Shown: piece by piece, positions 1-64,000 of the stretch
Layout of the letters: each line of letters begins with the position of its first letter
Numbering within the stretch: position 1 is the stretch's first letter
NCBI GenBank assembly: GCA_951813255.1
Contig: OX638353.1
Coordinates: 1,426,001-1,490,000 of the forward strand
Direction of reading: 5' to 3'
From: an uncultured Dehalococcoidia bacterium
Lineage (GTDB): Bacteria > Chloroflexota > Dehalococcoidia > Lucifugimonadales > JAAXIE01
Length of the DNA stretch: 64,000 bases
Translations under genes and position numbers: made by a program
The notes under the pieces: generated by a model
The model's input: the letters and a program-made list of their open reading frames with translations, nothing else
Database searches by the model: none
What the model was told of the DNA's origin: nothing

Positions 1-28
1 GTATGGAATGGCCCCCCTGGGCTAGGTT

Positions 29-3000
29 ATGAACTCCCTGCGGCTGCTGCTGTGGCTGTTACCCAGACGCCTCAAGTCGTCGTGGCAGCTTCTGGCAGTA
101 AGCGCGTTCGGCATACTGGCTGCTGCGACCGTGCTCTCGGTGGGCGCCATATATTCCCAAGCCCTCTCCGAGGGCGGGTTGCGCCATACCCTTGCTTCTA
201 CGGTGGAGTGGGTGTTGAACGCGCAGGTGCTGGTGCAGGACCGGCCTATTGCTCCCGCCGAGTACCCCAAGCAGCGCGAGGTTGTGGAGGGCATAGCCAA
301 CAAGCAGCTGGGCTACCTGATGGAAGGGACGGAGAGGTTCGGCAACGTGCCTCCCCAGATGCCCATGCTCACCGGACCTCGCATACGTGAGCCGGAACCT
401 GAGGACCCTCTTGCCCGCATGTTCTTCCTTACGGGTTTTGAAGAGCACTCGCGGCTGGTTGAAGGGAGGTGGCCTCAGGCCGAGCCCGTGCTTCACGACA
501 AGGGTCTTGTCATGGAGACGGTACTGGGGAGCAACGCGGCAGGGGCACTGGCGCTGGAAGTGGGCGACGAGGTAAACCTGCTGCCGTACTACTCGGAGCC
601 TACCGAGCGCATCACTCTGCATGTTGTGGGAACAGCCGAGCCCGTCAACCGGCGCGATGAGTTCTGGATGGGCTACACATCGTATTTTGAAATCAGCGGG
701 GCTGAACCCATCCAGGTGCCCTTCTTTCTGAGGGAGGAAGACTTCTTCCGGGGCTTGGGACAGCGCTATCCGACTTTCATAGGGAACTTCGGCTGGTATT
801 TCTACCTGGATGTAGCAAGCCTCACCACTGCCGACATTGACCGGACTCTAGATGCACTGCGGAACCTGGAGCTGGAAATCAACCGGGTGTACCCCCGCTC
901 CATCATCACCAGCGGGTTGGAGAACAAGTTTGGAGAGCACGCGCGAAAGCTGACCCTAGCGAGGGTACCCCTGTTCCTGTTCATATCCCTAGTGGCCTTG
1001 GTGACTCTGTACTTCCTTGCCGTGGCTACGGGCTTTCTGTCGGCGCGGCGACGGGAGGAGGCGAGCCTGCTGCGCAGTCGCGGGGCCAGCGCGGTGCAGA
1101 TTGGGGGGCTGCTGATAGCTGCCGAGGGGGTAATCGCCTTGGCGGCCATCGCCATAGGACCCTTGCTGGCGCTGCTGGCGGTCCGCGGGATACTGGCTCG
1201 CACGATCAATCCGTTTCAGGTAGGACAAGAGCCCCTGGTTATCGGATTGTCGGCGGAGGCCTACGCACTAGCGGCGGTGGGAGGAATTCTGAGTCTGCTG
1301 GTGCTGCTCCTGTCGGAAATCCGGTTAATGAGGCTGGGGCTGGTGGACTACATGCGCGAGCGGGCCCGGCCACCCGGCATGCCCTTCCTGCAGCGGTACT
1401 ATATCGACTTCCTAGCGGTAGGGGCGCTGGCGCTTCTCTGGTGGCAGATACAGGGGCGGGGTGGGTTTCTGGACCGCGACCTTGTGGGACGGGCGCTGGA
1501 CGTGGACCCTACACTGCTGTTCGGTCCGGCATTAGTGGTGTTAACGGCAGCGCTTCTCATGCTGCGGGTAATGCCACTGCTCCTCAGGCTTCTGGCATGG
1601 GTCTCCGACCGCGCTGGGCCTGCCTGGCTGGGGCTGAGTCTGTCGCGAATAGCGCGTGACCCACTGCCCTATGGTTCGCTGGTTATCATCCTGATGATGG
1701 CATCGGCACTGGGCGTCTTCGGGGCTGTGTTTCAGTCGAGCCTGTCGCAGAGCCAGAGGGAGCAACGGGAGTACGCCCTCGGCGGGGAAGTGGTTGTTGA
1801 CGCCAATCCTTTGAACCCGGGGGCGCAGCGGGTATTAGCGGACTCGGATGTGCCACGGGTAGTCAGCCCCATGATACGCGAGGGGCTGCTCCTGTACGAT
1901 GGCTTTGCCATCTCTCCAGCTTCCGCCTTGGTGGTCGACCCCCCCACGCTGGCGGAGACAGCCTGGTTCCGCAAGAGCTTTGCAGGCAAGGAGCTGGATG
2001 AACTGCTGGCGCCATTGCACCCTCCTGATTTCCGGTTTCTGGAAGCGAACCAGGACCCAAGACAAGGCATTCCCCTGCCTGTGGAGGCGCAACGGCTGGG
2101 GGTGTGGGCGAGGGGGGAGAACCTGGGGATAGACCCGACGGGCAGGGATGTGCGCGTATGGACCCGGTTGGCTGATTCCCAGGGTTTCCGCCGCGATGTC
2201 CGCTTGGGCAACCTGCCACGTTCCGAGGAACTGGATGCCACCTATGAGAATGCTGGCTGGACGTACCTGGAGACGGCTCTCCCCGCCCCGTCTCCCTCCT
2301 TCATACCGCCTTACAAATTGATCGCGGTGTTCATAAGTCGCACCGCTTTAACCCAGACACCTCCGGGAAGCCTTAGCATAGACGAGATAAAGGTGAAGGG
2401 ACCTGGGCTCGGGTCTTCGGGACTGGTTATCGAGTCCTTCGATGAGCCGGGGCTATGGGGCGCGATGAACCAGGGTGGTCCCGAAGGCGATATGGTGCAG
2501 CATGTATTGCCTGATGAAGAGGAGGGCGGACGAACAATGCTGACCCTCTCATGGCAGGAGCCATTGACCTCAGCGGTGCGCGGTCTCGTAGTGCCTCCCG
2601 GACCCTGGCCCATACCAGTGATAGGAGGGCCGGGCTTGGAGCCGGGTACGGAAACGGTGATGGAAGTTGATGAGCGCCGTGTGCCGATCGTGGTGCAGGA
2701 TACCACCGACTTCTTCCCAACCCTGACTCCCGGCTCACGCCCTTTCGTACTCGTTCCCTTGGACGCCTATGCTGCGTACCTGGAGCGGATTCCGGGAGGC
2801 AACCTGAAGCGTGTGCATGAGTTCTGGCTGGCACTGCATGAAGGTCAAGACCGGGCGGTTGCTATCCAGACGCTGAGAGAGGAGTTGCCACCCTCGGCGT
2901 TGGTCCGGGACCGAGAGGCATCGGTGGACCGGGCACAGCGTGACCCGCTGGGGGGAGGCGGCTGGGGAGGCCTCACGATCCTCAGCGTGAGCGCCATGGC

Positions 3001-3379
3001 AGTGGCCGCCGTTCTAGTGCTGGGGGCGCATGCCGCCATCTCGGTGTACCGCGGAAGAATGGACCTGACGGTGGTTGGGGCGCTGGGGCTCTCCACGAGG
3101 CATTTGATGATGGGCTTGGTACTGGAAAGGATAGTGGTGGCCGTGCTGGGCATTGGGGCGGGGGTGGCCCTGGGGTTGGCACTCGGCCCCTGGGTGCTGA
3201 GCTACCTGGACATCACTGCCACAGGACGCGACCTGTTGCCACCCATTGAGGTGACTGCCCACGCATGGCTCATCGGGCTCACTTTTGCCGAACTGGGCCT
3301 GGCGCTGGCACTGGCGATGGGCATCGCTGTGATTACTGCATCACGGCTCAAGGCTGTCGATGTGCTGAGGTCGTCCTAG
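29..3379 (+). CDS. ABC transporter permease, FtsX/MacB-type, two permease modules (1116 aa)
   Basis: Integral membrane subunit of an ABC exporter. One N-terminal membrane helix (about residues 17-40) is followed by a large extracytoplasmic region and two FtsX-like membrane modules: helices at roughly 315-445 with further helices at 460-570, and a final group at about 985-1110. A second soluble domain lies between them. This duplicated layout is typical of the long FtsX-family permeases that work with LolD/MacB-type ATPases to move lipids, lipoproteins or peptides, or to act mechanically on the envelope. The frame is closed upstream by a TAG at 23-25, so ATG 29 is the first good start; the SD is weak. 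The next permease begins 1 bp after this stop, and two ATPase genes follow. The substrate cannot be told from the sequence. Confidence 0.85.
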   Translation: MNSLRLLLWLLPRRLKSSWQLLAVSAFGILAAATVLSVGAIYSQALSEGGLRHTLASTVEWVLNAQVLVQDRPIAPAEYPKQREVVEGIANKQLGYLMEGTERFGNVPPQMPMLTGPRIREPEPEDPLARMFFLTGFEEHSRLVEGRWPQAEPVLHDKGLVMETVLGSNAAGALALEVGDEVNLLPYYSEPTERITLHVVGTAEPVNRRDEFWMGYTSYFEISGAEPIQVPFFLREEDFFRGLGQRYPTFIGNFGWYFYLDVASLTTADIDRTLDALRNLELEINRVYPRSIITSGLENKFGEHARKLTLARVPLFLFISLVALVTLYFLAVATGFLSARRREEASLLRSRGASAVQIGGLLIAAEGVIALAAIAIGPLLALLAVRGILARTINPFQVGQEPLVIGLSAEAYALAAVGGILSLLVLLLSEIRLMRLGLVDYMRERARPPGMPFLQRYYIDFLAVGALALLWWQIQGRGGFLDRDLVGRALDVDPTLLFGPALVVLTAALLMLRVMPLLLRLLAWVSDRAGPAWLGLSLSRIARDPLPYGSLVIILMMASALGVFGAVFQSSLSQSQREQREYALGGEVVVDANPLNPGAQRVLADSDVPRVVSPMIREGLLLYDGFAISPASALVVDPPTLAETAWFRKSFAGKELDELLAPLHPPDFRFLEANQDPRQGIPLPVEAQRLGVWARGENLGIDPTGRDVRVWTRLADSQGFRRDVRLGNLPRSEELDATYENAGWTYLETALPAPSPSFIPPYKLIAVFISRTALTQTPPGSLSIDEIKVKGPGLGSSGLVIESFDEPGLWGAMNQGGPEGDMVQHVLPDEEEGGRTMLTLSWQEPLTSAVRGLVVPPGPWPIPVIGGPGLEPGTETVMEVDERRVPIVVQDTTDFFPTLTPGSRPFVLVPLDAYAAYLERIPGGNLKRVHEFWLALHEGQDRAVAIQTLREELPPSALVRDREASVDRAQRDPLGGGGWGGLTILSVSAMAVAAVLVLGAHAAISVYRGRMDLTVVGALGLSTRHLMMGLVLERIVVAVLGIGAGVALGLALGPWVLSYLDITATGRDLLPPIEVTAHAWLIGLTFAELGLALALAMGIAVITASRLKAVDVLRSS

Positions 3380-3401
3380 GATGCTATTCCGCGGCTCGGC
3401 C

Positions 3402-6400
3402 ATGACCTCGCTTCTCAACCTGGGATGGACAGTAGCCGCACGTCGCGCACTGGCCAATTGGGGACTGGAGCTAACCCTCTTTCTGGGGATATTGCTGGCA
3501 ATATCGCTGGTGTCCAGCAGTTTGGCCTTCTCTGACTTGCTGGCCGAAGCGGCGCTGCGCAATGCCTTGGATGAGGCGCCACACGAGGATACCAACATCA
3601 CGGCCCGTAGTTTCTTTGGGCTGGACGACGCGGACGGGGACCCCCTGGTGGAAAACGACTATGCCACGGCGCTGTATGTAATGCAGTCCGAGGTGGCATA
3701 CCGCTTCCTGCCCTACCTAGATGACGAGGCCCGTTTGCTGCAGACGTCCACCTTCTACTTCTCGGGGCATCCCCACCTGGGGATAGACAGTCCGGAGCGC
3801 CCACGAGGGAAGGTGCAGCACATGAGCGGTCTGAGGCCGGACCGAGTGGAGGTTGTGGAGGGGCGCTGGCCCTACGACGGCGAGGATGTTGATCCGGGCA
3901 CCCACCGGGAGTTGGAAGTAGCGGTGGACGTGCAGGGGTTGGAGTTCCTTGAGCTGAATGTAGGCGATTCAATGGACATCTTCCCTGCTACAGGTGTGGA
4001 CGAACTGGATACCGTGACGGTCCGCATCGTGGGGGCGTTCCGGCGAGTGGACCCCGAGGGGGAATTCTGGTACGGGTCGGAGCGGGCGTTCAGCTTCTAC
4101 AACAACGAGTGGGAAACCGTCCCCATGTTCACGACGGAGCAGGCGCTGCTAGGGGTTTTGGGACGGGCGTACCCGGACCTATACAGCCAGATCACCTGGT
4201 TCTTCTACATTGACCGCCACGGGGTGCGCACCAGCGACCTTGATGGGATCCAAGGCGCAATTCGTGGAGCGGAACACGGCATGCGGTCACGCCTCTCCAA
4301 CGGTTCGGCAACGACGCGACTGGACACAGTGATAGTAGACTATGACGAACAGCTTCTGCTGGCGCGTGTGCCCCTGTTTCTCATGGTCTTCCTAGTCAAC
4401 GGGATGCTCATGTACTACCTAGCCCTAGCTGCGGGGCTCCTGCTGAAAACGCGGGCGGTGGAAATCTCCATGCTGAAGAGCCGGGGTTCGACCACGCCGC
4501 AGTTGGGACTGCTCGCCGCCTTCGAGGGGCTGTTGCTGGCCGTGCCGGCGGTGATCATCGGGCCGTTCCTAGCCTTGTTGCTGACCCGGCTGCTGGGAGC
4601 CCTGTTCTTCGACTTTGGGCCGGTGAGCGACCTCATACCACTGTTTCCGTCTGGCCTCTCCTTCCTGGTGGGAGCCATCGGCGGGTTGGTGGCGGTGGCC
4701 GTTCTCACCATAGCCACCTTGATAGGGTCGCGTCAAAGCATCGTGGACTACCGGCAAAGCGGGGCGAGGCCGCCCACGACGCCCTTCCTACAGCGCTATT
4801 ACCTGGATGTGGCTCTACTGGCGATCATCGGGCTGCTGTGGTGGCAGATCCAGGCCAGAGGCACCTTCCTGGTCCGTCCTGTGGGCAGTGGCTTGGAGCT
4901 GGACTACAGCCTACTGCTGGGGCCTGTGCTGGGGCTGGTCGCATTGGGGCTGCTGGTGATGCGGCTGTTCCCACTGGTGATGCGCGCTCTTGCGTTGGTG
5001 AGCGGCCCCCTGGCCCCTCCGTGGCTGACGACAGGGTTGAGGCGCTTATCGCGCGACCCGGTGGTGCCTGGGGCACTGGTGGTGCTGGTGGCACTGGCCA
5101 CGGCTCTGGGGGTGATTGGAAGCTCGTTCAGCTCCACGCTGGAACGCAGCCAGAGGGAACGAGCTATGTACGAGGTTGGAGCCGACGTGAGGGTGCGTCA
5201 TTCCGGCGACGCCATCCCCTTGGAGGAACACCACCTGACAGCGGCGATTGCCGATGACGCCAACGGAGCGGAGGCGTACCGCATCAATGGCCACCTGCTA
5301 TCTCAAGGGTTCAGCGCCACCCGTTTGTCGCTACTGGCGGTGGACGCTTCCGACTTAAGCGAAACAGCCTGGTACCGCGCCGACTTCGGGAATGGGCGTT
5401 CACTTGCGCAGATTCTTGGAGACATAGGGCCCGATGACTCCGGGGCCCTTGGCGGCAACGGGCTGGAGTTGCCCGAGGATACGCAGAAGCTGGGTGTGTG
5501 GGTCCGGACTGACCGGCGAATCTCTTTTGCATCATTGCGGGCCCGTCTGAAGGACTCGCGAGGATACCACTTCGATATCGGTATGGGGACGCTTAACAAC
5601 ATCGGTTGGCAAAGGCTCGAGGGGGAGATGACGCCCATCCCACTCACGCGAAACTTCCGCAGTCAGAGGCCGCCACCTCCGGTGTACCCGCCGTACACTT
5701 TGCTTGCGTTGCATATCTCTCAGGTGCGGGGATTCGGGGAGCCTGGGATCATTTTCATCGACAGGTTGGATGCTGTCGGGCCCAAAGGCTCAACCACGAT
5801 AGCTGATGGGCGAGAGCTAGCCTCGTGGGAGACGCTGGAGGATTACGCCCGTCCGGGGCTGTACCAACTGGACTACATCGGCTCCGTTTCGCGGGAGGGC
5901 AATGGGGGTTCAGCGGCTTATACATGGTCGGTGGGGAGCACCGGACTGCAGGGCATACGCAAAGGAGACCCGGAGAGGCCGTTGCGCGCACTGGTGAGCC
6001 CCTCATTCCTTGAGGAAACCGGGGGTAAGCAGGGAGAGGTGTTCAATGTTGGCCTGTCGCAATACGCCATCCAAGTGGAGGCAGTGGCAGTAGCCGATTT
6101 CTTCCCGACACTGGAAGACCCGCGCAGGCAGCCGTTTGCCGTGGTGGACCGCCGGGCATTTGTACAGTATGCCAACTCTCATTCGCCCAGACCCTTGGGG
6201 GGAGCGAACGAACTGTGGGTGGACCTGGCCAGCGAGGATGCAGATGCGGACTTCCTCGCATCTGCAATGCGAGAGAGTGGCCTACTGAGATGGACCACGA
6301 TGGTGGGCTCGGAAGCGGTCAGTGACCGGGTGGATACACCTTTGATCAGCGCCGCTTGGCGCGGGTTGATTCTGTTGATGTTCCTAGCCTTGATAGTGGC

Positions 6401-6779
6401 CGGAGTGTCCGGGGTCGTCCTCTTTTCTTATATCGATACACAAGAACGTCGCACGGAGTTGGCGGTGCTGAGGACGATGGGCTTCTCCACCACCCAACTG
6501 AATGCTGCCGTGTGGTTCTCGCTGCTGGTTGTGGTAGTCTTTGGGATGGCGCTGGGCACATGGGTGGGCCAGCTGATAGGCAGCAGCATCCTGCCGCTGC
6601 TGGAGGTGGCGGAAGAGGGCGCCCGGGTCACTCCACCCATGGTGTTGCAGACGGACTGGAACACACTGATAGCATCCTATGCCATGCTGGTGGGCGCAGC
6701 GTTGGCCAGCTTCCTCTGGCTCTCGTGGCTGACATCCCACCTGGAGGTGCAGCGAGTGCTGCGCATGGGTGAGGCCTGA
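3402..6779 (+). CDS. ABC transporter permease, FtsX/MacB-type, paralogue of the preceding gene (1125 aa)
   Basis: Second long FtsX-type permease with the same plan as its upstream neighbour: N-terminal helix, extracytoplasmic domain, FtsX module, second soluble domain with a shared phrase around PFLQRYYLDV, and C-terminal three-helix FtsX module (about residues 990-1115). The two proteins are clearly paralogous and probably form a heterodimer. An earlier ATG exists at 3381, 1 bp after the upstream stop. The ATG at 3402 (MTSLLNLGW) places the start directly before the membrane-adjacent segment and I prefer it, though either is possible. The ATPase genes follow after a 31-bp gap. Confidence 0.84.
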   Translation: MTSLLNLGWTVAARRALANWGLELTLFLGILLAISLVSSSLAFSDLLAEAALRNALDEAPHEDTNITARSFFGLDDADGDPLVENDYATALYVMQSEVAYRFLPYLDDEARLLQTSTFYFSGHPHLGIDSPERPRGKVQHMSGLRPDRVEVVEGRWPYDGEDVDPGTHRELEVAVDVQGLEFLELNVGDSMDIFPATGVDELDTVTVRIVGAFRRVDPEGEFWYGSERAFSFYNNEWETVPMFTTEQALLGVLGRAYPDLYSQITWFFYIDRHGVRTSDLDGIQGAIRGAEHGMRSRLSNGSATTRLDTVIVDYDEQLLLARVPLFLMVFLVNGMLMYYLALAAGLLLKTRAVEISMLKSRGSTTPQLGLLAAFEGLLLAVPAVIIGPFLALLLTRLLGALFFDFGPVSDLIPLFPSGLSFLVGAIGGLVAVAVLTIATLIGSRQSIVDYRQSGARPPTTPFLQRYYLDVALLAIIGLLWWQIQARGTFLVRPVGSGLELDYSLLLGPVLGLVALGLLVMRLFPLVMRALALVSGPLAPPWLTTGLRRLSRDPVVPGALVVLVALATALGVIGSSFSSTLERSQRERAMYEVGADVRVRHSGDAIPLEEHHLTAAIADDANGAEAYRINGHLLSQGFSATRLSLLAVDASDLSETAWYRADFGNGRSLAQILGDIGPDDSGALGGNGLELPEDTQKLGVWVRTDRRISFASLRARLKDSRGYHFDIGMGTLNNIGWQRLEGEMTPIPLTRNFRSQRPPPPVYPPYTLLALHISQVRGFGEPGIIFIDRLDAVGPKGSTTIADGRELASWETLEDYARPGLYQLDYIGSVSREGNGGSAAYTWSVGSTGLQGIRKGDPERPLRALVSPSFLEETGGKQGEVFNVGLSQYAIQVEAVAVADFFPTLEDPRRQPFAVVDRRAFVQYANSHSPRPLGGANELWVDLASEDADADFLASAMRESGLLRWTTMVGSEAVSDRVDTPLISAAWRGLILLMFLALIVAGVSGVVLFSYIDTQERRTELAVLRTMGFSTTQLNAAVWFSLLVVVVFGMALGTWVGQLIGSSILPLLEVAEEGARVTPPMVLQTDWNTLIASYAMLVGAALASFLWLSWLTSHLEVQRVLRMGEA

Positions 6780-6810
6780 CCCCCCTACCAGAGACGATTG
6801 AAGGAGTATC

Positions 6811-7758
6811 TTGGCACATGTGCCTTCACTAGACGCCGCCGGAGAGGTTGAAACCCGAAGGCCGTACATTCTCTGCCGCGACCTGTTCAAGATATACAAA
6901 CGGGCCGAGCTGGAGGTGGTGGCGCTGCGAGGCGTGGACCTCACGGTGCGCACGGGTGAGGTGGCAGCGATCGTTGGTGCCAGTGGTAGCGGGAAGAGCA
7001 CCCTGCTGAACGTGCTTTCGGGCTTGGACCGGCCCTCCGCAGGCCAGGTGATGGTGGGAGAGCGCGACCTGCTGAACATGCCTGACAGCGAGTTGGTACG
7101 GTACCGCCGGTTGGAGGTGGGTTTCGTATGGCAGGCTACCAGTCGCAACTTAGTACCTTACCTGACTGCCCAAGACAATATCGAAATGCCCCTGGCACTG
7201 TCGGGGACTGACATTGCTTCCAGACACAGGCGCAGTCAGGAACTGTTGGCTGCCCTGGATATGACAGAGAAGGCGGACCGGTACCCACAGCAGCTTTCGG
7301 GCGGGGAGCAGCAGAGGGTGGCTATAGGGGTAGCGCTGGCCAACTCTCCGCCACTGCTGCTGGCCGACGAGCCCACCGGCGAACTCGATACCGAGAACGC
7401 CAATCGCATCTTCGACCTGATGCGAAGGGTCAACCAACTATTTGGCACCACCGTAGTCGTGGTGACCCATTATCCAGGCGTAGCCGAGCACGTTGACCGA
7501 GTGATCCACATACGCGACGGGCGCATCAGTTCGGAGAGCTTCCTTGAGCCCACCTTCCAGAAAGATGGGGAGAACGTACTCAGGGAGTACATCGTTGTGG
7601 ACGGGGCGGGCCGCCTGCAGCTACCACAGGACTACATTGCCCAAATGCAGCTCCAAGGCCTAGCTCAAGCAGACATTGAGGAACGCATCGTAACCCTAGA
7701 GCCTCCTCCAAAGGCCCCGGGCAGCAGTTCGCCTCAGGGCGCCGCGGAGGACAAGTGA
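6811..7758 (+). CDS. ABC transporter ATP-binding protein, LolD/MacB family (315 aa)
   Basis: Cytoplasmic ATPase that should power the two upstream permeases. Visible motifs are Walker A GASGSGKST (about 56-64), Q-loop region WQATSRNL, signature LSGGEQQR (162-169), Walker B LLLADEP (182-188) and an H-loop VTHYP. A C-terminal tail of roughly 70 residues follows the H-loop and is longer than in ordinary LolD proteins. The start is TTG at 6811, supported by AAGGAG at 6801-6806; no ATG in this frame lies before the conserved core. The 3' end overlaps the next ATPase gene by 4 bp. Confidence 0.9.
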   Translation: MAHVPSLDAAGEVETRRPYILCRDLFKIYKRAELEVVALRGVDLTVRTGEVAAIVGASGSGKSTLLNVLSGLDRPSAGQVMVGERDLLNMPDSELVRYRRLEVGFVWQATSRNLVPYLTAQDNIEMPLALSGTDIASRHRRSQELLAALDMTEKADRYPQQLSGGEQQRVAIGVALANSPPLLLADEPTGELDTENANRIFDLMRRVNQLFGTTVVVVTHYPGVAEHVDRVIHIRDGRISSESFLEPTFQKDGENVLREYIVVDGAGRLQLPQDYIAQMQLQGLAQADIEERIVTLEPPPKAPGSSSPQGAAEDK

Positions 7759-8459
7759 GTACGCAACGGGACGGCAGCGGACCGCCACTCATTTCTGCTG
7801 AGGGTGTCACGCGGGCTTTTGGTTCAGGCGACCAACGAGTGGTGGCGCTGCAAGAGGTGGACCTAGAAGTTTTCTCCGGAGAGTTCCTGGCGGTCACGGG
7901 CCGGTCGGGGTCGGGCAAGACCACGTTACTCAATCTTATGGCAGGGCTGGACAGGCCGAATTCTGGGCATGTGGTCTTCGATGGGCAGGACCTGTCGGCC
8001 ATCTCAGAGACGGCGTTGGTGGAGTTGCGCCGACACAAGATCGGATTCGTATTCCAGTCTTTCGGGCTAATGCCACTGTTATCGGCCTATGAGAATGTGG
8101 AACTTCCACTGCACATTGGGGGCGTGTCCTGGCGTGAGCGGCGCCGTCGTGCATTGGAGGCCCTAGAGCTGGTGGGACTGGGGCCCCGAAGCCGGCACCG
8201 CCCTTACGAGTTGTCCGGTGGCGAGCAGCAGCGGGTGGCTATCGCACGGGCTCTGGTGTCCAACCCTCAAGTGGTCTTCGCCGACGAACCGACCGGGGAG
8301 TTGGACAGCAACACAGCGTCGGCAATCTCAGAGATTCTGCGTGAAATCACGTCCCAACGAGGCGTCACCGTGATCGCCGCTTCCCACGACCTGCACCTCT
8401 CCGAAATCAGCAGCCGGGTAATAGAGTTGGCAGACGGCGCGTTGGTCTCGTCGGACTAG
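7755..8459 (+). CDS. ABC transporter ATP-binding protein, LolD/MacB family (234 aa)
   Basis: Second ATPase of the exporter cluster, of normal LolD/MacB length. Motifs are Walker A GRSGSGKTT (49-57), FVFQSF Q-loop, signature LSGGEQQR (153-160), Walker B VVFADEP (173-179) and H-loop ASHD. The GTG start at 7755 overlaps the preceding TGA as GTGA, with GGAGG at 7746-7750. This implies translational coupling and a heterodimeric ATPase matching the heterodimeric permeases. It is the last gene of the operon; a 222-bp gap follows. Confidence 0.92.
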   Translation: MSTQRDGSGPPLISAEGVTRAFGSGDQRVVALQEVDLEVFSGEFLAVTGRSGSGKTTLLNLMAGLDRPNSGHVVFDGQDLSAISETALVELRRHKIGFVFQSFGLMPLLSAYENVELPLHIGGVSWRERRRRALEALELVGLGPRSRHRPYELSGGEQQRVAIARALVSNPQVVFADEPTGELDSNTASAISEILREITSQRGVTVIAASHDLHLSEISSRVIELADGALVSSD

Positions 8460-8624
8460 CGGGTTTTGGCGGGTACAAGGGCGCTTACCGACGGCGGCCG
8501 TTGACCGACTACCGAACATTCCGCAACAATTGGCCCAAGATGCTTGTACCTGTGGCAAAACCTGAACCTGAGCTACAGGCGCAACCCCATAGCGGGTGCC
8601 CATGCCTTGAGGGACGGCATGCCC

Positions 8625-8630
8625 TATAAT
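8625..8630 (+). promoter_or_regulatory. Candidate -10 box upstream of the Eis-like acetyltransferase gene
   Basis: A perfect TATAAT lies 52 bp before the next start codon. No -35 hexamer at normal spacing is visible, so only the -10 is proposed. Confidence 0.4.
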
Positions 8631-8681
8631 TTCCAAGTGTGCACCTAGAGCCTGAATGACGCACTGGGAGAACGACAGGCG

Positions 8682-9875
8682 ATGTTGGAATTGCGGCAGG
8701 TTACCGACGAGGAGTTTGAGCCGTGGACACGGGCGGAGGCCAGGGCCTACGGAAACCGGCTTGCCGTGGACCCTGAGGTGCTGCGTCCCAACTTCGATCT
8801 CGACCGCTCCGTAGCTGTGTTTGAGGATGGAGCTATTGTTGGCGGGTCGCACTCCCACCGGTTAGAGATGTCGGTACCTGGGGGAACAGCGGTTCTTGCG
8901 GGCGTGGCCAACGTGGCAGTGCAACCCACGCACCGCCGACGGGGCATCATGACGCAGATGATGCTGCACCAGTTCAACGACTTCCACCGGCGTGGCGAAG
9001 CGCTGGCAGGACTCTTCTGCTCAGAGAGTTCGATATACGGCAGGTATGGGTACGGCGTAGGAACACTTCACGAGACGTGGAGTATCGAGCGATACCACAA
9101 CGCCTACGCCCGATCCTACGAGAGCCCCGGAAGAATCGTATTCGTCGAACCGGCAGATATAGGGAAGGAGCTTCCCGATGTCTTCCGGCGCAGCACCGAG
9201 GGAAGGCCGGGGGTGTTCCAGCGTTCAGAATTCCGGTGGGAGCGGGACTCCCAAGCCCGGGAGCACAGGGAGGGCGGACAAGGAGGGCTGTTCTACGCCG
9301 CCTACGTGGAAGGCGACAGAATAGATGGGTACGCGACTTATCGCACTGCCAGCGGCACTCTTACCGTCAACGAGTTGATGTCGACAAGCAGGGAAGCAAG
9401 CGCAGCCCTATGGCGGTTCTGCTTCGACATCGACCTGATGCGCACCACAGAGGCCATCAAGCGCCCGGTAGACGACCCCTTGCCCTGGATGCTGGCGGAT
9501 CCCCGGCGATTGCAGAGATCAACCCGCGACGGTCTGTGGCTTCGCTTGGTAGATGTGCGGGCCGCATTGGAGCTCCGCACCTACAAGGAGCCGGGCCGAC
9601 TGACGATAGAGGTAAAGGACGACGTGTGCCCATGGAACCAGGGCCGGTTCGAACTCGATGCTTCCACAAAAGGAGCGGTCTGTCGCCAGACCGAAGCATC
9701 GCCGGACCTGACGGTGACCGTCGGCGCCCTAGCTTCGGCATACCTAGGCGGGGTCGCTTTCCATACCCTTTCAGGTGCTGGCTTGGTGGATGAGCATGTT
9801 GGAGGCTCACTGCTTCAGGCTGACCGAGTTTTCGGCGTCCACAAGCAGCCGTGGACACCGTACAGCTTCGGCTAG
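8682..9875 (+). CDS. Eis-like GNAT N-acetyltransferase with SCP2-like C-terminal domain (397 aa)
   Basis: Cytoplasmic acetyl-CoA-dependent N-acetyltransferase of the Eis (enhanced intracellular survival) family. The first about 150 residues form a GNAT fold with the acetyl-CoA loop in VQPTHRRRGIMTQMM (about 87-101) and the Eis-typical YGRYGYG segment near residue 120. A second degenerate GNAT domain and a C-terminal SCP2-like domain (about 290-397) complete the architecture, and total length matches the family. Eis proteins acetylate amines such as aminoglycosides or lysines; the native substrate here is unknown. It is a single gene, separate from the ABC operon. Confidence 0.85.
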   Translation: MLELRQVTDEEFEPWTRAEARAYGNRLAVDPEVLRPNFDLDRSVAVFEDGAIVGGSHSHRLEMSVPGGTAVLAGVANVAVQPTHRRRGIMTQMMLHQFNDFHRRGEALAGLFCSESSIYGRYGYGVGTLHETWSIERYHNAYARSYESPGRIVFVEPADIGKELPDVFRRSTEGRPGVFQRSEFRWERDSQAREHREGGQGGLFYAAYVEGDRIDGYATYRTASGTLTVNELMSTSREASAALWRFCFDIDLMRTTEAIKRPVDDPLPWMLADPRRLQRSTRDGLWLRLVDVRAALELRTYKEPGRLTIEVKDDVCPWNQGRFELDASTKGAVCRQTEASPDLTVTVGALASAYLGGVAFHTLSGAGLVDEHVGGSLLQADRVFGVHKQPWTPYSFG

Positions 9876-9951
9876 TCTCAAGACAGCACCGCTATGCTAC
9901 ACTCATGACAACTGATGCCACAGCCGATAAGCGGCACTCGCAGGAGGGGAA

Positions 9952-11013
9952 ATGGCCACTCATACACCGGAAGAGATGGAGAAGTTCTACGACATCGTGG
10001 ACCAGACCAACCTGATTCCGGGTTGGCGGCGCAGCATGGCGGTGGAGTGGAAACCGCAACCCTATCTCTGGCGATGGGTAGACCTGGAGCCCTTGGCCCT
10101 GCGGGCTGGCGAACTAGTTACCCATAGCCGTGAGGTGGAGCGCCGCGTGTTGCGGCTGGCCAACCCCGGCCTGCAGGGCAAGATGGGCACAACGCCTACC
10201 ATGTCGGCGGCGGTGCAGCTGATCCTGCCCGGCGAGGTGGCACCGGCGCACCGCCACAGCCCCACTGCTATCCGTTGGATAGTCAAGGGCGAGGGGGCGT
10301 ATACGGGAGTGAACGGGGACCTATGTTATATGGAGCGGGGCGACCTGATTCTCACTCCAGCCTGGACTTGGCACGACCACGGCCACGAGGGAGCCGAGCC
10401 CATGATCTGGATGGACGGCCTCGACTGGCCCGTTGTGCGTTCCCTGGACGCCATGTTCTATGAGGACTATCCGGAAGACCGACACCCTGTGGTCGGGGTG
10501 GGCAACACACGTCACCGCTACGCTGCCGGCGGTCTGAAGCCTGCGTGGGAGACACACGAGGAGAGTTGGTCGCCTCTCTATCACTTCCGCTGGGCGGATA
10601 CACACCAAGCCCTGCACGACCTTGCGAAGGTAGGAGCCAGCCCCTTCGACGATGTGGCGATGGAGTTCACCAATCCCAACAGCGGCGGGCCGGTGCTGCC
10701 CACGATGTCCTGCTGGGTGCAGCTGATCCGTCCGGGCGTGCGCACCAAGGCACACCGCCAGACGAATAGCGCGGTGTACCACGTACATGAAGGGCAGGGC
10801 TACTCGATCATCGACGGGCAGAGGTTTGACTGGACCAAGGGTGATTTCTTCGTAGTGCCGTCATGGCGCTGGCACGAGCATGCCAATGAGGGCGACGAGC
10901 CGGCGATCCTGTTCTCCATCCAGGATACGCCCATAATGCAGTCCAGTGGCCTCTACATGGAGGAAGCCTACACAGAGAACGGCGGCCACCAGGAAATAAC
11001 CAGTCACTTCTAA
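9952..11013 (+). CDS. Bicupin dioxygenase, gentisate 1,2-dioxygenase-like (353 aa)
   Basis: Two cupin domains in one chain, as in gentisate 1,2-dioxygenase and related Fe(II) ring-cleaving enzymes. The N-terminal cupin carries the metal motif in PAHRHSPTAIRWIV (about residues 86-99) and a later histidine in the TWHDHGHE segment. The C-terminal cupin has the parallel KAHRQTNSAVYHV and WRWHEH segments. Length (about 350 aa) fits the family. The ATG at 9952 follows a strong AGGAGGGG. Gentisate opening would give maleylpyruvate, but no maleylpyruvate isomerase or hydrolase is adjacent, so the exact aromatic substrate is inferred only. Confidence 0.82.
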   Translation: MATHTPEEMEKFYDIVDQTNLIPGWRRSMAVEWKPQPYLWRWVDLEPLALRAGELVTHSREVERRVLRLANPGLQGKMGTTPTMSAAVQLILPGEVAPAHRHSPTAIRWIVKGEGAYTGVNGDLCYMERGDLILTPAWTWHDHGHEGAEPMIWMDGLDWPVVRSLDAMFYEDYPEDRHPVVGVGNTRHRYAAGGLKPAWETHEESWSPLYHFRWADTHQALHDLAKVGASPFDDVAMEFTNPNSGGPVLPTMSCWVQLIRPGVRTKAHRQTNSAVYHVHEGQGYSIIDGQRFDWTKGDFFVVPSWRWHEHANEGDEPAILFSIQDTPIMQSSGLYMEEAYTENGGHQEITSHF

Positions 11014-11040
11014 TCGGATCCCTTCACTCGAGTATGGACC

Positions 11041-12069
11041 GTGTCAGGACTGACTAGGCTGGTACAGTCCGCCGTCTCATTGGTCAAGCGCACGCCGTGG
11101 TGGCTACGCTTGGCGGTTGGCATATGCATTAGCGTCGTGCTGGGTTACCTAGCCCTGAAGGCGGTTGACTGGGGAGAGGTGCACCGAGCCTTCAGCGACC
11201 TCTCCATCAGCTTCGCCCTGTTGGGGCTTGGGGCGTACCTAGCCAGCCTCTTGTTCCGCGCCCTGCGTTGGCGTGTCCTGTTCGTGCATGAGAGGGTGTC
11301 GGTGCTGCAACTTGGCATCACGCAGAACGTGGGCACAGGTGTGAACAATATGCTGCCGGTGCGGGTGCTCAGCGAGCCTCTGCAGATGGCCATGCTCACC
11401 CAACGTTACAAGGTGTCCGCTCCCACTGCCTTGGCAACTTTGGCCACTGAGCACATGCTGGACATCGTAGCTACGGCAGCTTTGATGGGGGCAGGGGTTG
11501 CGCTGCTGCCTCAACTAAGGGGGCTCAGCATACAACTCAGCGGCTCGCTGATTCTGGGTGTGGTGAGCCTAGGAGCCTTCTACTTCATAATACGGGGTGT
11601 GCCCACGCTGCCCTTGGTGGGCAAGATACCTGCCTTCGAGCGCTGGACCCAAGCTATGGCATCGCTGCGACACGAACGAGCGCGGTTAGTGGCCTGCTTC
11701 TCATCTACGGTTGTCCACTGGGTGTTCCTGGGGCTGAGCGGCTGGTTCATAGCCCGAGGCTTGGGGCTAGAGGTGAACCTGCTGGCGTTGACGGTGATGT
11801 TCGCAGCGGCAGCGCTGTTCGTGAATTCGGTGCCCTCTGCCCCTGGGGCGGCGGGCACCTTCGAGTTCGCCATAATCTACACGCTGGGCTTTTTCGATGT
11901 GGCACGGGTGGATGCCGTGCCGTTCGCGTTCCTAATGCATGCGATCATTTTTCTCCCACCGATGCTGGTGGTGGCGCTAGTGGTAGCCAGGGACGGGTGG
12001 GGGCAGTGGGCGCGAAGAAGAGGACACACATCCTTGAGCAGGTTTGTGCCCAGCCAGGGCCCCAGCTAA
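11041..12069 (+). CDS. Flippase-like / lysylphosphatidylglycerol synthase TM-region family membrane protein (342 aa)
   Basis: Polytopic membrane protein with about seven to eight hydrophobic helices and the family-typical loops LPVRVLSEPLQMAML (about 104-118) and ATEHMLDI (about 136-143). It belongs to the UPF0104/AglD-like group, which includes the membrane half of MprF; stand-alone members are thought to flip or synthesise lipids or lipid-linked sugars. The start is GTG at 11041, 27 bp after the dioxygenase stop, with poor SD. It ends 23 bp from the convergent penicillin-acylase-like gene. Confidence 0.78.
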   Translation: MSGLTRLVQSAVSLVKRTPWWLRLAVGICISVVLGYLALKAVDWGEVHRAFSDLSISFALLGLGAYLASLLFRALRWRVLFVHERVSVLQLGITQNVGTGVNNMLPVRVLSEPLQMAMLTQRYKVSAPTALATLATEHMLDIVATAALMGAGVALLPQLRGLSIQLSGSLILGVVSLGAFYFIIRGVPTLPLVGKIPAFERWTQAMASLRHERARLVACFSSTVVHWVFLGLSGWFIARGLGLEVNLLALTVMFAAAALFVNSVPSAPGAAGTFEFAIIYTLGFFDVARVDAVPFAFLMHAIIFLPPMLVVALVVARDGWGQWARRRGHTSLSRFVPSQGPS

Positions 12070-12092
12070 GACTCAAGCTAGGGCGCCCAAAG

Positions 12093-14423
12093 TTAACCGG
12101 GCTGAACTGTCTGACACGACTCCGCTTCCGATGCCAACGTATCCCAGTTATACGTCATGGGCAGCATGGTCACCTGCTGCCATACCGGGGCTTGGTCGGC
12201 ATAGTGGGCGCTTCCGGGGTGGCCCGAAGACCCGAGAGGCACTACCCACCTGGAGCCCTCCCAGTCGGCAAGGTCGAAGGCGTAGCGGGACACCGACATG
12301 CTGGTCATGACGAACTGGTCTCCCGGCGAATAGGAGCCAGCCTGAGGGGTGTCGCCGTCGCCACCCATGGGCACCGATGGCGGATCCAGCAGCCCGTCGA
12401 GTTCCGGGAAGAATGCGCTCAAGGGATGGCGTGGGCGGGTATGATGCACCCTGCCCCAGAGCCAAGTGGTGACGTCAGGCCCGAGGCGTTGGCTCAGCTC
12501 GTTCAGGGCCTCTACGAAAGCCTCGGACATCATCAATGTCCAGTCGCACCCCTCTTGCAGGAGCGAACGGTCATCCGATTGAACCATACTTGGGAAGTGG
12601 GAACGCAAGCGGGCTACATGCCCTGGGCCGCCCCGCCCTGTGGGGCTAAAGGCCTCAGCAGCGAGCGGCCCTAGGATGGGCTCCAGTACTTTGCGAACCA
12701 AGCGGTCCTTGGTCGCGCTATAGATTGTCGGGGCCACCAAGTTGGGGGACATCTCGCCATCCCAATCGGACAGCCCCTTGCGGACTGCCTCAGCCAGAGG
12801 ATGGTCAACTTCCAGCGACGCCAGCTTTGGCGCAAGGAAGACCGCCGGGATGGATATCTTCTCGGAGTGGATGCCTGCCATGTCGTCCACTGTGGCCTCG
12901 CTCAATTTGAGGAGGCGGTGGGTCAGCCGGTCGGCGCGGAATCCGGGGGCGAAATCGAGAGCAATGTAGTGGGGATAGTCTTCTCTAGTAACCCGATTAT
13001 TGGCGGTCACGATGTACTTGCACGCGGGGTTGGTGGAGCGGGGCAACTCCTCGAAGGGCACATCACCTTCCCACTCGTGCTCCCCATCCCAGCCAGGCAC
13101 CGGCACCCAACGATTGGCCTCATGGCGCACCGGTATGCGGCCCCGGGTGAGATAGGCGATATTTCCGTCAACATCGGCATAGAGGAAGTTGTTTGCCGGG
13201 TCCACCCAGCAACGCATGGCAGCGTCCATGGCTTGCGTGGAGTCCACTTTCAACATGTTCAGTAGAGCATCGGCCCAAGGCTGGGCTTGGCAGGTGGCAC
13301 TGTAGCGGAAGGAGAGACCGACCCCCGAGTCGACTCCACCACCGATGACGGGACCATGGTGGGTGACAGGGACGTCCATCTGCACCGGGGCTTGACCGCG
13401 CACCTCGACGGTCTCGTGGTGTACTTCCAGTGGCAGCCATTGGCCCTTGAACTCATAGGACGGAGAGGTGCCTGCGCACAGGCGCTCCAGGTATAAGTCC
13501 TGGTAGTCGGCGCCGGTGTGGGTGACGCACCACGCCACGCGCTGGTTATGTCCGAAGTGAGGGAATCCCGGAACGCCGGGGAAGGAAAGGCCGATGACGT
13601 CGAACTCAGGGCAGGCCACATGGTTCTGGTAGTAGACGTTGGGGGTATCCAAGCCGCGATGGGGGTCCCCTGCCAGAATGGGGGATCCGGAAGCGGTGCG
13701 TTCGCCTGCAAGAACCCAATTGTTGCTGCCGACCTCGATAGTGTCCATGGGCTGCATCCAAGATTCGGCCTCGCGGAGCAAATCCGCGACCCCATCGACT
13801 GCCCCTTCGTACTCCTTGCCGGGCGGGACAATGACGAGCTGGCCCTTTTGATAGCCTGGGCACAGGGCAGCCATCTTCTCGGCCCCTAGCTGACGCAGCA
13901 GCCTGGCTCGCCACAGCTTTTGCTCGAAGACACCCATCAGGATGTGGCGAACCTTGAATACCCCCAAGGCATCGTGGGTGCGCCAAGGTTCAGGGGGAGA
14001 CTTGAGGAGACCGTACTCCACAGGTAGCGTGCTGGTTGTCTCGATGAAGGAGTTGACGCCAGCCGCGTATGCTTCCAGCATCACACGAGCAGCCTCGCTG
14101 ACGACTTCCAAGTCTGCCTCAGCGCTGGCTTCGAGCCGGAAGCTGCGCATCAGCTTGTCCTGCGCCAGCGCACCCGGTCCCACAAGCTCCGCAACTCGCC
14201 CGTAGGCCCTGCGCCGGTCGTAGTCCATCTGAAACAGGCGATCCTGAGCGGTGTAGAAACCTTGAATGAAGAAGGCATCCCAAGTACATCCCGCACGACC
14301 ATGAGGAATGCCCTGCGGGTCGCGGTACACCGTGGCCTCTTCCTTCAGGCCAGGTAACGAGACCATGGAGGTGGTGTCGGGCTGAAAGGAAGCAAGACTT
14401 TCGCGGTTAATGCCGGTCGTCAT
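12093..14423 (-). CDS. Penicillin acylase-family Ntn hydrolase (776 aa)
   Basis: Member of the penicillin amidase/acylase superfamily, which makes alpha and beta chains by autocatalytic cleavage before a serine. The nucleophile is Ser233 in VGSNNWVLAG, matching the SNxW start of the beta chain, and the ASGSPILAGDPH segment follows as expected. Length is normal. Family members cleave amide bonds of beta-lactams, acyl-homoserine lactones or N-acyl amino acids. Unlike periplasmic acylases, I see no signal peptide, so it may act in the cytoplasm. The start has a clear GAGGTGA ribosome site. It is convergent with the flippase-like gene and 60 bp downstream of the uracil-DNA glycosylase gene. Confidence 0.86.
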   Translation of the reverse strand: MTTGINRESLASFQPDTTSMVSLPGLKEEATVYRDPQGIPHGRAGCTWDAFFIQGFYTAQDRLFQMDYDRRRAYGRVAELVGPGALAQDKLMRSFRLEASAEADLEVVSEAARVMLEAYAAGVNSFIETTSTLPVEYGLLKSPPEPWRTHDALGVFKVRHILMGVFEQKLWRARLLRQLGAEKMAALCPGYQKGQLVIVPPGKEYEGAVDGVADLLREAESWMQPMDTIEVGSNNWVLAGERTASGSPILAGDPHRGLDTPNVYYQNHVACPEFDVIGLSFPGVPGFPHFGHNQRVAWCVTHTGADYQDLYLERLCAGTSPSYEFKGQWLPLEVHHETVEVRGQAPVQMDVPVTHHGPVIGGGVDSGVGLSFRYSATCQAQPWADALLNMLKVDSTQAMDAAMRCWVDPANNFLYADVDGNIAYLTRGRIPVRHEANRWVPVPGWDGEHEWEGDVPFEELPRSTNPACKYIVTANNRVTREDYPHYIALDFAPGFRADRLTHRLLKLSEATVDDMAGIHSEKISIPAVFLAPKLASLEVDHPLAEAVRKGLSDWDGEMSPNLVAPTIYSATKDRLVRKVLEPILGPLAAEAFSPTGRGGPGHVARLRSHFPSMVQSDDRSLLQEGCDWTLMMSEAFVEALNELSQRLGPDVTTWLWGRVHHTRPRHPLSAFFPELDGLLDPPSVPMGGDGDTPQAGSYSPGDQFVMTSMSVSRYAFDLADWEGSRWVVPLGSSGHPGSAHYADQAPVWQQVTMLPMTYNWDTLASEAESCQTVQPG

Positions 14424-14483
14424 GGGAAGTCACCTCTCTGGTGGTGTTGGCGCGTCTACGCCCGGGAACAGGTGAGGCAGGTA

Positions 14484-15170
14484 CTAGCCTGAATCCAAGA
14501 TTTCTCTGACCTTGGCGAAGATGTCCTCGAACATGGGGCGGGTGAGACGGCCCGTTTGGGTGTTCTGCTGACTGGGATGGTATGAGCCCAGAAGCACCAA
14601 GCCGTTGGACAGACGGCATAACGAGCCATGGCCGAACTTCGGGCGGGGTTTGGGTATCTCGATGTCGGCGTCCCGGGCGGCGGCCAGAAAGGCGTCGAAG
14701 GCTATCTTGCCCAACGCCACCACGACGCGCAAACCGGTTAGGAGTTGCAGTTCCCGCACCAGATAGGGGCGGCATGTCTCAAGTTCTACGGGCGTGGGCT
14801 TGTTGGCAGGCGGGGCGCAGCGGGCAGCAGCACTGATCAGAACGTCCTGGGCTTGCAAGCCGTCATCGCGATGCACCGATGTCGGCTGATTGGCGAATCC
14901 AAACTTATGTAAAGTGCCGTACACCCAGTCCCCGCTGCGGTCGCCGGTGAAAGCCCTGCCGGTGCGGTTACCGCCGTGGGCAGCTGGGGCGAGGCCCAAG
15001 AGCAGGAGACGTGAATCGGCGGGACCGAAGCTGGGAATGGGTCGGGCCCAGTAGTCCCACTCCATGTACATGCGCCTTTTCTTGCGCCCCACGTCGCGGA
15101 TGTATTCCGCCAAACGGGCACACTTGGTGCAGGCTACGATGTCGCCGTTCAGCTTCTCCAAGGCCTCCAT
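14484..15170 (-). CDS. Uracil-DNA glycosylase, family 5 (UDGb) type (228 aa)
   Basis: Base-excision repair enzyme removing uracil and possibly other deaminated bases from DNA. Motif A is GLAPAAHGGNRTGRAFTGD and motif B is YHPSQQNTQTGR, the family 5 pattern rather than family 4. Four cysteines fit the Fe-S cluster: a CTKC pair near residues 14-17 and later RCAPP and ETCRPY. The frame extends upstream to 15305, but ATG 15170 has GGAAGGA at ideal distance and leaves room for the divergent VOC gene, so I chose it. A TATACT hexamer at about 15203-15208 on the minus strand may be the -10. Confidence 0.88.
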   Translation of the reverse strand: MEALEKLNGDIVACTKCARLAEYIRDVGRKKRRMYMEWDYWARPIPSFGPADSRLLLLGLAPAAHGGNRTGRAFTGDRSGDWVYGTLHKFGFANQPTSVHRDDGLQAQDVLISAAARCAPPANKPTPVELETCRPYLVRELQLLTGLRVVVALGKIAFDAFLAAARDADIEIPKPRPKFGHGSLCRLSNGLVLLGSYHPSQQNTQTGRLTRPMFEDIFAKVREILDSG

Positions 15171-15258
15171 AGCTTCCTTCCAGCTACGCTCAAGATGCGC
15201 TAGTATACTACCCTGTCTCGGAGCCGGACCGCTGTCGTGCGACGCAGGAGGCCTACCC

Positions 15259-15612
15259 GTGGAAGTGCAGTCCATCAGTGCGGTCACTCTAGCCGTAAGC
15301 GACATGGCGCGCTCGGTAGAGTTCTACAGCGCTGCTGGGCTTGAACTGTTGTACGGAGGACCCAACCGCGACTTCACCAGTTTTCAAGCAGGTCAAGGTT
15401 ACCTGAACCTGACATTGCGCAGGGATTACGCGGCCCAGTGGTGGGGACGCGCCATCTTCTATGTCGCTGACGTGGACGCCGCCCACAGGCATGTGGTAGC
15501 TTCAGGACTTACGCCTGATACCGTCCCAGCCGATGCTCCTTGGGGGGAACGCTACTTCCACCTGACAGACCCCGATGGACACGAACTCAGCTTCGCCAAA
15601 CACCTCGGGTGA
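15259..15612 (+). CDS. VOC (glyoxalase/bleomycin-resistance) family protein (117 aa)
   Basis: Single VOC module of beta-alpha-beta-beta-beta halves: SAVTLAVSDMARSVEFY at the N-terminus and YFHLTDPDGHELSFAKH at the end. Metal-ligand-like positions include the C-terminal Glu of HELSF. These are small metalloenzymes or binding proteins; no specific reaction can be assigned. The frame is open from 15064, but the GTG at 15259 has GGAGG seven bases upstream and starts at the conserved strand. It is divergent from the uracil-DNA glycosylase gene. Confidence 0.78.
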   Translation: MEVQSISAVTLAVSDMARSVEFYSAAGLELLYGGPNRDFTSFQAGQGYLNLTLRRDYAAQWWGRAIFYVADVDAAHRHVVASGLTPDTVPADAPWGERYFHLTDPDGHELSFAKHLG

Positions 15613-15750
15613 CGGTCATCAGGGGAAGCCGCTGAAGGCGCGGCCTTGACACTGCAATTAGGGGTAGGGTTTACTTCCCAAGCACTCACTGGCTTAAGCG
15701 CAAATGCACCGGACCCCTCCCAACATCCCCGGAGAAATGAAGGACGCGGC

Positions 15751-16533
15751 GTGTCTTTGTTAGCCACTTGGCGCATCCCGCCGGGTTCGCTGGAATACCC
15801 TCTCATAGTGGCCCATCGCGGGGCGCATCATCGCGCCCCAGAGAACACCATTCCTGCGTTTCTCGACGCAGTGGAAGTGGGGGCCGACGCCGCGGAGATG
15901 GACGTCCATCTTTCCAGCGACCGTGAGGTTGTGGTGTTCCATGACCGCAGGCTGGAGCGGGCTAGCAACGGTCAAGGCTGGGTCAATCAACACACGCTGG
16001 AGCAGTTACGTTCCCTCTACCTAGCAAACGACCAGACCTACCGAATACCCACGCTTGATGAGGTGTTCGACCGTGTGCCCCGCGACTTCCTGCTGTGTGT
16101 CGAACTAAAGGCAAGAATAAGGTGCATCAGAGAGTTGCCTGAGCGCGTTGCCCAAGTGATCGCACGGCACGACCGCTGGGACACGACCTTGGTGCACAGC
16201 TTCAACCCTGTGTCCCTCTACTACATGCGCCATGCTTCCCCGCAGGCAAACGTCGGGTTTATCTGGGCACAAAGGCACCCAATGCCGTTGCGCCAGAGAT
16301 GGCTAAGCCCTTTGGCGCTCCCATACTGGGCAGTTCCGGCGGAGGACACCTATAGCGAGAAGGTGCTGGCTCACTTTCATGCTCAAGGCAAACCAGTCAT
16401 GGCTTGGGACGTGGATGCAGGGACCGAGATGGAGACCCTGGGGCGAACAGGGCTGGATGCCGTTGTGACAGACAACCCGCGGAGGCTCGTCGCTCAGAGA
16501 CCCTCGAGGCGACCAGTCGCCGCGGGAGCATGA
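15751..16533 (+). CDS. Glycerophosphodiester phosphodiesterase family protein (260 aa)
   Basis: GDPD-type TIM-barrel hydrolase that releases sn-glycerol 3-phosphate from glycerophosphodiesters. Catalytic signatures are visible: AHRGAHHRAPENTIPAF (His, Arg, Glu-Asn), AEMDVHLSSD (metal Glu/Asp), VVFHDRRLER (second His) and LCVELKA (metal Glu). The extra 35 residues of the longest frame (from TTG 15646) look non-conserved. GTG 15751 has GAAGGA six bases upstream and is preferred. No signal peptide is seen. An MFS gene follows on the same strand. Confidence 0.85.
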   Translation: MSLLATWRIPPGSLEYPLIVAHRGAHHRAPENTIPAFLDAVEVGADAAEMDVHLSSDREVVVFHDRRLERASNGQGWVNQHTLEQLRSLYLANDQTYRIPTLDEVFDRVPRDFLLCVELKARIRCIRELPERVAQVIARHDRWDTTLVHSFNPVSLYYMRHASPQANVGFIWAQRHPMPLRQRWLSPLALPYWAVPAEDTYSEKVLAHFHAQGKPVMAWDVDAGTEMETLGRTGLDAVVTDNPRRLVAQRPSRRPVAAGA

Positions 16534-16575
16534 TGCCACTAGCGCGACGGTTACCCGGACCAGAGGGCGTTTCTG

Positions 16576-17934
16576 GTGGCTGACAGCCGGGATGCCAACA
16601 AGGCGGACCGCGTCATGACGGACCCGGGCAAGAGGCCGCGCCTGCTGGACTACCTCGATATCAGCGTATACAGCTTCGGCCTGCGCGGCTTCACCTTTGC
16701 TATCTCCGCCATCCTAGTCCCACTACTGATCCTCGACCTGGTTCCCGGCGACCGCAAGAACACCTACCTCGGAATCGCAACTTTCGCTGCGATGATGTTC
16801 TCGGTCGTAGCTATCCCAGCTATGGGCGCCGTAAGCGACCGGATACGCCTCCCCTTTGGGCGGCGTGTGCCCTACATAGTCATAGGTACCGTTCTCGCCT
16901 GCATCCTCATGCCGGCCATGGCGCTCACCAATGATTACATACTGTTTGTGCTGGTGCTGATAGCCGTCACCCTGGGCGTAAGCGTCGCGCAAGGTCCCTA
17001 CCAAGCCTTCATTCCCGACAGTGTGCCAGCCGATAGACGTGGCATGGCATCGGGAGCGAAGACTCTTTTGGAAATACTCGGCATCGGCGTCATAGCTGGC
17101 TCCGTGGGCTATGTTGCCGGACGCTACGAGTCGCCTGACACGTTCCACTGGATATGGGCGGCTATAGGGCTGCTGATGTTCCTCTACTTCGTGCCTACAG
17201 TGATCACCATGATGACCGTCCATGAGGCTGACGCAGCGACGGCCGCTATTGAACACGAGACAAGGGCAAACGCTCCAGCGCGCCCCCCAATTCCCGACCC
17301 GCGCGACCGCTTCCTCCCTCCGGGGTTCGGCATGTATCTGGTGTCCCGTTTTCTGTTCCTGGCAGCCACCGGCGTGATCGAGACTTTTGGCCTTTTTTAT
17401 CTCCAGGACGTGATCCATGTAGAACGGCCCGGAGAAGCCGCCGGACAACTCAGCATCATCTTTGGGATGGCGGGTCTGGTCGGAGCTGCGGGCGCCGCCG
17501 CCGCATCCGACCGCATCGGATATCGCCCTCTGGTCGCCTTTTCCGGTCTGCTGGGGGCTATCGGCGTCGGCGTACTGCTGGTCTCCGACACCATTATGCA
17601 GGTCATCACAGGAGGTCTCATAGTTGGCGTGGCCGCTGGCGCGTTCTTCAGTGCAGACTGGGCCTTGGCGCTCGACTTGGTGGCCCCGGGCCGCGCCGCA
17701 CAACACATGGGCCTCACCAGCATCGCCACGGCCGGAGGAGCCGCCGCGTCACGCCTGCTCGGGTTTGGCGTGGACGCGCTGAACACGGGAGCCAGCGACC
17801 GGGGATACGAGGGAATGCTGCTGATTTGTGGCATAGCCTTCCTGCTGGGTGGTTTGCTGGTATTCGCCGTTCGACCAGCACGATCCCCGATCGTAGCCAC
17901 GTCCCAAGATACGAAAGAGGAACCTGAGCAATGA
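16576..17934 (+). CDS. MFS transporter (452 aa)
   Basis: Twelve-helix major facilitator with a GAVSDRIRLPFGRRVP segment between helices 2 and 3 (the MFS A-motif, about residues 77-92) and a matching ASDRIGYRP segment in the second half. The overall pattern resembles the glycoside/sugar-transporter and PucC-like branch of the MFS. The start is GTG 16576 with AGAGGG upstream. The stop overlaps the BtpA-family start (ATGA), so the two are co-translated; transported substrate unknown. Confidence 0.82.
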   Translation: MADSRDANKADRVMTDPGKRPRLLDYLDISVYSFGLRGFTFAISAILVPLLILDLVPGDRKNTYLGIATFAAMMFSVVAIPAMGAVSDRIRLPFGRRVPYIVIGTVLACILMPAMALTNDYILFVLVLIAVTLGVSVAQGPYQAFIPDSVPADRRGMASGAKTLLEILGIGVIAGSVGYVAGRYESPDTFHWIWAAIGLLMFLYFVPTVITMMTVHEADAATAAIEHETRANAPARPPIPDPRDRFLPPGFGMYLVSRFLFLAATGVIETFGLFYLQDVIHVERPGEAAGQLSIIFGMAGLVGAAGAAAASDRIGYRPLVAFSGLLGAIGVGVLLVSDTIMQVITGGLIVGVAAGAFFSADWALALDLVAPGRAAQHMGLTSIATAGGAAASRLLGFGVDALNTGASDRGYEGMLLICGIAFLLGGLLVFAVRPARSPIVATSQDTKEEPEQ

Positions 17935-18734
17935 TGCAGGACCTATTCGGAACAAATCACAAGCTGTTCCTAGGCGTGGTACACCTGCTTCCGATGCCTG
18001 GGTCGCCTCGCTGGGAAGGGGACTTCGATTCGCTGCTGCGCCGGGCCAGAGAAGAAGCTCTCACGCTGCAGGAGGGCGGTATCGACGGCATCATTGTGGA
18101 GAACTTCAATGACGCTCCCTACGCCAAGGGCCGTGTGGATGCCCACACCGTGGCCTCCATGACGCTAGCCATATCCGAGGTCATCAAGGCGGTGCAGGTG
18201 CCGGTGGGCATCAACGTGCTTCGCAATGACATCAAGAGCGCCCTATCGATGGCGATGGTCACCGGGGCAGCCTTCGTGAGAGCCAACACCCATTACGGGG
18301 TGATGGTCTCCGACGAGGGCATTATTGAAGGCGAGGCCTATGAGACTACCCGCTACCGCCGTCACCACTGTCCGCATGTAAAGATACTGGCCGACGTGCT
18401 GGTGAAGCACGCCACGCCCCTCGGCGACCAGGACATCGCTCTGGTCGCCGAGGACACTGTGAACCGGGGCTTGGCCGACGCCGTGATCGTCAGCGGGCCG
18501 CTTACCGGCTTGGCAGCGGATGTGGGCGAGGTTAACCGCGTGAAGGAAGTCGTCCCAGAGACCCCCGTGCTGGTAGGTAGTGGCGTCAACGCGTCCAACG
18601 CCCTCAGCTTCCTCCAAGCTGCAGATGGAGCGATAGTGGGCACGAGCTTGAAGGCCGATGGGAAGGTGGGAAATCCTGTGGAGTTGGAGCGGGTGAGGGA
18701 GTTGGCGGCGGTGTTTCGGGAGTTGGGGAGATGA
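17931..18734 (+). CDS. BtpA/SgcQ family TIM-barrel protein (267 aa)
   Basis: Cytoplasmic protein of the BtpA/SgcQ family, recognisable from GVVHLLPMPGSPRW (about 15-28), GGIDGIIVENFNDAPY and VPVGINVLRND. BtpA was named for a role in photosystem I biogenesis in cyanobacteria, but most homologues occur in non-phototrophs, often next to sugar or nucleoside genes, and their reaction is unknown. The start overlaps the MFS stop as ATGA, so a shared substrate (import plus conversion) is a fair inference. ATG 17934 is an alternative start. Confidence 0.83.
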   Translation: MMQDLFGTNHKLFLGVVHLLPMPGSPRWEGDFDSLLRRAREEALTLQEGGIDGIIVENFNDAPYAKGRVDAHTVASMTLAISEVIKAVQVPVGINVLRNDIKSALSMAMVTGAAFVRANTHYGVMVSDEGIIEGEAYETTRYRRHHCPHVKILADVLVKHATPLGDQDIALVAEDTVNRGLADAVIVSGPLTGLAADVGEVNRVKEVVPETPVLVGSGVNASNALSFLQAADGAIVGTSLKADGKVGNPVELERVRELAAVFRELGR

Positions 18735-18822
18735 GCAGCACGGCGACAAATAATGCGTACGCCTAAGCAGTGCGCCGAAAGGGATGCAGGTCAAACCGTA
18801 GGAGAGACGAAAGAGACAAACT

Positions 18823-19287
18823 ATGAACGAATTACGCGACATGTCCGAGCTTGAACTGCTCCGGACCTCCGCGGAGCCTATCGCTGAACTGCGTCGCCGC
18901 GGCGTTGTCAAGACCAGAAATAACCCCATCGCGGACTATACGGAGTGGCTGGTGTGCAATCGCCTTAAACTGCAGGTTCAAAGGAACTCTAAGGCAGGAA
19001 TTGATGCGGTCGACCCCCAAGACGTCCGCTATCAAATCAAGGGAAGGCAGTCCGCAGCCCAGTCCGTACAATTCGGAATAATTCGAGACCTCGACAACCT
19101 GTTCGATTACCTAATTGCAGTAGCCTTCAACGAGGACTACTCAGTTCGCTTTGCTACCAAAGTTCTATACCGAGCCGTTCTGAAAGTGGCACGTCCTAAC
19201 TCTTACCAAAATGGTCACATCTTGACCTTGACGGAGAAGATGTTGAAAGAGGAAGGCTTTAAGGATATTGGCCATCGCCTCGTGTAA
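18823..19287 (+). CDS. DUF6998-like protein with a PD-(D/E)XK-type motif (154 aa)
   Basis: Small soluble protein. The segment IADYTEWLV followed by GIDAVD and YQIKGRQ resembles the E...D...(Q)xK catalytic layout of PD-(D/E)XK nucleases, and the closing NGHILTL stretch matches what I recall for DUF6998 proteins. Composition is visibly more A+T-rich than the flanks, and the gene sits alone between a plus-strand operon and the convergent amidohydrolase gene, which suggests acquisition. Nuclease activity is a hypothesis; no modification partner is adjacent. Confidence 0.6.
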   Translation: MNELRDMSELELLRTSAEPIAELRRRGVVKTRNNPIADYTEWLVCNRLKLQVQRNSKAGIDAVDPQDVRYQIKGRQSAAQSVQFGIIRDLDNLFDYLIAVAFNEDYSVRFATKVLYRAVLKVARPNSYQNGHILTLTEKMLKEEGFKDIGHRLV

Positions 19288-19312
19288 CGGGGATAGCGCC
19301 CCACGAGCACCG

Positions 19313-20296
19313 TTACAACTTCAACAGCGCCTTCGCGTTCTCTGAGAGTATGGCGGCGCGCTCGGTTTCTGGGATGGGGAGGCCTTCGACGTCGGCGACG
19401 GTTGGTTCCATGGGGCCGTAGGGGTAGTCGCTGCCGAAGAGGAGCTTGTCGGGGCCGGACATGCCGTGGGCCAGCATGATTGCAGGCGGGTGGTAGCACA
19501 CAGTATCCATGTAGACTCGCTGGAAGTAGTCGGCAGGAAGTCCCGTGGCCCTGCCCGCCCACTCGCGACCCCGGATGCCTGCGCCACGGTTGATGCGACC
19601 CATCAGATAGGGAATGGTGCTGCCACAGTGGCACAAGATGATCTTCAAGCCGGGGAATCTCTCCATGGTACCGCTGAGAATGAGGCGCATCATCGCCAGT
19701 GTAGTGTCGTAGAGGAAGCCCAATACCTGCACCATGCGCCAGTCACGCAGGGGCTCAATTGACGCCATGACGGGCCAGCTTGGGTGAATCATGATGGGCA
19801 CGTCCAACTGCTGGATGCGTTCGTAGACGGGCATCAGGTCGTCATCGTCCAGCATCTTGCCGGCCACGTTGGACGTGACCATGAAAGCGCGCATGCCTAG
19901 TTCGTTCACCGCGCGATTCGCCTCTTCCACTGCCCGTTGGGGATCCAGCAGGGGCAGGCTGCCCATGCCGGCAAATCGCTCAGGATTCTCTCGGACCACT
20001 CGTGCCAGCCCCTCGTTGGCAGCTTGAGCCAAAGCCACGTTCAACCCAGCGTCGTTGCCCGTCTCGCCAGCAGGACAGATGATGCTGACCACATGGGTGT
20101 CGATGCCCGCTGCGTCCATGTCCTGAATGCGCCGGTCGATGAGATGCATGCCGGGCTGGAGTTGATAGGACTGTATGGGGTCTACATTCAGCACCCATCC
20201 CTCGTCGTTGGAGATGGTATTGGGATAGGCCTGTCGCCCCGAGAGCACCTCCATGTACTCGACTGGGGCGAAGTGGTTATGGATGTCGATACGCAT
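19313..20296 (-). CDS. ACMSD-like amidohydrolase 2 family protein (327 aa)
   Basis: Metal-dependent TIM-barrel enzyme of the amidohydrolase-2 group that includes 2-amino-3-carboxymuconate-6-semialdehyde decarboxylase. The N-terminal IDIHNHFAP supplies the first metal histidines, PIMIHPSWP the next, LCHCGSTIPY another, and LLFGSDYPYGP the terminal Asp. It would decarboxylate or hydrate a small unsaturated acid; the substrate is unknown. ATG 20296 is preferred over ATG 20302 because GGAAGG is six bases from it. It is the last gene of the minus-strand run that contains the selenoprotein, 36 bp after the 353-aa gene. Confidence 0.8.
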   Translation of the reverse strand: MRIDIHNHFAPVEYMEVLSGRQAYPNTISNDEGWVLNVDPIQSYQLQPGMHLIDRRIQDMDAAGIDTHVVSIICPAGETGNDAGLNVALAQAANEGLARVVRENPERFAGMGSLPLLDPQRAVEEANRAVNELGMRAFMVTSNVAGKMLDDDDLMPVYERIQQLDVPIMIHPSWPVMASIEPLRDWRMVQVLGFLYDTTLAMMRLILSGTMERFPGLKIILCHCGSTIPYLMGRINRGAGIRGREWAGRATGLPADYFQRVYMDTVCYHPPAIMLAHGMSGPDKLLFGSDYPYGPMEPTVADVEGLPIPETERAAILSENAKALLKL

Positions 20297-20332
20297 AGCC
20301 ATCCTTCCGATAGCCCACGAATGGCCTACTAA

Positions 20333-21394
20333 CTAGTGAACTCTTTCCGTCACGGCCCTGGTCGCCGACCAGACGGGCATCCACGAGGAATGGCGCCCAG
20401 CACCCCCGGCAACCACTATCAGGATATCCTCAGGGCGGGCTGTCATGGGCACGAGGTAGTCGTCCGGTGCGTTCTCTATCCAGTCGGGCCAGGTGCGTTC
20501 ACCATAGTGGGAGCGGCCTAGGAGGCCTCCCTTGGGCAGGCGGCAGCGCTCGTAGAGATACTCGCGGATGTCCTGCTTGGAGTATCCGGCAGCTGCGATT
20601 TCCTGGGCGTGTTCGGGACAGAGGACGAGCAACACCTGGCAGTCTCGCCCCTGTATGTAGTAGCTGACCACACCCAACACCTTCATGCTGTCAGCCACGG
20701 TCTGAAGCACCTCTTCGCCCGTTTCTACGGTAGTCTCGGTAATCTGGTGGAAGGCCCGGACGGCGGCCAGTGTCACCGTGCTGTCCTGGTCTAGGAAGCC
20801 CCGCTCCGTGTGGAACGGGTCCCATGGGCTCTGTGATTCGTTTTCAGCGGTGCAGAAGGTGTATTTTGCAGGCTGGGCTTGGGTCGATTTCTCCATCTCG
20901 CCCGGACGGGCACCACCAAGATTGCGGACAACCAAGGCCAGTGACCGCCCGAGAACGGCGTTAGCCTGATATCCCGATCCAAAGCAGGACGTGTCGCCGT
21001 TGACACCTAACTGACCTGCAATGGGCCCATTGACGACCATCAAGGGCGCAGCCCCTGCTGTAGTGGCTGCCACGCCACCAACGTTGTAATCAGGAGTGAG
21101 TGCCGCCCGAACGGCCGCGAGCACCACGGGCATGTGCTGTGGCATTGCTCCTGCCATCACGGCGTTAGCGGCCACCTTCTCCACGGTCACCACACCTTCT
21201 CCCGGAGGCATGATGCCCAACACCTCTTCGGGCGGTAGACCCACGGCATCCACCATGGCTGCCACCCGCTCTTCGGTGGGCGGCACGATAGGGAGACCGT
21301 CGCTCCAACCACGTTCCAAGAAGAGCCGGTTCACCTCGTCGAATGCGGATGCCACATGCAGACGACTTGCCCTCATACTGGACTGGCTGGTCAT
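20333..21394 (-). CDS. Conserved protein paired with the UGSC selenoprotein (353 aa)
   Basis: I cannot assign a reaction. The protein is soluble, opens with FLERGWSDGLPIVPPTEE (about residues 24-41), contains a Gly-rich stretch around ANAVMAGAMPQHMPV and GQLGVNGDTSCFGSGYQAN, and ends with PEDILIVVAGGAGRHSSW. The DGLP/PPTEE opening and the alternating Gly/Ala segments are typical of a family that I recall lying next to UGSC selenoproteins. Its ATG overlaps the selenoprotein stop as ATGA, so the two are translationally coupled and probably form one complex or pathway step. Cys in DTSCFGSG and in FCTAEN are candidate redox partners for the Sec. Confidence 0.6.
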   Translation of the reverse strand: MTSQSSMRASRLHVASAFDEVNRLFLERGWSDGLPIVPPTEERVAAMVDAVGLPPEEVLGIMPPGEGVVTVEKVAANAVMAGAMPQHMPVVLAAVRAALTPDYNVGGVAATTAGAAPLMVVNGPIAGQLGVNGDTSCFGSGYQANAVLGRSLALVVRNLGGARPGEMEKSTQAQPAKYTFCTAENESQSPWDPFHTERGFLDQDSTVTLAAVRAFHQITETTVETGEEVLQTVADSMKVLGVVSYYIQGRDCQVLLVLCPEHAQEIAAAGYSKQDIREYLYERCRLPKGGLLGRSHYGERTWPDWIENAPDDYLVPMTARPEDILIVVAGGAGRHSSWMPVWSATRAVTERVH

Positions 21395-21930
21395 GGCGCA
21401 CCTCTCGTCAGGCCTGCCAGAATTTCAGGCAGGGCAGCCTCGGCCGCCTCTTTCAGTAGTGCTGCCGACTTACTGGCCATGGGGTGCTGCACCAGTATCA
21501 GCCGGTGTTGGGGCATGGCCTTGGCCTGAGTCCGCATGCGGGCTGCCTGCTCGAAGGCCGTGGTGACAAGGGTGACGGCTGGCCTTCCTCGTTTCTCTAC
21601 TTCAACCGCGTCGTGGAGACCCCACGCTGTGCAGGACCCTCAATCGGCAACGCCATGCACCACGGCATCACATTGGGCCAGCAAGGCGTCCATTTTGGCC
21701 GGGTCCATGGGGATGCTGGGGTTGGCCTTCCGAACAATGACGGTATCGACTCCCTCTTCTCCCAGCAGCAGCTTCAAATTGTCCATGAAGCGATCGGAGT
21801 TATGACGAGAGTTGTCGATCAGGCCTATTCTGGCGCCTTGCATCCTCTCCAGCCTTGGATGAGGCCTTTCCTCCGGGAGCGCCCCCTCGGCTGCGGGGTG
21901 AACAATGGTCAGCATCTCATCGGGTGGCAA
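21391..21930 (-). CDS. UGSC-family selenoprotein, in-frame TGA read as selenocysteine at residue 97 (179 aa)
   Basis: A normal ORF call ends at the TGA at 21640-21642. Reading through gives ...HGVAD-U-GSCTAWGLHD, then EKRGRPAVTLVTTAF, and an uninterrupted frame to a TGA at 21391-21393 that overlaps the next ATG. The phrase UGSCT, the HDAVEVEKRG helix and the VTTAF strand match the UGSC selenoprotein family as I know it. A SECIS-like hairpin directly follows the TGA. The start is TTG 21930 with AGGAGG five bases upstream, inside the last codons of lipB; ATG 21915 is the alternative. The Sec and the Cys three residues later form a likely redox pair. The substrate is unknown; the neighbourhood is 2-oxoacid dehydrogenase and lipoate genes. 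Confidence 0.85.
21612..21642 (-). promoter_or_regulatory. Bacterial SECIS-like element just after the Sec codon
   Basis: On the minus strand the TGA (21642-21640) is followed after 18 nt by the loop GGTCT (21621-21617), closed by a 5-bp perfect stem CGTGG/CCACG (21626-21622 with 21616-21612). The loop sequence and the 18-nt spacing equal those of the E. coli fdhF SECIS as I remember it. It would bind SelB and direct Sec insertion. Confidence 0.75.
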
Positions 21931-22633
21931 TTGCTCCTCCTGTGCTCATTTGTAGTGCGCCGGCGAGGGCCTCATTCGGCTGCCTCTCGGCCATATTCAG
22001 TGCCAGTTCACGGCCTAGGTGATAGGTCAATCCGTAGGCCACTGTGTCGATGTCGACGGGGGCTCCCAGCAGTCGCTCCATGGATGTGACTCCAGCATCG
22101 GTGATGCCACAAGGAATGATGTGCCGGAAATATCTGAGGTCGGGGACCACATTGAGAGCCAGGCCATGGTAGGCGACGCCCCCGCTGATTTTCACCCCAA
22201 TCGCTCCGATCTTCTCGTTTTCCACCCACACGCCTGTTCGCCCTTCCACCACACCACCTTCAATCCCGAACTGGGCCAAAGTCCCCAGCATCGCCCGCTC
22301 CAACGCGCGCACATAGCGCAGAGGCCCGCCCCACGAGCGCAGGTCCACCAGTGGGTAGGCCACCAATTGGCCCAGCCCGTGATACGTCACCTGTCCGCCG
22401 CGGTCAGTTTCGTGCAGCGCGACGCCTAGGGACTGCAACTCAGCATCATCCAGGAGGACATGCTCACGGTCGCCACGGCGTCCCAAGGTATACACGTGGG
22501 GGTGTTGCAGCAGGAGCAGCGTGTTCGCCTGTGCTCCGGTCTTGATGGCTTCTACGAGTTGCCTTTGCAGCCGCCAAGCCTCGCCGTATTCGACGACACC
22601 CAACGAGATGACCTGGCAAGATGGAAGGGCCAC
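21917..22633 (-). CDS. lipB: Lipoyl(octanoyl) transferase LipB (238 aa)
   Basis: Transfers octanoyl from ACP to the lipoyl domains of 2-oxoacid dehydrogenase E2 and GcvH, the first step of lipoate assembly. Family motifs are present: TLGRRGDREH, ETDRGGQVTYHGLGQLVAYP (catalytic-region RGG and HGPGQ equivalent), KIGAIGVKI (catalytic Lys) and GVAYHGLALNV; the Cys of the catalytic pair is in IIPCGITDAGVTS. Cytoplasmic, usual length. The start is GTG 22633. It lies 20 bp after the E2 gene, whose lipoyl domain it should modify, and its 3' end overlaps the selenoprotein start by 14 bp. No lipA is present in the window. Confidence 0.92.
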   Translation of the reverse strand: MALPSCQVISLGVVEYGEAWRLQRQLVEAIKTGAQANTLLLLQHPHVYTLGRRGDREHVLLDDAELQSLGVALHETDRGGQVTYHGLGQLVAYPLVDLRSWGGPLRYVRALERAMLGTLAQFGIEGGVVEGRTGVWVENEKIGAIGVKISGGVAYHGLALNVVPDLRYFRHIIPCGITDAGVTSMERLLGAPVDIDTVAYGLTYHLGRELALNMAERQPNEALAGALQMSTGGAIATR

Positions 22634-22653
22634 GGATTACTCAGACCAGCAAC

Positions 22654-24000
22654 TCAATATATGGGTGTGTCCGGGCCCATTGATTCCAAGCGCTGCTTGA
22701 CGGCTTGAAGAAATGCCGCGGACTCGGAGCCGTCGGCTATGCGGTGGTCAAAGGACAGGCACACATTCATCATGGAGCGTATGGCAATGGCGTCGTTCAC
22801 CACCACGGGACGCTTCTGCACAGCCTCAATGGTCAGGATGCCCGCCTGCGGATGGTTGATGATGGGCTGAGAGACGATGGAGCCCAACGCCCCGGTGTTG
22901 TTCAGGGTGAAGGTGCCGCCCTGCACATCCTCAAGTGCAAGCCTGCCTTGGCGGGCACGCTCCGTGAGATCCTGACTGGCACGGGCAAGGCCGGCGATAC
23001 TCTGGCCATCAGCATCGTGTATCACGGGGACTACCAAGCCGCCGGGAGCAGCCACGGCGATGCCGATGTTGGTCCGCTTCTTCAGAATAATCTTGTCGCC
23101 GCCCCACGAGGAGTTGAGGAGCGGGTTCTCCTTCAAAGCCTCCACCACTGCCTTTATGGCAAAGGGCAAGTAGGTGAGGGCCACCCCTTCCCGCTGCCGG
23201 AACTCGTCCTTAACGCGTTCGCGGTAAGAGGCGAGAGCCGTAATATCGACTTCGATCATGCTCCAAGCATGGGGAATCTCCGAGGCACTACGTGACATAT
23301 GCTCGGCGATGATGCGACGCACTGCAGTGAGAGGCACCGCCTCCTCGTCACCACCAACCGATGCCGGTGTCTTCGAGACAGTCGCTGCCGAATGGGTTGG
23401 GCCTGCACTTACTGTCGCACCGAGGGCATCCACCGCCCTCATCACATCCTCACGCGTTACGCGGCCACCCATGCCGCTGCCTGAGAGACTGTTGGGGTCG
23501 ATGTCGTGTTCCCGCGCCAGCCGCCGCACGGCTGGAGAGTAACGCCTGCGCTCCCTCGTATCGACAGGCTCCGACGAGGCTTCCGGCACGGTATCAACTG
23601 GGAGGGTCTCCGCCCCGTACATGACACCGCCCGTAGGTCCCACAGGCCGTAGATCCCGCGACAGGTAGCCGGTGGTGCTGGGTGCCGACGCAGAGGATAG
23701 AGCAGGCGTCAAGGCAGCCTCTGTAGTTGGGGACGGGGCTGGTGTGGAGTCGGCTATTGCATCCTGGGTTTCGATCTCAGCGATGGGGGCGCCCATTGGC
23801 ACCGTATCGCCCTCTTGGGCCAACAAAGAGGTGAGAATGCCGTTATACGGGGAGGGCACCTCCATGGTCACCTTGTCGGTGACCACTTCAACCAGCGGGT
23901 CGAAGCGCCTCAGCGTGTCGCCGGGCTGGGCTAGCCATTTGCCGATGACGCCTTCCACCACGGACTCGCCGACATGAGGCAGTTCAATAACGACAGCCAT
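22654..24000 (-). CDS. 2-oxoacid dehydrogenase E2, dihydrolipoamide acyltransferase (448 aa)
   Basis: Core acyltransferase of a 2-oxoacid dehydrogenase complex. Domain order is a single lipoyl domain (1-80, lipoylated Lys43 in VTDKVTMEVP), an Ala/Pro/Thr/Ser linker, a peripheral-subunit-binding domain around YSPAVRRLAREHDID (about 152-188), a second linker, and the catalytic domain (about 220-448) with the SFDHRIADG active-site histidine near residue 419. One lipoyl domain and E1alpha/beta heterodimer partners point to the branched-chain or a general 2-oxoacid type. It is 23 bp downstream of the E1beta gene; E3 is not in the window. Confidence 0.9.
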   Translation of the reverse strand: MAVVIELPHVGESVVEGVIGKWLAQPGDTLRRFDPLVEVVTDKVTMEVPSPYNGILTSLLAQEGDTVPMGAPIAEIETQDAIADSTPAPSPTTEAALTPALSSASAPSTTGYLSRDLRPVGPTGGVMYGAETLPVDTVPEASSEPVDTRERRRYSPAVRRLAREHDIDPNSLSGSGMGGRVTREDVMRAVDALGATVSAGPTHSAATVSKTPASVGGDEEAVPLTAVRRIIAEHMSRSASEIPHAWSMIEVDITALASYRERVKDEFRQREGVALTYLPFAIKAVVEALKENPLLNSSWGGDKIILKKRTNIGIAVAAPGGLVVPVIHDADGQSIAGLARASQDLTERARQGRLALEDVQGGTFTLNNTGALGSIVSQPIINHPQAGILTIEAVQKRPVVVNDAIAIRSMMNVCLSFDHRIADGSESAAFLQAVKQRLESMGPDTPIY

Positions 24001-24023
24001 GGTGTAACCCCTTCCCCTAACCT

Positions 24024-25007
24024 TCAGTAGGCCGCCAACTGGCGCAGGGCTTGGGCCACCTTCTCGGTGCTCGGCATGAATACATCTTCCAAAGAGGGAG
24101 CAAAGGGCATCGCGGGAACGTCAGGGCCGCATAGGCGCGTCACCGGACCATCCAGGTGTTCGAAGGCTTGGTCGGCGATCACAGCCGCGACCTCGGCCCC
24201 CACACCACCCGTTGTGTTGTCTTCATGCACGATCAGGGCTTTGCCTGTCTTCTTCACAGAGTTGACGACAGTGTCCCGATCCCAGGGGCTCAGGGTGCGC
24301 AGATCGACGACTTCAACACCTATGCCCTCAGACGCCAGAGCCTCGGCTGCTTCGAGACAGTAGTGGAGCACCAATCCGTAGCTTATGACCGTTATGTCAT
24401 CGCCAGCACGCTTTACGTCAGCGACACCTATAGGCAGGCAATACTCTTCCTCGGGCACCTCGCCGCGCACCAAGCGATATGTCTTCTTATGCTCCAGGAA
24501 GACCACTGGGTTGTTGTCGCGAATTGCGGACTTCAGCAGCCCCTTGGCGTCGTAGGGAGTGGCAGGCGCCACCACCTTCAGACCCGGGGTGTGAAAGAAG
24601 TACGATTCCACGTTCTGGGAGTGGAACAACCCGCCGCGTATCCCACCTCCATAAGGCACCCGTACCACCATGGGTGCGGAAATTGCGCCATTGCTGCCGT
24701 AGCAAGCACGGGAAGCCTCGCCGATTAGCTGGTTGGCAGTGGGCCAGATGAAGTCAGCAAACTCCACCTCGGCGATCGGCCTCAAGCCCCGGAAGGAGGC
24801 GCCGAGAGCGATTCCGACGATGGAGGCCTCGGCCAAGGGGGTATCAATCACTCGATTGGAGCCGAACTCGTCAACGAACCCCTGGGTGGCGAGGAACACA
24901 CCGCCACGCTTCCCGATGTCCTCACCCATCACGAGCACACTGGGATCTCGGGAAAGCTCCTCGTGCATCGCCTCCCGGACGGCTTCAATGACGCTCTTCA
25001 CAGCCAT
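24024..25007 (-). CDS. 2-oxoacid dehydrogenase E1 component, beta subunit (327 aa)
   Basis: Beta subunit of the heterotetrameric, thiamin-diphosphate-dependent E1. The opening AVREAMHEELSRDPSVLVMGEDIG, the EFADFIWPTANQL segment, HSQNVESYFFHTPGLKV and NPVVFLEHKKTYR are characteristic of branched-chain 2-oxoacid dehydrogenase E1beta more than of pyruvate dehydrogenase. It decarboxylates the oxoacid together with the alpha subunit and passes the acyl group to E2. There is a 7-bp gap to the E1alpha gene. Length is standard. Confidence 0.9.
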   Translation of the reverse strand: MAVKSVIEAVREAMHEELSRDPSVLVMGEDIGKRGGVFLATQGFVDEFGSNRVIDTPLAEASIVGIALGASFRGLRPIAEVEFADFIWPTANQLIGEASRACYGSNGAISAPMVVRVPYGGGIRGGLFHSQNVESYFFHTPGLKVVAPATPYDAKGLLKSAIRDNNPVVFLEHKKTYRLVRGEVPEEEYCLPIGVADVKRAGDDITVISYGLVLHYCLEAAEALASEGIGVEVVDLRTLSPWDRDTVVNSVKKTGKALIVHEDNTTGGVGAEVAAVIADQAFEHLDGPVTRLCGPDVPAMPFAPSLEDVFMPSTEKVAQALRQLAAY

Positions 25008-25014
25008 CGCTGTC

Positions 25015-26031
25015 TCAACCCGCGTAAAGGTGGTCGTAAAAGGTTGAAGGGTCGGGGAAGGCCGCGGCTTCGGCTAGTTCGGTTGCCCGGTCCACCTGCG
25101 CTCGGGCTTCGGTATGCAACAGTTCGTCTTGCGACTCGGTAAGATGGCCTGTCTCCAGCAGATATGTGCGGAGGGTCGCGAGTGGGTCACGCGCACGCGC
25201 CTGCTCCAACTCTTCGGCAGAGCGGTAGCGGCGGTCGTCATCGTCAGTGGTATGGGGCATGAGGCGCTCCACCTGCATTTCCAACAGGACGGGCCCCTCG
25301 CTGCGGGCGTAAGAGATAGCGTCGCAGGTGGCGCGATAGCATTCGAACAAGTCCAAGCCATCCACCTGATGGCCCGGAAAACCGTAGCTCTCGGCCCTGC
25401 GGGCCACGTCGGACACGGCCATTTGCAGGTCCAGAGGCACCGAGATGGCGTACCGGTTGTTCTCGCAGATGAACACCACTGGGAGGCGGTGTATAGAGGC
25501 GAAGTTCATCGCCTCGTGGCACTCGCCCTGGCTGGAACCGCCATCCCCCAAGTAGGCCAGCACAACGGTGTTCTCTCCCAAGGCCCTACAACCGAGCGCA
25601 TACCCAACGGCTTGCGTAAGATTGGCAGCCACCACGTTTGAGGTCTGGATGAGCCTGTGGTGGGGCGTAGCACCTTGCAGGGGAAATTGGCGGCCTCCAC
25701 TGTAAGGGTCGCCATCCTTACCCATGAAGGAGAGCATGGCTTGATCTACAGATATTCCGGCATGCAGCTTGATGGCCAAGTCCCGATAGTAGGGAAACAG
25801 ATAGTAGTCGCCATCGTGCAGGGCCGCGAGGAAGCTGCCAAGCTGGGCCGCCTCATGACCCTGGCACGAGGCGGCGATGGGCACCTTGCCTTGGCGATTC
25901 AGTGCCCAGATGCGCTCGTCAAAGGTGCGCACGAGCACCATCTGCGTGTAAACCTGCAGCGCCTCAGGATCGCTGAGTGCACGGGAGCGAGCAATGCCGT
26001 CGACGCTGTCCGCCTTTTCTGCTTGAGCCAT
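25015..26031 (-). CDS. 2-oxoacid dehydrogenase E1 component, alpha subunit (338 aa)
   Basis: Carries the ThDP-binding motif GDGGSSQGECHEAMNFA followed by VVFICENNRYAIS (about residues 154-190), the canonical GDG...N pattern. The segment KVPIAASCQGHEAAQLG and LFPYYRDLAI mark the E1alpha family, and PHTTDDDDRRYR is the expected phosphorylation-loop equivalent. It forms an alpha2-beta2 heterotetramer with the next gene product. The ATG at 26031 has a GAGG site formed by the end of the cysS-glycosyltransferase gene 9 bp upstream, so the genes are likely cotranscribed. Confidence 0.9.
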   Translation of the reverse strand: MAQAEKADSVDGIARSRALSDPEALQVYTQMVLVRTFDERIWALNRQGKVPIAASCQGHEAAQLGSFLAALHDGDYYLFPYYRDLAIKLHAGISVDQAMLSFMGKDGDPYSGGRQFPLQGATPHHRLIQTSNVVAANLTQAVGYALGCRALGENTVVLAYLGDGGSSQGECHEAMNFASIHRLPVVFICENNRYAISVPLDLQMAVSDVARRAESYGFPGHQVDGLDLFECYRATCDAISYARSEGPVLLEMQVERLMPHTTDDDDRRYRSAEELEQARARDPLATLRTYLLETGHLTESQDELLHTEARAQVDRATELAEAAAFPDPSTFYDHLYAG

Positions 26032-26040
26032 GCTACCTCG

Positions 26041-28227
26041 CTAGGAATGTTCGTGGCGTTGTGAGCTGGCTACCAGCAGGTCCCCCCGGTCACCCCACCG
26101 CTTGAAGAAGCGCTTGAAGTTCTTGAAGCTGAGTTCATTCCGTTGCCCCTCATCCAAGGCGGCCCACACCCGGTGCTCGTGCCGGACTATGGGCAGGTCA
26201 TCTACCGCAAATATGCGGTGCCCGAGGTTCTTCATCTGGAAACTGAAGTCGAGGTCCAGGTTCCGGTAAAAGCGGAAGCATTCACGCATCAGCCCCACTT
26301 CGTTGATGAGCGAGCGACGGAAACCCTGGCAATAAGCCTGCATGGCGTCTGCTTCAGCGGAGGTCACCTCGTCATGGAAGTGGTGCATGTCGTCTGTACA
26401 TACGCCCCAAGGCCCTACCATAGAGACCTGCTCGTCATCCAGCCACCTGTCGATGGGCGTCAGGATGTCGCCGGTGACTTCCGTGGAGGGGTCCAGGAAC
26501 ACCACTGTTCGTCCGCGACACTGCATAAGGCCGATATTCTTGGCCGCAGCCTCACCGAGCACGTGGTCGGCGTGAACCACATTGACACGAGAATCGCTGG
26601 CCCGCAATTCCTCCAGCCACTCAGAGGTGCCGTCAGTGGAGCCGTTGTCCACCACGATAAGCTCCGCGTCGTGACCTTCGGACCACTTAAGTGCGCTGAG
26701 GGTGATACGCTGCACGTCCTCCATGTAGCCCGAGACCACCGATACCATGGAGAAATCCATCGTGGGGGGCTCCTCCAAGAAGGATGCTACCTCCTTGGGC
26801 GAGGACACCGTTGCGAACTGGCCTGCCATTCGCTCCAAGGGGGTTTTGGGGCGCACCATTGCACCGACAGCTTGGTCTTCCACCACATAGCCATGGGATG
26901 CGATGTGTTCCCGCAAAGCATCGGCCTCTCCGTAGGAGCCGCTGGTCCGAAGGCCGCTGCGCTGCTCTACATGGGTTCCCACCTGCTCAGGCACTTCGTG
27001 ACTAGCAGGCGCCTTGTTCAAGCCCAACCCGAGGAGCTCGTCGAATTCCGCCAGCAAGCCTGCCTTTGCCGCGTCGGGCAGGGGCGATTGCGCCATGTTC
27101 CACACGGTGGCCAAGGCACTGGGCAGATCGAGGTCGCTCTCAACCTTCTCCCAGAACTTCTCCCGCCACTCCTCAGCTTCGGACGGCATTTCCGCCAGGG
27201 TTGGGGCCTGGCTCCAGACAGCCATGCGGCCCTGCAATCCGGTCAAGGCGCGCTGGGCTGCCCTGAGGGTGGAGAAGGTAAAGTTCATCCGGTTGCGGTA
27301 GCGGACTGTCAGGCAGAGGTAGCGGAAGGCAAGAGGGTCGAATCCACGCTCCACCAAGTCGTCGAGGATAAAGACGTTGCCGGAGGACTTGGCCATCTTT
27401 ACGCCGTCGGCGAGGAGGTGCTGGCCATGGACCCAGTAACGCACGTAGGGCACGCCAAAGGCGGCTTCGCTCTGAGCGATCTCGTCCTCGTGGTGAGGGA
27501 AGATGTTGTCCACACCGCCTGTGTGGATGTCGAGCTGCTGGCCCATGTACTTGGTCGACATGGCGGAGCATTCAATGTGCCAGCCGGGGAAGCCCTCTCC
27601 CCACGGGCTGTCCCACTTCATCTCTCGTCCCGGCTCGGCCAGCTTCCAGAGGGTGAAGTCTCGCGGGTCGCGCTTTAGGGGGTCAGCCTCACTGCGGACA
27701 CCCTCCATCAGCCCTGCCTGCTGGTTGCCAGACAAGGCCCCATAAGCCTCGAACTTGCCGACATCGAAGTAGATGTTTCCACCCACAAGGTAGGCGTAGC
27801 CCTTGTCCATCAACTGCTCGACCAAGGCGACCATTTCCGCTACGTGCTCAGTGGCCCAAGGATACACGTGAGCGGGAAGGATGTTCAGCTTGGCTTCGTC
27901 GTCGTAGAAGGCTTGGGCATAAAACTGGGCGATTTCCTGTGGTGTCTTGCCCTCTTCCAAGGCCGCCAGAATCACGCGATCGCCGCCTTCTTCCAGCATC
28001 TCCTGGCGCATATGGCCCACGTCGGTGATGTTCTTTACGTGCATCACCTCGTAGCCACGGTGCATCAGGGCGCGGCGTATCCAATCGGCCATCAGGTAAC
28101 TACGGAGGTTTCCAATATGGGCGTAGCGGTACACCGTAGGTCCGCAGGTGTACATCCTGGCTACACCCGGGTCCAGGGTCCGCACCTCTTCTGCCCGTCG
28201 CGTCATTGTATTGTGTAAACGAAGCAC
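26041..28227 (-). CDS. cysS: Cysteinyl-tRNA synthetase fused to a family 2 glycosyltransferase (728 aa)
   Basis: Numbering is from GTG 28227. Residues 1 to about 465 are a complete CysRS: zinc Cys28 in YTCGPTVYRYAHIGN with the HIGN box at 37-40, further zinc ligands in WHIECSAM (Cys220) and FPHHEDE, the KMAKSSGN loop at about 277-284, and the anticodon-side YGEADALREHI segment. From about 491 a GT-A family 2 domain follows: SMVSVVSGY, LIVVDNGSTDGT, GEAAAKNIG and FLDPSTE (DXD position). Normal CysRS is about 460-500 aa, so the second domain is an addition of about 240 residues. The frame opens at 28326, but the conserved N-terminus begins at GTG 28227. It heads the 2-oxoacid dehydrogenase/lipB/selenoprotein run. 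Confidence 0.88.
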   Translation of the reverse strand: MLRLHNTMTRRAEEVRTLDPGVARMYTCGPTVYRYAHIGNLRSYLMADWIRRALMHRGYEVMHVKNITDVGHMRQEMLEEGGDRVILAALEEGKTPQEIAQFYAQAFYDDEAKLNILPAHVYPWATEHVAEMVALVEQLMDKGYAYLVGGNIYFDVGKFEAYGALSGNQQAGLMEGVRSEADPLKRDPRDFTLWKLAEPGREMKWDSPWGEGFPGWHIECSAMSTKYMGQQLDIHTGGVDNIFPHHEDEIAQSEAAFGVPYVRYWVHGQHLLADGVKMAKSSGNVFILDDLVERGFDPLAFRYLCLTVRYRNRMNFTFSTLRAAQRALTGLQGRMAVWSQAPTLAEMPSEAEEWREKFWEKVESDLDLPSALATVWNMAQSPLPDAAKAGLLAEFDELLGLGLNKAPASHEVPEQVGTHVEQRSGLRTSGSYGEADALREHIASHGYVVEDQAVGAMVRPKTPLERMAGQFATVSSPKEVASFLEEPPTMDFSMVSVVSGYMEDVQRITLSALKWSEGHDAELIVVDNGSTDGTSEWLEELRASDSRVNVVHADHVLGEAAAKNIGLMQCRGRTVVFLDPSTEVTGDILTPIDRWLDDEQVSMVGPWGVCTDDMHHFHDEVTSAEADAMQAYCQGFRRSLINEVGLMRECFRFYRNLDLDFSFQMKNLGHRIFAVDDLPIVRHEHRVWAALDEGQRNELSFKNFKRFFKRWGDRGDLLVASSQRHEHS

Positions 28228-28345
28228 ACCGTCACCCCCAGGAGGCGGATTCCACACCAACCGCCCACCATCGCTAGGGGCGATTCTACCACAAATCTCT
28301 ATTAGAACCGTAGTGCGGCGGGCCACACCCTGAACAGGGGCCGCG

Positions 28346-28375
28346 TTGACAATGCGCTGAGGCCATTCCTACAAT
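28346..28375 (+). promoter_or_regulatory. Sigma-70-type promoter for the zinc-ribbon protein gene
   Basis: TTGACA at 28346-28351 and TACAAT at 28370-28375, separated by 18 bp. This places the start of transcription about 35 bp before the ATG at 28417. Confidence 0.65.
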
Positions 28376-28416
28376 CTTTCTAACTGAGAACTCTCACTCC
28401 CCCGGAGGCCCAGAGC

Positions 28417-29118
28417 ATGACCACGGCGCGGCAACTATTCCACCTGCAGGAGTTAGACTCCGAAATCGCACGCGTGGGGAGCGAGGTTTCGTCTGTTGAA
28501 AGCCTCATAGGAGACCGAACCCCCTTGGCGGAGCCCGAGTCTGCCCTCAAGTCTGCCCAAGAGCGCTACCACAAGCTTCACGCTGACCACGCTGAAAAAG
28601 AACTGCAGGCTGGCACCATACGCACCAAGCTGGAGGAGGAACGGGGCAAGCTCTATGGCGGCACCGTGACCAACGTACGGGAGCTGGAGGCGTTGGAGCA
28701 GGAATCGACTCTACTCGCAGCCGATCTCCAACGGCGCGAAGAGGCCTTGCTCCAAATGATGGAGGAGTTGGAAGAAAGCACTTCGGCATTAGCCGAGGCC
28801 GAACGGCGACACTCCATAGAGGCGGCCCAGTGGAAATCCGACCAAGAAGAGCTCACCAACCGATGGCAGAAGTTGGGGGAGGGCTTGGAAGAGTTGGGAA
28901 CCAAGCGCAAGGAAACGGCCCAAGCCCTGCCCGCTGGCGAGCTCAAACGGTACGAGGCTCTGCGCACTTCCAAGGGCGGCGTAGCCGTCGCCCGAGTAGA
29001 GCGAGGCCTTTGCCGCGGCTGCCTAATGACCCTCCCCACCCATCAGATGCAGAAGGCCCGAATGGCGCGCGAACTTGTCACCTGCAACAGCTGTGGGCGC
29101 CTGCTGTTCGTGAGCTAG
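28417..29118 (+). CDS. Coiled-coil C4-type zinc-ribbon protein (CT398-like, 233 aa)
   Basis: A long alpha-helical coiled coil (about residues 5-180, with the conserved LYGGTVTNVRELEALEQE motif near 80-97) precedes a C-terminal zinc ribbon with Cys pairs GLCRGCLM and TCNSCGR. This is the zf-RING_7/CT398 family, whose members are proposed nucleic-acid or protein-binding scaffolds; the precise role is unknown. Cytoplasmic, usual length. It has its own promoter and lies divergent from the cysS fusion gene. The RNase P RNA gene lies downstream. Confidence 0.87.
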   Translation: MTTARQLFHLQELDSEIARVGSEVSSVESLIGDRTPLAEPESALKSAQERYHKLHADHAEKELQAGTIRTKLEEERGKLYGGTVTNVRELEALEQESTLLAADLQRREEALLQMMEELEESTSALAEAERRHSIEAAQWKSDQEELTNRWQKLGEGLEELGTKRKETAQALPAGELKRYEALRTSKGGVAVARVERGLCRGCLMTLPTHQMQKARMARELVTCNSCGRLLFVS

Positions 29119-29178
29119 AAGGACTTACGGCCACTGAATTCCTGCTTTTCCTCTCTATCAGTATTGCCTAAGGCGACA

Positions 29179-30351
29179 GTGCCTAAGGGGCGAATTGCCC
29201 TTCTGTTGTTGGCATTTGTATTGTCCCTATGGGCTCCGGGTTGCGGCGGTGATGACAGCGGTGACGCCTCCTCCTTCCGCATAGGGGTCATGGAGTCCCT
29301 CACAGGTACTGGCGAGACCTACGGCACTGTAGCCAATCAGGCCAAGCAGCTTGCTGCGGATGAAATTAACGCGGCTGGAGGCATCAACGGGCGCAGGCTG
29401 GAACTCGTTGTAGAGGACTCGAAGTGCAATGCGGCAGATGCGGTGGTCGCGTACAACAAGCTGACCGATGTGGATGGTTTGAAGATCATCCTGGGCACTT
29501 CCTGCAGCAGCGCCATGCTGGGAGCAGCCCCACTGGCGGAGGCCGACGGCACTATCCTATTCTCCGGCCTCGCCAGCAACCCGGATATCGCCGAGGCTGG
29601 CGACTACATCTTCCGCACCCAGATCAGTGACATAGAAGTGGGCATCGCCACCGGCAACATGTTGTGGTCCGATGGAGTGCGCACTCTCGCCACCATCACT
29701 GAGGCCACCGACTACGCCGAGGGAGTGAGGCGCACCACCGCCTCCCAATTCGAGAAGCTCGGAGGGTCCATAGTGGCCGCGGAACAGTACGGCTCGGACA
29801 ACACCGACTTCCGGTCCCAATTGTCGAAGCTACTGGCCACAAACCCGGATGCCCTCCACCTCGCGCCCCAGTCTGAAGCGTCTGCCGGCGCCATCATCAA
29901 GCAGGCGCGAGAGGTGGGCTATGAAGGCCCCATTTACGCCGAGACCATCTCGATAGGGACTTCTGCCTTGGAAATCGCGGGCGACGCCGCCACTGGCATG
30001 AAGGCTGTCGCTGCCGACCTCGACCCAAACAACGAGAAGGGCCAGGAAGTGCTGTCCAAGTTCAGGGAACGCTACGACTACATCACGCTGCCATGGCACT
30101 TGGGGTCAGCCTACGACGACGTCTACATCACTGCCGAATGCCTGCGACAGACCAACGACGATCAGGATGCCGACGGGTTCCGGGACTGCCTGTACGCCAT
30201 TACCTGGAGCGGTGCCATCGGCGACAACTACAGCTTTGACGCCGACGGGGAGGTGGTTGGGCTCTCCCGTGTAGTGGTGGAAGTCCTGCCGACAGAACAG
30301 CGGACCAGCGAAAGAAAATACAGGGTGTTGGGGCCCGCGCCCGACCTCTAG
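29179..30351 (+). CDS. Branched-chain amino acid-type ABC substrate-binding lipoprotein (390 aa)
   Basis: Extracytoplasmic type I periplasmic-binding protein of the LivJ class. The signal peptide ALLLLAFVLSLWAPGC ends in a lipobox-like APGC, followed by Gly/Asp/Ser-rich tether residues. The mature protein shows RIGVMESLTGTGETYG and DEINAAGGINGRRLELVVED, the hallmark LivJ openings. No permease or ATPase gene is next to it, so this is an orphan receptor. The frame is also open from TTG 29164, but GTG 29179 has AAGG at a good distance, so I favour it. Confidence 0.84.
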   Translation: MPKGRIALLLLAFVLSLWAPGCGGDDSGDASSFRIGVMESLTGTGETYGTVANQAKQLAADEINAAGGINGRRLELVVEDSKCNAADAVVAYNKLTDVDGLKIILGTSCSSAMLGAAPLAEADGTILFSGLASNPDIAEAGDYIFRTQISDIEVGIATGNMLWSDGVRTLATITEATDYAEGVRRTTASQFEKLGGSIVAAEQYGSDNTDFRSQLSKLLATNPDALHLAPQSEASAGAIIKQAREVGYEGPIYAETISIGTSALEIAGDAATGMKAVAADLDPNNEKGQEVLSKFRERYDYITLPWHLGSAYDDVYITAECLRQTNDDQDADGFRDCLYAITWSGAIGDNYSFDADGEVVGLSRVVVEVLPTEQRTSERKYRVLGPAPDL

Positions 30352-30387
30352 ACGCTCGCTATGGACTTGCCAGGGTACGCGGTTACC

Positions 30388-30416
30388 TTGACCCTCTTCT
30401 GACTGCATGCTAGATT
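30388..30416 (+). promoter_or_regulatory. Promoter of the RNase P RNA gene
   Basis: TTGACC (30388-30393), exactly 17 bp spacer, TAGATT (30411-30416). The predicted start, 7-8 bp downstream, coincides with the first base of the RNase P P1 stem. Confidence 0.72.
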
Positions 30417-30423
30417 CGGCTTG

Positions 30424-30889
30424 TAGGAGCCGGTCAGGCTGGGTGGTCGCCGCCCTCGCGAGCGAGGGGGGAGGAAAGTCCGGGCTCCATCGGGCAGGGT
30501 GCTGGGTAACGCCCAGGCTCCTCTTTCAACGGGGGAGACGGAAAGTGCCACAGAAACATACCGCCGACGGGCCTTCGCAGGCTTACCTGAGGGGGACTGG
30601 GTAAGGTTGAAAGGGTGAGGTAAGAGCTCACCGCGTCCTCAGTGATGGGGATGGCAGGCAAACCCCACCCGGAGCAAGGCCGAATAGAGGGACTATGGGC
30701 GCCCGGCCCGTCCCCGGGTTGGCTGCTTGAGTCTAGCGGCAACGCTGTCCCACGAGGACGCCACCCTTCTTGGGCTGGTAGACCTAGATAGATGACCACC
30801 GCCCTCGGTGTTCCAGGAGGAAGTCTCCGCGACGTAAACTGGCAACCCCGAGAGGAACAGAACCCGGCTTACAGGCCTGCCCGGCTCCT
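30424..30889 (+). ncRNA. rnpB: RNase P RNA, bacterial type A, with an enlarged P19-region hairpin
   Basis: Catalytic RNA of ribonuclease P, which trims the 5' ends of pre-tRNAs. Conserved core blocks are in order: GAGGAAAGTCCGGGCTCC (30471-30488), the ACAGAAACATACCGCC block (30550-30565), the GGTAAGAGCTCACCG block (about 30619), ACCCGGAGCAAGGCC, GGCTGCTTGAG, TAGATAGATGACCACCG and CAGAACCCGGCTTAC near the 3' end. The ends pair over about 15 bp (AGGAGCCGG with CCGGCTCCT), which fixes the boundaries to within a few bases. At about 466 nt it is longer than the usual 350-400; most of the excess is a hairpin at 30803-30855 in the P19 position. Confidence 0.93.
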
Positions 30890-30963
30890 CACGACGACTT
30901 GCGGCGGCTACAGACCACAGACTGACAGACCGATACAGCTCACAGGCTGGGAAGGGCATTGTG

Positions 30964-31932
30964 ATGAAAGCGGCCAGACTGATCGGGCCGAAGCAATTCG
31001 AGCTTTTCGAGGCCGATACGCCCACGGCGGGCGACGGCCAGTGCCTGATCAAGCTGGAAAAGGTATCCGTCTGCGGCAGCGACATACGCTCTGAGTATGA
31101 TCGTCTCTTCCCTGAAGAGCACTATCCCGCCCGACTGGGCGCCCCATGTCATGAGTGCGCCGGAACAGTGGTTGAAAGCCGTTGCGACGAGTTCCACGAG
31201 GGCCAGCGAGTCATTGTGATCCCTGGCGCCGACACCAGCCACGGGCTGGTGGAGTACATCGCCTCCCGGCCCAGCCGGATGATTGCGCTGCCCGATGAGG
31301 GCGACCTCAGCGACTGGGTCATGTGCCAGCCCTCCGGGACAGTGCTCTACTCCTGCCAGCGTATGGGCAACGTTTTGGGACAGGACGTAGCCATAGTGGG
31401 CCAGGGAGGCATAGGACTCTCCTTCACCATGCTGGCGGCCATGATGGGCGCACGCCGGGTGATCGGCATAGACCTGCTGGACTACCGCTTGGAGTGGGCC
31501 AAGAGCTTCGGTGCGACGCACACCATAAACCCGGGTAAGCAGGAGGTTGTGCAGGCTATTCAGGACATCGTCGGCGGCGAGGGAGCAGACGCGGTGGTCG
31601 AGGCCGCAGGCTTCCCGGATGCTTTCAACATGTGTTTCCGGTTGATCAAGCAGTTGGGCACAGTGGTCCTGTTCGGCATCCAGGCCTCGGACACCATACC
31701 CTTAGAACACAACCAGATGATGGACAAGCAGCCTATCATCGTCCCCACGGTGGCCGCCCGAACTCCCAACGTCACGGCCCACATCGAACGGATGGTGGAA
31801 CTCAAGACACGTGGCCTTGTTGACCCCGGCCGCATGGTCACCCACCGCATCGGATTCGATGACCTGCAGCAAGCCTACGACATGTACACCGATCAGGAGG
31901 ACGAGGTCATCAAGGTGGTGATGTCTCTCTAG
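30964..31932 (+). CDS. Zinc-dependent MDR alcohol/sorbitol dehydrogenase-like protein (322 aa)
   Basis: Medium-chain dehydrogenase. Catalytic-zinc region is SVCGSDIRSEY (Cys about 37) and APCHECAGTV, where the usual GHE is CHE. The Rossmann motif is VGQGGIGLS (about 142-150) with the acidic residue in IGIDLLDYR indicating NAD preference. The four-cysteine structural zinc loop of classical ADHs is absent. The family oxidises alcohols or polyols; substrate unknown. GTG 30961 directly precedes ATG 30964; GGAAGG at about 30950 serves both. It stands alone after rnpB. Confidence 0.82.
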   Translation: MKAARLIGPKQFELFEADTPTAGDGQCLIKLEKVSVCGSDIRSEYDRLFPEEHYPARLGAPCHECAGTVVESRCDEFHEGQRVIVIPGADTSHGLVEYIASRPSRMIALPDEGDLSDWVMCQPSGTVLYSCQRMGNVLGQDVAIVGQGGIGLSFTMLAAMMGARRVIGIDLLDYRLEWAKSFGATHTINPGKQEVVQAIQDIVGGEGADAVVEAAGFPDAFNMCFRLIKQLGTVVLFGIQASDTIPLEHNQMMDKQPIIVPTVAARTPNVTAHIERMVELKTRGLVDPGRMVTHRIGFDDLQQAYDMYTDQEDEVIKVVMSL

Positions 31933-31947
31933 GCCCGAGGGTAGCGC

Positions 31948-32406
31948 TTACCCCTCAGCCTGGATTCGGCTCACCGAGGGCACCGGATCTGGGTCCCCTT
32001 CCAGCGTCCACTCATCCTCGACCGTCTGAAGCTCCAGTTGGAGACGGATGCCGTTGGGGTCCTTGAAGTAGAAAGTCTTGCCGTAGGACCGCTCGATGAT
32101 ATCCGTGCACTCTCCGCCATTGGCCTTGATCTTACGGTATGCCTCGTCGAACTCACCAACGGTGTCCACGTTCACCGACAGGTGATTGAGTAGCTGGGGC
32201 GGGGAAGCAGGCAGCGTGGCGCCGTCGAAGAACGCAAAGTAGTTGCCGTGCCCGGCGTCGAAGAAGTAGTGGCGCCGGTCATTGGACCCGCCCGTCCGCA
32301 GGGTGCGAACCAGCTTCATCCCCAGCACGTCGTGGTAAAACCTGACCGTGGCCTCCATATCGTTGGTTTCCAAGGCAACGTGGTCAACCCCCAAGTATGT
32401 AGCCAT
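31948..32406 (-). CDS. VOC family protein, glyoxalase I-like (152 aa)
   Basis: Single polypeptide with two VOC half-modules: GVDHVALETNDMEATVRFYHDVLG at the N-terminus (metal His in VDHVAL) and KTFYFKDPNGIRLQLEL at the C-terminus (metal Glu). It resembles glyoxalase I, fosfomycin-resistance or ring-cleavage dioxygenase relatives; no specific reaction is supportable. The ATG at 32406 has GGAGGT upstream. It is convergent with the MDR gene, the two stops being 16 bp apart. Confidence 0.78.
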   Translation of the reverse strand: MATYLGVDHVALETNDMEATVRFYHDVLGMKLVRTLRTGGSNDRRHYFFDAGHGNYFAFFDGATLPASPPQLLNHLSVNVDTVGEFDEAYRKIKANGGECTDIIERSYGKTFYFKDPNGIRLQLELQTVEDEWTLEGDPDPVPSVSRIQAEG

Positions 32407-32527
32407 GTCTACCTCCTTGCGAATTGGAGTCTAGGGTATTGCGATCCGAGGTATGTTCAGGGTAAACAGTTATGTATTATGTTGCCGCGACATCCATGTA
32501 TTCGCAACCAGTGCGCGGGACTAGGTT

Positions 32528-32556
32528 TTGAACACCCTACTCAAAAGGGTTATAAT
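32528..32556 (+). promoter_or_regulatory. Strong promoter with a dyad in its spacer, upstream of the Thr-Pro stalk protein gene
   Basis: TTGAAC (32528-32533), 17-bp spacer, perfect TATAAT (32551-32556). The spacer itself carries an inverted repeat, ACCCT (32534-32538) and AGGGT (32546-32550), flanking the -10, which could be an operator. Confidence 0.68.
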
Positions 32557-32645
32557 CCCGGCGCATCGGTTAGCCGGGCATGGCCCCTCCCTTCAGTCCT
32601 TAGTGCCGACCATCCCGTCACCTCTTCTCTCTTTCCCCTAGGTGA

Positions 32646-34088
32646 ATGCCGACCAAGTCGCCTTTTCAGGAAGAGGCCCACAGGTTGGCAGCCCCAATGC
32701 TGAGTATCCCCTCGGGATTCGTTTGGCGTCTCATCCTCGTCCTATCTGTAACCTTCATTGCGCTCATCTTCCAGTGCGGCCAGAGGGCGGCAGGGCAAGA
32801 AGACTCCCCACCTACGGTAAGCTTCGTCAGCCTCGAAGTCCGCGGAACGGCGTTGGTCGCCACCCTGCGCATCAATCCTCCACTAACATCCGACCCAGCA
32901 GGGCCCAGTGGAGGCTGGGGAGGGGTCATTGTATTCGACTCGGAAGAAGAGGATAACGTGTGGGTCGCCTTCATTTTTCGCGCGGGCGACAAGACCCGCG
33001 AAATAACAATCCACAGCGACGTATGCACGAAGAATCGCGAGGTCCGAGTCGAGATCAATCCTGTCTTCGACAATTACCGCGTAGGCCACCCTTCAGAGAT
33101 GACGGTTCGCGTGGTGGACGGCGACTGTTCATCCCCACCTCCACCACCTCCCACGCCCGAACCTACACCGAGGCCTACTCCCGGGCCTACCCCAACGCCA
33201 ACGCCGACTCCCACGCCAACACCCTCTCCAACCACAACAGCTACTCCAACACCTTCTCCAACCGCAACGGCTAGTCCAACACCCTCTCCAACCGCAACAG
33301 CTACTCCAACACCCTCTCCTAGGCCCACGCCGAGACCTAGGCCGAGTCGCAGGCCCCGTCCGACGCCAACTGCCACTCCAACGCCTACAGCTACAGCGAC
33401 GCCCACACCTGCTCCAACTTCCACACCGACACCCACACCTGCTCCAACTTCCACACCGACACCAACGCCAAGCCCCACATCGACGGCCACTCCGCGTCCC
33501 ACACCCAGACCTATCCCTAGGCCGACACCAAGACCCACGCCCACACCTACTCCCACACCTACTCAGACTCCCAGCCCAACACGAACACCCACACCTGCTC
33601 CGATTCCCACGCCACCGCCAACACCCATCCCCACTCCACCACCCACTCCGACGCCGACGCCTACCCCTACGCCGCCACCGACACCTCACCCAATTCCGAC
33701 GCCGACGCCTACACCACCTACCCCCACGCCCACACCAACCCCGACACCCACACCCGTGCCTCCACCCACTGCCACACCAACGGCAACAGCGACACCTGCA
33801 CCGGGGCAAGGAAAGGGAGTGGAATCAGGGCAAGCAGCCGAACCGACACCCGCGCCTGCGGTGGAGCTTGTGGCCCTGCCTACCGTTGAGCCAGTGGCAA
33901 GGCCTAGTCAGCGGGAGTTGGAGGCGCCTGCCGTGCCCGTCGTAGGCGAGGCGATACCCCGCATACGGGACACGCTGAGTGGCATCGCCTCCACGCCTAG
34001 GCGTCGGACCACCCTTCTCATCATTCAGGGCGTGACGATACTCTTCGCCATTCTGGTATTCGGATACTTGGTGTTCCGCCGGCGCTAG
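32646..34088 (+). CDS. Thr-Pro-rich stalk surface protein with C-terminal membrane anchor (480 aa)
   Basis: Probable cell-surface protein. An N-terminal hydrophobic segment (about residues 24-46) acts as signal peptide or anchor. It is followed by a beta-rich globular domain of about 110 residues ([17 protein letters not shown] to VRVVDGDCS), then about 220 residues of almost pure Thr-Pro repeats with scattered Ala, Ser and Arg. A less repetitive Pro/Glu-rich part (about 395-445) and a final helix [15 protein letters not shown] ending in RRR complete it. No LPXTG sorting signal is seen. The Pro-rich stretch should form an extended, possibly O-glycosylated stalk. ATG near 32697 is an alternative start that would shorten the N-terminus before the hydrophobic segment. 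Confidence 0.78.
33135..33805 (+). repeat. Low-complexity region encoding Thr-Pro repeats
   Basis: About 670 bp of degenerate six-base units (ACNCCN pattern) with local longer tandem copies, for example two nearly identical 24-30 bp units around 33405-33470. It is strongly C-rich on the plus strand. It lies wholly inside the stalk-protein gene and is prone to slippage, so repeat number may vary or be misassembled. Confidence 0.85.
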
Positions 34089-34163
34089 GCAGGACAGAGG
34101 GCGTGGGGCCTGGCCGACCCCAGCCGGATGTTCTGCGGTGATGGGCTCGTTTACCAATGACGG

Positions 34164-36146
34164 CTAGGCAGCACTCGCGGTAGACGGTAGGGTCATGGTG
34201 AACTCGGCGTACTGCCCGAACACCGTGTCTACCGACAGGTCCCCTCCCAAACGGCGCGCTACGTCGGCAGAGAACGGCAGACCCAACCCCGCCCCCAAGG
34301 CACCATCCCGTGTCGAGAAGAACGGGTTGAATATGTGGGTAAGTACGTCGTCAGAAATTCCGGTGCCATTGTCCCGTACGCTTATCTCCACAGTGTCATC
34401 GATCATACGGGTGGAAACGGACAGTACTGGCTGGTAGTCGTCCCCTTCTTCCTGCCCCCTTTGTCGCATGGCATAGCAGGCATTGGAGACTAGGTGGAGC
34501 ATAGCTTCCCCGAAGTCACGCTCCACCAACAGCACCTCGCCTACGGACTGATCCAAGACGAAGTCCAGCTCCACTGAGAAATCATCCCACTCAGCGCTGA
34601 AGGTGTTGCATCCAGCTTGGATCGCCTCCCGCAGCTCAGAGTTCAAATCGGTCATCACCGGGTCCCCACCCGCAACGCCAAAACTACGCATTCGCTCCAC
34701 TATTGCCAGTGCGCGCCCGCCATTGGAAAGCACTCGACGCAGGCTGTTGGTCATCTCCTGGCTGATGTCGTCGAAAAGGGCCGAATCCTCTTCCGACATC
34801 CTGTCCCGGTAGTGCTCCAGCATCTCCGATAGCTCGTTGTATAGCTCAAGGGTACCCTCGGAGAAGTTGTTGACGAAGTTCAGAGGATTGCTGATTTCGT
34901 GGGCCACGCCGGATACCAACTCGCCCAAGGCCGCCAGTTTCTCCTGGGCAACCAATCGGGCCTGCACCCGTTGAAGCTCATCGTTGGCCACACGTAGCTC
35001 CTCATACAACTGCTCCACCAAGTTCAGACGCTGCACCTCCAGCGCCTGCTGGCGGAACACCTCCAAGGCGCCAGCTAACTCTCCAATCTCGTCCCGGCCC
35101 ACCTCTGGGACCGGCGTGGCCAAGTCACCATCGGCCATTCCTCGCATTCGCTCCGACATGCGAGAGAGACGCCTCACCATCCCGTTGCCCACCCACAACC
35201 ACGCTGCCAATGTGGCCACGATAACACTGATTACACTGATGCCAGTCAGAAGAGTCCTACCCTCATCGAAGCTGCTTACTGCCTGCCCGATGGTCTCCGA
35301 AGAGTGGGCTCGGGCCGCCACCAGCAGGGTCGATACCGTGGTCTCCAAAGAGGCGCTCGCCTCTTCGAAAGATACTGCCGAGTCTCTGACCCTTGCCTCT
35401 AGGTCCAACTGTGTGGTGCGGACGTTGAAGACTCCCTCGGCCGACTGCAAGGTTGTTTCAGGACTTTGGCTGCCGGAGGTGTAAGCGTCCGAGAACTCTC
35501 CCCATAGCTCCAGCAGTGAAGCCTTATCGTTCGCTTGCAGCATCTGACGCAGGGCTGAGGTGATGGCCTCCGACTCCCCTTGTTCGGAGGATGCCAAGGA
35601 CAAGCTAGAACGATAGCTGGCGGCTTCCTGATTAGCACTCAGGAGTTCGCCTTGATGAAAGGCTAAGCCATCGATTACGTCAGCCAGGTCCTGGGCTGCC
35701 ACGTTTACCGCTTTGGCATCGGAAGCCAACTCCGGCACTCCGCTGACCTCGTTCAGAGCAGACTTCAATGTCGCCAGGGACTGGTCTACGGAGCCCGTCT
35801 CCACATTCTGGAACCCCGATTCGGTTTCGGCGACTATACCCAAACCGAGGTTCCGCAGGCGCTCCGTCTCACGGGCGGCAGTCCATGACGCCTCCAACGC
35901 TGGCACGGACTCGGAACGGACCTGATAGTTCAAGTCGCCACTCTGTTCGAAGTAGTAGACACCCACGGCAGCCGAGATCAACGTAAGAGCGACCGCGATA
36001 CCCAAGGCTAGATACAGACGCGCCCCTATGCGTCGCCATCTGTCGGCTAGGAAGCTTGCTCCCGCCCTCCAGAAGCCCTTCTTGCTGGGCATCTCTGTAC
36101 CTATTCCAGTAGCCGCCCTCAGACTCATTCCCACAACCACCCTCAA
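34164..36146 (-). CDS. Membrane sensor histidine kinase with HAMP domain (660 aa)
   Basis: Orphan two-component sensor. First membrane helix LYLALGIAVALTLISAAVGVY (about 44-64), an all-helical extracytoplasmic sensor of about 230 residues, a second helix around ISVISVIVATLAAWLWV, then HAMP (MRGMADGDLATPVPEVGRDEI), a coiled coil, HisKA with phospho-acceptor in VAHEISNPLNFV (His near residue 417), and an HATPase domain with LVSNACYAM (N box), VRDNGTGIS (G1) and GLGLPFS (G2). The DHp and N boxes resemble the family with the AHEI(A/S)NPLNF phrase. No response regulator is adjacent. ATG 36092 (MPSKKGFW) may be the true start. Confidence 0.85.
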   Translation of the reverse strand: MRVVVGMSLRAATGIGTEMPSKKGFWRAGASFLADRWRRIGARLYLALGIAVALTLISAAVGVYYFEQSGDLNYQVRSESVPALEASWTAARETERLRNLGLGIVAETESGFQNVETGSVDQSLATLKSALNEVSGVPELASDAKAVNVAAQDLADVIDGLAFHQGELLSANQEAASYRSSLSLASSEQGESEAITSALRQMLQANDKASLLELWGEFSDAYTSGSQSPETTLQSAEGVFNVRTTQLDLEARVRDSAVSFEEASASLETTVSTLLVAARAHSSETIGQAVSSFDEGRTLLTGISVISVIVATLAAWLWVGNGMVRRLSRMSERMRGMADGDLATPVPEVGRDEIGELAGALEVFRQQALEVQRLNLVEQLYEELRVANDELQRVQARLVAQEKLAALGELVSGVAHEISNPLNFVNNFSEGTLELYNELSEMLEHYRDRMSEEDSALFDDISQEMTNSLRRVLSNGGRALAIVERMRSFGVAGGDPVMTDLNSELREAIQAGCNTFSAEWDDFSVELDFVLDQSVGEVLLVERDFGEAMLHLVSNACYAMRQRGQEEGDDYQPVLSVSTRMIDDTVEISVRDNGTGISDDVLTHIFNPFFSTRDGALGAGLGLPFSADVARRLGGDLSVDTVFGQYAEFTMTLPSTASAA

Positions 36147-36372
36147 ATAAGATCAGGACTGGCCCGGACGTGCGTTGTCACGCTCCAGTCTAACGGAAGA
36201 ATATCACAAGCATGACTTCCCGCTAATATCCGGTGAGAGTCAGCATCTACGACTATCTTCTCTCCGAACCCCCAAGCTGTCCCACAGCTTGACCCTCCCT
36301 TGGGCCGTTGGTATCCTGCCTTGGCTCCCCTGTCTCGTCCGTGACGCTAGCCTGTTTCTCGGAGGCCCCTTT

Positions 36373-37038
36373 ATGACGCAGTTGGTCGACCTCAGCGTTC
36401 TCGTGGATCTCGAGACCCGTGGCCCTCCCTCCACCAACGTTCGGGTAGAATTGGAGTATTTCCACCGTGGTCCAGGTTTTTGGCAGGTCTGCTCCATACA
36501 CCAGAGCATACACACGGGCGCCCATGTGGACTCGCCCCTCCACTGCTTCGAAGACGGCAAGACCATGGCGGAGATCCCGTTGGACAACGTCATCGGAGAG
36601 GCAGTGGTGCTGGACTGCACGCCATGCGACCCCAGCCACGGCCTTACGCCGGAGGACTTCGAACGGTGCGGCGTGGAAGTGCGCCAGGGCGACATCGTGC
36701 TGCTGCGCACCGACTGGACGGACCGGATGTGGGGCAACTTCCCCGAATACTTCACCACCTCACCCTATCTCACCCCTGAAGGGGCAAACTGGCTGGTGGA
36801 GCGCAAGCCCAAGGCCATAGGGTTCGATTTCTTCGAGGAATACATGGCCCGCTTCCCCGATTTCAGTTCCGAGGACTTCGTGGTGCACCGCATCATCCTT
36901 GGCGCCGGTATCACCATCATGGAGGGGATGACCAACCTCGGCGCCGTCTCGGGCCGTCGCTTCAACTTCTTCGGTCCATGGTACAAGGTGGCAAACACAG
37001 AGGGGGCACAGGCGCGTTTCTTCGGCATCCTGGACTAG
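36373..37038 (+). CDS. Cyclase / kynurenine formamidase-like family protein (221 aa)
   Basis: Metal-dependent hydrolase of the cyclase family (Pfam Cyclase), with the metal motif HTGAHVDSPLH (HxGTHxDxPxH equivalent) near residues 50-60 and the DIVLLRTDW strand. Relatives hydrolyse formylkynurenine, isatin or polyketide intermediates; the substrate is not assignable. The frame is open from 36175, but ATG 36373 has GGAGG seven bases upstream and starts the conserved domain, so it is used. A second, different cyclase gene follows 37 bp later. Confidence 0.83.
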   Translation: MTQLVDLSVLVDLETRGPPSTNVRVELEYFHRGPGFWQVCSIHQSIHTGAHVDSPLHCFEDGKTMAEIPLDNVIGEAVVLDCTPCDPSHGLTPEDFERCGVEVRQGDIVLLRTDWTDRMWGNFPEYFTTSPYLTPEGANWLVERKPKAIGFDFFEEYMARFPDFSSEDFVVHRIILGAGITIMEGMTNLGAVSGRRFNFFGPWYKVANTEGAQARFFGILD

Positions 37039-37075
37039 CCAATCAACCGCAGCATACTGAACTTCTGGAGGGGAG

Positions 37076-38029
37076 ATGCCTCAACAGGGAATACCCACCG
37101 AGGAAGAGGTTCTGCACTACTTCAGTTCTCTGAGCAACTGGGGGCGGTGGGGGGAGGAGGACCAGTTGGGAACCCTCAACTTCCTCGGCCCCGAGAAGAC
37201 GAAACGGGCCGTAGGACTGGTGCAGGAAGGCACCACCCTTAGCTGCGCCCGCACCGTGCGGTTCGAGCCGTCAGCCGACATCCCCTTCCCTCCCATCCAC
37301 TACATGGTGGAGAGCGGCGAGGGTTGGGGCAGTGGTGACAAGGTGAGCGCGCGCATCAATCAGGCCTCCACCGACTTCTTTGGCATGATTTTCCACGGCT
37401 TCGCCATCACGCATGTCGATAGCCTTGCCCACTTCTTCTGGGAAGGAAAGATGTACAACGGTCGCCCCGCCCATCTGGTCTCCACCAGCTTGGGGGCCAC
37501 CGTGGAGTCTGTGGAGGTTGCCAAGGACGGCATCACCACACGGGCAGTGCTGGTCGACGTACCGATGATTCGCGGCATCGACTGGCTCGACCGCGGCGAG
37601 GGAGTCATGCCCGAGGACATCCTGGAAGCGGAACGACGCTGTGGCTTCCAGGTGGAAGAGGGGGACATACTCCTTGTACGCACCGGGCAGCTTCACCGCC
37701 GAGAAGTGGAGGGTCCATGGGATATACCCACCACCGGCTCTACTGCCTGCCAAGCAGCCTGTCTGCCCCTGTTCCACGAGCGCAACATCGCCATGATTGG
37801 GTCAGACACCGGCAACGATGTCATGCCCCGCCAGTACCAGCAGGTCACGAACCCCATACACCAAGTTGGCATCGTGGCCATGGGTATCTGGATACTGGAC
37901 AACGCGAATCTGGAGGACTTGGCACAAGCCTGCCTCCAGCGCAACCGCTGGGAGTTCATGATGTCCATCGGGCCGTTGCGCCTGCACAACACCACAGGCT
38001 CGCCGGTCAATCCCATCGCCATTTTCTAA
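37076..38029 (+). CDS. Cyclase family protein, longer type (317 aa)
   Basis: Second cyclase-family metalloenzyme, of the roughly 300-residue type. The metal motif is ITHVDSLAHFFW (about residues 117-128) with a preceding FHGFA, and EEGDILLVRTGQ supplies the conserved late strand. It opens with a conserved-looking NWGRWGEEDQLGTLNF segment. The ATG follows GGAGGGGAG. With the upstream paralogue, RidA proteins and amidohydrolases nearby, a role in opening cyclic amides or imides or in lactone hydrolysis is plausible but unproven. Confidence 0.82.
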   Translation: MPQQGIPTEEEVLHYFSSLSNWGRWGEEDQLGTLNFLGPEKTKRAVGLVQEGTTLSCARTVRFEPSADIPFPPIHYMVESGEGWGSGDKVSARINQASTDFFGMIFHGFAITHVDSLAHFFWEGKMYNGRPAHLVSTSLGATVESVEVAKDGITTRAVLVDVPMIRGIDWLDRGEGVMPEDILEAERRCGFQVEEGDILLVRTGQLHRREVEGPWDIPTTGSTACQAACLPLFHERNIAMIGSDTGNDVMPRQYQQVTNPIHQVGIVAMGIWILDNANLEDLAQACLQRNRWEFMMSIGPLRLHNTTGSPVNPIAIF

Positions 38030-38038
38030 GAATTCAAT

Positions 38039-38578
38039 ATGTTCTTCTCACGGAAAGCTCTAATTGACGACGACGAAATAAAACGGCGTGCGGCCTCTTT
38101 GTACGAATTGCTGGTACCTACAAGTACGATTTTTGAGCGCGCCAGCCTTGGCGACTCCATAAAGTCCGAGGACGAACGATATTCCCTAGCCTGCAGGACC
38201 CACATCGATGCGGTCCATGAAAGCACGCTGCCACTGAGGAATAGGAAAGTTCACACTTCGCACCGGCGACTACTTGCACGGACTGTAGATACCGTGACCG
38301 CATACACAAACACCTTAGAACCGTATATTATGATGTTGTATCTGCACTCTGGAGGACCTAGCGCACTTGACCAACGAGACATGGATATGTTCAAGAAGCT
38401 GCGCGACCTTGCGATATATTGGGACCAAAAGACTCACTTAACCGCTATGCGTTTAGTTGACGAGATTGAGGCTAGTCCATTGAACTTGGAAGTGCCTTGG
38501 GAGTTAGACAATATCGGGAACGAAGCCCTGCGAGGAGTTTTCGGCAGCGTAATCCCTCCGGGGGGAGCGCTTTACTAG
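38039..38578 (+). CDS. Protein of unknown function (179 aa)
   Basis: I do not recognise a family. The protein is soluble, mostly helical, with a charged N-terminus (SRKALIDDDEIKRR), a central RKVHTSHRRLLARTVDTV stretch and a C-terminus ending in VIPPGGALY. The DNA is noticeably more A+T-rich than the flanking cyclase and RidA genes, it has no good ribosome-binding site, and it begins 9 bp after the cyclase stop. That combination suggests a recently inserted or lineage-specific gene. Length and lack of internal stops support real coding. Confidence 0.5.
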   Translation: MFFSRKALIDDDEIKRRAASLYELLVPTSTIFERASLGDSIKSEDERYSLACRTHIDAVHESTLPLRNRKVHTSHRRLLARTVDTVTAYTNTLEPYIMMLYLHSGGPSALDQRDMDMFKKLRDLAIYWDQKTHLTAMRLVDEIEASPLNLEVPWELDNIGNEALRGVFGSVIPPGGALY

Positions 38579-38647
38579 TCGTGGACGCACTCCCTTGAAG
38601 AATACCAAGCGTAAGAGCGCACTATACGAGCAATTAGGAGGAATGCC

Positions 38648-39034
38648 ATGCCAAAGAAGGAAATTATCTCGCCAGCCTCGTTGTCCGCAGCCGGACCGCC
38701 CCTGTCCCCGGCCACAAAGTTCGGTAACACCGTCTACGTCTCCGGCCAGACAGGACGGCACCCCGCGACCAACGATCTACCCAACGACGTGGCCGGTCAG
38801 ACGGCCAACGCCATCGAGCGTATCAAGGTGTGCTTGGAAGAAGCCGGGACATCGCTGGATAACGTGGTCACCGCCACCTGCTGGCTCACTGACCCGTCCC
38901 TCTTCCCCGCGTTCAACGAGGTCTACGCCTCCTACTTCACGGCTGACCGCCCGGCGAGGGCTACCGTTGGTTCGCAACTGATGGGGCCCGGCCTGCTGGT
39001 GGAAATCCAGTGCATCGCGGTGATACCCGACTAG
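38648..39034 (+). CDS. RidA/YjgF/YER057c/UK114 family protein (128 aa)
   Basis: Small trimeric-type RidA domain: GNTVYVSGQTGRHP near the N-terminus, LEEAGTSLDNVVTATCWLTD in the middle and RATVGSQLMGPGLLVEIQCIAV at the end, where the conserved Arg binds the 2-imino acid carboxylate in true RidA. RidA hydrolyses reactive enamine/imine intermediates; related members act as deaminases in catabolism. The ATG has AGGAGG eight bases upstream. A paralogue follows 30 bp later. Confidence 0.87.
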   Translation: MPKKEIISPASLSAAGPPLSPATKFGNTVYVSGQTGRHPATNDLPNDVAGQTANAIERIKVCLEEAGTSLDNVVTATCWLTDPSLFPAFNEVYASYFTADRPARATVGSQLMGPGLLVEIQCIAVIPD

Positions 39035-39064
39035 TCACACCAGACATCACTACAGGAGGGCGAC

Positions 39065-39448
39065 ATGCCCAAAAAGGAAATCGTCCAAGTGGACATGGCG
39101 GCGCCAAACGTCAACCTGTCCACAGCAACCCGCTTTGGCAACCTCGTATTCGTGGCCGGACAGACCGGACGCCACCACGTCACCGGGGAAGTCGGCAAGG
39201 ACATTAGGGAGCAGGTCCGCTTCACCTTGGACAAGATCCAGGTCATCCTCGAGGCCGCCGGCACCTCACTGGACAACGTGCTCAGCGTGCTAACCCACCT
39301 TACGGGGCGTGAATACCTGGATGCCTACAACGAGGAGTACAACAAGTACTTCCCCACCAACAAGCCAGCCCGCACGACAGTGCATGTGGACCTTAACGCA
39401 CAGGACCTCATGGTAGAAATCACTGTGGTCGCCTGCATACCCGACTAG
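39065..39448 (+). CDS. RidA family protein, tandem paralogue (127 aa)
   Basis: Shares the MPKKEI opening, GNLVFVAGQTGRH, EAAGTSLDNVLSVLTHLTG and RTTVHVDLNAQDLMVEI blocks with the upstream gene, so the two arose by tandem duplication and then diverged. Both retain the terminal carboxylate-binding Arg context. They could form heterotrimers or handle different imine substrates. AGGAGG lies seven bases before the ATG. Confidence 0.87.
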   Translation: MPKKEIVQVDMAAPNVNLSTATRFGNLVFVAGQTGRHHVTGEVGKDIREQVRFTLDKIQVILEAAGTSLDNVLSVLTHLTGREYLDAYNEEYNKYFPTNKPARTTVHVDLNAQDLMVEITVVACIPD

Positions 39449-39489
39449 CTTCATATCCCACGAGCCCCCATTCTCCACTAGGAGGCCCA

Positions 39490-40455
39490 ATGAAGGCCAT
39501 ACGAATACACCAACCCGGCGGAGCCGATGTGCTCCAATACGAGGATGTGGATAGTCCCCAACCTGGATCTGGGCAAGCCTTGGTGAACGTTCAAGCTGTC
39601 GGCATCAACTTTGCCGACATCTACGCCCGTAACGGAGCAAATCCCGCCAACCTGCCCGCCATCCTAGGTCAAGAGGCTGCCGGTGTGGTGGAGGCCGTCG
39701 GCGATGGCGTCACTGAAGTCGCTGTGGGCGACACCGTCGCCTACTGTGGCGTCCCAGGCGCATATGCTGAGAAGCAGGCCGTCCCCGGCGCTCGGTTGGT
39801 GAAGATGCCTGATGGCATCGACGCCCGCATGGGCGCAGCCGCCATGTTGCAGGGCATGACCGCCCACTACCTCGCCTACAGCACCTACCCCCTCAAGCCC
39901 GGCGATTCCTGCTTGGTGCACGCAGGCGCTGGCGGGGTGGGCCTGCTCCTGATTCAGATGGCCAAGCACTTGGGCGCTCAGGTCATAACCACCGTATCCA
40001 CCGAGGCCAAGGCCCAACTGGCCCGCGAAGCTGGGGCCGACGTGGTCATCAACTACACTCAACAGGACTTCGCAGAGGAAACTCTGAAGGCCACAGACGG
40101 CCAGGGAGTCAACGTTGCTTACGACTCAGTGGGCAAGGACACCTTCCACGAGAGCCTTCGCTGCACCGCTCGTCGCGGTCTCCTTGCGCTTTACGGTCAG
40201 GCCAGCGGTGCCGTGGACCCGGTGAACCCCCAGATATTCAATCCCGGTTCCAAGTTCCTCACTCGTCCCAGCTTGGTGGACCACACCCACACCCGCGAGG
40301 AGTTGGAGTGGCGCGCCGGCGACATCCTGGACTGGACCAAGTCAGGGCAACTCAAGCTCCGCATCGAGCACGAGTTCCCCCTGGCGGAAGCCGCCGAGGC
40401 CCAGCGCCAGTTGGAAGGCAGGGCCACCACCGGCAAGGTGCTCCTCCTTCCTTAG
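39490..40455 (+). CDS. NADPH:quinone oxidoreductase-like MDR protein (321 aa)
   Basis: Zinc-free medium-chain reductase of the quinone oxidoreductase (QOR/zeta-crystallin) type. Hallmarks are MKAIRIHQPGG at the start, GINFADIYAR, LGQEAAGVVEAVG, LQGMTAHYL and the nucleotide motif HAGAGGVGLLLIQMA (about 143-157). QORs reduce quinones or alpha,beta-unsaturated carbonyls with NADPH. The ATG has AGGAGG five bases upstream. A close paralogue lies 0.84 kb downstream beyond a VOC gene. Confidence 0.88.
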   Translation: MKAIRIHQPGGADVLQYEDVDSPQPGSGQALVNVQAVGINFADIYARNGANPANLPAILGQEAAGVVEAVGDGVTEVAVGDTVAYCGVPGAYAEKQAVPGARLVKMPDGIDARMGAAAMLQGMTAHYLAYSTYPLKPGDSCLVHAGAGGVGLLLIQMAKHLGAQVITTVSTEAKAQLAREAGADVVINYTQQDFAEETLKATDGQGVNVAYDSVGKDTFHESLRCTARRGLLALYGQASGAVDPVNPQIFNPGSKFLTRPSLVDHTHTREELEWRAGDILDWTKSGQLKLRIEHEFPLAEAAEAQRQLEGRATTGKVLLLP

Positions 40456-40470
40456 GAGGCAACGAGAATC

Positions 40471-41235
40471 ATGACGCGCATGACAGGTTACCTCCAAGGG
40501 GCGCCCTGCTGGGTGAACTACGGCGCAATGGATGTCGAGGCCTCCAAGACTTTCTATTCTGCGGTCCTAGGGTGGCACTACGAGGAGCAGGAGACTGAAG
40601 GCAACCGCTGGTCAATGGCCCGCACTGGCGATGCCGCCGTCGCCACCTTGTACACCCTGGCACCCCAACAGACGCAACAGTCCGCTTGGGAGCTATACCT
40701 AGCCACCGACGATGTGGACAGGGTCACAGCAGCGGTGCGGGGACTCGGGGGCAAAGTTCTGATGCAGCCCTTCAGCATCGGTGACTATGGACGCATGTCG
40801 ATGTTCGCCGACCCCACTGGCGCCGTGATCGAACTGTGGCAGCCCGACCAGCACAAGGGCGCTGACGCCATCAGGGAGCATGGCGCTCTGAGTTGGGCCG
40901 AACTGCAGACCTCGGACCCCTCAGAGGCACTGCGCTTCTACACCAGCCTCCTAGGCTTGGACTCCCAACGCGTTCCCCTGCCCGACGGCAACGAGTACAT
41001 CCTGCTCGTGCATGACGGCGAACTATGGGCGGGCATCACCCAGGTGGCCGAAGGTACAGCACCCTTTTGGCAGGTCTACTTTCATGTGGATGACGCCACC
41101 GCTGCCGTCGAAGCGGCCCAAGCCCACGGAGCCACAATCGTCATGCAACCCACCTACGAAGACGATGTAGGCACGATCACCGTGCTCGTCGATCCCCAAG
41201 GAGCAGTGTTCGGGCTGAACACCCCACCGGGTTAG
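40471..41235 (+). CDS. Double-domain VOC family protein (254 aa)
   Basis: Two complete VOC modules in tandem: CWVNYGAMDVEASKTFYSAVLGW (about 13-35) to DPTGAVIELWQP, and SWAELQTSDPSEALRFYTSLLG to VDPQGAVFGL. This resembles the glyoxalase/hydroxylase (CFP-30B-like) proteins of actinomycetes. The function is probably binding or metal-dependent rearrangement of a small ligand. It is sandwiched between two QOR paralogues, 15 bp after the first, so all three may act on the same enone or quinone metabolite. Confidence 0.82.
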   Translation: MTRMTGYLQGAPCWVNYGAMDVEASKTFYSAVLGWHYEEQETEGNRWSMARTGDAAVATLYTLAPQQTQQSAWELYLATDDVDRVTAAVRGLGGKVLMQPFSIGDYGRMSMFADPTGAVIELWQPDQHKGADAIREHGALSWAELQTSDPSEALRFYTSLLGLDSQRVPLPDGNEYILLVHDGELWAGITQVAEGTAPFWQVYFHVDDATAAVEAAQAHGATIVMQPTYEDDVGTITVLVDPQGAVFGLNTPPG

Positions 41236-41295
41236 AATAAGTCAATTGCCCGGTTGCACCGGGCATCGCTGAAAACGCCTTATGAGGAGAGCGAG

Positions 41296-42261
41296 ATGAA
41301 GGCTGTTCGTATACACCAGTTCGGCGGTCCTGAGGTGATGCAATACGAGGAAGCACCGGACCCCGTCCCTGGGCCCGGACAAGCCGTGGTCGACATCCAA
41401 GCAGCTGGCATCAACTACGCAGACGTCAATGGCCGCCGGGCAGGAGATGCCAGCGCCCTGCCCATCACTTTGGGTCGCGAGGCAGGCGGAGTGGTGTCAG
41501 CCGTCGGTGAAGGGGTCACCGAAGTAGCGGTCGGCGACCGTGTCGGCTTCTCCAGTGTGCAGGGCAGCTATGCTGAAAAGTGCCTCTGCCCCGCAGACCG
41601 CCTCGTCAAGCTCCCCGACGGCATCAATGCCCGCACCGCAGCAGCAGCCTTCCTCCAGGGCATGACCGCCCACTACCTCATGATGAGTACTTACAAGCTG
41701 CAAGCAGGCGAGACCTGCCTCATACACTCTGGCGCTGGGGGAATGGGCCTGCTCCTCATCCAGTTGGCTAAGAACATCGGCGCGACGGCCATCACCACGG
41801 TATCCACGGCAGAGAAGGCTGCCCTGGCAAAGGACGCGGGCGCCGACATGGTCATTAATTACGCCGATCAGGACTTCGAAGAGGAGACAAAGAAGGCCAC
41901 CGGAGGCAGGGGTGTGAACGTGGTCTATGATGCCGTGGGCAAAGACACCTTCGATAAGAGTATCGCCAGCCTAGCCCCGCTGGGCATGATGGTGCTCTAC
42001 GGCGCAGCCAGCGGGCCCGTCCCAGCCCAAGACCTCGGTTTCCTCAGCGGTCGCTCCCTCTTCCTAACCCGCCCCGGCCTACCAGCCTACACCGCCAAGC
42101 GAGAAGACCTCCTATGGCGCGCCAACGACGTGATGGACTGGGTGTCCTCCGGCAAGCTCAAGCTGACTATACACAGCGAGCGCCCCCTCTTCGAGGCAGC
42201 ACAGGCGCACCAGGAACTGCAAAGCAGGGCAACCACGGGCAAGCTGCTGCTGACCACCTAA
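41296..42261 (+). CDS. NADPH:quinone oxidoreductase-like MDR protein, paralogue (321 aa)
   Basis: Same length and layout as the QOR 0.84 kb upstream: MKAVRIHQFGG, GINYADVNGRR, LGREAGGVVSAVG, LQGMTAHYL, HSGAGGMGLLLIQLA, and the shared end ATTGKLLL. The two clearly derive from a duplication that also spans or flanks the VOC gene. The frame opens at 41254, but ATG 41296 has GAGGAGAG upstream and aligns with the paralogue, so it is the start. Confidence 0.88.
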   Translation: MKAVRIHQFGGPEVMQYEEAPDPVPGPGQAVVDIQAAGINYADVNGRRAGDASALPITLGREAGGVVSAVGEGVTEVAVGDRVGFSSVQGSYAEKCLCPADRLVKLPDGINARTAAAAFLQGMTAHYLMMSTYKLQAGETCLIHSGAGGMGLLLIQLAKNIGATAITTVSTAEKAALAKDAGADMVINYADQDFEEETKKATGGRGVNVVYDAVGKDTFDKSIASLAPLGMMVLYGAASGPVPAQDLGFLSGRSLFLTRPGLPAYTAKREDLLWRANDVMDWVSSGKLKLTIHSERPLFEAAQAHQELQSRATTGKLLLTT

Positions 42262-42345
42262 GGCTAGGGGCCACATCCAAGTTAGGCAATCAAGGGCGCC
42301 CGCAGTGGGAGCCTCTGAAGTCATCACCAGCATAGAGATGTTGTC

Positions 42346-43350
42346 CTAGCCCCAAGACTCCTTCTTGGTGAAGAGGCGCACCACGTTGTCGTAGCACACA
42401 GCCTGCACCTCCTCGTCGGTGAAGCCCGCCCGCTGGTAGATCTCCAAGGGTATGAGGTCCTGCACCGGGAACGGAAAGTCGGTGCCCATGAGCAGCCTGT
42501 CCACCCCCACCAGGTCCTTCAGGTACACCAGCGGCTCCGGCGCATGCAGGATCGTGTCGTAGTGAAACCGCCTCAGATAGCTGGAAGGCACATCGGTAGG
42601 GTACTCACTGCGGTTGGGATAGCTTCCGAACACCTTGTCGAACCGCCCCACTTGGAAGGGGTAATAGCCTCCACCATGGGAGAGGATGAAGTCCAGCTTG
42701 GGGTAGTGGTCCATCACACCCCCAGCCAGCAGACAGCCGACGGTGACGGTAGAATCGTAGGTGTACTGGCAGATTACCGCCAAGTTGAATTCTGAAGTGC
42801 GGGGCAGGGGAATCGGCTGCGTGGGATGGATAAAGATGGGCATCTCCAGTTCCGTAGCCGCTTCCCAAAAGGGATTGAGGTCCGGGCTATGCAGGTTGCC
42901 TCCATTTATGTTGGCAGCAATCACGCACCCGATGGCACCGCACTGCTTCACCCCGTACTCCAATTCCTGGGCCGCGAGTTCCCCATCCTGTAGAGGTACA
43001 GTCGCCATCAGCGACAGCTTCTCAGGGTGCTGCTGCACGATCTCGGCAGTGGTCTCGTTTAGCAGACGGCTCCATCGTGCCCCCTTCTCCCCCTCCAAGC
43101 TGTAGCCTAGGCAATCGGCCCAGACCGAGAGTATCTCGTGGTCCACACCCGCCTTCTCCATGTACTCCCAGCGCATATCATCTCCGATGAGCCCTCCGGG
43201 GAAGGGACGAATGGTGGGGCCGGGATCGAAGGAAAGACAGTGGCCTACAGGTTGCACCTCTTTCATGCTGACGTTGTACAGAGAAGGGTCGCTTCCCATT
43301 ATGTCCAGTGCCCTCTGCGGCATCAGGTGGGCATGTACGTCAATGTGCAT
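42346..43350 (-). CDS. Amidohydrolase 2 / ACMSD-like family protein (334 aa)
   Basis: Metal-dependent decarboxylase/hydrolase fold: IDVHAHLMP at the N-terminus, PIFIHPTQPIP (metal His), FILSHGGGYYPFQ (His) and LLMGTDFPFP (Asp). It is only distantly similar to the ACMSD-like gene at 19.3 kb. Relatives decarboxylate ortho-aminobenzoates, 2,6-dihydroxybenzoate or related compounds. It is read towards the QOR genes (convergent). A perfect 34-bp palindrome lies 17 bp upstream of its start codon and may regulate it. Confidence 0.82.
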   Translation of the reverse strand: MHIDVHAHLMPQRALDIMGSDPSLYNVSMKEVQPVGHCLSFDPGPTIRPFPGGLIGDDMRWEYMEKAGVDHEILSVWADCLGYSLEGEKGARWSRLLNETTAEIVQQHPEKLSLMATVPLQDGELAAQELEYGVKQCGAIGCVIAANINGGNLHSPDLNPFWEAATELEMPIFIHPTQPIPLPRTSEFNLAVICQYTYDSTVTVGCLLAGGVMDHYPKLDFILSHGGGYYPFQVGRFDKVFGSYPNRSEYPTDVPSSYLRRFHYDTILHAPEPLVYLKDLVGVDRLLMGTDFPFPVQDLIPLEIYQRAGFTDEEVQAVCYDNVVRLFTKKESWG

Positions 43351-43366
43351 TCAACTCCTCAAATAG

Positions 43367-43400
43367 CTAGAGAATCTGTGGGAACCCACAGATTCTCTAG
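43367..43400. repeat. Perfect 34-bp inverted repeat between the SDR and amidohydrolase genes
   Basis: Arms CTAGAGAATCTGTGGG and its exact complement, 16 bp each, separated by only AA. It lies 17 bp before the amidohydrolase start and 49 bp after the SDR stop, both minus-strand genes. No T-run follows on either strand, so it is not a canonical intrinsic terminator; an operator or an RNA-processing hairpin is more likely. Confidence 0.85.
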
Positions 43401-43448
43401 AAAGTCTGGTCTGGCACCACTCCATAGCGCTCATGGCCCTACAGGGAC

Positions 43449-44249
43449 CTAGAGAGGGTTGATTATTGCCTTGCGTTGCGCGCCATCCAAGGCAATGGAA
43501 GCTCCAGTCACGAAGCTGGCGCGCTCCGACGCAAGGAAGGTGACCATGTCCGCCACCTCGTCGGCCCGGGCAATACGCCCCATCGGCATACTCTTGTTGG
43601 TGAGGGCGCGGGCATCCTCCGCGCTGAGCCCTTCACGTGCGGCGATCCCCGCCTCCAAGCCGTCCCACCGCTGGGTGTCCACCGGACCCGGATTCACGCA
43701 GTTCACGGTGATGCCCTGCGGGGCCAGTTGCTCGGCTAGGGACATGGTGAAGTTAATTCCGGCTGCGTTACAAGCGCCTGGGCAAATCTCGTTGAAGGTA
43801 GGCTTGACGCCATCGTTGCCAATGACATTGACGATCCGTCCCCAGCCCCTTGCCTGCAGGTGGGGAAGGGCAGCCCTAGCAGTGCGCACGTACCCCATGA
43901 ACTTGAGGTTCAGGCCGGACATCCACTGGTCATCCTCCAGGGTCTGGAACTGGCCTCCCGGAGATGCTCCTGCACAGTTGACCACAATATCCAGTTGCCC
44001 GAAGTGGCGTACGGTAGCCTCGATGAAATTGTCGGCATCATCCTTGTTGCTCATGTCGGCTACCACTGACAGAACCTCGTTACCCGTCAGCCCGCTTATC
44101 TCACGGGCGGTAGCTTCCAGTCTCTCTTTGTTGCGGGCGCAGATAGCAACCTTCGCGCCCTCTCGAGACATATTCAAGGCCGTCGCCTTCCCGATTCCCA
44201 TGCTGCCGCCGGTAATGGCAGCAACTCTTCCTTGCATCTCCAAGTTCAT
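43449..44249 (-). CDS. Short-chain dehydrogenase/reductase (SDR) (266 aa)
   Basis: Classical SDR. Cofactor motif GGSMGIGKA (about 15-23) and ICARNKERLE suggesting NADP(H); NCAGASPGG; and active-site region with NVIGNDGVKP in place of the usual S...Y spacing, where the catalytic Tyr is not obvious: the segment FNEICPGACNAAGINF carries Cys where YxxxK is normally seen. The usual catalytic Tyr and Lys therefore look replaced, making the activity uncertain. The VNCVNPGPVDT strand and the VTGASIALDG C-terminal region are normal. It is upstream of the amidohydrolase on the same strand. Confidence 0.83.
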   Translation of the reverse strand: MNLEMQGRVAAITGGSMGIGKATALNMSREGAKVAICARNKERLEATAREISGLTGNEVLSVVADMSNKDDADNFIEATVRHFGQLDIVVNCAGASPGGQFQTLEDDQWMSGLNLKFMGYVRTARAALPHLQARGWGRIVNVIGNDGVKPTFNEICPGACNAAGINFTMSLAEQLAPQGITVNCVNPGPVDTQRWDGLEAGIAAREGLSAEDARALTNKSMPMGRIARADEVADMVTFLASERASFVTGASIALDGAQRKAIINPL

Positions 44250-44346
44250 GGTCGCCTCCCAATGTAACTAGGGTCGAGTCTTAGCTGGCGTTGAAGCAGG
44301 TTTCTTGTACCAGAAACCACCCTCCCTTGCAACGCCGCCGGGGGGC

Positions 44347-45340
44347 TCAGGACTCGGTGCCATGATACCAGCGGTCTATAACAGCCATAGCTAGTTCACC
44401 TCCCGCGCCAAAAGTCTCCCGCACCTCCTCGATTCCCACGGGCTGCACTAGGGACACAGCATTAAGCTTGCTCAATCTCTGCAAGAACTCAGCCTTTCCC
44501 AGAGTACTGTACAAGTCTAGGAATAAACCTTCCCCTAGGGAATTACAGCGGAACTCATCTTCACTTGGTTTCGGTGCGAGAGATTCCAATTCCGCAATAG
44601 TGCGCACGTAAGAGCAAGGGACATACAGGGGTGCAATAGGAGTGCCAACACGAGCGTTGGTCAACCAGCCGGACCATGACCTGTGCCAGGCCCTAGTCAA
44701 TCCACGGCACATTGCTATGCCAATAGTAATGACCTACCTCGTGAGCAATGATGGAGGCTCCTAGTCCAGCGTGCCGGGCGCTGTCGCCAACGTCGTATTC
44801 TGCACGAATGGCGATGTGCGTGCCATGGTACCTTCCCGCAGCGCTGCCCAAGTCGCCTTCATCGTATAGCAGCCCCACATATTTCGTTGGAAAGGGAGTT
44901 CCCATGAGAGACTCGGTAGTGCGCACCGAGTGTTCCAACAGATCCAGGAGCGGCCCGCCCTCGAGCTATGCGGATGATGGCGAGAAGGACATCGATGAGC
45001 CCGATATCCCGGTCTGCAACTGTGTCCAATACGGCAAGCACCGGAGCCTGCTCCTCGGTAATGCCATCCGCGAGTGTTGGGTGCGACATCACTTTGTTGA
45101 ATGCCTTCGAATCATTCATGGCCAGTTTCCCCAGGGAAGCCAAGGTGATAGCGTTCATATCCTTCTCGCTGAAGTTCTGCACCCAGTCCAACGACAAGGT
45201 CGACCGCGCGAGGTCGCCGTCCCGTACCCCAATGGCTTCCAAGAATGCAATTCAGTTGAGCTCGCCATCGTTGTCGATCCCATTTTGAACCCAATCCAAC
45301 CCGACGACGGCTGACGCGAATTCGGCATTGTGAAAGCACA
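44347..45340 (-). pseudogene. Decayed zinc metallopeptidase gene (HEXXH, gluzincin-like)
   Basis: Pieces of one protein appear in order in different frames. The N-terminal helical repeats include LDWVQNGIDNDGELN then TGA (about 45253), IAFLEAIGVRDGDLA and MNDSKAFNKVMSHPTLADGI. A frame change near 44950 gives SVRTTESLMGTPFPTKYV and the active-site IIAHEVGHYYWHSN, then WID-TAG-GLA where WIDEGLA is expected. Another frame change gives the C-terminal FLQRLSKLNAVSL part ending at 44347. At least two nonsense and two frameshift lesions argue for a real pseudogene rather than sequencing error. I recall intact relatives of this helical-repeat metallopeptidase in Chloroflexota. The 5' boundary is uncertain. 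Confidence 0.72.
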
Positions 45341-45666
45341 GCTGGCATCCGTCGGCATGGTCCCTACATACAATGCGGGGGAACCCGGCTTATCCGGCCC
45401 GAAACTTCTGATGGCAGAGGCCTCTCGCTTGTGGGCACGACACGAGACTCCGGTGCTGTCACCATGGTGGGCGACGGTGTAACTCCGTCCGAAACGCGGA
45501 ACTGAGCATCACCAGCGCATGAAGCCACGGACATGGCGAACCAGCATCGCCGCCACTGGGGTGTATGCGCCCAGCCTACGGCTACCTCCCACGGGAAGGG
45601 GAGCCCGCAGGTGGACTAGTGCACGGAATCCCGCCCGCGGGAACACCTGCTAATTCGGGCCGTCCC

Positions 45667-45695
45667 TTGCGGCTCTATTGCGCACTCCATATAGT
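45667..45695 (+). promoter_or_regulatory. Candidate promoter for ftsA-ftsZ
   Basis: TTGCGG (45667-45672), 17-bp spacer, TATAGT (45690-45695). It would give an untranslated leader of about 215 nt before the ftsA GTG. Confidence 0.42.
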
Positions 45696-45756
45696 ATCTG
45701 CTATCCTGTAACGCACAACCTGTGTATATTATGTATGCCACAGGACGAGTGACTCA

Positions 45757-45833
45757 GGTCGGTCGCAGCCCTCGTGCAACCCCTAAGCTGACGACCGCTA
45801 GCCTCAAGGGTGCCGGGGTATGGCCCCGAGGCT
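45757..45833 (+). promoter_or_regulatory. Structured 5' leader of ftsA (two nested hairpins)
   Basis: First hairpin: GGTCG (45757-45761) with CGACC (45792-45796), enclosing CAGC (45766-45769) with GCTG (45787-45790). Second: AGCCTC (45800-45805) with GAGGCT (45828-45833), enclosing GGGG (45815-45818) with CCCC (45824-45827). It matches no riboswitch family I can name; it could be a protein-binding leader or chance structure. Confidence 0.35.
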
Positions 45834-45918
45834 CACTATATCCCCTAGCGAAGCTCAACGGCTTGGGCATCATGGGAGTCTCCTGTTACTCTTGATGCCT
45901 CATCAGAGGGAAGTGATA

Positions 45919-47154
45919 GTGGCGAGAGAAGGACTGTATACCGGTATTGATTTGGGCACCAGCAAGGTAGTGACCCTCATTGCCAGTGTCCGGCCCGATG
46001 GCGGGCTGCTAGTGCACGGCATGGGTGAGGCAGCCTCAGATGGCATACAAAAAGGACGAGTGGTGGACGTGGCGGCCGCTCAAGCCTCGGTAGCCCGTTC
46101 CCTTGTCGAAGCCCAGCGTGACGTAGGAAGGATGGCCAACTGGACCTACCTAGGAGTCTCGGGTAGCCACATCGTATGCTCCAACGGCAACAGCGTATTG
46201 CACCGCCCAGGTCAGACCCTTGTAACCAGAGAAGACATTGTCCGTCTTATGGCAGAAAGCCAGCCCGACATCCCGCAGGGCAAGGAGTTGCTGCACCACA
46301 TACCCATGGACTTCGCAGTAGACGGCTTCACTGGAGTGCGCTCTCCCGAAGGCTTGGAAGCCGAGACTCTAGAGGTGCATACTCACTCTGTTACCGGGGA
46401 CATCGGTCCACTGGAGAACGCACGCAACGCCGTGGAAGCCTGCAAGCTCGAGGTCCGCAACCTGGTAATCCAGTCTATCGCTGCTGGAGAGGCTGTGCTG
46501 AGCACAGACGAGCAGGAAGTGGGAGTGGTGCTGGCCGACATCGGCGAAGGCACCACCGACGTTATCATCTATCGAGGCGGCAACCCTTGGTACAGCAGCG
46601 TGATCCCCGTGGGTGGCTTTCAGGTGACCCGTGACCTCGCGGTTGCCTTGGGTGGCGCCCCGCACCCCGTCGCCGAGAAGCTGAAGATTGAATACGGCCA
46701 CGTCATGCCCGGTACCCTGAACCCTTCGGATGAAGTCACCATACCGCCGTTCTTCGGTAAAGCCCCCGGTACGGTGCCACGCAAGAACCTGTGCGAGCCC
46801 ATGCACGACCGAGCCGTGGAGATGCTGGAGTTGGTGCGCGACAAGATCAGGCTGGCAGGTCTGCGCGACCTGCCTCCGGGCGGCCTCGTCCTGACCGGGG
46901 GTACCGCCGAATTGCCGGGCATGGAAGACTTGGCACGCCGCGTGTTCCACAGCCCTGTGCGTATAGGCGCGCCCCGTGGGTTCCCGGGCCTTCCCGGCAC
47001 CCTGCGACAGCCTGCCTATTCGGCAAGCGTTGGCGTGCTCCTCTGGGGAATCAAGCATCAAGGTGACCGGAGGCCAAGGCCGGGCGCAAAGGCAGGCAGG
47101 GAAAACGGAGGCGGATTCATGAGTCGGCTGCTTCACCTAGGCCGGAGCCGGTAA
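45919..47154 (+). CDS. ftsA: Cell division protein FtsA (411 aa)
   Basis: Actin-like ATPase that anchors FtsZ to the membrane and recruits the divisome. Phosphate-1 motif YTGIDLGTSKVV at the N-terminus, the SHUT/1C region LHHIPMDFAVDG, phosphate-2 LADIGEGTTDVIIY, adenosine motif VLTGGTAELPGM, and a C-terminal amphipathic helix FMSRLLHLGRSR for membrane targeting. The frame opens at 45820, but the homology begins at GTG 45919, which has GAGGGA seven bases upstream. It is followed 32 bp later by ftsZ. No ftsQ, mur or mra genes are upstream, unlike the classical dcw cluster. Confidence 0.9.
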   Translation: MAREGLYTGIDLGTSKVVTLIASVRPDGGLLVHGMGEAASDGIQKGRVVDVAAAQASVARSLVEAQRDVGRMANWTYLGVSGSHIVCSNGNSVLHRPGQTLVTREDIVRLMAESQPDIPQGKELLHHIPMDFAVDGFTGVRSPEGLEAETLEVHTHSVTGDIGPLENARNAVEACKLEVRNLVIQSIAAGEAVLSTDEQEVGVVLADIGEGTTDVIIYRGGNPWYSSVIPVGGFQVTRDLAVALGGAPHPVAEKLKIEYGHVMPGTLNPSDEVTIPPFFGKAPGTVPRKNLCEPMHDRAVEMLELVRDKIRLAGLRDLPPGGLVLTGGTAELPGMEDLARRVFHSPVRIGAPRGFPGLPGTLRQPAYSASVGVLLWGIKHQGDRRPRPGAKAGRENGGGFMSRLLHLGRSR

Positions 47155-47186
47155 CACAAGAGCCACATGTGTACAAGGAGGGACCC

Positions 47187-48359
47187 ATGACTACCGATGG
47201 GTCGCAGTCCATAGACCATTTCAATGACTTCGCCGAGTCTATAGCCAGCCTCGGCACGAACAACCGCAAGCTAGGCTCGCCGGTTATCAAAGTGCTGGGC
47301 GTGGGCGGCGGTGGCTGCAATGCCGTTACCCGTATGTACAAGGACCGCCTCAGCGGTGTGGAGTACTATGGCATTAATACCGACGCCCTCCACCTATCTC
47401 GTTGCGAGATGGTCAACAAGATCACCATGGGCCAAGAACTCACGCGTGGCTTGGGCGCAGGCGGCGACCCAGAACTCGGCCGTCTCGCCGCTGAAGAGAG
47501 CCGTGACGAGTTGGCGCAAGCAGTAGCCGGGGCCGACCTGCTGTTTATCGCGGCCGGTATGGGCGGAGGCACCGGCACCGGAAGCTGCCCCATGATCGCC
47601 CAGCTTGCCAAAGAAGCCGGTGCGCTGACTGTGGCAGTCGTGAGCCGCCCCTTCTCCTTCGAAATTGCGCAGCGCAGGCGAAATGCAGAGTCCGGCATTT
47701 CGCTGTTGAAGGACGTGGTGGATACCATGCTGGTAATCCCCAACGACAAGCTGCTTGAGGTGAGCGACCAGTCCGATGAGCCCCTGACTTGGGATCAGGC
47801 CTTGGTCATGGCGGACTCAGTGCTACAGCAAGGGATACAGGCCATCACCGAAGTGGTGACCATTCCCGGTGAAATCAACGTCGACTTCGCCGACGTTAAG
47901 GCCATACTATCCGGAGCCGGCCAAGCATGGCTGGCCATTGGCACTGGCAGGGGCGAGAAACGCGCTGTGGAAGCTGCCACCCAAGCGATCAACAGTCCGC
48001 TGCTCGACATGAACATTGAGGACGTCAAGCGCCTCCTCTTCGTGGTCACGGGCGGCCCATCCCTCACTCTGAACGAGTTGCACAAGGCCGCTGAAGTAAT
48101 CGAAAGCATCGCCGATCCCGAAGCCAATATCATCTTCGGTACAGTCAAAGATCCCAATCTGGAGGAAGAGATCAAGGTCACGCTGGTGGCGGCTGCCTTC
48201 CCCATCCCGGAGGAAGCGGACGGCATGGAAACCCGTATGGGCATCCATAGGACAGCGCCTCCAGATATTGCTACTCCATCGGCGGGGTCCGACGACCTGG
48301 ACGTGCCAAGCTTCCTCAGGAGAGGTCAGGACCCACGGCAGCGGGGATTCTACCGCTAG
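47187..48359 (+). CDS. ftsZ: Cell division protein FtsZ (390 aa)
   Basis: Tubulin-like GTPase that polymerises into the Z ring. Nucleotide-binding GVGGGGCNAV (about 38-47), NTDALHLSR, tubulin signature GGGTGTG (126-132), ISLLKDVVDTMLVIPNDKLLE and the T7-loop region EINVDFADVKAIL are all present. The variable linker ends in DLDVPSFLRR, the conserved C-terminal peptide that binds FtsA. ATG 47187 has AAGGAGG five bases upstream; the in-frame GTG at 47169 lacks one. It is co-oriented with ftsA, and a strong terminator follows. Confidence 0.94.
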   Translation: MTTDGSQSIDHFNDFAESIASLGTNNRKLGSPVIKVLGVGGGGCNAVTRMYKDRLSGVEYYGINTDALHLSRCEMVNKITMGQELTRGLGAGGDPELGRLAAEESRDELAQAVAGADLLFIAAGMGGGTGTGSCPMIAQLAKEAGALTVAVVSRPFSFEIAQRRRNAESGISLLKDVVDTMLVIPNDKLLEVSDQSDEPLTWDQALVMADSVLQQGIQAITEVVTIPGEINVDFADVKAILSGAGQAWLAIGTGRGEKRAVEAATQAINSPLLDMNIEDVKRLLFVVTGGPSLTLNELHKAAEVIESIADPEANIIFGTVKDPNLEEEIKVTLVAAAFPIPEEADGMETRMGIHRTAPPDIATPSAGSDDLDVPSFLRRGQDPRQRGFYR

Positions 48360-48388
48360 CTGCTGTCCCATCTGATACTGACCCGGAG

Positions 48389-48427
48389 AATACGCTGCTG
48401 GCCTTGGGCCAGCAGCGTATTGCTTTT
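48389..48427 (+). terminator. Intrinsic terminator after ftsZ
   Basis: Perfect 15-bp stem (arm AATACGCTGCTGGCC at 48389-48403, complement at 48407-48421), 3-nt loop, then GCTTTT. Confidence 0.85.
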
Positions 48428-48483
48428 ACGCACCATAGTGAGCAGTCATAGCAGGAACTACCTAACCAAGCTTCTCGCGCGTC

Positions 48484-48512
48484 TTGACTGTCCCAAAACA
48501 CTAAACTAGACT
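48484..48512 (+). promoter_or_regulatory. Promoter of the luciferase-like oxidoreductase gene
   Basis: TTGACT (48484-48489), 17-bp spacer, TAGACT (48507-48512), about 60 bp before the ATG. Confidence 0.65.
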
Positions 48513-48572
48513 GCCTATTCTTGCGACCCTTGACACCATTCATCAATCAACACTGAGGACCGGAGGCTGGCA

Positions 48573-49571
48573 ATGCAGGTGGGCATTTACATTCGCGATT
48601 ACATGGAGGACCCCACTCGCCCCATGTATGACCAGATCGAGGAAGCCGCAGAGGTGTGCCGCGTCGCCGGCTCTTTCGGATTCCACGCCATTTACATGCC
48701 ACAGCATTTCATCGGCTACCCCACTGTCTGGCCCCAGCCAATGCAGATACTCTCCCGCCTGGCCCCAGAAGCCAAGGGCCTCCGCCTTCTTACGGGCATC
48801 CTCATGCTCCCTTACCACAACCCCGTGGACATCGCGGAGCAGACGGTCACTATGGACCAGATCAGCAACGGGCGTTTCACTCTAGGTCTGGGCTTGGGAT
48901 ACCGCGAGAAGGAACTGGAAGCCTTCGGCACCAACCGACGCGACCGGGCTAGCCGCTTTGAAGAGTCCCTCCAACTGATGAAGCTCCTCTGGAGCGGTGA
49001 AGAGGTCACCTTCGAGGGCAAACATTGGACGGTACACGAGGGCCGGCTTTCACTGCTGCCGGTGCAGAAGCCGCACCCTCCGGTGTGGGTTGCAACTCAG
49101 AGCCGGGCAGCAGTCCGCAGGGCCGCACGGATGTGTGACGCTGCCATCATCGGACCCCAACCTAAATGGGAGGACTACAAGGCTCTCGCAGTTATGTACC
49201 GCGAGGCCTTGGAGGAGTACGGCACCTCGGGCACCCTAGCCGCCAACCGCTCCATCGCCATCGGGCGCGACCGTGACACCGCCATCCGTGAAGCAATAGC
49301 CACTGGGGAGAAGAAGGCCTCGCAGTACCGCGGCTTCGAGATGCAGGAAAACACGACCGTGGACTTCGGTTTGGGAGGCGGACGGTCCATCCCTGAGTGG
49401 GCCATCACCGGCACCCCGGAAGAGTGCGCCGAACGCATTACCCAATGCCACGAGGAGGACGGGCTGGAGTTCATCGGACTCGCGACCCTTAACCTCCCTT
49501 CAGAGCACAAGGCCCGGCTGGAGTACCTGCAGATGATTGGCGAAGAGTTCGTCAGCCGCCTGCCGAAGTAA
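48573..49571 (+). CDS. LLM-class flavin-dependent oxidoreductase (luciferase-like, 332 aa)
   Basis: TIM-barrel, FMN- or F420-dependent monooxygenase/oxidoreductase of the bacterial luciferase group. Characteristic strands are FHAIYMPQHFIGYP, LLTGILMLPYHNPVDIAEQ, GRFTLGLGLGYREKELEAFG and LWSGEEVTFEGKHW, and the WAITGTPEECAERI element near the C-terminus. Such enzymes are notably expanded in SAR202-type Chloroflexota, where roles in oxidising recalcitrant organic matter have been proposed. The ATG has GGAGG six bases upstream. It is a single-gene unit with its own promoter and terminator. Confidence 0.87.
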   Translation: MQVGIYIRDYMEDPTRPMYDQIEEAAEVCRVAGSFGFHAIYMPQHFIGYPTVWPQPMQILSRLAPEAKGLRLLTGILMLPYHNPVDIAEQTVTMDQISNGRFTLGLGLGYREKELEAFGTNRRDRASRFEESLQLMKLLWSGEEVTFEGKHWTVHEGRLSLLPVQKPHPPVWVATQSRAAVRRAARMCDAAIIGPQPKWEDYKALAVMYREALEEYGTSGTLAANRSIAIGRDRDTAIREAIATGEKKASQYRGFEMQENTTVDFGLGGGRSIPEWAITGTPEECAERITQCHEEDGLEFIGLATLNLPSEHKARLEYLQMIGEEFVSRLPK

Positions 49572-49601
49572 CACCTTCCTTACGTCAACAATCGGTCTTG
49601 G

Positions 49602-49631
49602 GGCGCCTCTTCTTGTCGAAGAGGCGCCTTT
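49602..49631 (+). terminator. Intrinsic terminator after the luciferase-like gene
   Basis: Perfect 11-bp stem GGCGCCTCTTC / GAAGAGGCGCC with a TTGTC loop, then TTT; short T-run. Confidence 0.72.
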
Positions 49632-49662
49632 GCCATTCAAGTACATCTCCCCGCATCTCTGC

Positions 49663-50400
49663 TTACGAGGCATCCTCCAGCGTGGCTACGCTGAACACGA
49701 CGCTGAACGGCTTGCAGTAAATCACCACGCTCTGCTGCACGCTCACGTCAACGCTGTCCGGGATTTCGTAGTTTTGGTCGCCCTTGTTGCCCTTTAGTAT
49801 GCCCAAATCAGCATATCCCGAGGTTCTGACCTCGCTACCACGTGTGGGGTCGGCGTGGGGGGACAGCATCACATGCAACTCCGGCCCGTTGGTCACGCTG
49901 AAGCTGTCCAGTCGCAGTAAATGAACCCCATCAGGCCCTCGATAGATGGTCGCGAGTCCGCTGCCCCTGTGGAAACTGTCAGCATCCCGGAAGTTCCCCG
50001 ACTTCACTTTGGTGGCAACACCCGACTCCATCATCTCAGGCATAGCTTCAATCATGGAGTTATCGATCTGAGCCATGGTGCTCATCACCTGTTCCACCGC
50101 ATCACGACTCATGCCCGCGGGCACCTCGGCTGCAACAGCGAACGGGAACTCCTCGACCACTGTCTTGCTGGTGAACAGCGGCGAGCCTAACCACCAGCCT
50201 ACAGCTATTAGCAGGACCAAAACCGGCGTCCCGATGATGGCCACTGCAGTACGGTTCCTCCAGACCAGCATATGCCAACCCTTGCGATAGGCAAAGGCCA
50301 CGACGCCGGTCAGCACGAGTAAGGCTAGGATGGTCAGAGGCCACCTGTAAGGGTAGAGGTCCGCAAAAAACCTCTCAATGTCTCCAAAGAACTCCGCCAT
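49663..50400 (-). CDS. Membrane protein with C-terminal DM13 domain (245 aa)
   Basis: Two membrane helices at the N-terminus (about residues 22-40 and 55-72) are followed by an extracytoplasmic part. Its second half (about 135-240) is a DM13 domain: SGNFRDADSFHRGSGLATIY, LLRLDSFSVTNGPELHVML, ADLGILKGNKGDQNYEIP and VVIYCKPFSVVFSVA. The single Cys in the IYCKPF motif is the DM13-typical residue proposed to take part in electron transfer or metal binding. ATG 50400 has AAGGAGG six bases upstream, so the seven-codon longer frame is rejected. Confidence 0.84.
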   Translation of the reverse strand: MAEFFGDIERFFADLYPYRWPLTILALLVLTGVVAFAYRKGWHMLVWRNRTAVAIIGTPVLVLLIAVGWWLGSPLFTSKTVVEEFPFAVAAEVPAGMSRDAVEQVMSTMAQIDNSMIEAMPEMMESGVATKVKSGNFRDADSFHRGSGLATIYRGPDGVHLLRLDSFSVTNGPELHVMLSPHADPTRGSEVRTSGYADLGILKGNKGDQNYEIPDSVDVSVQQSVVIYCKPFSVVFSVATLEDAS

Positions 50401-50591
50401 TCTTAGCCTCCTTCGCAAGTGGACTTGCGTCCATCCGCTGGTCTCATCGGAGGCGATGCGTCCCTCGCCGCCTCCTAATTCCAGCGTATCACACCCCAGC
50501 TAAAACACAGACACGAAATCGTTGTTCACCGGTCTGCTAAACTACTGACGCTATAAGCAGGACTCCCACACATCCCGCAAGGAGGCATGGA

Positions 50592-50789
50592 ATGCCCAAA
50601 GACAAAGTATCGGTAACGCTCGAACTGGAGCGAGACCAAGCAGACTGGCTGAACAGCATCGCTGAACAACACAACCTACGCGACCAGTCCAAGGCAGCGA
50701 GGGTGCTCGTCGACTACGCGATGACCGACGGCGACTCCCAGCTCATCTTCGCCAGGGAAAATGCCCGCTGTCTGCATTGCGGCGGATAG
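50592..50789 (+). CDS. Small ribbon-helix-helix-like protein with C-terminal CxxCGG (65 aa)
   Basis: Basic N-terminal strand VSVTLELERDQADWLN followed by two short helices (IAEQHNL, KAARVLVDYAM) gives a MetJ/Arc-like ribbon-helix-helix outline. It ends in ARCLHCGG, a CxxC pair that could bind metal or be redox active. AAGGAGG stands six bases before ATG 50592, an excellent ribosome site, which supports real translation. No toxin-like partner is next to it. It could be a redox- or metal-responsive regulator of the amidohydrolase gene downstream. Confidence 0.68.
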   Translation: MPKDKVSVTLELERDQADWLNSIAEQHNLRDQSKAARVLVDYAMTDGDSQLIFARENARCLHCGG

Positions 50790-50809
50790 AAGTCGCAACC
50801 GGGCCCGGT

Positions 50810-50840
50810 TTGCCGAACCCTCACATGTTGATGCTATAAT
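50810..50840 (+). promoter_or_regulatory. Promoter of the deacetylase-type amidohydrolase gene
   Basis: Perfect TATAAT (50835-50840) with TTGCCG (50810-50815) at a long 19-bp spacing, 29 bp before the start codon. Confidence 0.5.
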
Positions 50841-50869
50841 GGCAAGCAAGCTCGCTGGAGGTGCTTGTA

Positions 50870-52084
50870 ATGTACGACCTGCTGCTCAAAGGCGGAACGG
50901 TCATTGACCCAGCCCAAGGCAAGAATGCAAAGCTGGACGTGGCCGTAACGGGCAACGTCATCAGCCGAGTTGCACCGGATATCCCTGCCGAAGAGGCCAC
51001 CAAAGTCGTCGATGTTCAGGGCAAGGTGGTCGCCCCCGGACTCATCGACGTCCACGCCCATGTGTACCAGCCTAGGCGCAACCCCAACCACCCTGACGCT
51101 GCAGGCGTATGGGGCGGCGTGACCACCATCGCAGACGCTGGTGGCAGTGGGGCCCAAAACCTGGATGAGTTCTGCGACGTAACCTCGCAGGCCCAGACCA
51201 AGGTTTACTCCTTCCTCAGCGTGTTCCGGGACAGGAACCTGCCCGACGACGAGTCCCTATTGGACATCGACGCCATCGTCAAGACAGCGGCTGAGAACCC
51301 TAACGTCGTACGGGGCGTTAAGTGCCTAGTGCAGCCCAGTACCGTACAGCTCATGGGCATCAAGCACGTCGAGGCCGCGACCAAGGCAGCTCGCGAGGCT
51401 GGTCTCCGGGTGCTAATGCACATCGGCGACATCGGCAGCAAGGACCTGCCGCAGACCCCGCCTGAACTCACGTCTCAAGCTCTCAACCTGTTGTCTGCGG
51501 GCGACATCGTTACCCACATCTTCACACCGCTGTCCGGTGGAGCCCTGGACCCTCAGGGTCGGATGCTTCCTGCACTGATTGAAGCCCGCGATCGGGGCGT
51601 AAACCTTGACCCCTCTTATGGTGACTTCAACTTCGGGTGGGACCGTGCACAACTCGTGATGTCCCAAGGTGTCTTCCCCGACACCATCGGCACCGACATT
51701 GACGTGCAGCCCGGGTTCGGCAACCGCACCCACCTGATGCGCGGCATGCTGGAATACAGCGCCTTCTTCCTCGAACTCGGCTTCTCCATGGAAGACGTTG
51801 TCCGCATGTGCACCGCTGCCCCCGCCAAGGCCTTGGGCCTTGAGAACGAGGCTGGCAGCTTGACCGAAGGGCACGAGGCCGACATCTGCGTCATTGACGT
51901 GGTAGACGGCGATTGGTGGCTGCAGGATGCCGACGGCATAGGCCGAAGCGCCCCCACGGCCCTCTTCCCCTTCCTGACCGTCAAGAGCGGTCAGATATGC
52001 GAAAAGGGCGAAGAGCCCCACGCTTGGGGCTGGGGTCCGCCCAGCACCGCCCAAGTCCAAGCCGTGATGGCCGACGGCAACTAG
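50870..52084 (+). CDS. Amidohydrolase/deacetylase family metallohydrolase, dihydroorotase-like (404 aa)
   Basis: Cyclic-amidohydrolase fold with the metal HxH in GLIDVHAHVYQP (about residues 58-69), carboxylated-Lys-type strand in VVRGVKCLVQ (about 148-157), VLMHIGDIG and VTHIFTPLSGG supplying later histidines, and the TIGTDIDVQPG Asp. This pattern is that of the amidohydrolase/deacetylase family (for example EF_0837-type enzymes acting on N-acetylated or cyclic substrates) rather than pyrimidine dihydroorotase. GGAGGT precedes ATG 50870 by eight bases; the upstream GTG 50861 is rejected. A strong terminator follows. Confidence 0.83.
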   Translation: MYDLLLKGGTVIDPAQGKNAKLDVAVTGNVISRVAPDIPAEEATKVVDVQGKVVAPGLIDVHAHVYQPRRNPNHPDAAGVWGGVTTIADAGGSGAQNLDEFCDVTSQAQTKVYSFLSVFRDRNLPDDESLLDIDAIVKTAAENPNVVRGVKCLVQPSTVQLMGIKHVEAATKAAREAGLRVLMHIGDIGSKDLPQTPPELTSQALNLLSAGDIVTHIFTPLSGGALDPQGRMLPALIEARDRGVNLDPSYGDFNFGWDRAQLVMSQGVFPDTIGTDIDVQPGFGNRTHLMRGMLEYSAFFLELGFSMEDVVRMCTAAPAKALGLENEAGSLTEGHEADICVIDVVDGDWWLQDADGIGRSAPTALFPFLTVKSGQICEKGEEPHAWGWGPPSTAQVQAVMADGN

Positions 52085-52104
52085 GACCAATCCGTAGAGC
52101 TAGC

Positions 52105-52146
52105 GAGGCACGCGCCACGGAGCGTGGCGCGTGCCTCTTCTTTTGT
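52105..52146 (+). terminator. Intrinsic terminator after the deacetylase-type gene
   Basis: Perfect 15-bp stem (52105-52119 with 52123-52137), GAG loop, then TTCTTTTGT. Confidence 0.85.
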
Positions 52147-52206
52147 CACCATGGATTCCATTGGGTTGATGGGCATCAGAGGGGATTCGGTCGGCGGCCC
52201 TTCCCT

Positions 52207-53403
52207 TTAGTGTGAGGGTGTACTGCCCTGAGGCCCCGTTCCTCGCCTCACAACTTGAGGCATTCTCTGCGGTGGAGGCGTATTCCGGCTGCGCTCCACA
52301 CGAATCTCGCCGTCAATTACCACTATTCCCACCCCAGGTATATCACCATTCTGCATCGCCGACAGCACGTCGTTGCGGGTGGAGCCGCCAGGAGCGTCGC
52401 ACAGCACCAAGTCGCCCTCGCGTCCCGGTGCGATGAAGCCGGAGTTCAAGCCCCATGCATTCGCGTTGTTCCCGGTAGCCAAGCACACAGCCGTCTCAGG
52501 CGATACGCTTCCCAACGATGAGAACTCGGTGATGGTCTTGGCCACCGCCAGCGGAATGACACCTGTGCCCGTTGGAGTATCACTCGCAGCCACAACCCGT
52601 TCCATGGCCCCGTACTCCTGCGCCAAATCAAGGATGAGCAGGGACGAACGCAGGTTGCCTGCCTGTACCAACTGCATGATCATATCGGTCTCAGCTACCA
52701 GGCGTCGCACCCCCTCGTCTTCCAGCGCCGTGGGGCCGCCATTAACGTGCCCGCACACATTGGGGCGAAGGTGCATCAGGTGTTCCGTGCTAATGGCCTT
52801 GCTGCCGGGTATGGACGTACCACCGCTGTGGCACATCACCACCATCCCGTGCTCCTTGGCCCACCGCACCTGCGGCTCCCCGTCCATGGGGTCTCTGTAG
52901 TCACCGAAGCCGTATTTTGCCAGCCACACCCCCGCCGCCTCCATCTCAGCAAAGTCTGCCTCGTCCAAGGTGGGCTCCAATACCACCGCGCCCGCGTGGA
53001 CTTTGGCTCCCGTAGGATGAAAAGCAGCATAGGAGCGCTGGGCGGCGATGGCCAGCGCCTTTACCCCAGCCTTGTCTCGTGGCCTCCCCGGCGTGTGTAT
53101 CTCTCCAGCCGAGATCATGCTGGTTACCCCGCCATGGACGTAACTGTCGATAAAGTCCACCACCTTCTGTCGTGGTTGGTAGTCCCCGAACACCACATGG
53201 AAGTGAGAGTCGATAAGCCCCGGCATCACAGCCCCGCCAGCGGCGTCAATCACCGTGTCCGCTCCGGCGCCGCCAATCTGCGCTCCATCTCCCACCGCAC
53301 TAATGATGCCGTCTTCCACTAACACACAGTCACCCTGGGCAGTAGGTAGGGCGAGGTCGCCAGTCAGGATGAGGCCCAGATTTATCACGGCAAGGGTGGT
53401 CAT
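52207..53403 (-). CDS. Enamidase-like amidohydrolase (398 aa)
   Basis: Amidohydrolase-superfamily enzyme strikingly like enamidase of Eubacterium barkeri nicotinate fermentation, which opens the ring of 1,4,5,6-tetrahydro-6-oxonicotinate. Shared phrases as I remember them are HTPGRPRDKAGVKALAI (about 100-116), GGTSIPGSKAIS, HVNGGPTALED, PTGTGVIPL, CLATGNNANAWGLNSGFIAPG, GDIPGVGIVVIDGE and SRNTPP. The metal HxH is in GLIDSHFHVVFG. The usual length is retained. The rest of the nicotinate pathway is not next to it, although a molybdenum hydroxylase large subunit, the enzyme class that makes such substrates, lies 6 kb away. Confidence 0.83.
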   Translation of the reverse strand: MTTLAVINLGLILTGDLALPTAQGDCVLVEDGIISAVGDGAQIGGAGADTVIDAAGGAVMPGLIDSHFHVVFGDYQPRQKVVDFIDSYVHGGVTSMISAGEIHTPGRPRDKAGVKALAIAAQRSYAAFHPTGAKVHAGAVVLEPTLDEADFAEMEAAGVWLAKYGFGDYRDPMDGEPQVRWAKEHGMVVMCHSGGTSIPGSKAISTEHLMHLRPNVCGHVNGGPTALEDEGVRRLVAETDMIMQLVQAGNLRSSLLILDLAQEYGAMERVVAASDTPTGTGVIPLAVAKTITEFSSLGSVSPETAVCLATGNNANAWGLNSGFIAPGREGDLVLCDAPGGSTRNDVLSAMQNGDIPGVGIVVIDGEIRVERSRNTPPPQRMPQVVRRGTGPQGSTPSH

Positions 53404-53564
53404 GTGTGTCTCCGTAGCCAGAATCCGCTCATTCTAGACATCGTACTCATGCTGCGCAATTTGAAGGCGTCCGCTGACAGGTTGGGGACGTTATTTCAGC
53501 GTAGACACACCACATCCCTCTTGTTACCATTGACCGCACCCAAATGTGAACTAGGAGGAATTCG

Positions 53565-53873
53565 ATGACCACACCCGCTGGCCCAGCTTTCATGGCCAAG
53601 CTGACTAAGAACGACCACCACATGGCTGAGCACGTCAACGAGATACGCGAGCACATCATCTCCGACGGCGCCCTCTCAGCCAAGGTGAAGACCCTGATGA
53701 CTTTGGTATGCGACGCCATCACCGCCCACGAGGACGGCTGCCGCAACATCGCAAACCGTGCTCGCGCCTTGGGCGCCACTGAAGAGGAGATTGCCGAGAC
53801 GGTACAGGTCGCCTTCCTGTTCGGCGGAATGCCTGCCTTGGTCACCGCTTGCGCCGCCTTCAAGGACGAATAA
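53565..53873 (+). CDS. Carboxymuconolactone decarboxylase / AhpD-like family protein (102 aa)
   Basis: Small all-helical CMD-fold protein. The core CDAITAHEDGCRNIANRARALGATEEEIAE is the family motif, with the conserved His and a downstream Cys, but the AhpD CxxC pair is not formed: the two Cys are ten residues apart. Members are lactone decarboxylases or peroxidase-like reductants. ATG 53565 has AGGAGG six bases upstream. A gene of unknown function starts 27 bp after its stop. Confidence 0.83.
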   Translation: MTTPAGPAFMAKLTKNDHHMAEHVNEIREHIISDGALSAKVKTLMTLVCDAITAHEDGCRNIANRARALGATEEEIAETVQVAFLFGGMPALVTACAAFKDE

Positions 53874-53899
53874 CTCTACAACCATCGAGTGAGCACACC

Positions 53900-54703
53900 A
53901 TGGGCTTGCGAGCGATCCTTATAAGCTGGGACCATACCTCCGGAATCAGCGTGGGCGACCGTAACCGCCTGCGAAATCTGTTGGCCGATACGAGTGTCTC
54001 TTTCCCACCGGATGCGGAGAAACCCACTGCCGACATCACGGTGCCGTCCAGCACTGTGGCAGTCGCAATGTACTCCACGGCACCCAGCATCACTATGGTG
54101 CCTTGGGAGGACCCGCCCTTGGCATCTGCATCGCGTGTGATCTGTCTCGAATCCGCTGACGAAGCGCTGCTGGATCATGCAGCCCAGCGTTGCCGCAGCG
54201 AGTTAGACAGCACCACAGGGATAGATGTTCTTCTCGTAGAGGCGAGGGACCGCAGGTATACGAGCGCCACCATTGCGACCATTGCTTACGACCCGGCCCT
54301 CGGTCGGCAATCGCGAGAGCAGCACCCCGAGGTGCTCTTGTGGCCTTGCCGTCGGACACCTGAATGGTGGGATCTCTCACCCATGCAACGCCAAGCCCTC
54401 TTCCTCCCAAAGCTGGGGGCAAACGACCAAGTGGTGGCTCCCGGTCATGTGCTGGTGTCCGAGCCCATCGTGCCCATCGTACACCGGCGTTTGTACCATG
54501 AGTCGCTGCCCGAGGCGGCTCCGGGCACTATGGTCGGGTGGTTCGAGACATCGCCCTCCCACCTGGATGCGCTGCGGGCCGTTGTAACCGACCTCCAGCG
54601 TGTGGACCTGGCTCCGGACCATGCCTACTACCAGAGCGGCCCCCTGTGCTGGGGACGGCGCCTCTCACTCCAAAGCCTGGAGGCCGAGCTGGCGTCGGGA
54701 TAA
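53900..54703 (+). CDS. Protein of unknown function (267 aa)
   Basis: No family recognised. Soluble, with an opening MGLRAILISWDHTSGISVGD, a central VLLWPCRRTPEWWDLSPMQR stretch rich in Trp/Pro, and a closing LCWGRRLSLQSLEAEL. It reads as two similar alpha/beta halves. The frame extends into the CMD gene to 53849, but ATG 53900 with a 27-bp intergenic space is more natural. It may be cotranscribed with the CMD gene, so it may belong to the same small-molecule oxidation step. Confidence 0.55.
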   Translation: MGLRAILISWDHTSGISVGDRNRLRNLLADTSVSFPPDAEKPTADITVPSSTVAVAMYSTAPSITMVPWEDPPLASASRVICLESADEALLDHAAQRCRSELDSTTGIDVLLVEARDRRYTSATIATIAYDPALGRQSREQHPEVLLWPCRRTPEWWDLSPMQRQALFLPKLGANDQVVAPGHVLVSEPIVPIVHRRLYHESLPEAAPGTMVGWFETSPSHLDALRAVVTDLQRVDLAPDHAYYQSGPLCWGRRLSLQSLEAELASG

Positions 54704-54804
54704 GCCAGCTCGCAGTTGACACAATAGGCCCGTTTCTGATGCAATGGGCCATCCAGAAAGTGCCGGTCACGACAAGCTAATATAGCCGGCAGGAAGGAAG
54801 ACCA

Positions 54805-55842
54805 ATGGCCGGAAATCACAAGACCTACGTTTACGCTGGTCTGGCCGGGGAGACCGCCCCAGGTCGGCAGGTCAACAGTGGCCTTTATCGGATGGCAGCT
54901 GGTGATGGCGAATGGCAGAGCCTGACGAACGGCCTGCCCCAGGACCCCACGATACGATGCGTAGCAGTTCACCCCACTGACTGCTCCGTTGTCTACGCCG
55001 GGACCCAGGACGGGCCTTATCGCAGCAACGACCACGGTGATCATTGGGAGAAGGTCAACATCGCCGACCACGGACTGCCAGTATGGTCCATCCTGTTCCA
55101 CCCCCGCGATCCCAACGTTATGTACGCTGGGTACGAGAACACCGAGATTTTTCGCAGTGACGACGGCGGCGAGCGCTGGGCACAATTGCCCGTAAGCGTG
55201 CGCTTCCCCGAAATCACCCAGCGACATGGTGCCAACCCTGCCAAGCGGGTGCTGAATATGTCCGCCAGCACCTCCTCGCCTGACCACCTCTACGGTGCGG
55301 TCGAGGTCGGCGGCCTCATCCGCAGCCTCGACGGCGGAGACACGTGGCAGAACACCAGCCACGGCTTCTACCTGAACGACGACCTCGTGGACGTCCACGG
55401 TGTGCAATGCAGCCGTCTCACCCCTGGGACCGTTTTCAGCATCTCCCGCGCTGGCCTGTTCCGCAGCGTGGATGAGGGTGACCACTGGGCCCACATGCCT
55501 CTCGACCCTCTGAACGAGAAAGGGCAAACTTACTGCCGCCAGATCCGTGAGGTCCCCGGCGACCCCAGGTCCCTCTGGATTGCTGCTGGCGCCAACTTCC
55601 AGAGCGACATCGGCGCGCTGTTCCACAGCGACGACGGCGGTGCCAGCTGGATGCGAGTGAACATCGGCTTCGACCTGGACAGCACCCTGTTCGGCTTGGC
55701 CATAGACCAGCGCAACCCCAAGAACATGTTCTGCGCCTCCAGCAACGGACAGGTCTTCGCCAGCAACGACGGCGGTGAGTTCTGGACCGACCACCGCCTC
55801 CCTGAGGGCGCCAGTCAGCTCTACGCCCTAGCCTGCGGCTAG
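54805..55842 (+). CDS. Asp-box (BNR/sialidase-like) beta-propeller protein (345 aa)
   Basis: Repeated Asp-box motifs SxDxGxxW mark a beta-propeller: SNDHGDHW, SDDGGERW, SLDGGDTW, SVDEGDHW, SDDGGASW and SNDGGEFW, spaced about 40-60 residues. The sequence resembles stand-alone VPS10/BNR proteins and Ycf48-like factors rather than true sialidases, since the catalytic Arg triad and Tyr are not evident. There is no signal peptide, so a cytoplasmic scaffold role is likely. The ATG has GGAAGG upstream, and an intrinsic terminator follows. Confidence 0.82.
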   Translation: MAGNHKTYVYAGLAGETAPGRQVNSGLYRMAAGDGEWQSLTNGLPQDPTIRCVAVHPTDCSVVYAGTQDGPYRSNDHGDHWEKVNIADHGLPVWSILFHPRDPNVMYAGYENTEIFRSDDGGERWAQLPVSVRFPEITQRHGANPAKRVLNMSASTSSPDHLYGAVEVGGLIRSLDGGDTWQNTSHGFYLNDDLVDVHGVQCSRLTPGTVFSISRAGLFRSVDEGDHWAHMPLDPLNEKGQTYCRQIREVPGDPRSLWIAAGANFQSDIGALFHSDDGGASWMRVNIGFDLDSTLFGLAIDQRNPKNMFCASSNGQVFASNDGGEFWTDHRLPEGASQLYALACG

Positions 55843-55874
55843 TCTGCGTCAGAGCGCCAAATAATCGACCAAAG

Positions 55875-55905
55875 AAAGAGGGGCCGTAACTGGCCCCTCT
55901 TTCGT
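55875..55905 (+). terminator. Intrinsic terminator after the Asp-box protein gene
   Basis: Perfect 11-bp stem AAAGAGGGGCC / GGCCCCTCTTT with a 6-nt loop; the A-tract and T-tract make it bidirectional in form. Confidence 0.78.
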
Positions 55906-55950
55906 TATCTCAACACCGCCGGGATCATTGAGGCACTCAGGAGGTGTCAA

Positions 55951-56754
55951 TTGGAACTGAGGCCCTTGGGCAACACAGGCGTCGACATACCTGTCATCGG
56001 CTTGGGGACTTGGAAGTATCGCGGCGGCGTGGAACCGTTGCGGCGTGGCGTGGAATTGGGCGCCTAGTTCATCGACACGGCGGAGATGTACGGCACCGAG
56101 GATGTGGTAGGCGACTCCATCGACGGCATCCGCGACCAGGTGTTCGTAGCCAGCAAGGTGCTAGGCAGCCACCTCAGGTACAGGGAAGTGATGGAGGCGG
56201 CCGACAAAAGCTTGCGACTGCTCCGCGTGGACTGCATGGACCTGTACCAGATTCACTGGCACAACAGCCGTGTGCCCATCGCCGAGACTATGGGCGCGAT
56301 GGAAGACTTGGTGGATGCCGGCAAGGTGCGTTACATCGGCGTCAGCAACTTCTCCACCCGCCAGTTGGAAGAGGCCCAGAGCGCAATGCGCAAGCATCCC
56401 ATCGTTTCGAACCAAGTGCTCTACAATCTCGTGGACCGTGAGATAGAGGACGACCTCCTGCCTTATTGCCAGCAAAACAACGTCACCATCATCGCCTACA
56501 GCCCACTGGATCAAGGCGGGCTGACCGAGCGCCCGAGGCTGCGCCGTCGTCGTGCTACGGAAGCGTTACAGCGAGTCTCCAGCGAAACTGGCAAGACGCT
56601 GGCCCAAGTTTCCCTGAACTGGTGTCTCTCTCGCGAGGGCGTAGTGGCCATCCCCAAAGCCAATCGGGTCCAGCATGTGGAGGAGAACTGCGCCGCTGCC
56701 GATTTTTCGCTGACGCCGGAACAGGTGCGTTCGCTAGACGAGGCGTTCTCCTAG
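55951..56754 (+). pseudogene. Aldo/keto reductase gene interrupted by one in-frame TAG
   Basis: From TTG 55951 (AGGAGG upstream) the frame reads RPLGNTGVDIPVIGLGTWKY and GVELGA, meets TAG at 56065-56067, then continues in the same frame with FIDTAEMYGTEDVVG, VFVASKVLGSH, LYQIHWHNS, GVSNFSTRQLEE and AYSPLDQGG to the normal C-terminus at 56754. The catalytic Asp/Tyr, Lys and His positions are all intact. One base change (for example GAG to TAG, giving GAEFIDTAE) explains everything, so this is a fresh lesion, strain variation or a sequencing error. A shortened protein from ATG 56086 would lack the first barrel strands and the catalytic Tyr context. Confidence 0.78.
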
Positions 56755-56912
56755 CATTGCGGCCCCAAGAGTTTTCCAGATCGTGAGGGCGCCTGTTCTT
56801 CGTTTGCCTAGGGAAAGCGGCCACCAAGAACGCCAAGGGGACGTCAGCATATGGCTTCACATCAACCAGTTGGTAGTGAGCTTCAGCTTATTCTCCTGAA
56901 CGGCTCCCAGCC

Positions 56913-57680
56913 CTACGCATCTCCCGGAAGGGCCGCGAACAGAGCCATCATAATGAAGATGCTGCCAAAGAATAGCAGTCCCCATTCCCATCCGCGCACA
57001 TTAGTAGGCGTCTCGTCCTTCGAGAGAGAGCAACGGTAGTGGTTCAGACCTCGTTGTGCATGCATTAGCGCCGCGCTGAAGAGCCCGGATGAGAACAGCC
57101 AGAGCAGAATGAAAAGACCTTCAATGGTCCATGCGCTGGCAAATCCGGCAGCCGACCCGACTACCAGCGCCGCCGTCGCTCGCCCGGGATTCACCATCCT
57201 GGGGCCGCCCGCATGCTGCACCACATAGTTGATGGCCACGCAGTGCTCGTAGAACCGCATCCACCCATAGACTGGCACCAGAGCAGACAACCCGTGCCAT
57301 ATCGGGTACATGCGTACATCTCGGTATACCCGCTTCATCTCGGACCAACTGATGCCCATCCATATCGGCAGGTACAGACCAGCCGTCACGAAGCACAGAA
57401 GCGCCACCATCCACATCGGGCACTGGTAGTACGAGACTTCCAACGAAGATGGTTCAGCTACGTTCCTTTCGGCCTCCGACATCCACCCGCCGAAGGCGTG
57501 GCCACAATAGTTGCAGTCAGTGGTTTCAGGGGGGCGCTCCGTCCCGCATATGGGACAGAAGCGAGAGGCTTCGTCTCCAGGGGCGCTCCGCACATCCGCC
57601 CCACAGTCACGGCAGAACCGATCGATGGGCGACCTGCGTTGCGTGCCACATCGTGCGCAGAACCCTGATGCCGTAGTCAT
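56913..57680 (-). CDS. Zinc-ribbon integral membrane protein, unknown function (255 aa)
   Basis: Two or three zinc-ribbon knuckles at the N-terminus (FCARCGT, FCRDCGA, FCPICGT and CNYCGH, within residues 8-62) precede four hydrophobic segments: MVALLCFVTAGLYLPIWMGI, a short one near 130, an Ala/Gly-rich helix around 175-205, and the closing LLFFGSIFIMMALFAAL. The middle WMGISWSEMKR context resembles the DUF4234-type membrane proteins found behind zinc ribbons. Role unknown. It starts 33 bp after the ThDP-enzyme stop on the same strand. Confidence 0.72.
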   Translation of the reverse strand: MTTASGFCARCGTQRRSPIDRFCRDCGADVRSAPGDEASRFCPICGTERPPETTDCNYCGHAFGGWMSEAERNVAEPSSLEVSYYQCPMWMVALLCFVTAGLYLPIWMGISWSEMKRVYRDVRMYPIWHGLSALVPVYGWMRFYEHCVAINYVVQHAGGPRMVNPGRATAALVVGSAAGFASAWTIEGLFILLWLFSSGLFSAALMHAQRGLNHYRCSLSKDETPTNVRGWEWGLLFFGSIFIMMALFAALPGDA

Positions 57681-57712
57681 GACAAGCTGTTCGGCTTATC
57701 CTGGGGAGCGCT

Positions 57713-59506
57713 TCACCGGGGCTGGCAGACCACATCCACCAAGGCAGGCAACTGCTGCTCTTGCACCACCCGCATGGCCCGCTGCACGGCAGGAATGACA
57801 TCTTCCGGCCGGTCGACGGGGCCCTCTCCGTAGACGCCCATGGACCTCGCCATAGCGGCGTAATCAATCTCGGGACCGCTGATCCAGATGCCCTCGCCAC
57901 GCTTCTCGACATCCCGCTCCCGGTTACGGGCCACATCCACAGCATGCTCTTCCGAATTGAAGTAGGTGCGGTTGTTGTGCATGATGGTCAGGTACGGTAT
58001 GCGATGGTGGGCAGCAGTCCAGAGGGCGCCGGGGCTGAACATGAAATCGCCATCGGGTTGCAGGCTGACGCACAATTTACCCGTGCCCTTGAACGCCAAA
58101 GCCCCTCCCAAGGCTGCTCCTGCGACATACCCCAACCCCGCGCCACCGCTACCGCCTTGGAAGTGCTGAGGCTTGTTGATGTCCCAGATGCGCCGGGCCC
58201 AGCCCGCGAGATTGCCTCCCACCAGCACCCAGTCCTCACCCTTGATGCAGTCCCACAGGTCAGAGGCCAGCTTGGACACCGAGACCGGGGTCTGCTCCGA
58301 TGTCTCCTGCGCCCGCTGCCGCCACTCGCTGCGTAGTTGGTCATGTCGCTCTGTTAGGCGTGCCCGTCGCTGCTCACGCTCTCCTGCTGCCGAAGGGGAA
58401 GCGCTGTTGCCCTCAATCACTTCACGACAGGCTGCCACCAGTTGCGGCAAGGCCACCGACATGTCAGCAGGGATGTTCAAGTCCACTTGAGGGATGCGCT
58501 GTATGTCCGTCGTCCAGCCTCTGACCCGCTGCTCCCATAACGACACTTGGATGATTTTCGTGCTGTCAGTCAGCCGGCTGAAGGAACCGTGGCTGACTGC
58601 ATCCCGGGCGCTGAGTGCGCCGAAAAGGTCTTTCACGTTCAGGGCCAGCACCAAGTCGGCCTCAGCGAGGAGTTCGCCTTCCGCGCCCGTCAGGTCCAAT
58701 GGATGGTTCGAGGGAAAGTTATAGCGCCCCACCCTATCCAGCACCGGCAGGGCCAGCAATTCTGCCAGATCCACAAGGGCGCTGGTAGCCTTCTCATTCT
58801 GGCCCACGAAGTCGGCGATGATCACGGGGCGCTGGGCCTCTGCCAACCACCCGGAGGCTAGGCGCAGGGCTTCAGGGTCGATGGCCGGAGGCGTACCCGT
58901 GCTGTACCGGCCCACATCGGGCATGGCCATGGGCACCTCTATGCGCTGCGCCTGCAGATCGGCGTCATAGCAGATGTACACCGGACCCTGCGGCTCGGTG
59001 GTGGCGACCCGGTATCCCCGGATGAAGGACTCGCCCACACTCTCCAGGTTGTGGGGCTGGTCGTCCCACTTGACGTAGTCACGTATCTGGTTGCCCTGCA
59101 CTAAGGCTGTATGCAGCCAGTCGATGTTGGGACGCCGGGTGGTCAGGTCCATAGGCCCGGTGCCTCCCAACACCATGATGGGCGCAATGTCGCACCACGC
59201 GTTATAGATGGCCATGGTTGCATGTTGTAAGCCAACAATATTGTGGACTATCGCTGCCATGGGCTTCCCGGTCGCCTTGGCATAGCCATGGGCTAACGCG
59301 ACCGAAATCTCCTCGTGGGTGCACTCAATCATGTGAGGAGGCCCGTCCCCGGCGTAGTTCACGATGGAATCGTGCAGCCACTTGAAAGTAGCCCCCGGGT
59401 TGCAGGCCGCGTACTCCACATCAAAAGCCCGCATCAAGTCCACGATGAAGTCGGAGCCATATGCAGCCGGACTCATCCCTGTGGACCCGCGAGTGAATGC
59501 CGTCAT
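57713..59506 (-). CDS. Thiamin-diphosphate-dependent enzyme, acetolactate synthase/benzoylformate decarboxylase-like (597 aa)
   Basis: Three-domain ThDP enzyme. N-terminal PYR domain with catalytic Glu65 in ECTHEEISVALAHGYAKATG, central domain with VIIADFVGQNEKATSAL, and C-terminal PP domain with the GDG...NN motif in QPDGDFMFSPGALW and MHNNRTYF. Length is normal. The family decarboxylates 2-oxoacids or makes acyloins, and some members act on oxalyl-CoA; the nearby CaiB-type CoA-transferases make an oxalyl-CoA- or acyl-CoA-linked role worth testing. The next gene upstream (molybdenum hydroxylase) ends 48 bp before its start. Confidence 0.86.
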   Translation of the reverse strand: MTAFTRGSTGMSPAAYGSDFIVDLMRAFDVEYAACNPGATFKWLHDSIVNYAGDGPPHMIECTHEEISVALAHGYAKATGKPMAAIVHNIVGLQHATMAIYNAWCDIAPIMVLGGTGPMDLTTRRPNIDWLHTALVQGNQIRDYVKWDDQPHNLESVGESFIRGYRVATTEPQGPVYICYDADLQAQRIEVPMAMPDVGRYSTGTPPAIDPEALRLASGWLAEAQRPVIIADFVGQNEKATSALVDLAELLALPVLDRVGRYNFPSNHPLDLTGAEGELLAEADLVLALNVKDLFGALSARDAVSHGSFSRLTDSTKIIQVSLWEQRVRGWTTDIQRIPQVDLNIPADMSVALPQLVAACREVIEGNSASPSAAGEREQRRARLTERHDQLRSEWRQRAQETSEQTPVSVSKLASDLWDCIKGEDWVLVGGNLAGWARRIWDINKPQHFQGGSGGAGLGYVAGAALGGALAFKGTGKLCVSLQPDGDFMFSPGALWTAAHHRIPYLTIMHNNRTYFNSEEHAVDVARNRERDVEKRGEGIWISGPEIDYAAMARSMGVYGEGPVDRPEDVIPAVQRAMRVVQEQQLPALVDVVCQPR

Positions 59507-59554
59507 CTAAACCCCTCCAGTGCTGCTACGATGTGGGCTGCATGTCGCTGGAAC

Positions 59555-61882
59555 CTACTTCCCCTGCATGAGTTCCTTTACCCGAGTTGGGCTCAGGGGC
59601 AGGTCGCGCACCTGCACGCCATAGGTGTGCAGAGCGTGTGAAAGAGCGTTGCCCAGCACGGCTGCAGTGGCAACGATCCCCCCTTCGCCTGCGCCTTTGA
59701 CTCCCAACGGGTTGGTGGGAGAGGGGGCTAGGTCCAGGTCCACAGCCTGCACGTTAGGCATGTCGGTGGCGCTGGTCACGGGGTAGTCCATGAAGGTGGT
59801 GGCGAGGGGTTGGCCGTTCTCATCATAGGCAAGGTGCTCAAGCAGAGTCGCTCCGATCCCTTGGGCCGCTGCACCCCACACCTGTCCCTTGACCATGAGG
59901 GGATTGATCACATGACCCACATCCTCCACTACCACATAGTCCAGTATGTCGATCATTCCCGTCTCCGGGTCGACAGCGATGTGGGTAGCATGGCTGCCGT
60001 ACGCGTAGGGCAGCCTGTTGGCATGGAAGTATTCCGTGACGTCCAGTCCCATCTCGCCTTGGCTGTAACGACTGGTGGGCCCTGCCAACTCCAGCACTTG
60101 ACCCAGGTCCAGCAGAGGACCTTCGGCACTGGAACCTTTGCGCAGGATTTGGCCGTTGGAGAACTCGAGTTCGATGGGGTCCACATCGAGGTAACCGGCG
60201 GCGATGCGCACCACCTTCTCGTTCATCGTTTGAGCCGCCATGTACAGGGCGTTCCCTCCCATAAAGGTGCCACGGCTGGCGAATGTACCTCCTCCGTATG
60301 CCATGAGATCGGTGTCACCATGATAGACAGTGACCCACTCGATAGGCACACCCATGCCTTGAGCGCATATCTGCGCCATGGCCGTCTCGTGGCCTTGCCC
60401 AAGAACCGTAAGACCGAGGTAGACAGCAACCTGCTGCGGCCCGGTGACCAGCACGCGCGCGCCTTCAAACATGGGGCCGGTGCCGGTGTTCTTCACAAAG
60501 CAGCCAATGCCGATGCCGTGCCACCTCCCATCGATGAACTGCCCCTGCAGATGCTTGATGCCGTCGTAGTTGACGGCTTCCAGGACGGTGTCCAGTCCCG
60601 CTGGGTAGTTGCCACTGTCGTAGATGATGGGGTCGTGGTCGGGCCGGGTGACCCCCATGTGGTAGGGCATCTGCTCAGGCTGTATCAGGTTCTTGTACCT
60701 GACCTCCACGGGGTCCAGGCCCAAGTCCTGGCACATTATGTCCACCATCCGCTCCCTGTAGAAGCAGGACTCGTACCGGCCCGGAGCCCGATAGGTCCCC
60801 ATTCCCATCTTGTTGCTCAACAGGCAGAGGGTGCGCCACTTGAAGTTGGGAACGTTGTACGGCCCCATCATTATGGAAGCCACACCAGAGGTCACCAGCG
60901 CGCCGTGAGTGCGCACATATGCCCCGATGTTGCCCGATATGGTGGCCCGAAAGCCGGTGATAGTGCCATCGCGCTTGGCGGCGATTTCCAGTTCGCACGT
61001 GTGCTCACGGGACTGGTTGGCAGACAACAAGTGCTCCCGCCGGTCCTCTATCCATTTGATGGGCCTACCCAATTGCTTCGAGGCAAAGGGAATCAGGAAA
61101 TCCTCGGGGTAGAACTCTCCCGTGATGCCGAAGCCGCCGCCTACGTCGCCCTCTATGAAGTGGATACGGTGCTCTGCCATCTGCAGCAGGTCGGCTAGGA
61201 CGCCTCGATTGAAGTGGGGCACCTTGGTTTCGCCCCACACGGTCATCTCATCGCGACCTACGTCATACGAAGCCACCAAGCCCCGGGTCTCCATGGGGTT
61301 GCCGGTATGACGATGCGAGACGAAGGTTTCTTTGCGGGTGTATTCGGCGGCCCGGAAAGCCGCGTCTGCGTTGCCGATCTCCATTGTGTAGTCAGCGGCG
61401 ACGTTGGTGCCATGTTCTTCGTGCAACAGGGTGTCACCCTTGAGCGACTCCTCCATATCCACCACCACGGGCAAGGGCTCGTAGCGGACGTCCACGGCAT
61501 CGGCCCCATCCTCAGCGAGGTAACGGCTCTCGGCTACAATCACTGCCACCGACTCCCCCACATGACGCACCTTGTGGTCTTTGGCCAGCGGGTACTGTAG
61601 AAAGCGGGCCAGGCCTTCCATGGGCACCAGCCGTATGGGTATCGGCCTAGGCTCGACTGCATTGGCGATGTCCTGGGCAGTGAATACCGCCACCACACCG
61701 GGAATCTCCAGCGCACGGCTGGCGTCGATAGATTCGATGCGGGCATGGGCATGGGGGCTGCGCAGTATGGATGCGTGCAACAGGTGCTGCTGCTTCACAT
61801 CATCGGTGTAGGTGCCGCGCCCGGTCAGAAACCGGACGTCTTCCTTGCGAGTCAATGGTGCGCCGATGTATGTCTGAGCCAT
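59555..61882 (-). CDS. Xanthine dehydrogenase-family molybdopterin-binding large subunit (775 aa)
   Basis: Molybdenum hydroxylase large subunit. It starts with the a/b hammerhead domain (RFLTGRGTYTDDV, HASILRSPHAHARIESID), then MoCo domains with GDVGGGFGITGEFYPED, GTYRAPGRYESCFYRERMVD, the LGQGHETAMAQICAQ block and the GVKGAGEGG motif carrying the presumed catalytic Glu near the end. The form-I CO dehydrogenase AYRCSFR loop is absent, so it is not a CO dehydrogenase. The FAD and 2Fe-2S subunits usually encoded beside it are missing here. Substrates are N-heterocycles, purines or aldehydes. It is part of the minus-strand cluster with two CoA-transferases and the ThDP enzyme. Confidence 0.88.
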   Translation of the reverse strand: MAQTYIGAPLTRKEDVRFLTGRGTYTDDVKQQHLLHASILRSPHAHARIESIDASRALEIPGVVAVFTAQDIANAVEPRPIPIRLVPMEGLARFLQYPLAKDHKVRHVGESVAVIVAESRYLAEDGADAVDVRYEPLPVVVDMEESLKGDTLLHEEHGTNVAADYTMEIGNADAAFRAAEYTRKETFVSHRHTGNPMETRGLVASYDVGRDEMTVWGETKVPHFNRGVLADLLQMAEHRIHFIEGDVGGGFGITGEFYPEDFLIPFASKQLGRPIKWIEDRREHLLSANQSREHTCELEIAAKRDGTITGFRATISGNIGAYVRTHGALVTSGVASIMMGPYNVPNFKWRTLCLLSNKMGMGTYRAPGRYESCFYRERMVDIMCQDLGLDPVEVRYKNLIQPEQMPYHMGVTRPDHDPIIYDSGNYPAGLDTVLEAVNYDGIKHLQGQFIDGRWHGIGIGCFVKNTGTGPMFEGARVLVTGPQQVAVYLGLTVLGQGHETAMAQICAQGMGVPIEWVTVYHGDTDLMAYGGGTFASRGTFMGGNALYMAAQTMNEKVVRIAAGYLDVDPIELEFSNGQILRKGSSAEGPLLDLGQVLELAGPTSRYSQGEMGLDVTEYFHANRLPYAYGSHATHIAVDPETGMIDILDYVVVEDVGHVINPLMVKGQVWGAAAQGIGATLLEHLAYDENGQPLATTFMDYPVTSATDMPNVQAVDLDLAPSPTNPLGVKGAGEGGIVATAAVLGNALSHALHTYGVQVRDLPLSPTRVKELMQGK

Positions 61883-61992
61883 GGGTCCTCCGAGAGTTTT
61901 TGCAATCCAGAGTAGTGCTTGGGGGATTGTCGGATAGGGGTCACACTAAAGGCGGCAGGTTGGGTTGTCAACCAATGTGGACGACCCAGAGA

Positions 61993-63285
61993 CTAGGGGT
62001 ACTCCATCGTGATGTGGCCCTCAGCGGTCAGGGCCTCGTACTCCTCGTCGGAGTATCCCATTACCCTCTTGTATACGTACTCGTTATCCCCACCCAAGCG
62101 CACCGGGCCACTGCGTATCTTGGGGTCGGTGACTGACATCCGAAAGGGTGCGCCGGGGTACAGGTGCGTCCCGCAGTCCTCCTGATAGGCTGGCTGGAAG
62201 AAGCCCCTAACCGCCAAATGAGGGTCAGCGTAGGCATCGTGCTGGTCCAGCACAGCCCCTGCGGGAACACCTGCCTCCTGTAGGAACCGCATTGCGGTCT
62301 GGGAGGCCTGCTGCTCGGTCCATTGGGAGATGTGCGCATCCAACGCATCCTGGTGCTGGCGTCGCTCTTCGTGGGTGGAGAACTCCTGCTCGGTCGTCCA
62401 AGCTGGATGGCCCAAAACCCCACAGAACGCCTGCCACTGCGCATCGTCGAAGATGGAGATGTTGACCCACTTGTCATCACCTGAACAGGGATAGCAGCCC
62501 TGTAGCGCATAAGGATGCCGGTTGCCCAGCGTTTCGCTGAGACGCCTGTTCATGAAGTAGTCCATGAAGTACTCGCCCAAGTAGGGCAGGAAGTTCTCCG
62601 ACTGGGAGACCTCGATGTACTGCCCCTTCCCTGTGCGACGTTTATGGTGCAGGGCCGCCATGGCAGCAAAAGCCGCTGATGCCCCAGCCGCAGCATCTGC
62701 AGAGAAGATGGGACTCTGGGCAGAGGCGTCCATGTCAGCGTAGCCACGCAGGGAGTTATGCCCCGCCACACCCTCGTTGTTCACCCCCAAGGCCCGGTAG
62801 TTCTTGTAGGGCCCTGTCGTGCCAAAGGCAGGCATGCTGATCATGATGATTCCGGGGTTCACCGTCGACACCCTGTCGTATGTCAGTTGCAGCTTCTCCA
62901 AAGTCTCCGGCACATTGTTCTGGATGAAAATATCGCTGGCCTTCAGCAACCGGTCTGCGACCTCTTGACCAGACGAGCTTGTGAGATCCACAGTCATCCC
63001 CAGCTTGTTCCGGGCGTGGGCGTTGAACAGGGGCCAGCGGTTCCAGGGCCGCTCGCCCACCAGCCGGTCAGGCATCGCGCACGACCAACCAGTCATCGCA
63101 TCCAAGTACTCTTGAGTTGGCCTTGGCGTGGGGCCTCGCGTAAGGTAGGGCGAGTATTTAGGCGACTCAATACGTATGATCTCCGCGCCTAGGTCGCTGA
63201 GCAGCGCCGTGGCATACGGGCCTGCCCACACGACGGTGAGGGCAGCAACTCGTACTCCCTGTAAGGGCAGCCGAGGCTCGTTCAC
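61993..63285 (-). CDS. CaiB/BaiF family CoA-transferase (430 aa)
   Basis: Class III CoA-transferase: opening GVRVAALTVVWAGPYATALLSDLGAEIIRIE (about 9-39), then FNAHARNKLGMTVDLTSSSGQEV, LLKASDIFIQN and YDRVSTVNPGIIMISMPAFG. These enzymes move CoA between carboxylic acids (for example formyl-CoA to oxalate, or bile acids and carnitine). A conserved Asp that forms the mixed anhydride lies in the ADMDASAQSPIF neighbourhood. The start overlaps the upstream CoA-transferase stop by 4 bp, so the two form a translationally coupled, probably heteromeric pair. Confidence 0.88.
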   Translation of the reverse strand: MNEPRLPLQGVRVAALTVVWAGPYATALLSDLGAEIIRIESPKYSPYLTRGPTPRPTQEYLDAMTGWSCAMPDRLVGERPWNRWPLFNAHARNKLGMTVDLTSSSGQEVADRLLKASDIFIQNNVPETLEKLQLTYDRVSTVNPGIIMISMPAFGTTGPYKNYRALGVNNEGVAGHNSLRGYADMDASAQSPIFSADAAAGASAAFAAMAALHHKRRTGKGQYIEVSQSENFLPYLGEYFMDYFMNRRLSETLGNRHPYALQGCYPCSGDDKWVNISIFDDAQWQAFCGVLGHPAWTTEQEFSTHEERRQHQDALDAHISQWTEQQASQTAMRFLQEAGVPAGAVLDQHDAYADPHLAVRGFFQPAYQEDCGTHLYPGAPFRMSVTDPKIRSGPVRLGGDNEYVYKRVMGYSDEEYEALTAEGHITMEYP

Positions 63286-63998
63286 ACCGCTCCCTCACTG
63301 CGCAGCGACTCTATCTCCTCGGACGTGTGCCCGAGCCTCGCTAACACCTCCTCAGTGTGCTGCCCCAGCTTGGGAGCAGGCCTCTCGATGCGCCACGGCG
63401 TTTCGCTCATGCTGAAGGGGCGGGCCAGCATACCGATGGGGGTGCCGTCAGCAAGCGTCGTCTGCGTGAAGCAGCCCCGCTCCTCGAAAACTGGGTCCTG
63501 CGCAAGGTCTTCAATGGTATTGAGAGGGCCACTGATTATGCGGTGGGCTTGGGCCACATTCCATAGCTCCTGCTTGGTATGTTCCATGCACCACCCCAGG
63601 AAATACGCGTCAAACTCCTCTCGCAGCTCGGGATCGGTCGGCCCGTCGGTACCGTGCCAACGGGGGTCCTCCATGAAGTCCGGGTAGCCCAGCATGGCAT
63701 GGAAGGACTGGAAGCGCCCTACAGGAGATGCGAAATCGTAGTATCCGTCTGCACAGGGATACACGCCTTGAGGATAGTGCGTCGTCCCCGGCACGGTGCG
63801 TTTGGTGAGGACACCTGCATATGCGTACCCCACCAAGGCGGGCATTCGCCGGTCCTGGCTGCCAGCCTGCGTCTCCATGATCGAAACGTCCACATGCTGG
63901 CCCACTCCTTGGTAGCGGGCAGCGAAAAACGCTCCCATCGTGGCCACGGCAGCTATGGCCCCTGCTTGGTACAGGCCCACTTTACCGCCCAGCTTCAC
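63282..63998 (-). CDS. CaiB/BaiF family CoA-transferase, cut by the window edge (at least 238 aa)
   Basis: C-terminal part of a second class III CoA-transferase: LGGKVGLYQAGAIAAVATMGAFFAARYQGVGQHVDVSIMETQ, then GRFQSFHAMLGYPDFMEDPRW and the closing LGQHTEEVLARLGHTSEEIESL. The frame stays open to the last bases of the window, so the N-terminus, including the CoA-binding start, is outside. The stop overlaps the next start (63282-63285). It heads the cluster in this window. Confidence 0.85.
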   Translation of the reverse strand: MKLGGKVGLYQAGAIAAVATMGAFFAARYQGVGQHVDVSIMETQAGSQDRRMPALVGYAYAGVLTKRTVPGTTHYPQGVYPCADGYYDFASPVGRFQSFHAMLGYPDFMEDPRWHGTDGPTDPELREEFDAYFLGWCMEHTKQELWNVAQAHRIISGPLNTIEDLAQDPVFEERGCFTQTTLADGTPIGMLARPFSMSETPWRIERPAPKLGQHTEEVLARLGHTSEEIESLRSEGAV

Positions 63999-64000
63999 CG

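Follow-up and report, generated by a model that had tools for sequence, protein, structure and literature searches.

An in-frame TGA in the window (the whole stretch of 64,000 nucleotides analysed here) almost certainly encodes selenocysteine (Sec), as judged from sequence comparison, and the gene containing it belongs to the UGSC family of selenoproteins; on this main point the preliminary description of this DNA was right. That description gave no strand; the gene is on the minus strand, and its frame runs for 91 codons from ATG 21915 to TGA 21642-21640, continues with GSCTAWGLHD, as that description had claimed, and ends at TGA 21393-21391. The stretch after GSCTAWGLHD is 72 codons long rather than the 78 first counted (82 sense codons follow the in-frame TGA in all), and the product has 174 residues including Sec92. 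This numbering is from ATG 21915; the Sec is residue 97, the number originally given, when counted from TTG 21930, the longest possible start. The TTG overlaps lipB, which ends at 21917, and the ATG, lying directly past the lipB stop, is the more likely start codon. The ATGA overlap described between this gene and the next is real, the ATG of the next gene (hereafter the partner) being at 21394-21392. The upstream neighbour lipB is probably merely co-oriented with the UGSC gene and outside the system.

Table 1. Features at the UGSC locus (positions in the window).
Feature	Position	Strand	Evidence or remark
Predicted UGSC-family selenoprotein gene	21391..21915	-	PF24696 146 bits, NF041046 123.9 bits, AF2 pLDDT 95
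In-frame TGA, very probably read as Sec	21640..21642	-	TGA in relatives, Cys without SelA, TAG in Blastococcus
Putative resolving Cys codon of the UxxC motif	21631..21633	-	Invariant in 47-sequence alignment A1
Predicted bacterial SECIS hairpin CGUGG-GGUCU-CCACG	21612..21626	-	nt 17-31 from U of UGA
Partner gene, 353 aa	20333..21394	-	ATGA overlap with UGSC stop; conserved family
lipB, octanoyltransferase, upstream neighbour	21917..22633	-	
Amidohydro_2 family hydrolase, downstream neighbour	19313..20302	-	

Elsewhere in the window, a 761-aa ORF (26041-28326, minus strand) has a cysteinyl-tRNA synthetase (CysRS) catalytic domain (PF01406, 329 bits) fused to a family 2 glycosyltransferase domain (PF00535) at its C-terminal end; another, better-scoring CysRS-like gene is found in the host genome at C1:2315352-2316227. 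The window also holds a bacterial RNase P RNA of class A at 30431-30887 on the plus strand (Rfam RF00010, 254 bits).

A search with the read-through protein returned the UGSC family, against which the preliminary description had proposed to search the residues after the TGA, from both model collections: Pfam PF24696 at 146.3 bits (cut-off 25, profile positions 2-171 of 172), and NCBIfam NF041046, 'UGSC family (seleno)protein', over its full length at 123.9 bits (E 5e-36), i.e. just under the cut-off of 125. The UGSC-containing protein is a family from the Global Ocean Sampling selenoproteome of about 2008 (PMC2398784). The kind of object is therefore already known: the window protein is a further member of a known selenoprotein family, and its function would be the new part. 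It shares with the family the alignment of the whole protein, the UGSC motif, the in-frame TGA, the SECIS hairpin and a Sec-decoding genome, and differs in nothing essential, its score being slightly below the NCBIfam cut-off. The term 'hidden' selenoprotein does not hold for the family, which has been described in print and is modelled in both Pfam and NCBIfam, but it keeps some force for this gene, since with a score 1.1 bits below the NCBIfam cut-off an annotation pipeline might still truncate the protein. The window gene is one of four diverged UGSC copies (27-45% identical) in one genome.

Profile comparison links UGSC to GrdB, the selenoprotein B of glycine/sarcosine/betaine reductase (PF07355). 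The window protein has no PF07355 match, PF24696 being its sole match at E 1e-3, and none of the 47 UGSC members matched PF07355 at E 0.01. When aligned by hhalign, UGSC and the GrdB C-terminal domain scored 96.7% (P 4.6e-10) with the Sec residues aligned, and still scored 88% when the four UxxC motif columns were masked, as against 4% for the best of 60 column-shuffled controls and 1% for the reversed control. These profile results support a distant homology between UGSC and the C-terminal, Sec-bearing domain of glycine/betaine reductase GrdB. The likeness, to GrdB and to the short PrdB-like UPxC proteins related to it, covers the C-terminal ~95 residues: a Sec that opens a helix after a strand, within U-G-S/T-C, with E-x-x-G-x-P ahead of the motif and a conserved HP region. 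However, the N-terminal ~350 residues of GrdB have no counterpart in UGSC, which pairs with another partner family; no GrdA, GrdE or GrdC-D gene lies beside UGSC at the locus, where the neighbours are the partner, the amidohydrolase and lipB. A literature search limited to open-access text found no statement of a link between UGSC and GrdB. The host genome has a GrdB-family gene of its own (C1:1209905-1210939, L082), in which the Sec motif is UGTS rather than UGTC, so that the usual second Cys is missing; variants similarly without the second Cys occur in L081 and L085. Three UGSC-like domains without Sec and xGSC were also seen (L060 5436-5906, L061 427-894 and L154, with DTRSGS, DMGVTP and GEGGNPT), possibly as non-catalytic versions.

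The partner is a nearly constant companion of UGSC. All four UGSC genes of the host genome have a copy of it close by on the same strand, and in the wider phylum it lies on the UGSC strand in 19 of 20 loci, mostly adjacent and in either order. Starting from the partner, UGSC was found in the fetched flanks of 73 of 80 partner loci from named genomes, spanning Chloroflexota, Proteobacteria, Rokubacteria, Actinobacteria and haloarchaea. Partner and UGSC are fused in several cases, e.g. in USTC-motif proteins of ~577 aa; a fusion of UGSC with an 'Unknown_1' domain was mentioned in 2008 (PMC2398784). No credible Pfam or NCBIfam match to the partner family was obtained with 44 members searched. Its AF2 model has a pLDDT of 92.8, and a PDB fold search with this model gave no convincing match; fumarate hydratase and cyclic amide hydrolases came up weakly, at low TM-scores, and were set aside. 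PDB sequence searches with the UGSC and partner families returned nothing usable.

We modelled the fold of the read-through protein with AF2, using 47 relatives and with Sec modelled as Cys. The model has a pLDDT of 95 over the whole protein and is built of five beta-alpha units. The Sec position comes after strand 3 and immediately precedes the third helix; this helix spans residues 93-108, straight after Sec, so the HDAVEVEKRG helix of the preliminary description holds. The best PDB fold matches were flavodoxin-like or TIR-like with moderate TM-scores, and thioredoxin was absent among the best 50 matches listed. The 2008 survey gave UGSC a likely thioredoxin-like fold (PMC2398784), which is unsupported by the model, as its best PDB matches are not thioredoxins; the predicted fold is flavodoxin-like. 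This bears on the 2008 suggestion that UGSC is a simple thioredoxin-like disulfide/selenylsulfide oxidoreductase, rather than a GrdB-like substrate-activating enzyme. Such a role would suit the UxxC redox motif, which is typical for thiol oxidoreductases and which UGSC shares with the thioredoxin-like UxxC selenoproteins, but it sits poorly with the five-stranded alpha/beta model, with a profile similarity that is to GrdB, and with the near-obligate pairing with one dedicated partner, and we regard it as less likely than not.

A much less probable reading is that the TGA is a true stop, i.e. that this is a pseudogene, an ordinary UGSC gene broken in two by a nonsense mutation or by an error in sequencing. 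A standard gene caller would take the TGA as a stop, and in a genome assessed as 94% complete with 7.7% contamination errors are conceivable; the codon is nevertheless conserved far beyond this gene. Each of the four UGSC paralogs of the host genome has one in-frame TGA, in the same column, and about 120 relatives have TGA at the aligned Sec column, so that the Sec- or Cys-aligned column sought by the preliminary description is there. In a sample of the phylum, UGSC occurred in 32 of 301 genomes; nearly all matches hold exactly one stop, a TGA, which stands at the Sec column in every phylum locus examined, the exceptions being two degenerate copies and a fragment at an N run. SelA genes are present in 31 of the 32 UGSC-bearing genomes, compared with 244 of the 301 genomes in the whole sample (counts read from lists). 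The frame is also conserved past the TGA, one of the points on which the first reading had staked its refutation: mean identity to 46 relatives is 30% after the TGA and 28% before it, i.e. the downstream half is as conserved as the upstream half. The putative resolving-Cys position of the UxxC motif is invariant in the 47-sequence alignment.

Named genomes provided an independent set of 80 loci, fetched by a search with the partner-family alignment; a single-protein search for related loci among named-genome contigs gave no match. The Sec column is TGA in 71 of 79 matches and Cys in four (Natrialba asiatica, Natronomonas gomsonensis, a Binatia and a Sphingomonas), each of the four being a single open frame, and SelA over the cut-off is absent from all four of these genomes. 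A Blastococcus UGSC has TAG at the Sec column, with the hairpin kept and SelA in the genome; UAG-encoded Sec, including in UGSC proteins, has been reported for the Geodermatophilaceae, the family of Blastococcus (PMC5330540). The Blastococcus gene thus has TAG at the Sec position and the same hairpin, whereas the window organism uses UGA and a tRNA-Sec with a UCA anticodon. The codon at the Sec column therefore tracks the local Sec decoding system, unlike a stop or an error.

Beyond the checks that the preliminary description had named, a predicted bacterial SECIS hairpin with covariation was found downstream of the TGA. It starts 13 nt past the UGA, with 18 nt between UGA and loop and with G23-U24 in the loop, in agreement with bacterial SECIS elements, in which the apical loop lies 16-37 nt from the UGA and has a conserved G (PMC10778597). 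G23 and U24 are required in the E. coli fdhF SECIS (PMC8659212) and stand in the same place in the UGSC hairpin (the fdhF sequence was confirmed), although the bulged U17 of fdhF is absent. In 38 distinct relatives the stem cells are paired to 97.4%, whereas shuffles reach 78% and slid registers no more than 56%; there are 26 double-sided changes, and the covariation score of 0.475 exceeds that of shuffles (0.139) and of slid registers (0.09 or less). Coding constraint does not account for the pairing, because the choice of synonymous valine codon tracks the codon before it: of 18 cases, 17 have GTC following TGG or GTG following TGC or GCC (Fisher p=0.0007, an optimistic value as the sequences are related). 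The independent set agrees: all 20 valine codons after TGG are GTC, and all 5 after TGC or GGC are GTG. Its Sec members keep G23 in 64 of 69 and U24 in 66 of 69, and C24 is found in all four Cys members. Single-sequence folding of the 56 nt after the window TGA was no better than shuffles (z +0.3); the hairpin alone is thus not unusually stable, and the case for the SECIS is comparative, resting on family conservation. A hairpin CGGC-GGUC-GCCG, with a 4-bp stem, a GGUC loop and a register slightly off that of the unfused family, was seen in fused UGSC-partner proteins with the motif USTC (L047, L048, L050, L051, L053, L054 and L055). The shared TGA column, the equally conserved downstream half, the covarying hairpin and the Cys in place of Sec where SelA is missing all count against a pseudogene, which we reject on conservation as very improbable.

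Least probable of all, to the point of being negligible, is that the locus makes two proteins, an N-terminal piece of 91-96 residues and an internally initiated C-terminal piece: UGA recoding in known selenoprotein genes of bacteria is partial (30-40% in E. coli, PMC4513850) and some truncated product is to be expected, but the predicted fold is a single continuous alpha/beta domain with strands on either side of Sec, and the Cys members are single open frames.

Selenocysteine, the reading that we retain, calls for decoding machinery, and the selA, selB, selD and tRNA-Sec genes that the preliminary description had proposed to look for are all present in the host genome (3.40 Mb, one contig). 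SelA (552.4 bits), SelB (345.8 bits) and two SelD genes (393.4 and 388.8 bits) score over curated cut-offs, and the tRNA-Sec (70.3 bits) is over its cut-off and has the anticodon TCA (UCA) by ARAGORN. Both SelD genes carry a TGA in LSHCAG-U-AAKIS, a position that we take to be the SelD active site. These Sec-containing selD genes are alike and non-identical (C1:15765-16688, L014, and C1:3386799-3387722, L013), with an ungapped identity of 69% over the fetched loci, and each lies ~15 kb from a contig end, which suggests a duplicated segment.

In the mechanism that we envisage, SelB on the hairpin 13-28 nt downstream of the UGA would deliver Sec-tRNA(UCA), and the ribosome would read through the UGA to give a single 174-residue UGSC-family selenoprotein. 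This is predicted to form a five-stranded alpha/beta domain with Sec at a helix N-terminus and another conserved Cys at the third position after it. A redox role is plausible. UGSC and the partner protein would together form a two-component enzyme, in which Sec, as a selenolate, would be the nucleophile and the partner would complete the active site; Sec would then be freed through a Sec-S-Cys bond (with Cys95 as the resolving residue) reduced by cellular thiols. The chemistry could be reductive C-X cleavage or a reaction of the thiol/disulfide type, and would serve to catabolise small organic compounds. The neighbours of UGSC genes include amidohydrolases, type III CoA transferases and enolase-superfamily, TPP and molybdopterin enzymes, and gene-neighbourhood Pfam counts revealed no common pathway among them. 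A GrdB-like two-component mechanism with the partner is proposed tentatively, and we place at somewhat under even chances the idea that UGSC and partner make up a two-component Sec enzyme of a new class, which has an ancestor in common with the GrdB Sec domain.

The locus is a clean example of how a gene caller would truncate a real protein, and provides a full set of evidence for calling Sec from sequence. The dedicated partner and the glycine reductase Sec domain give testable leads to the function of UGSC, a family abundant in aquatic metagenomes. If the proposal is true, the two-component class would have expanded among bacteria of diverse kinds, as well as in haloarchaea in a Cys form, and would serve them in breaking down small organic compounds.
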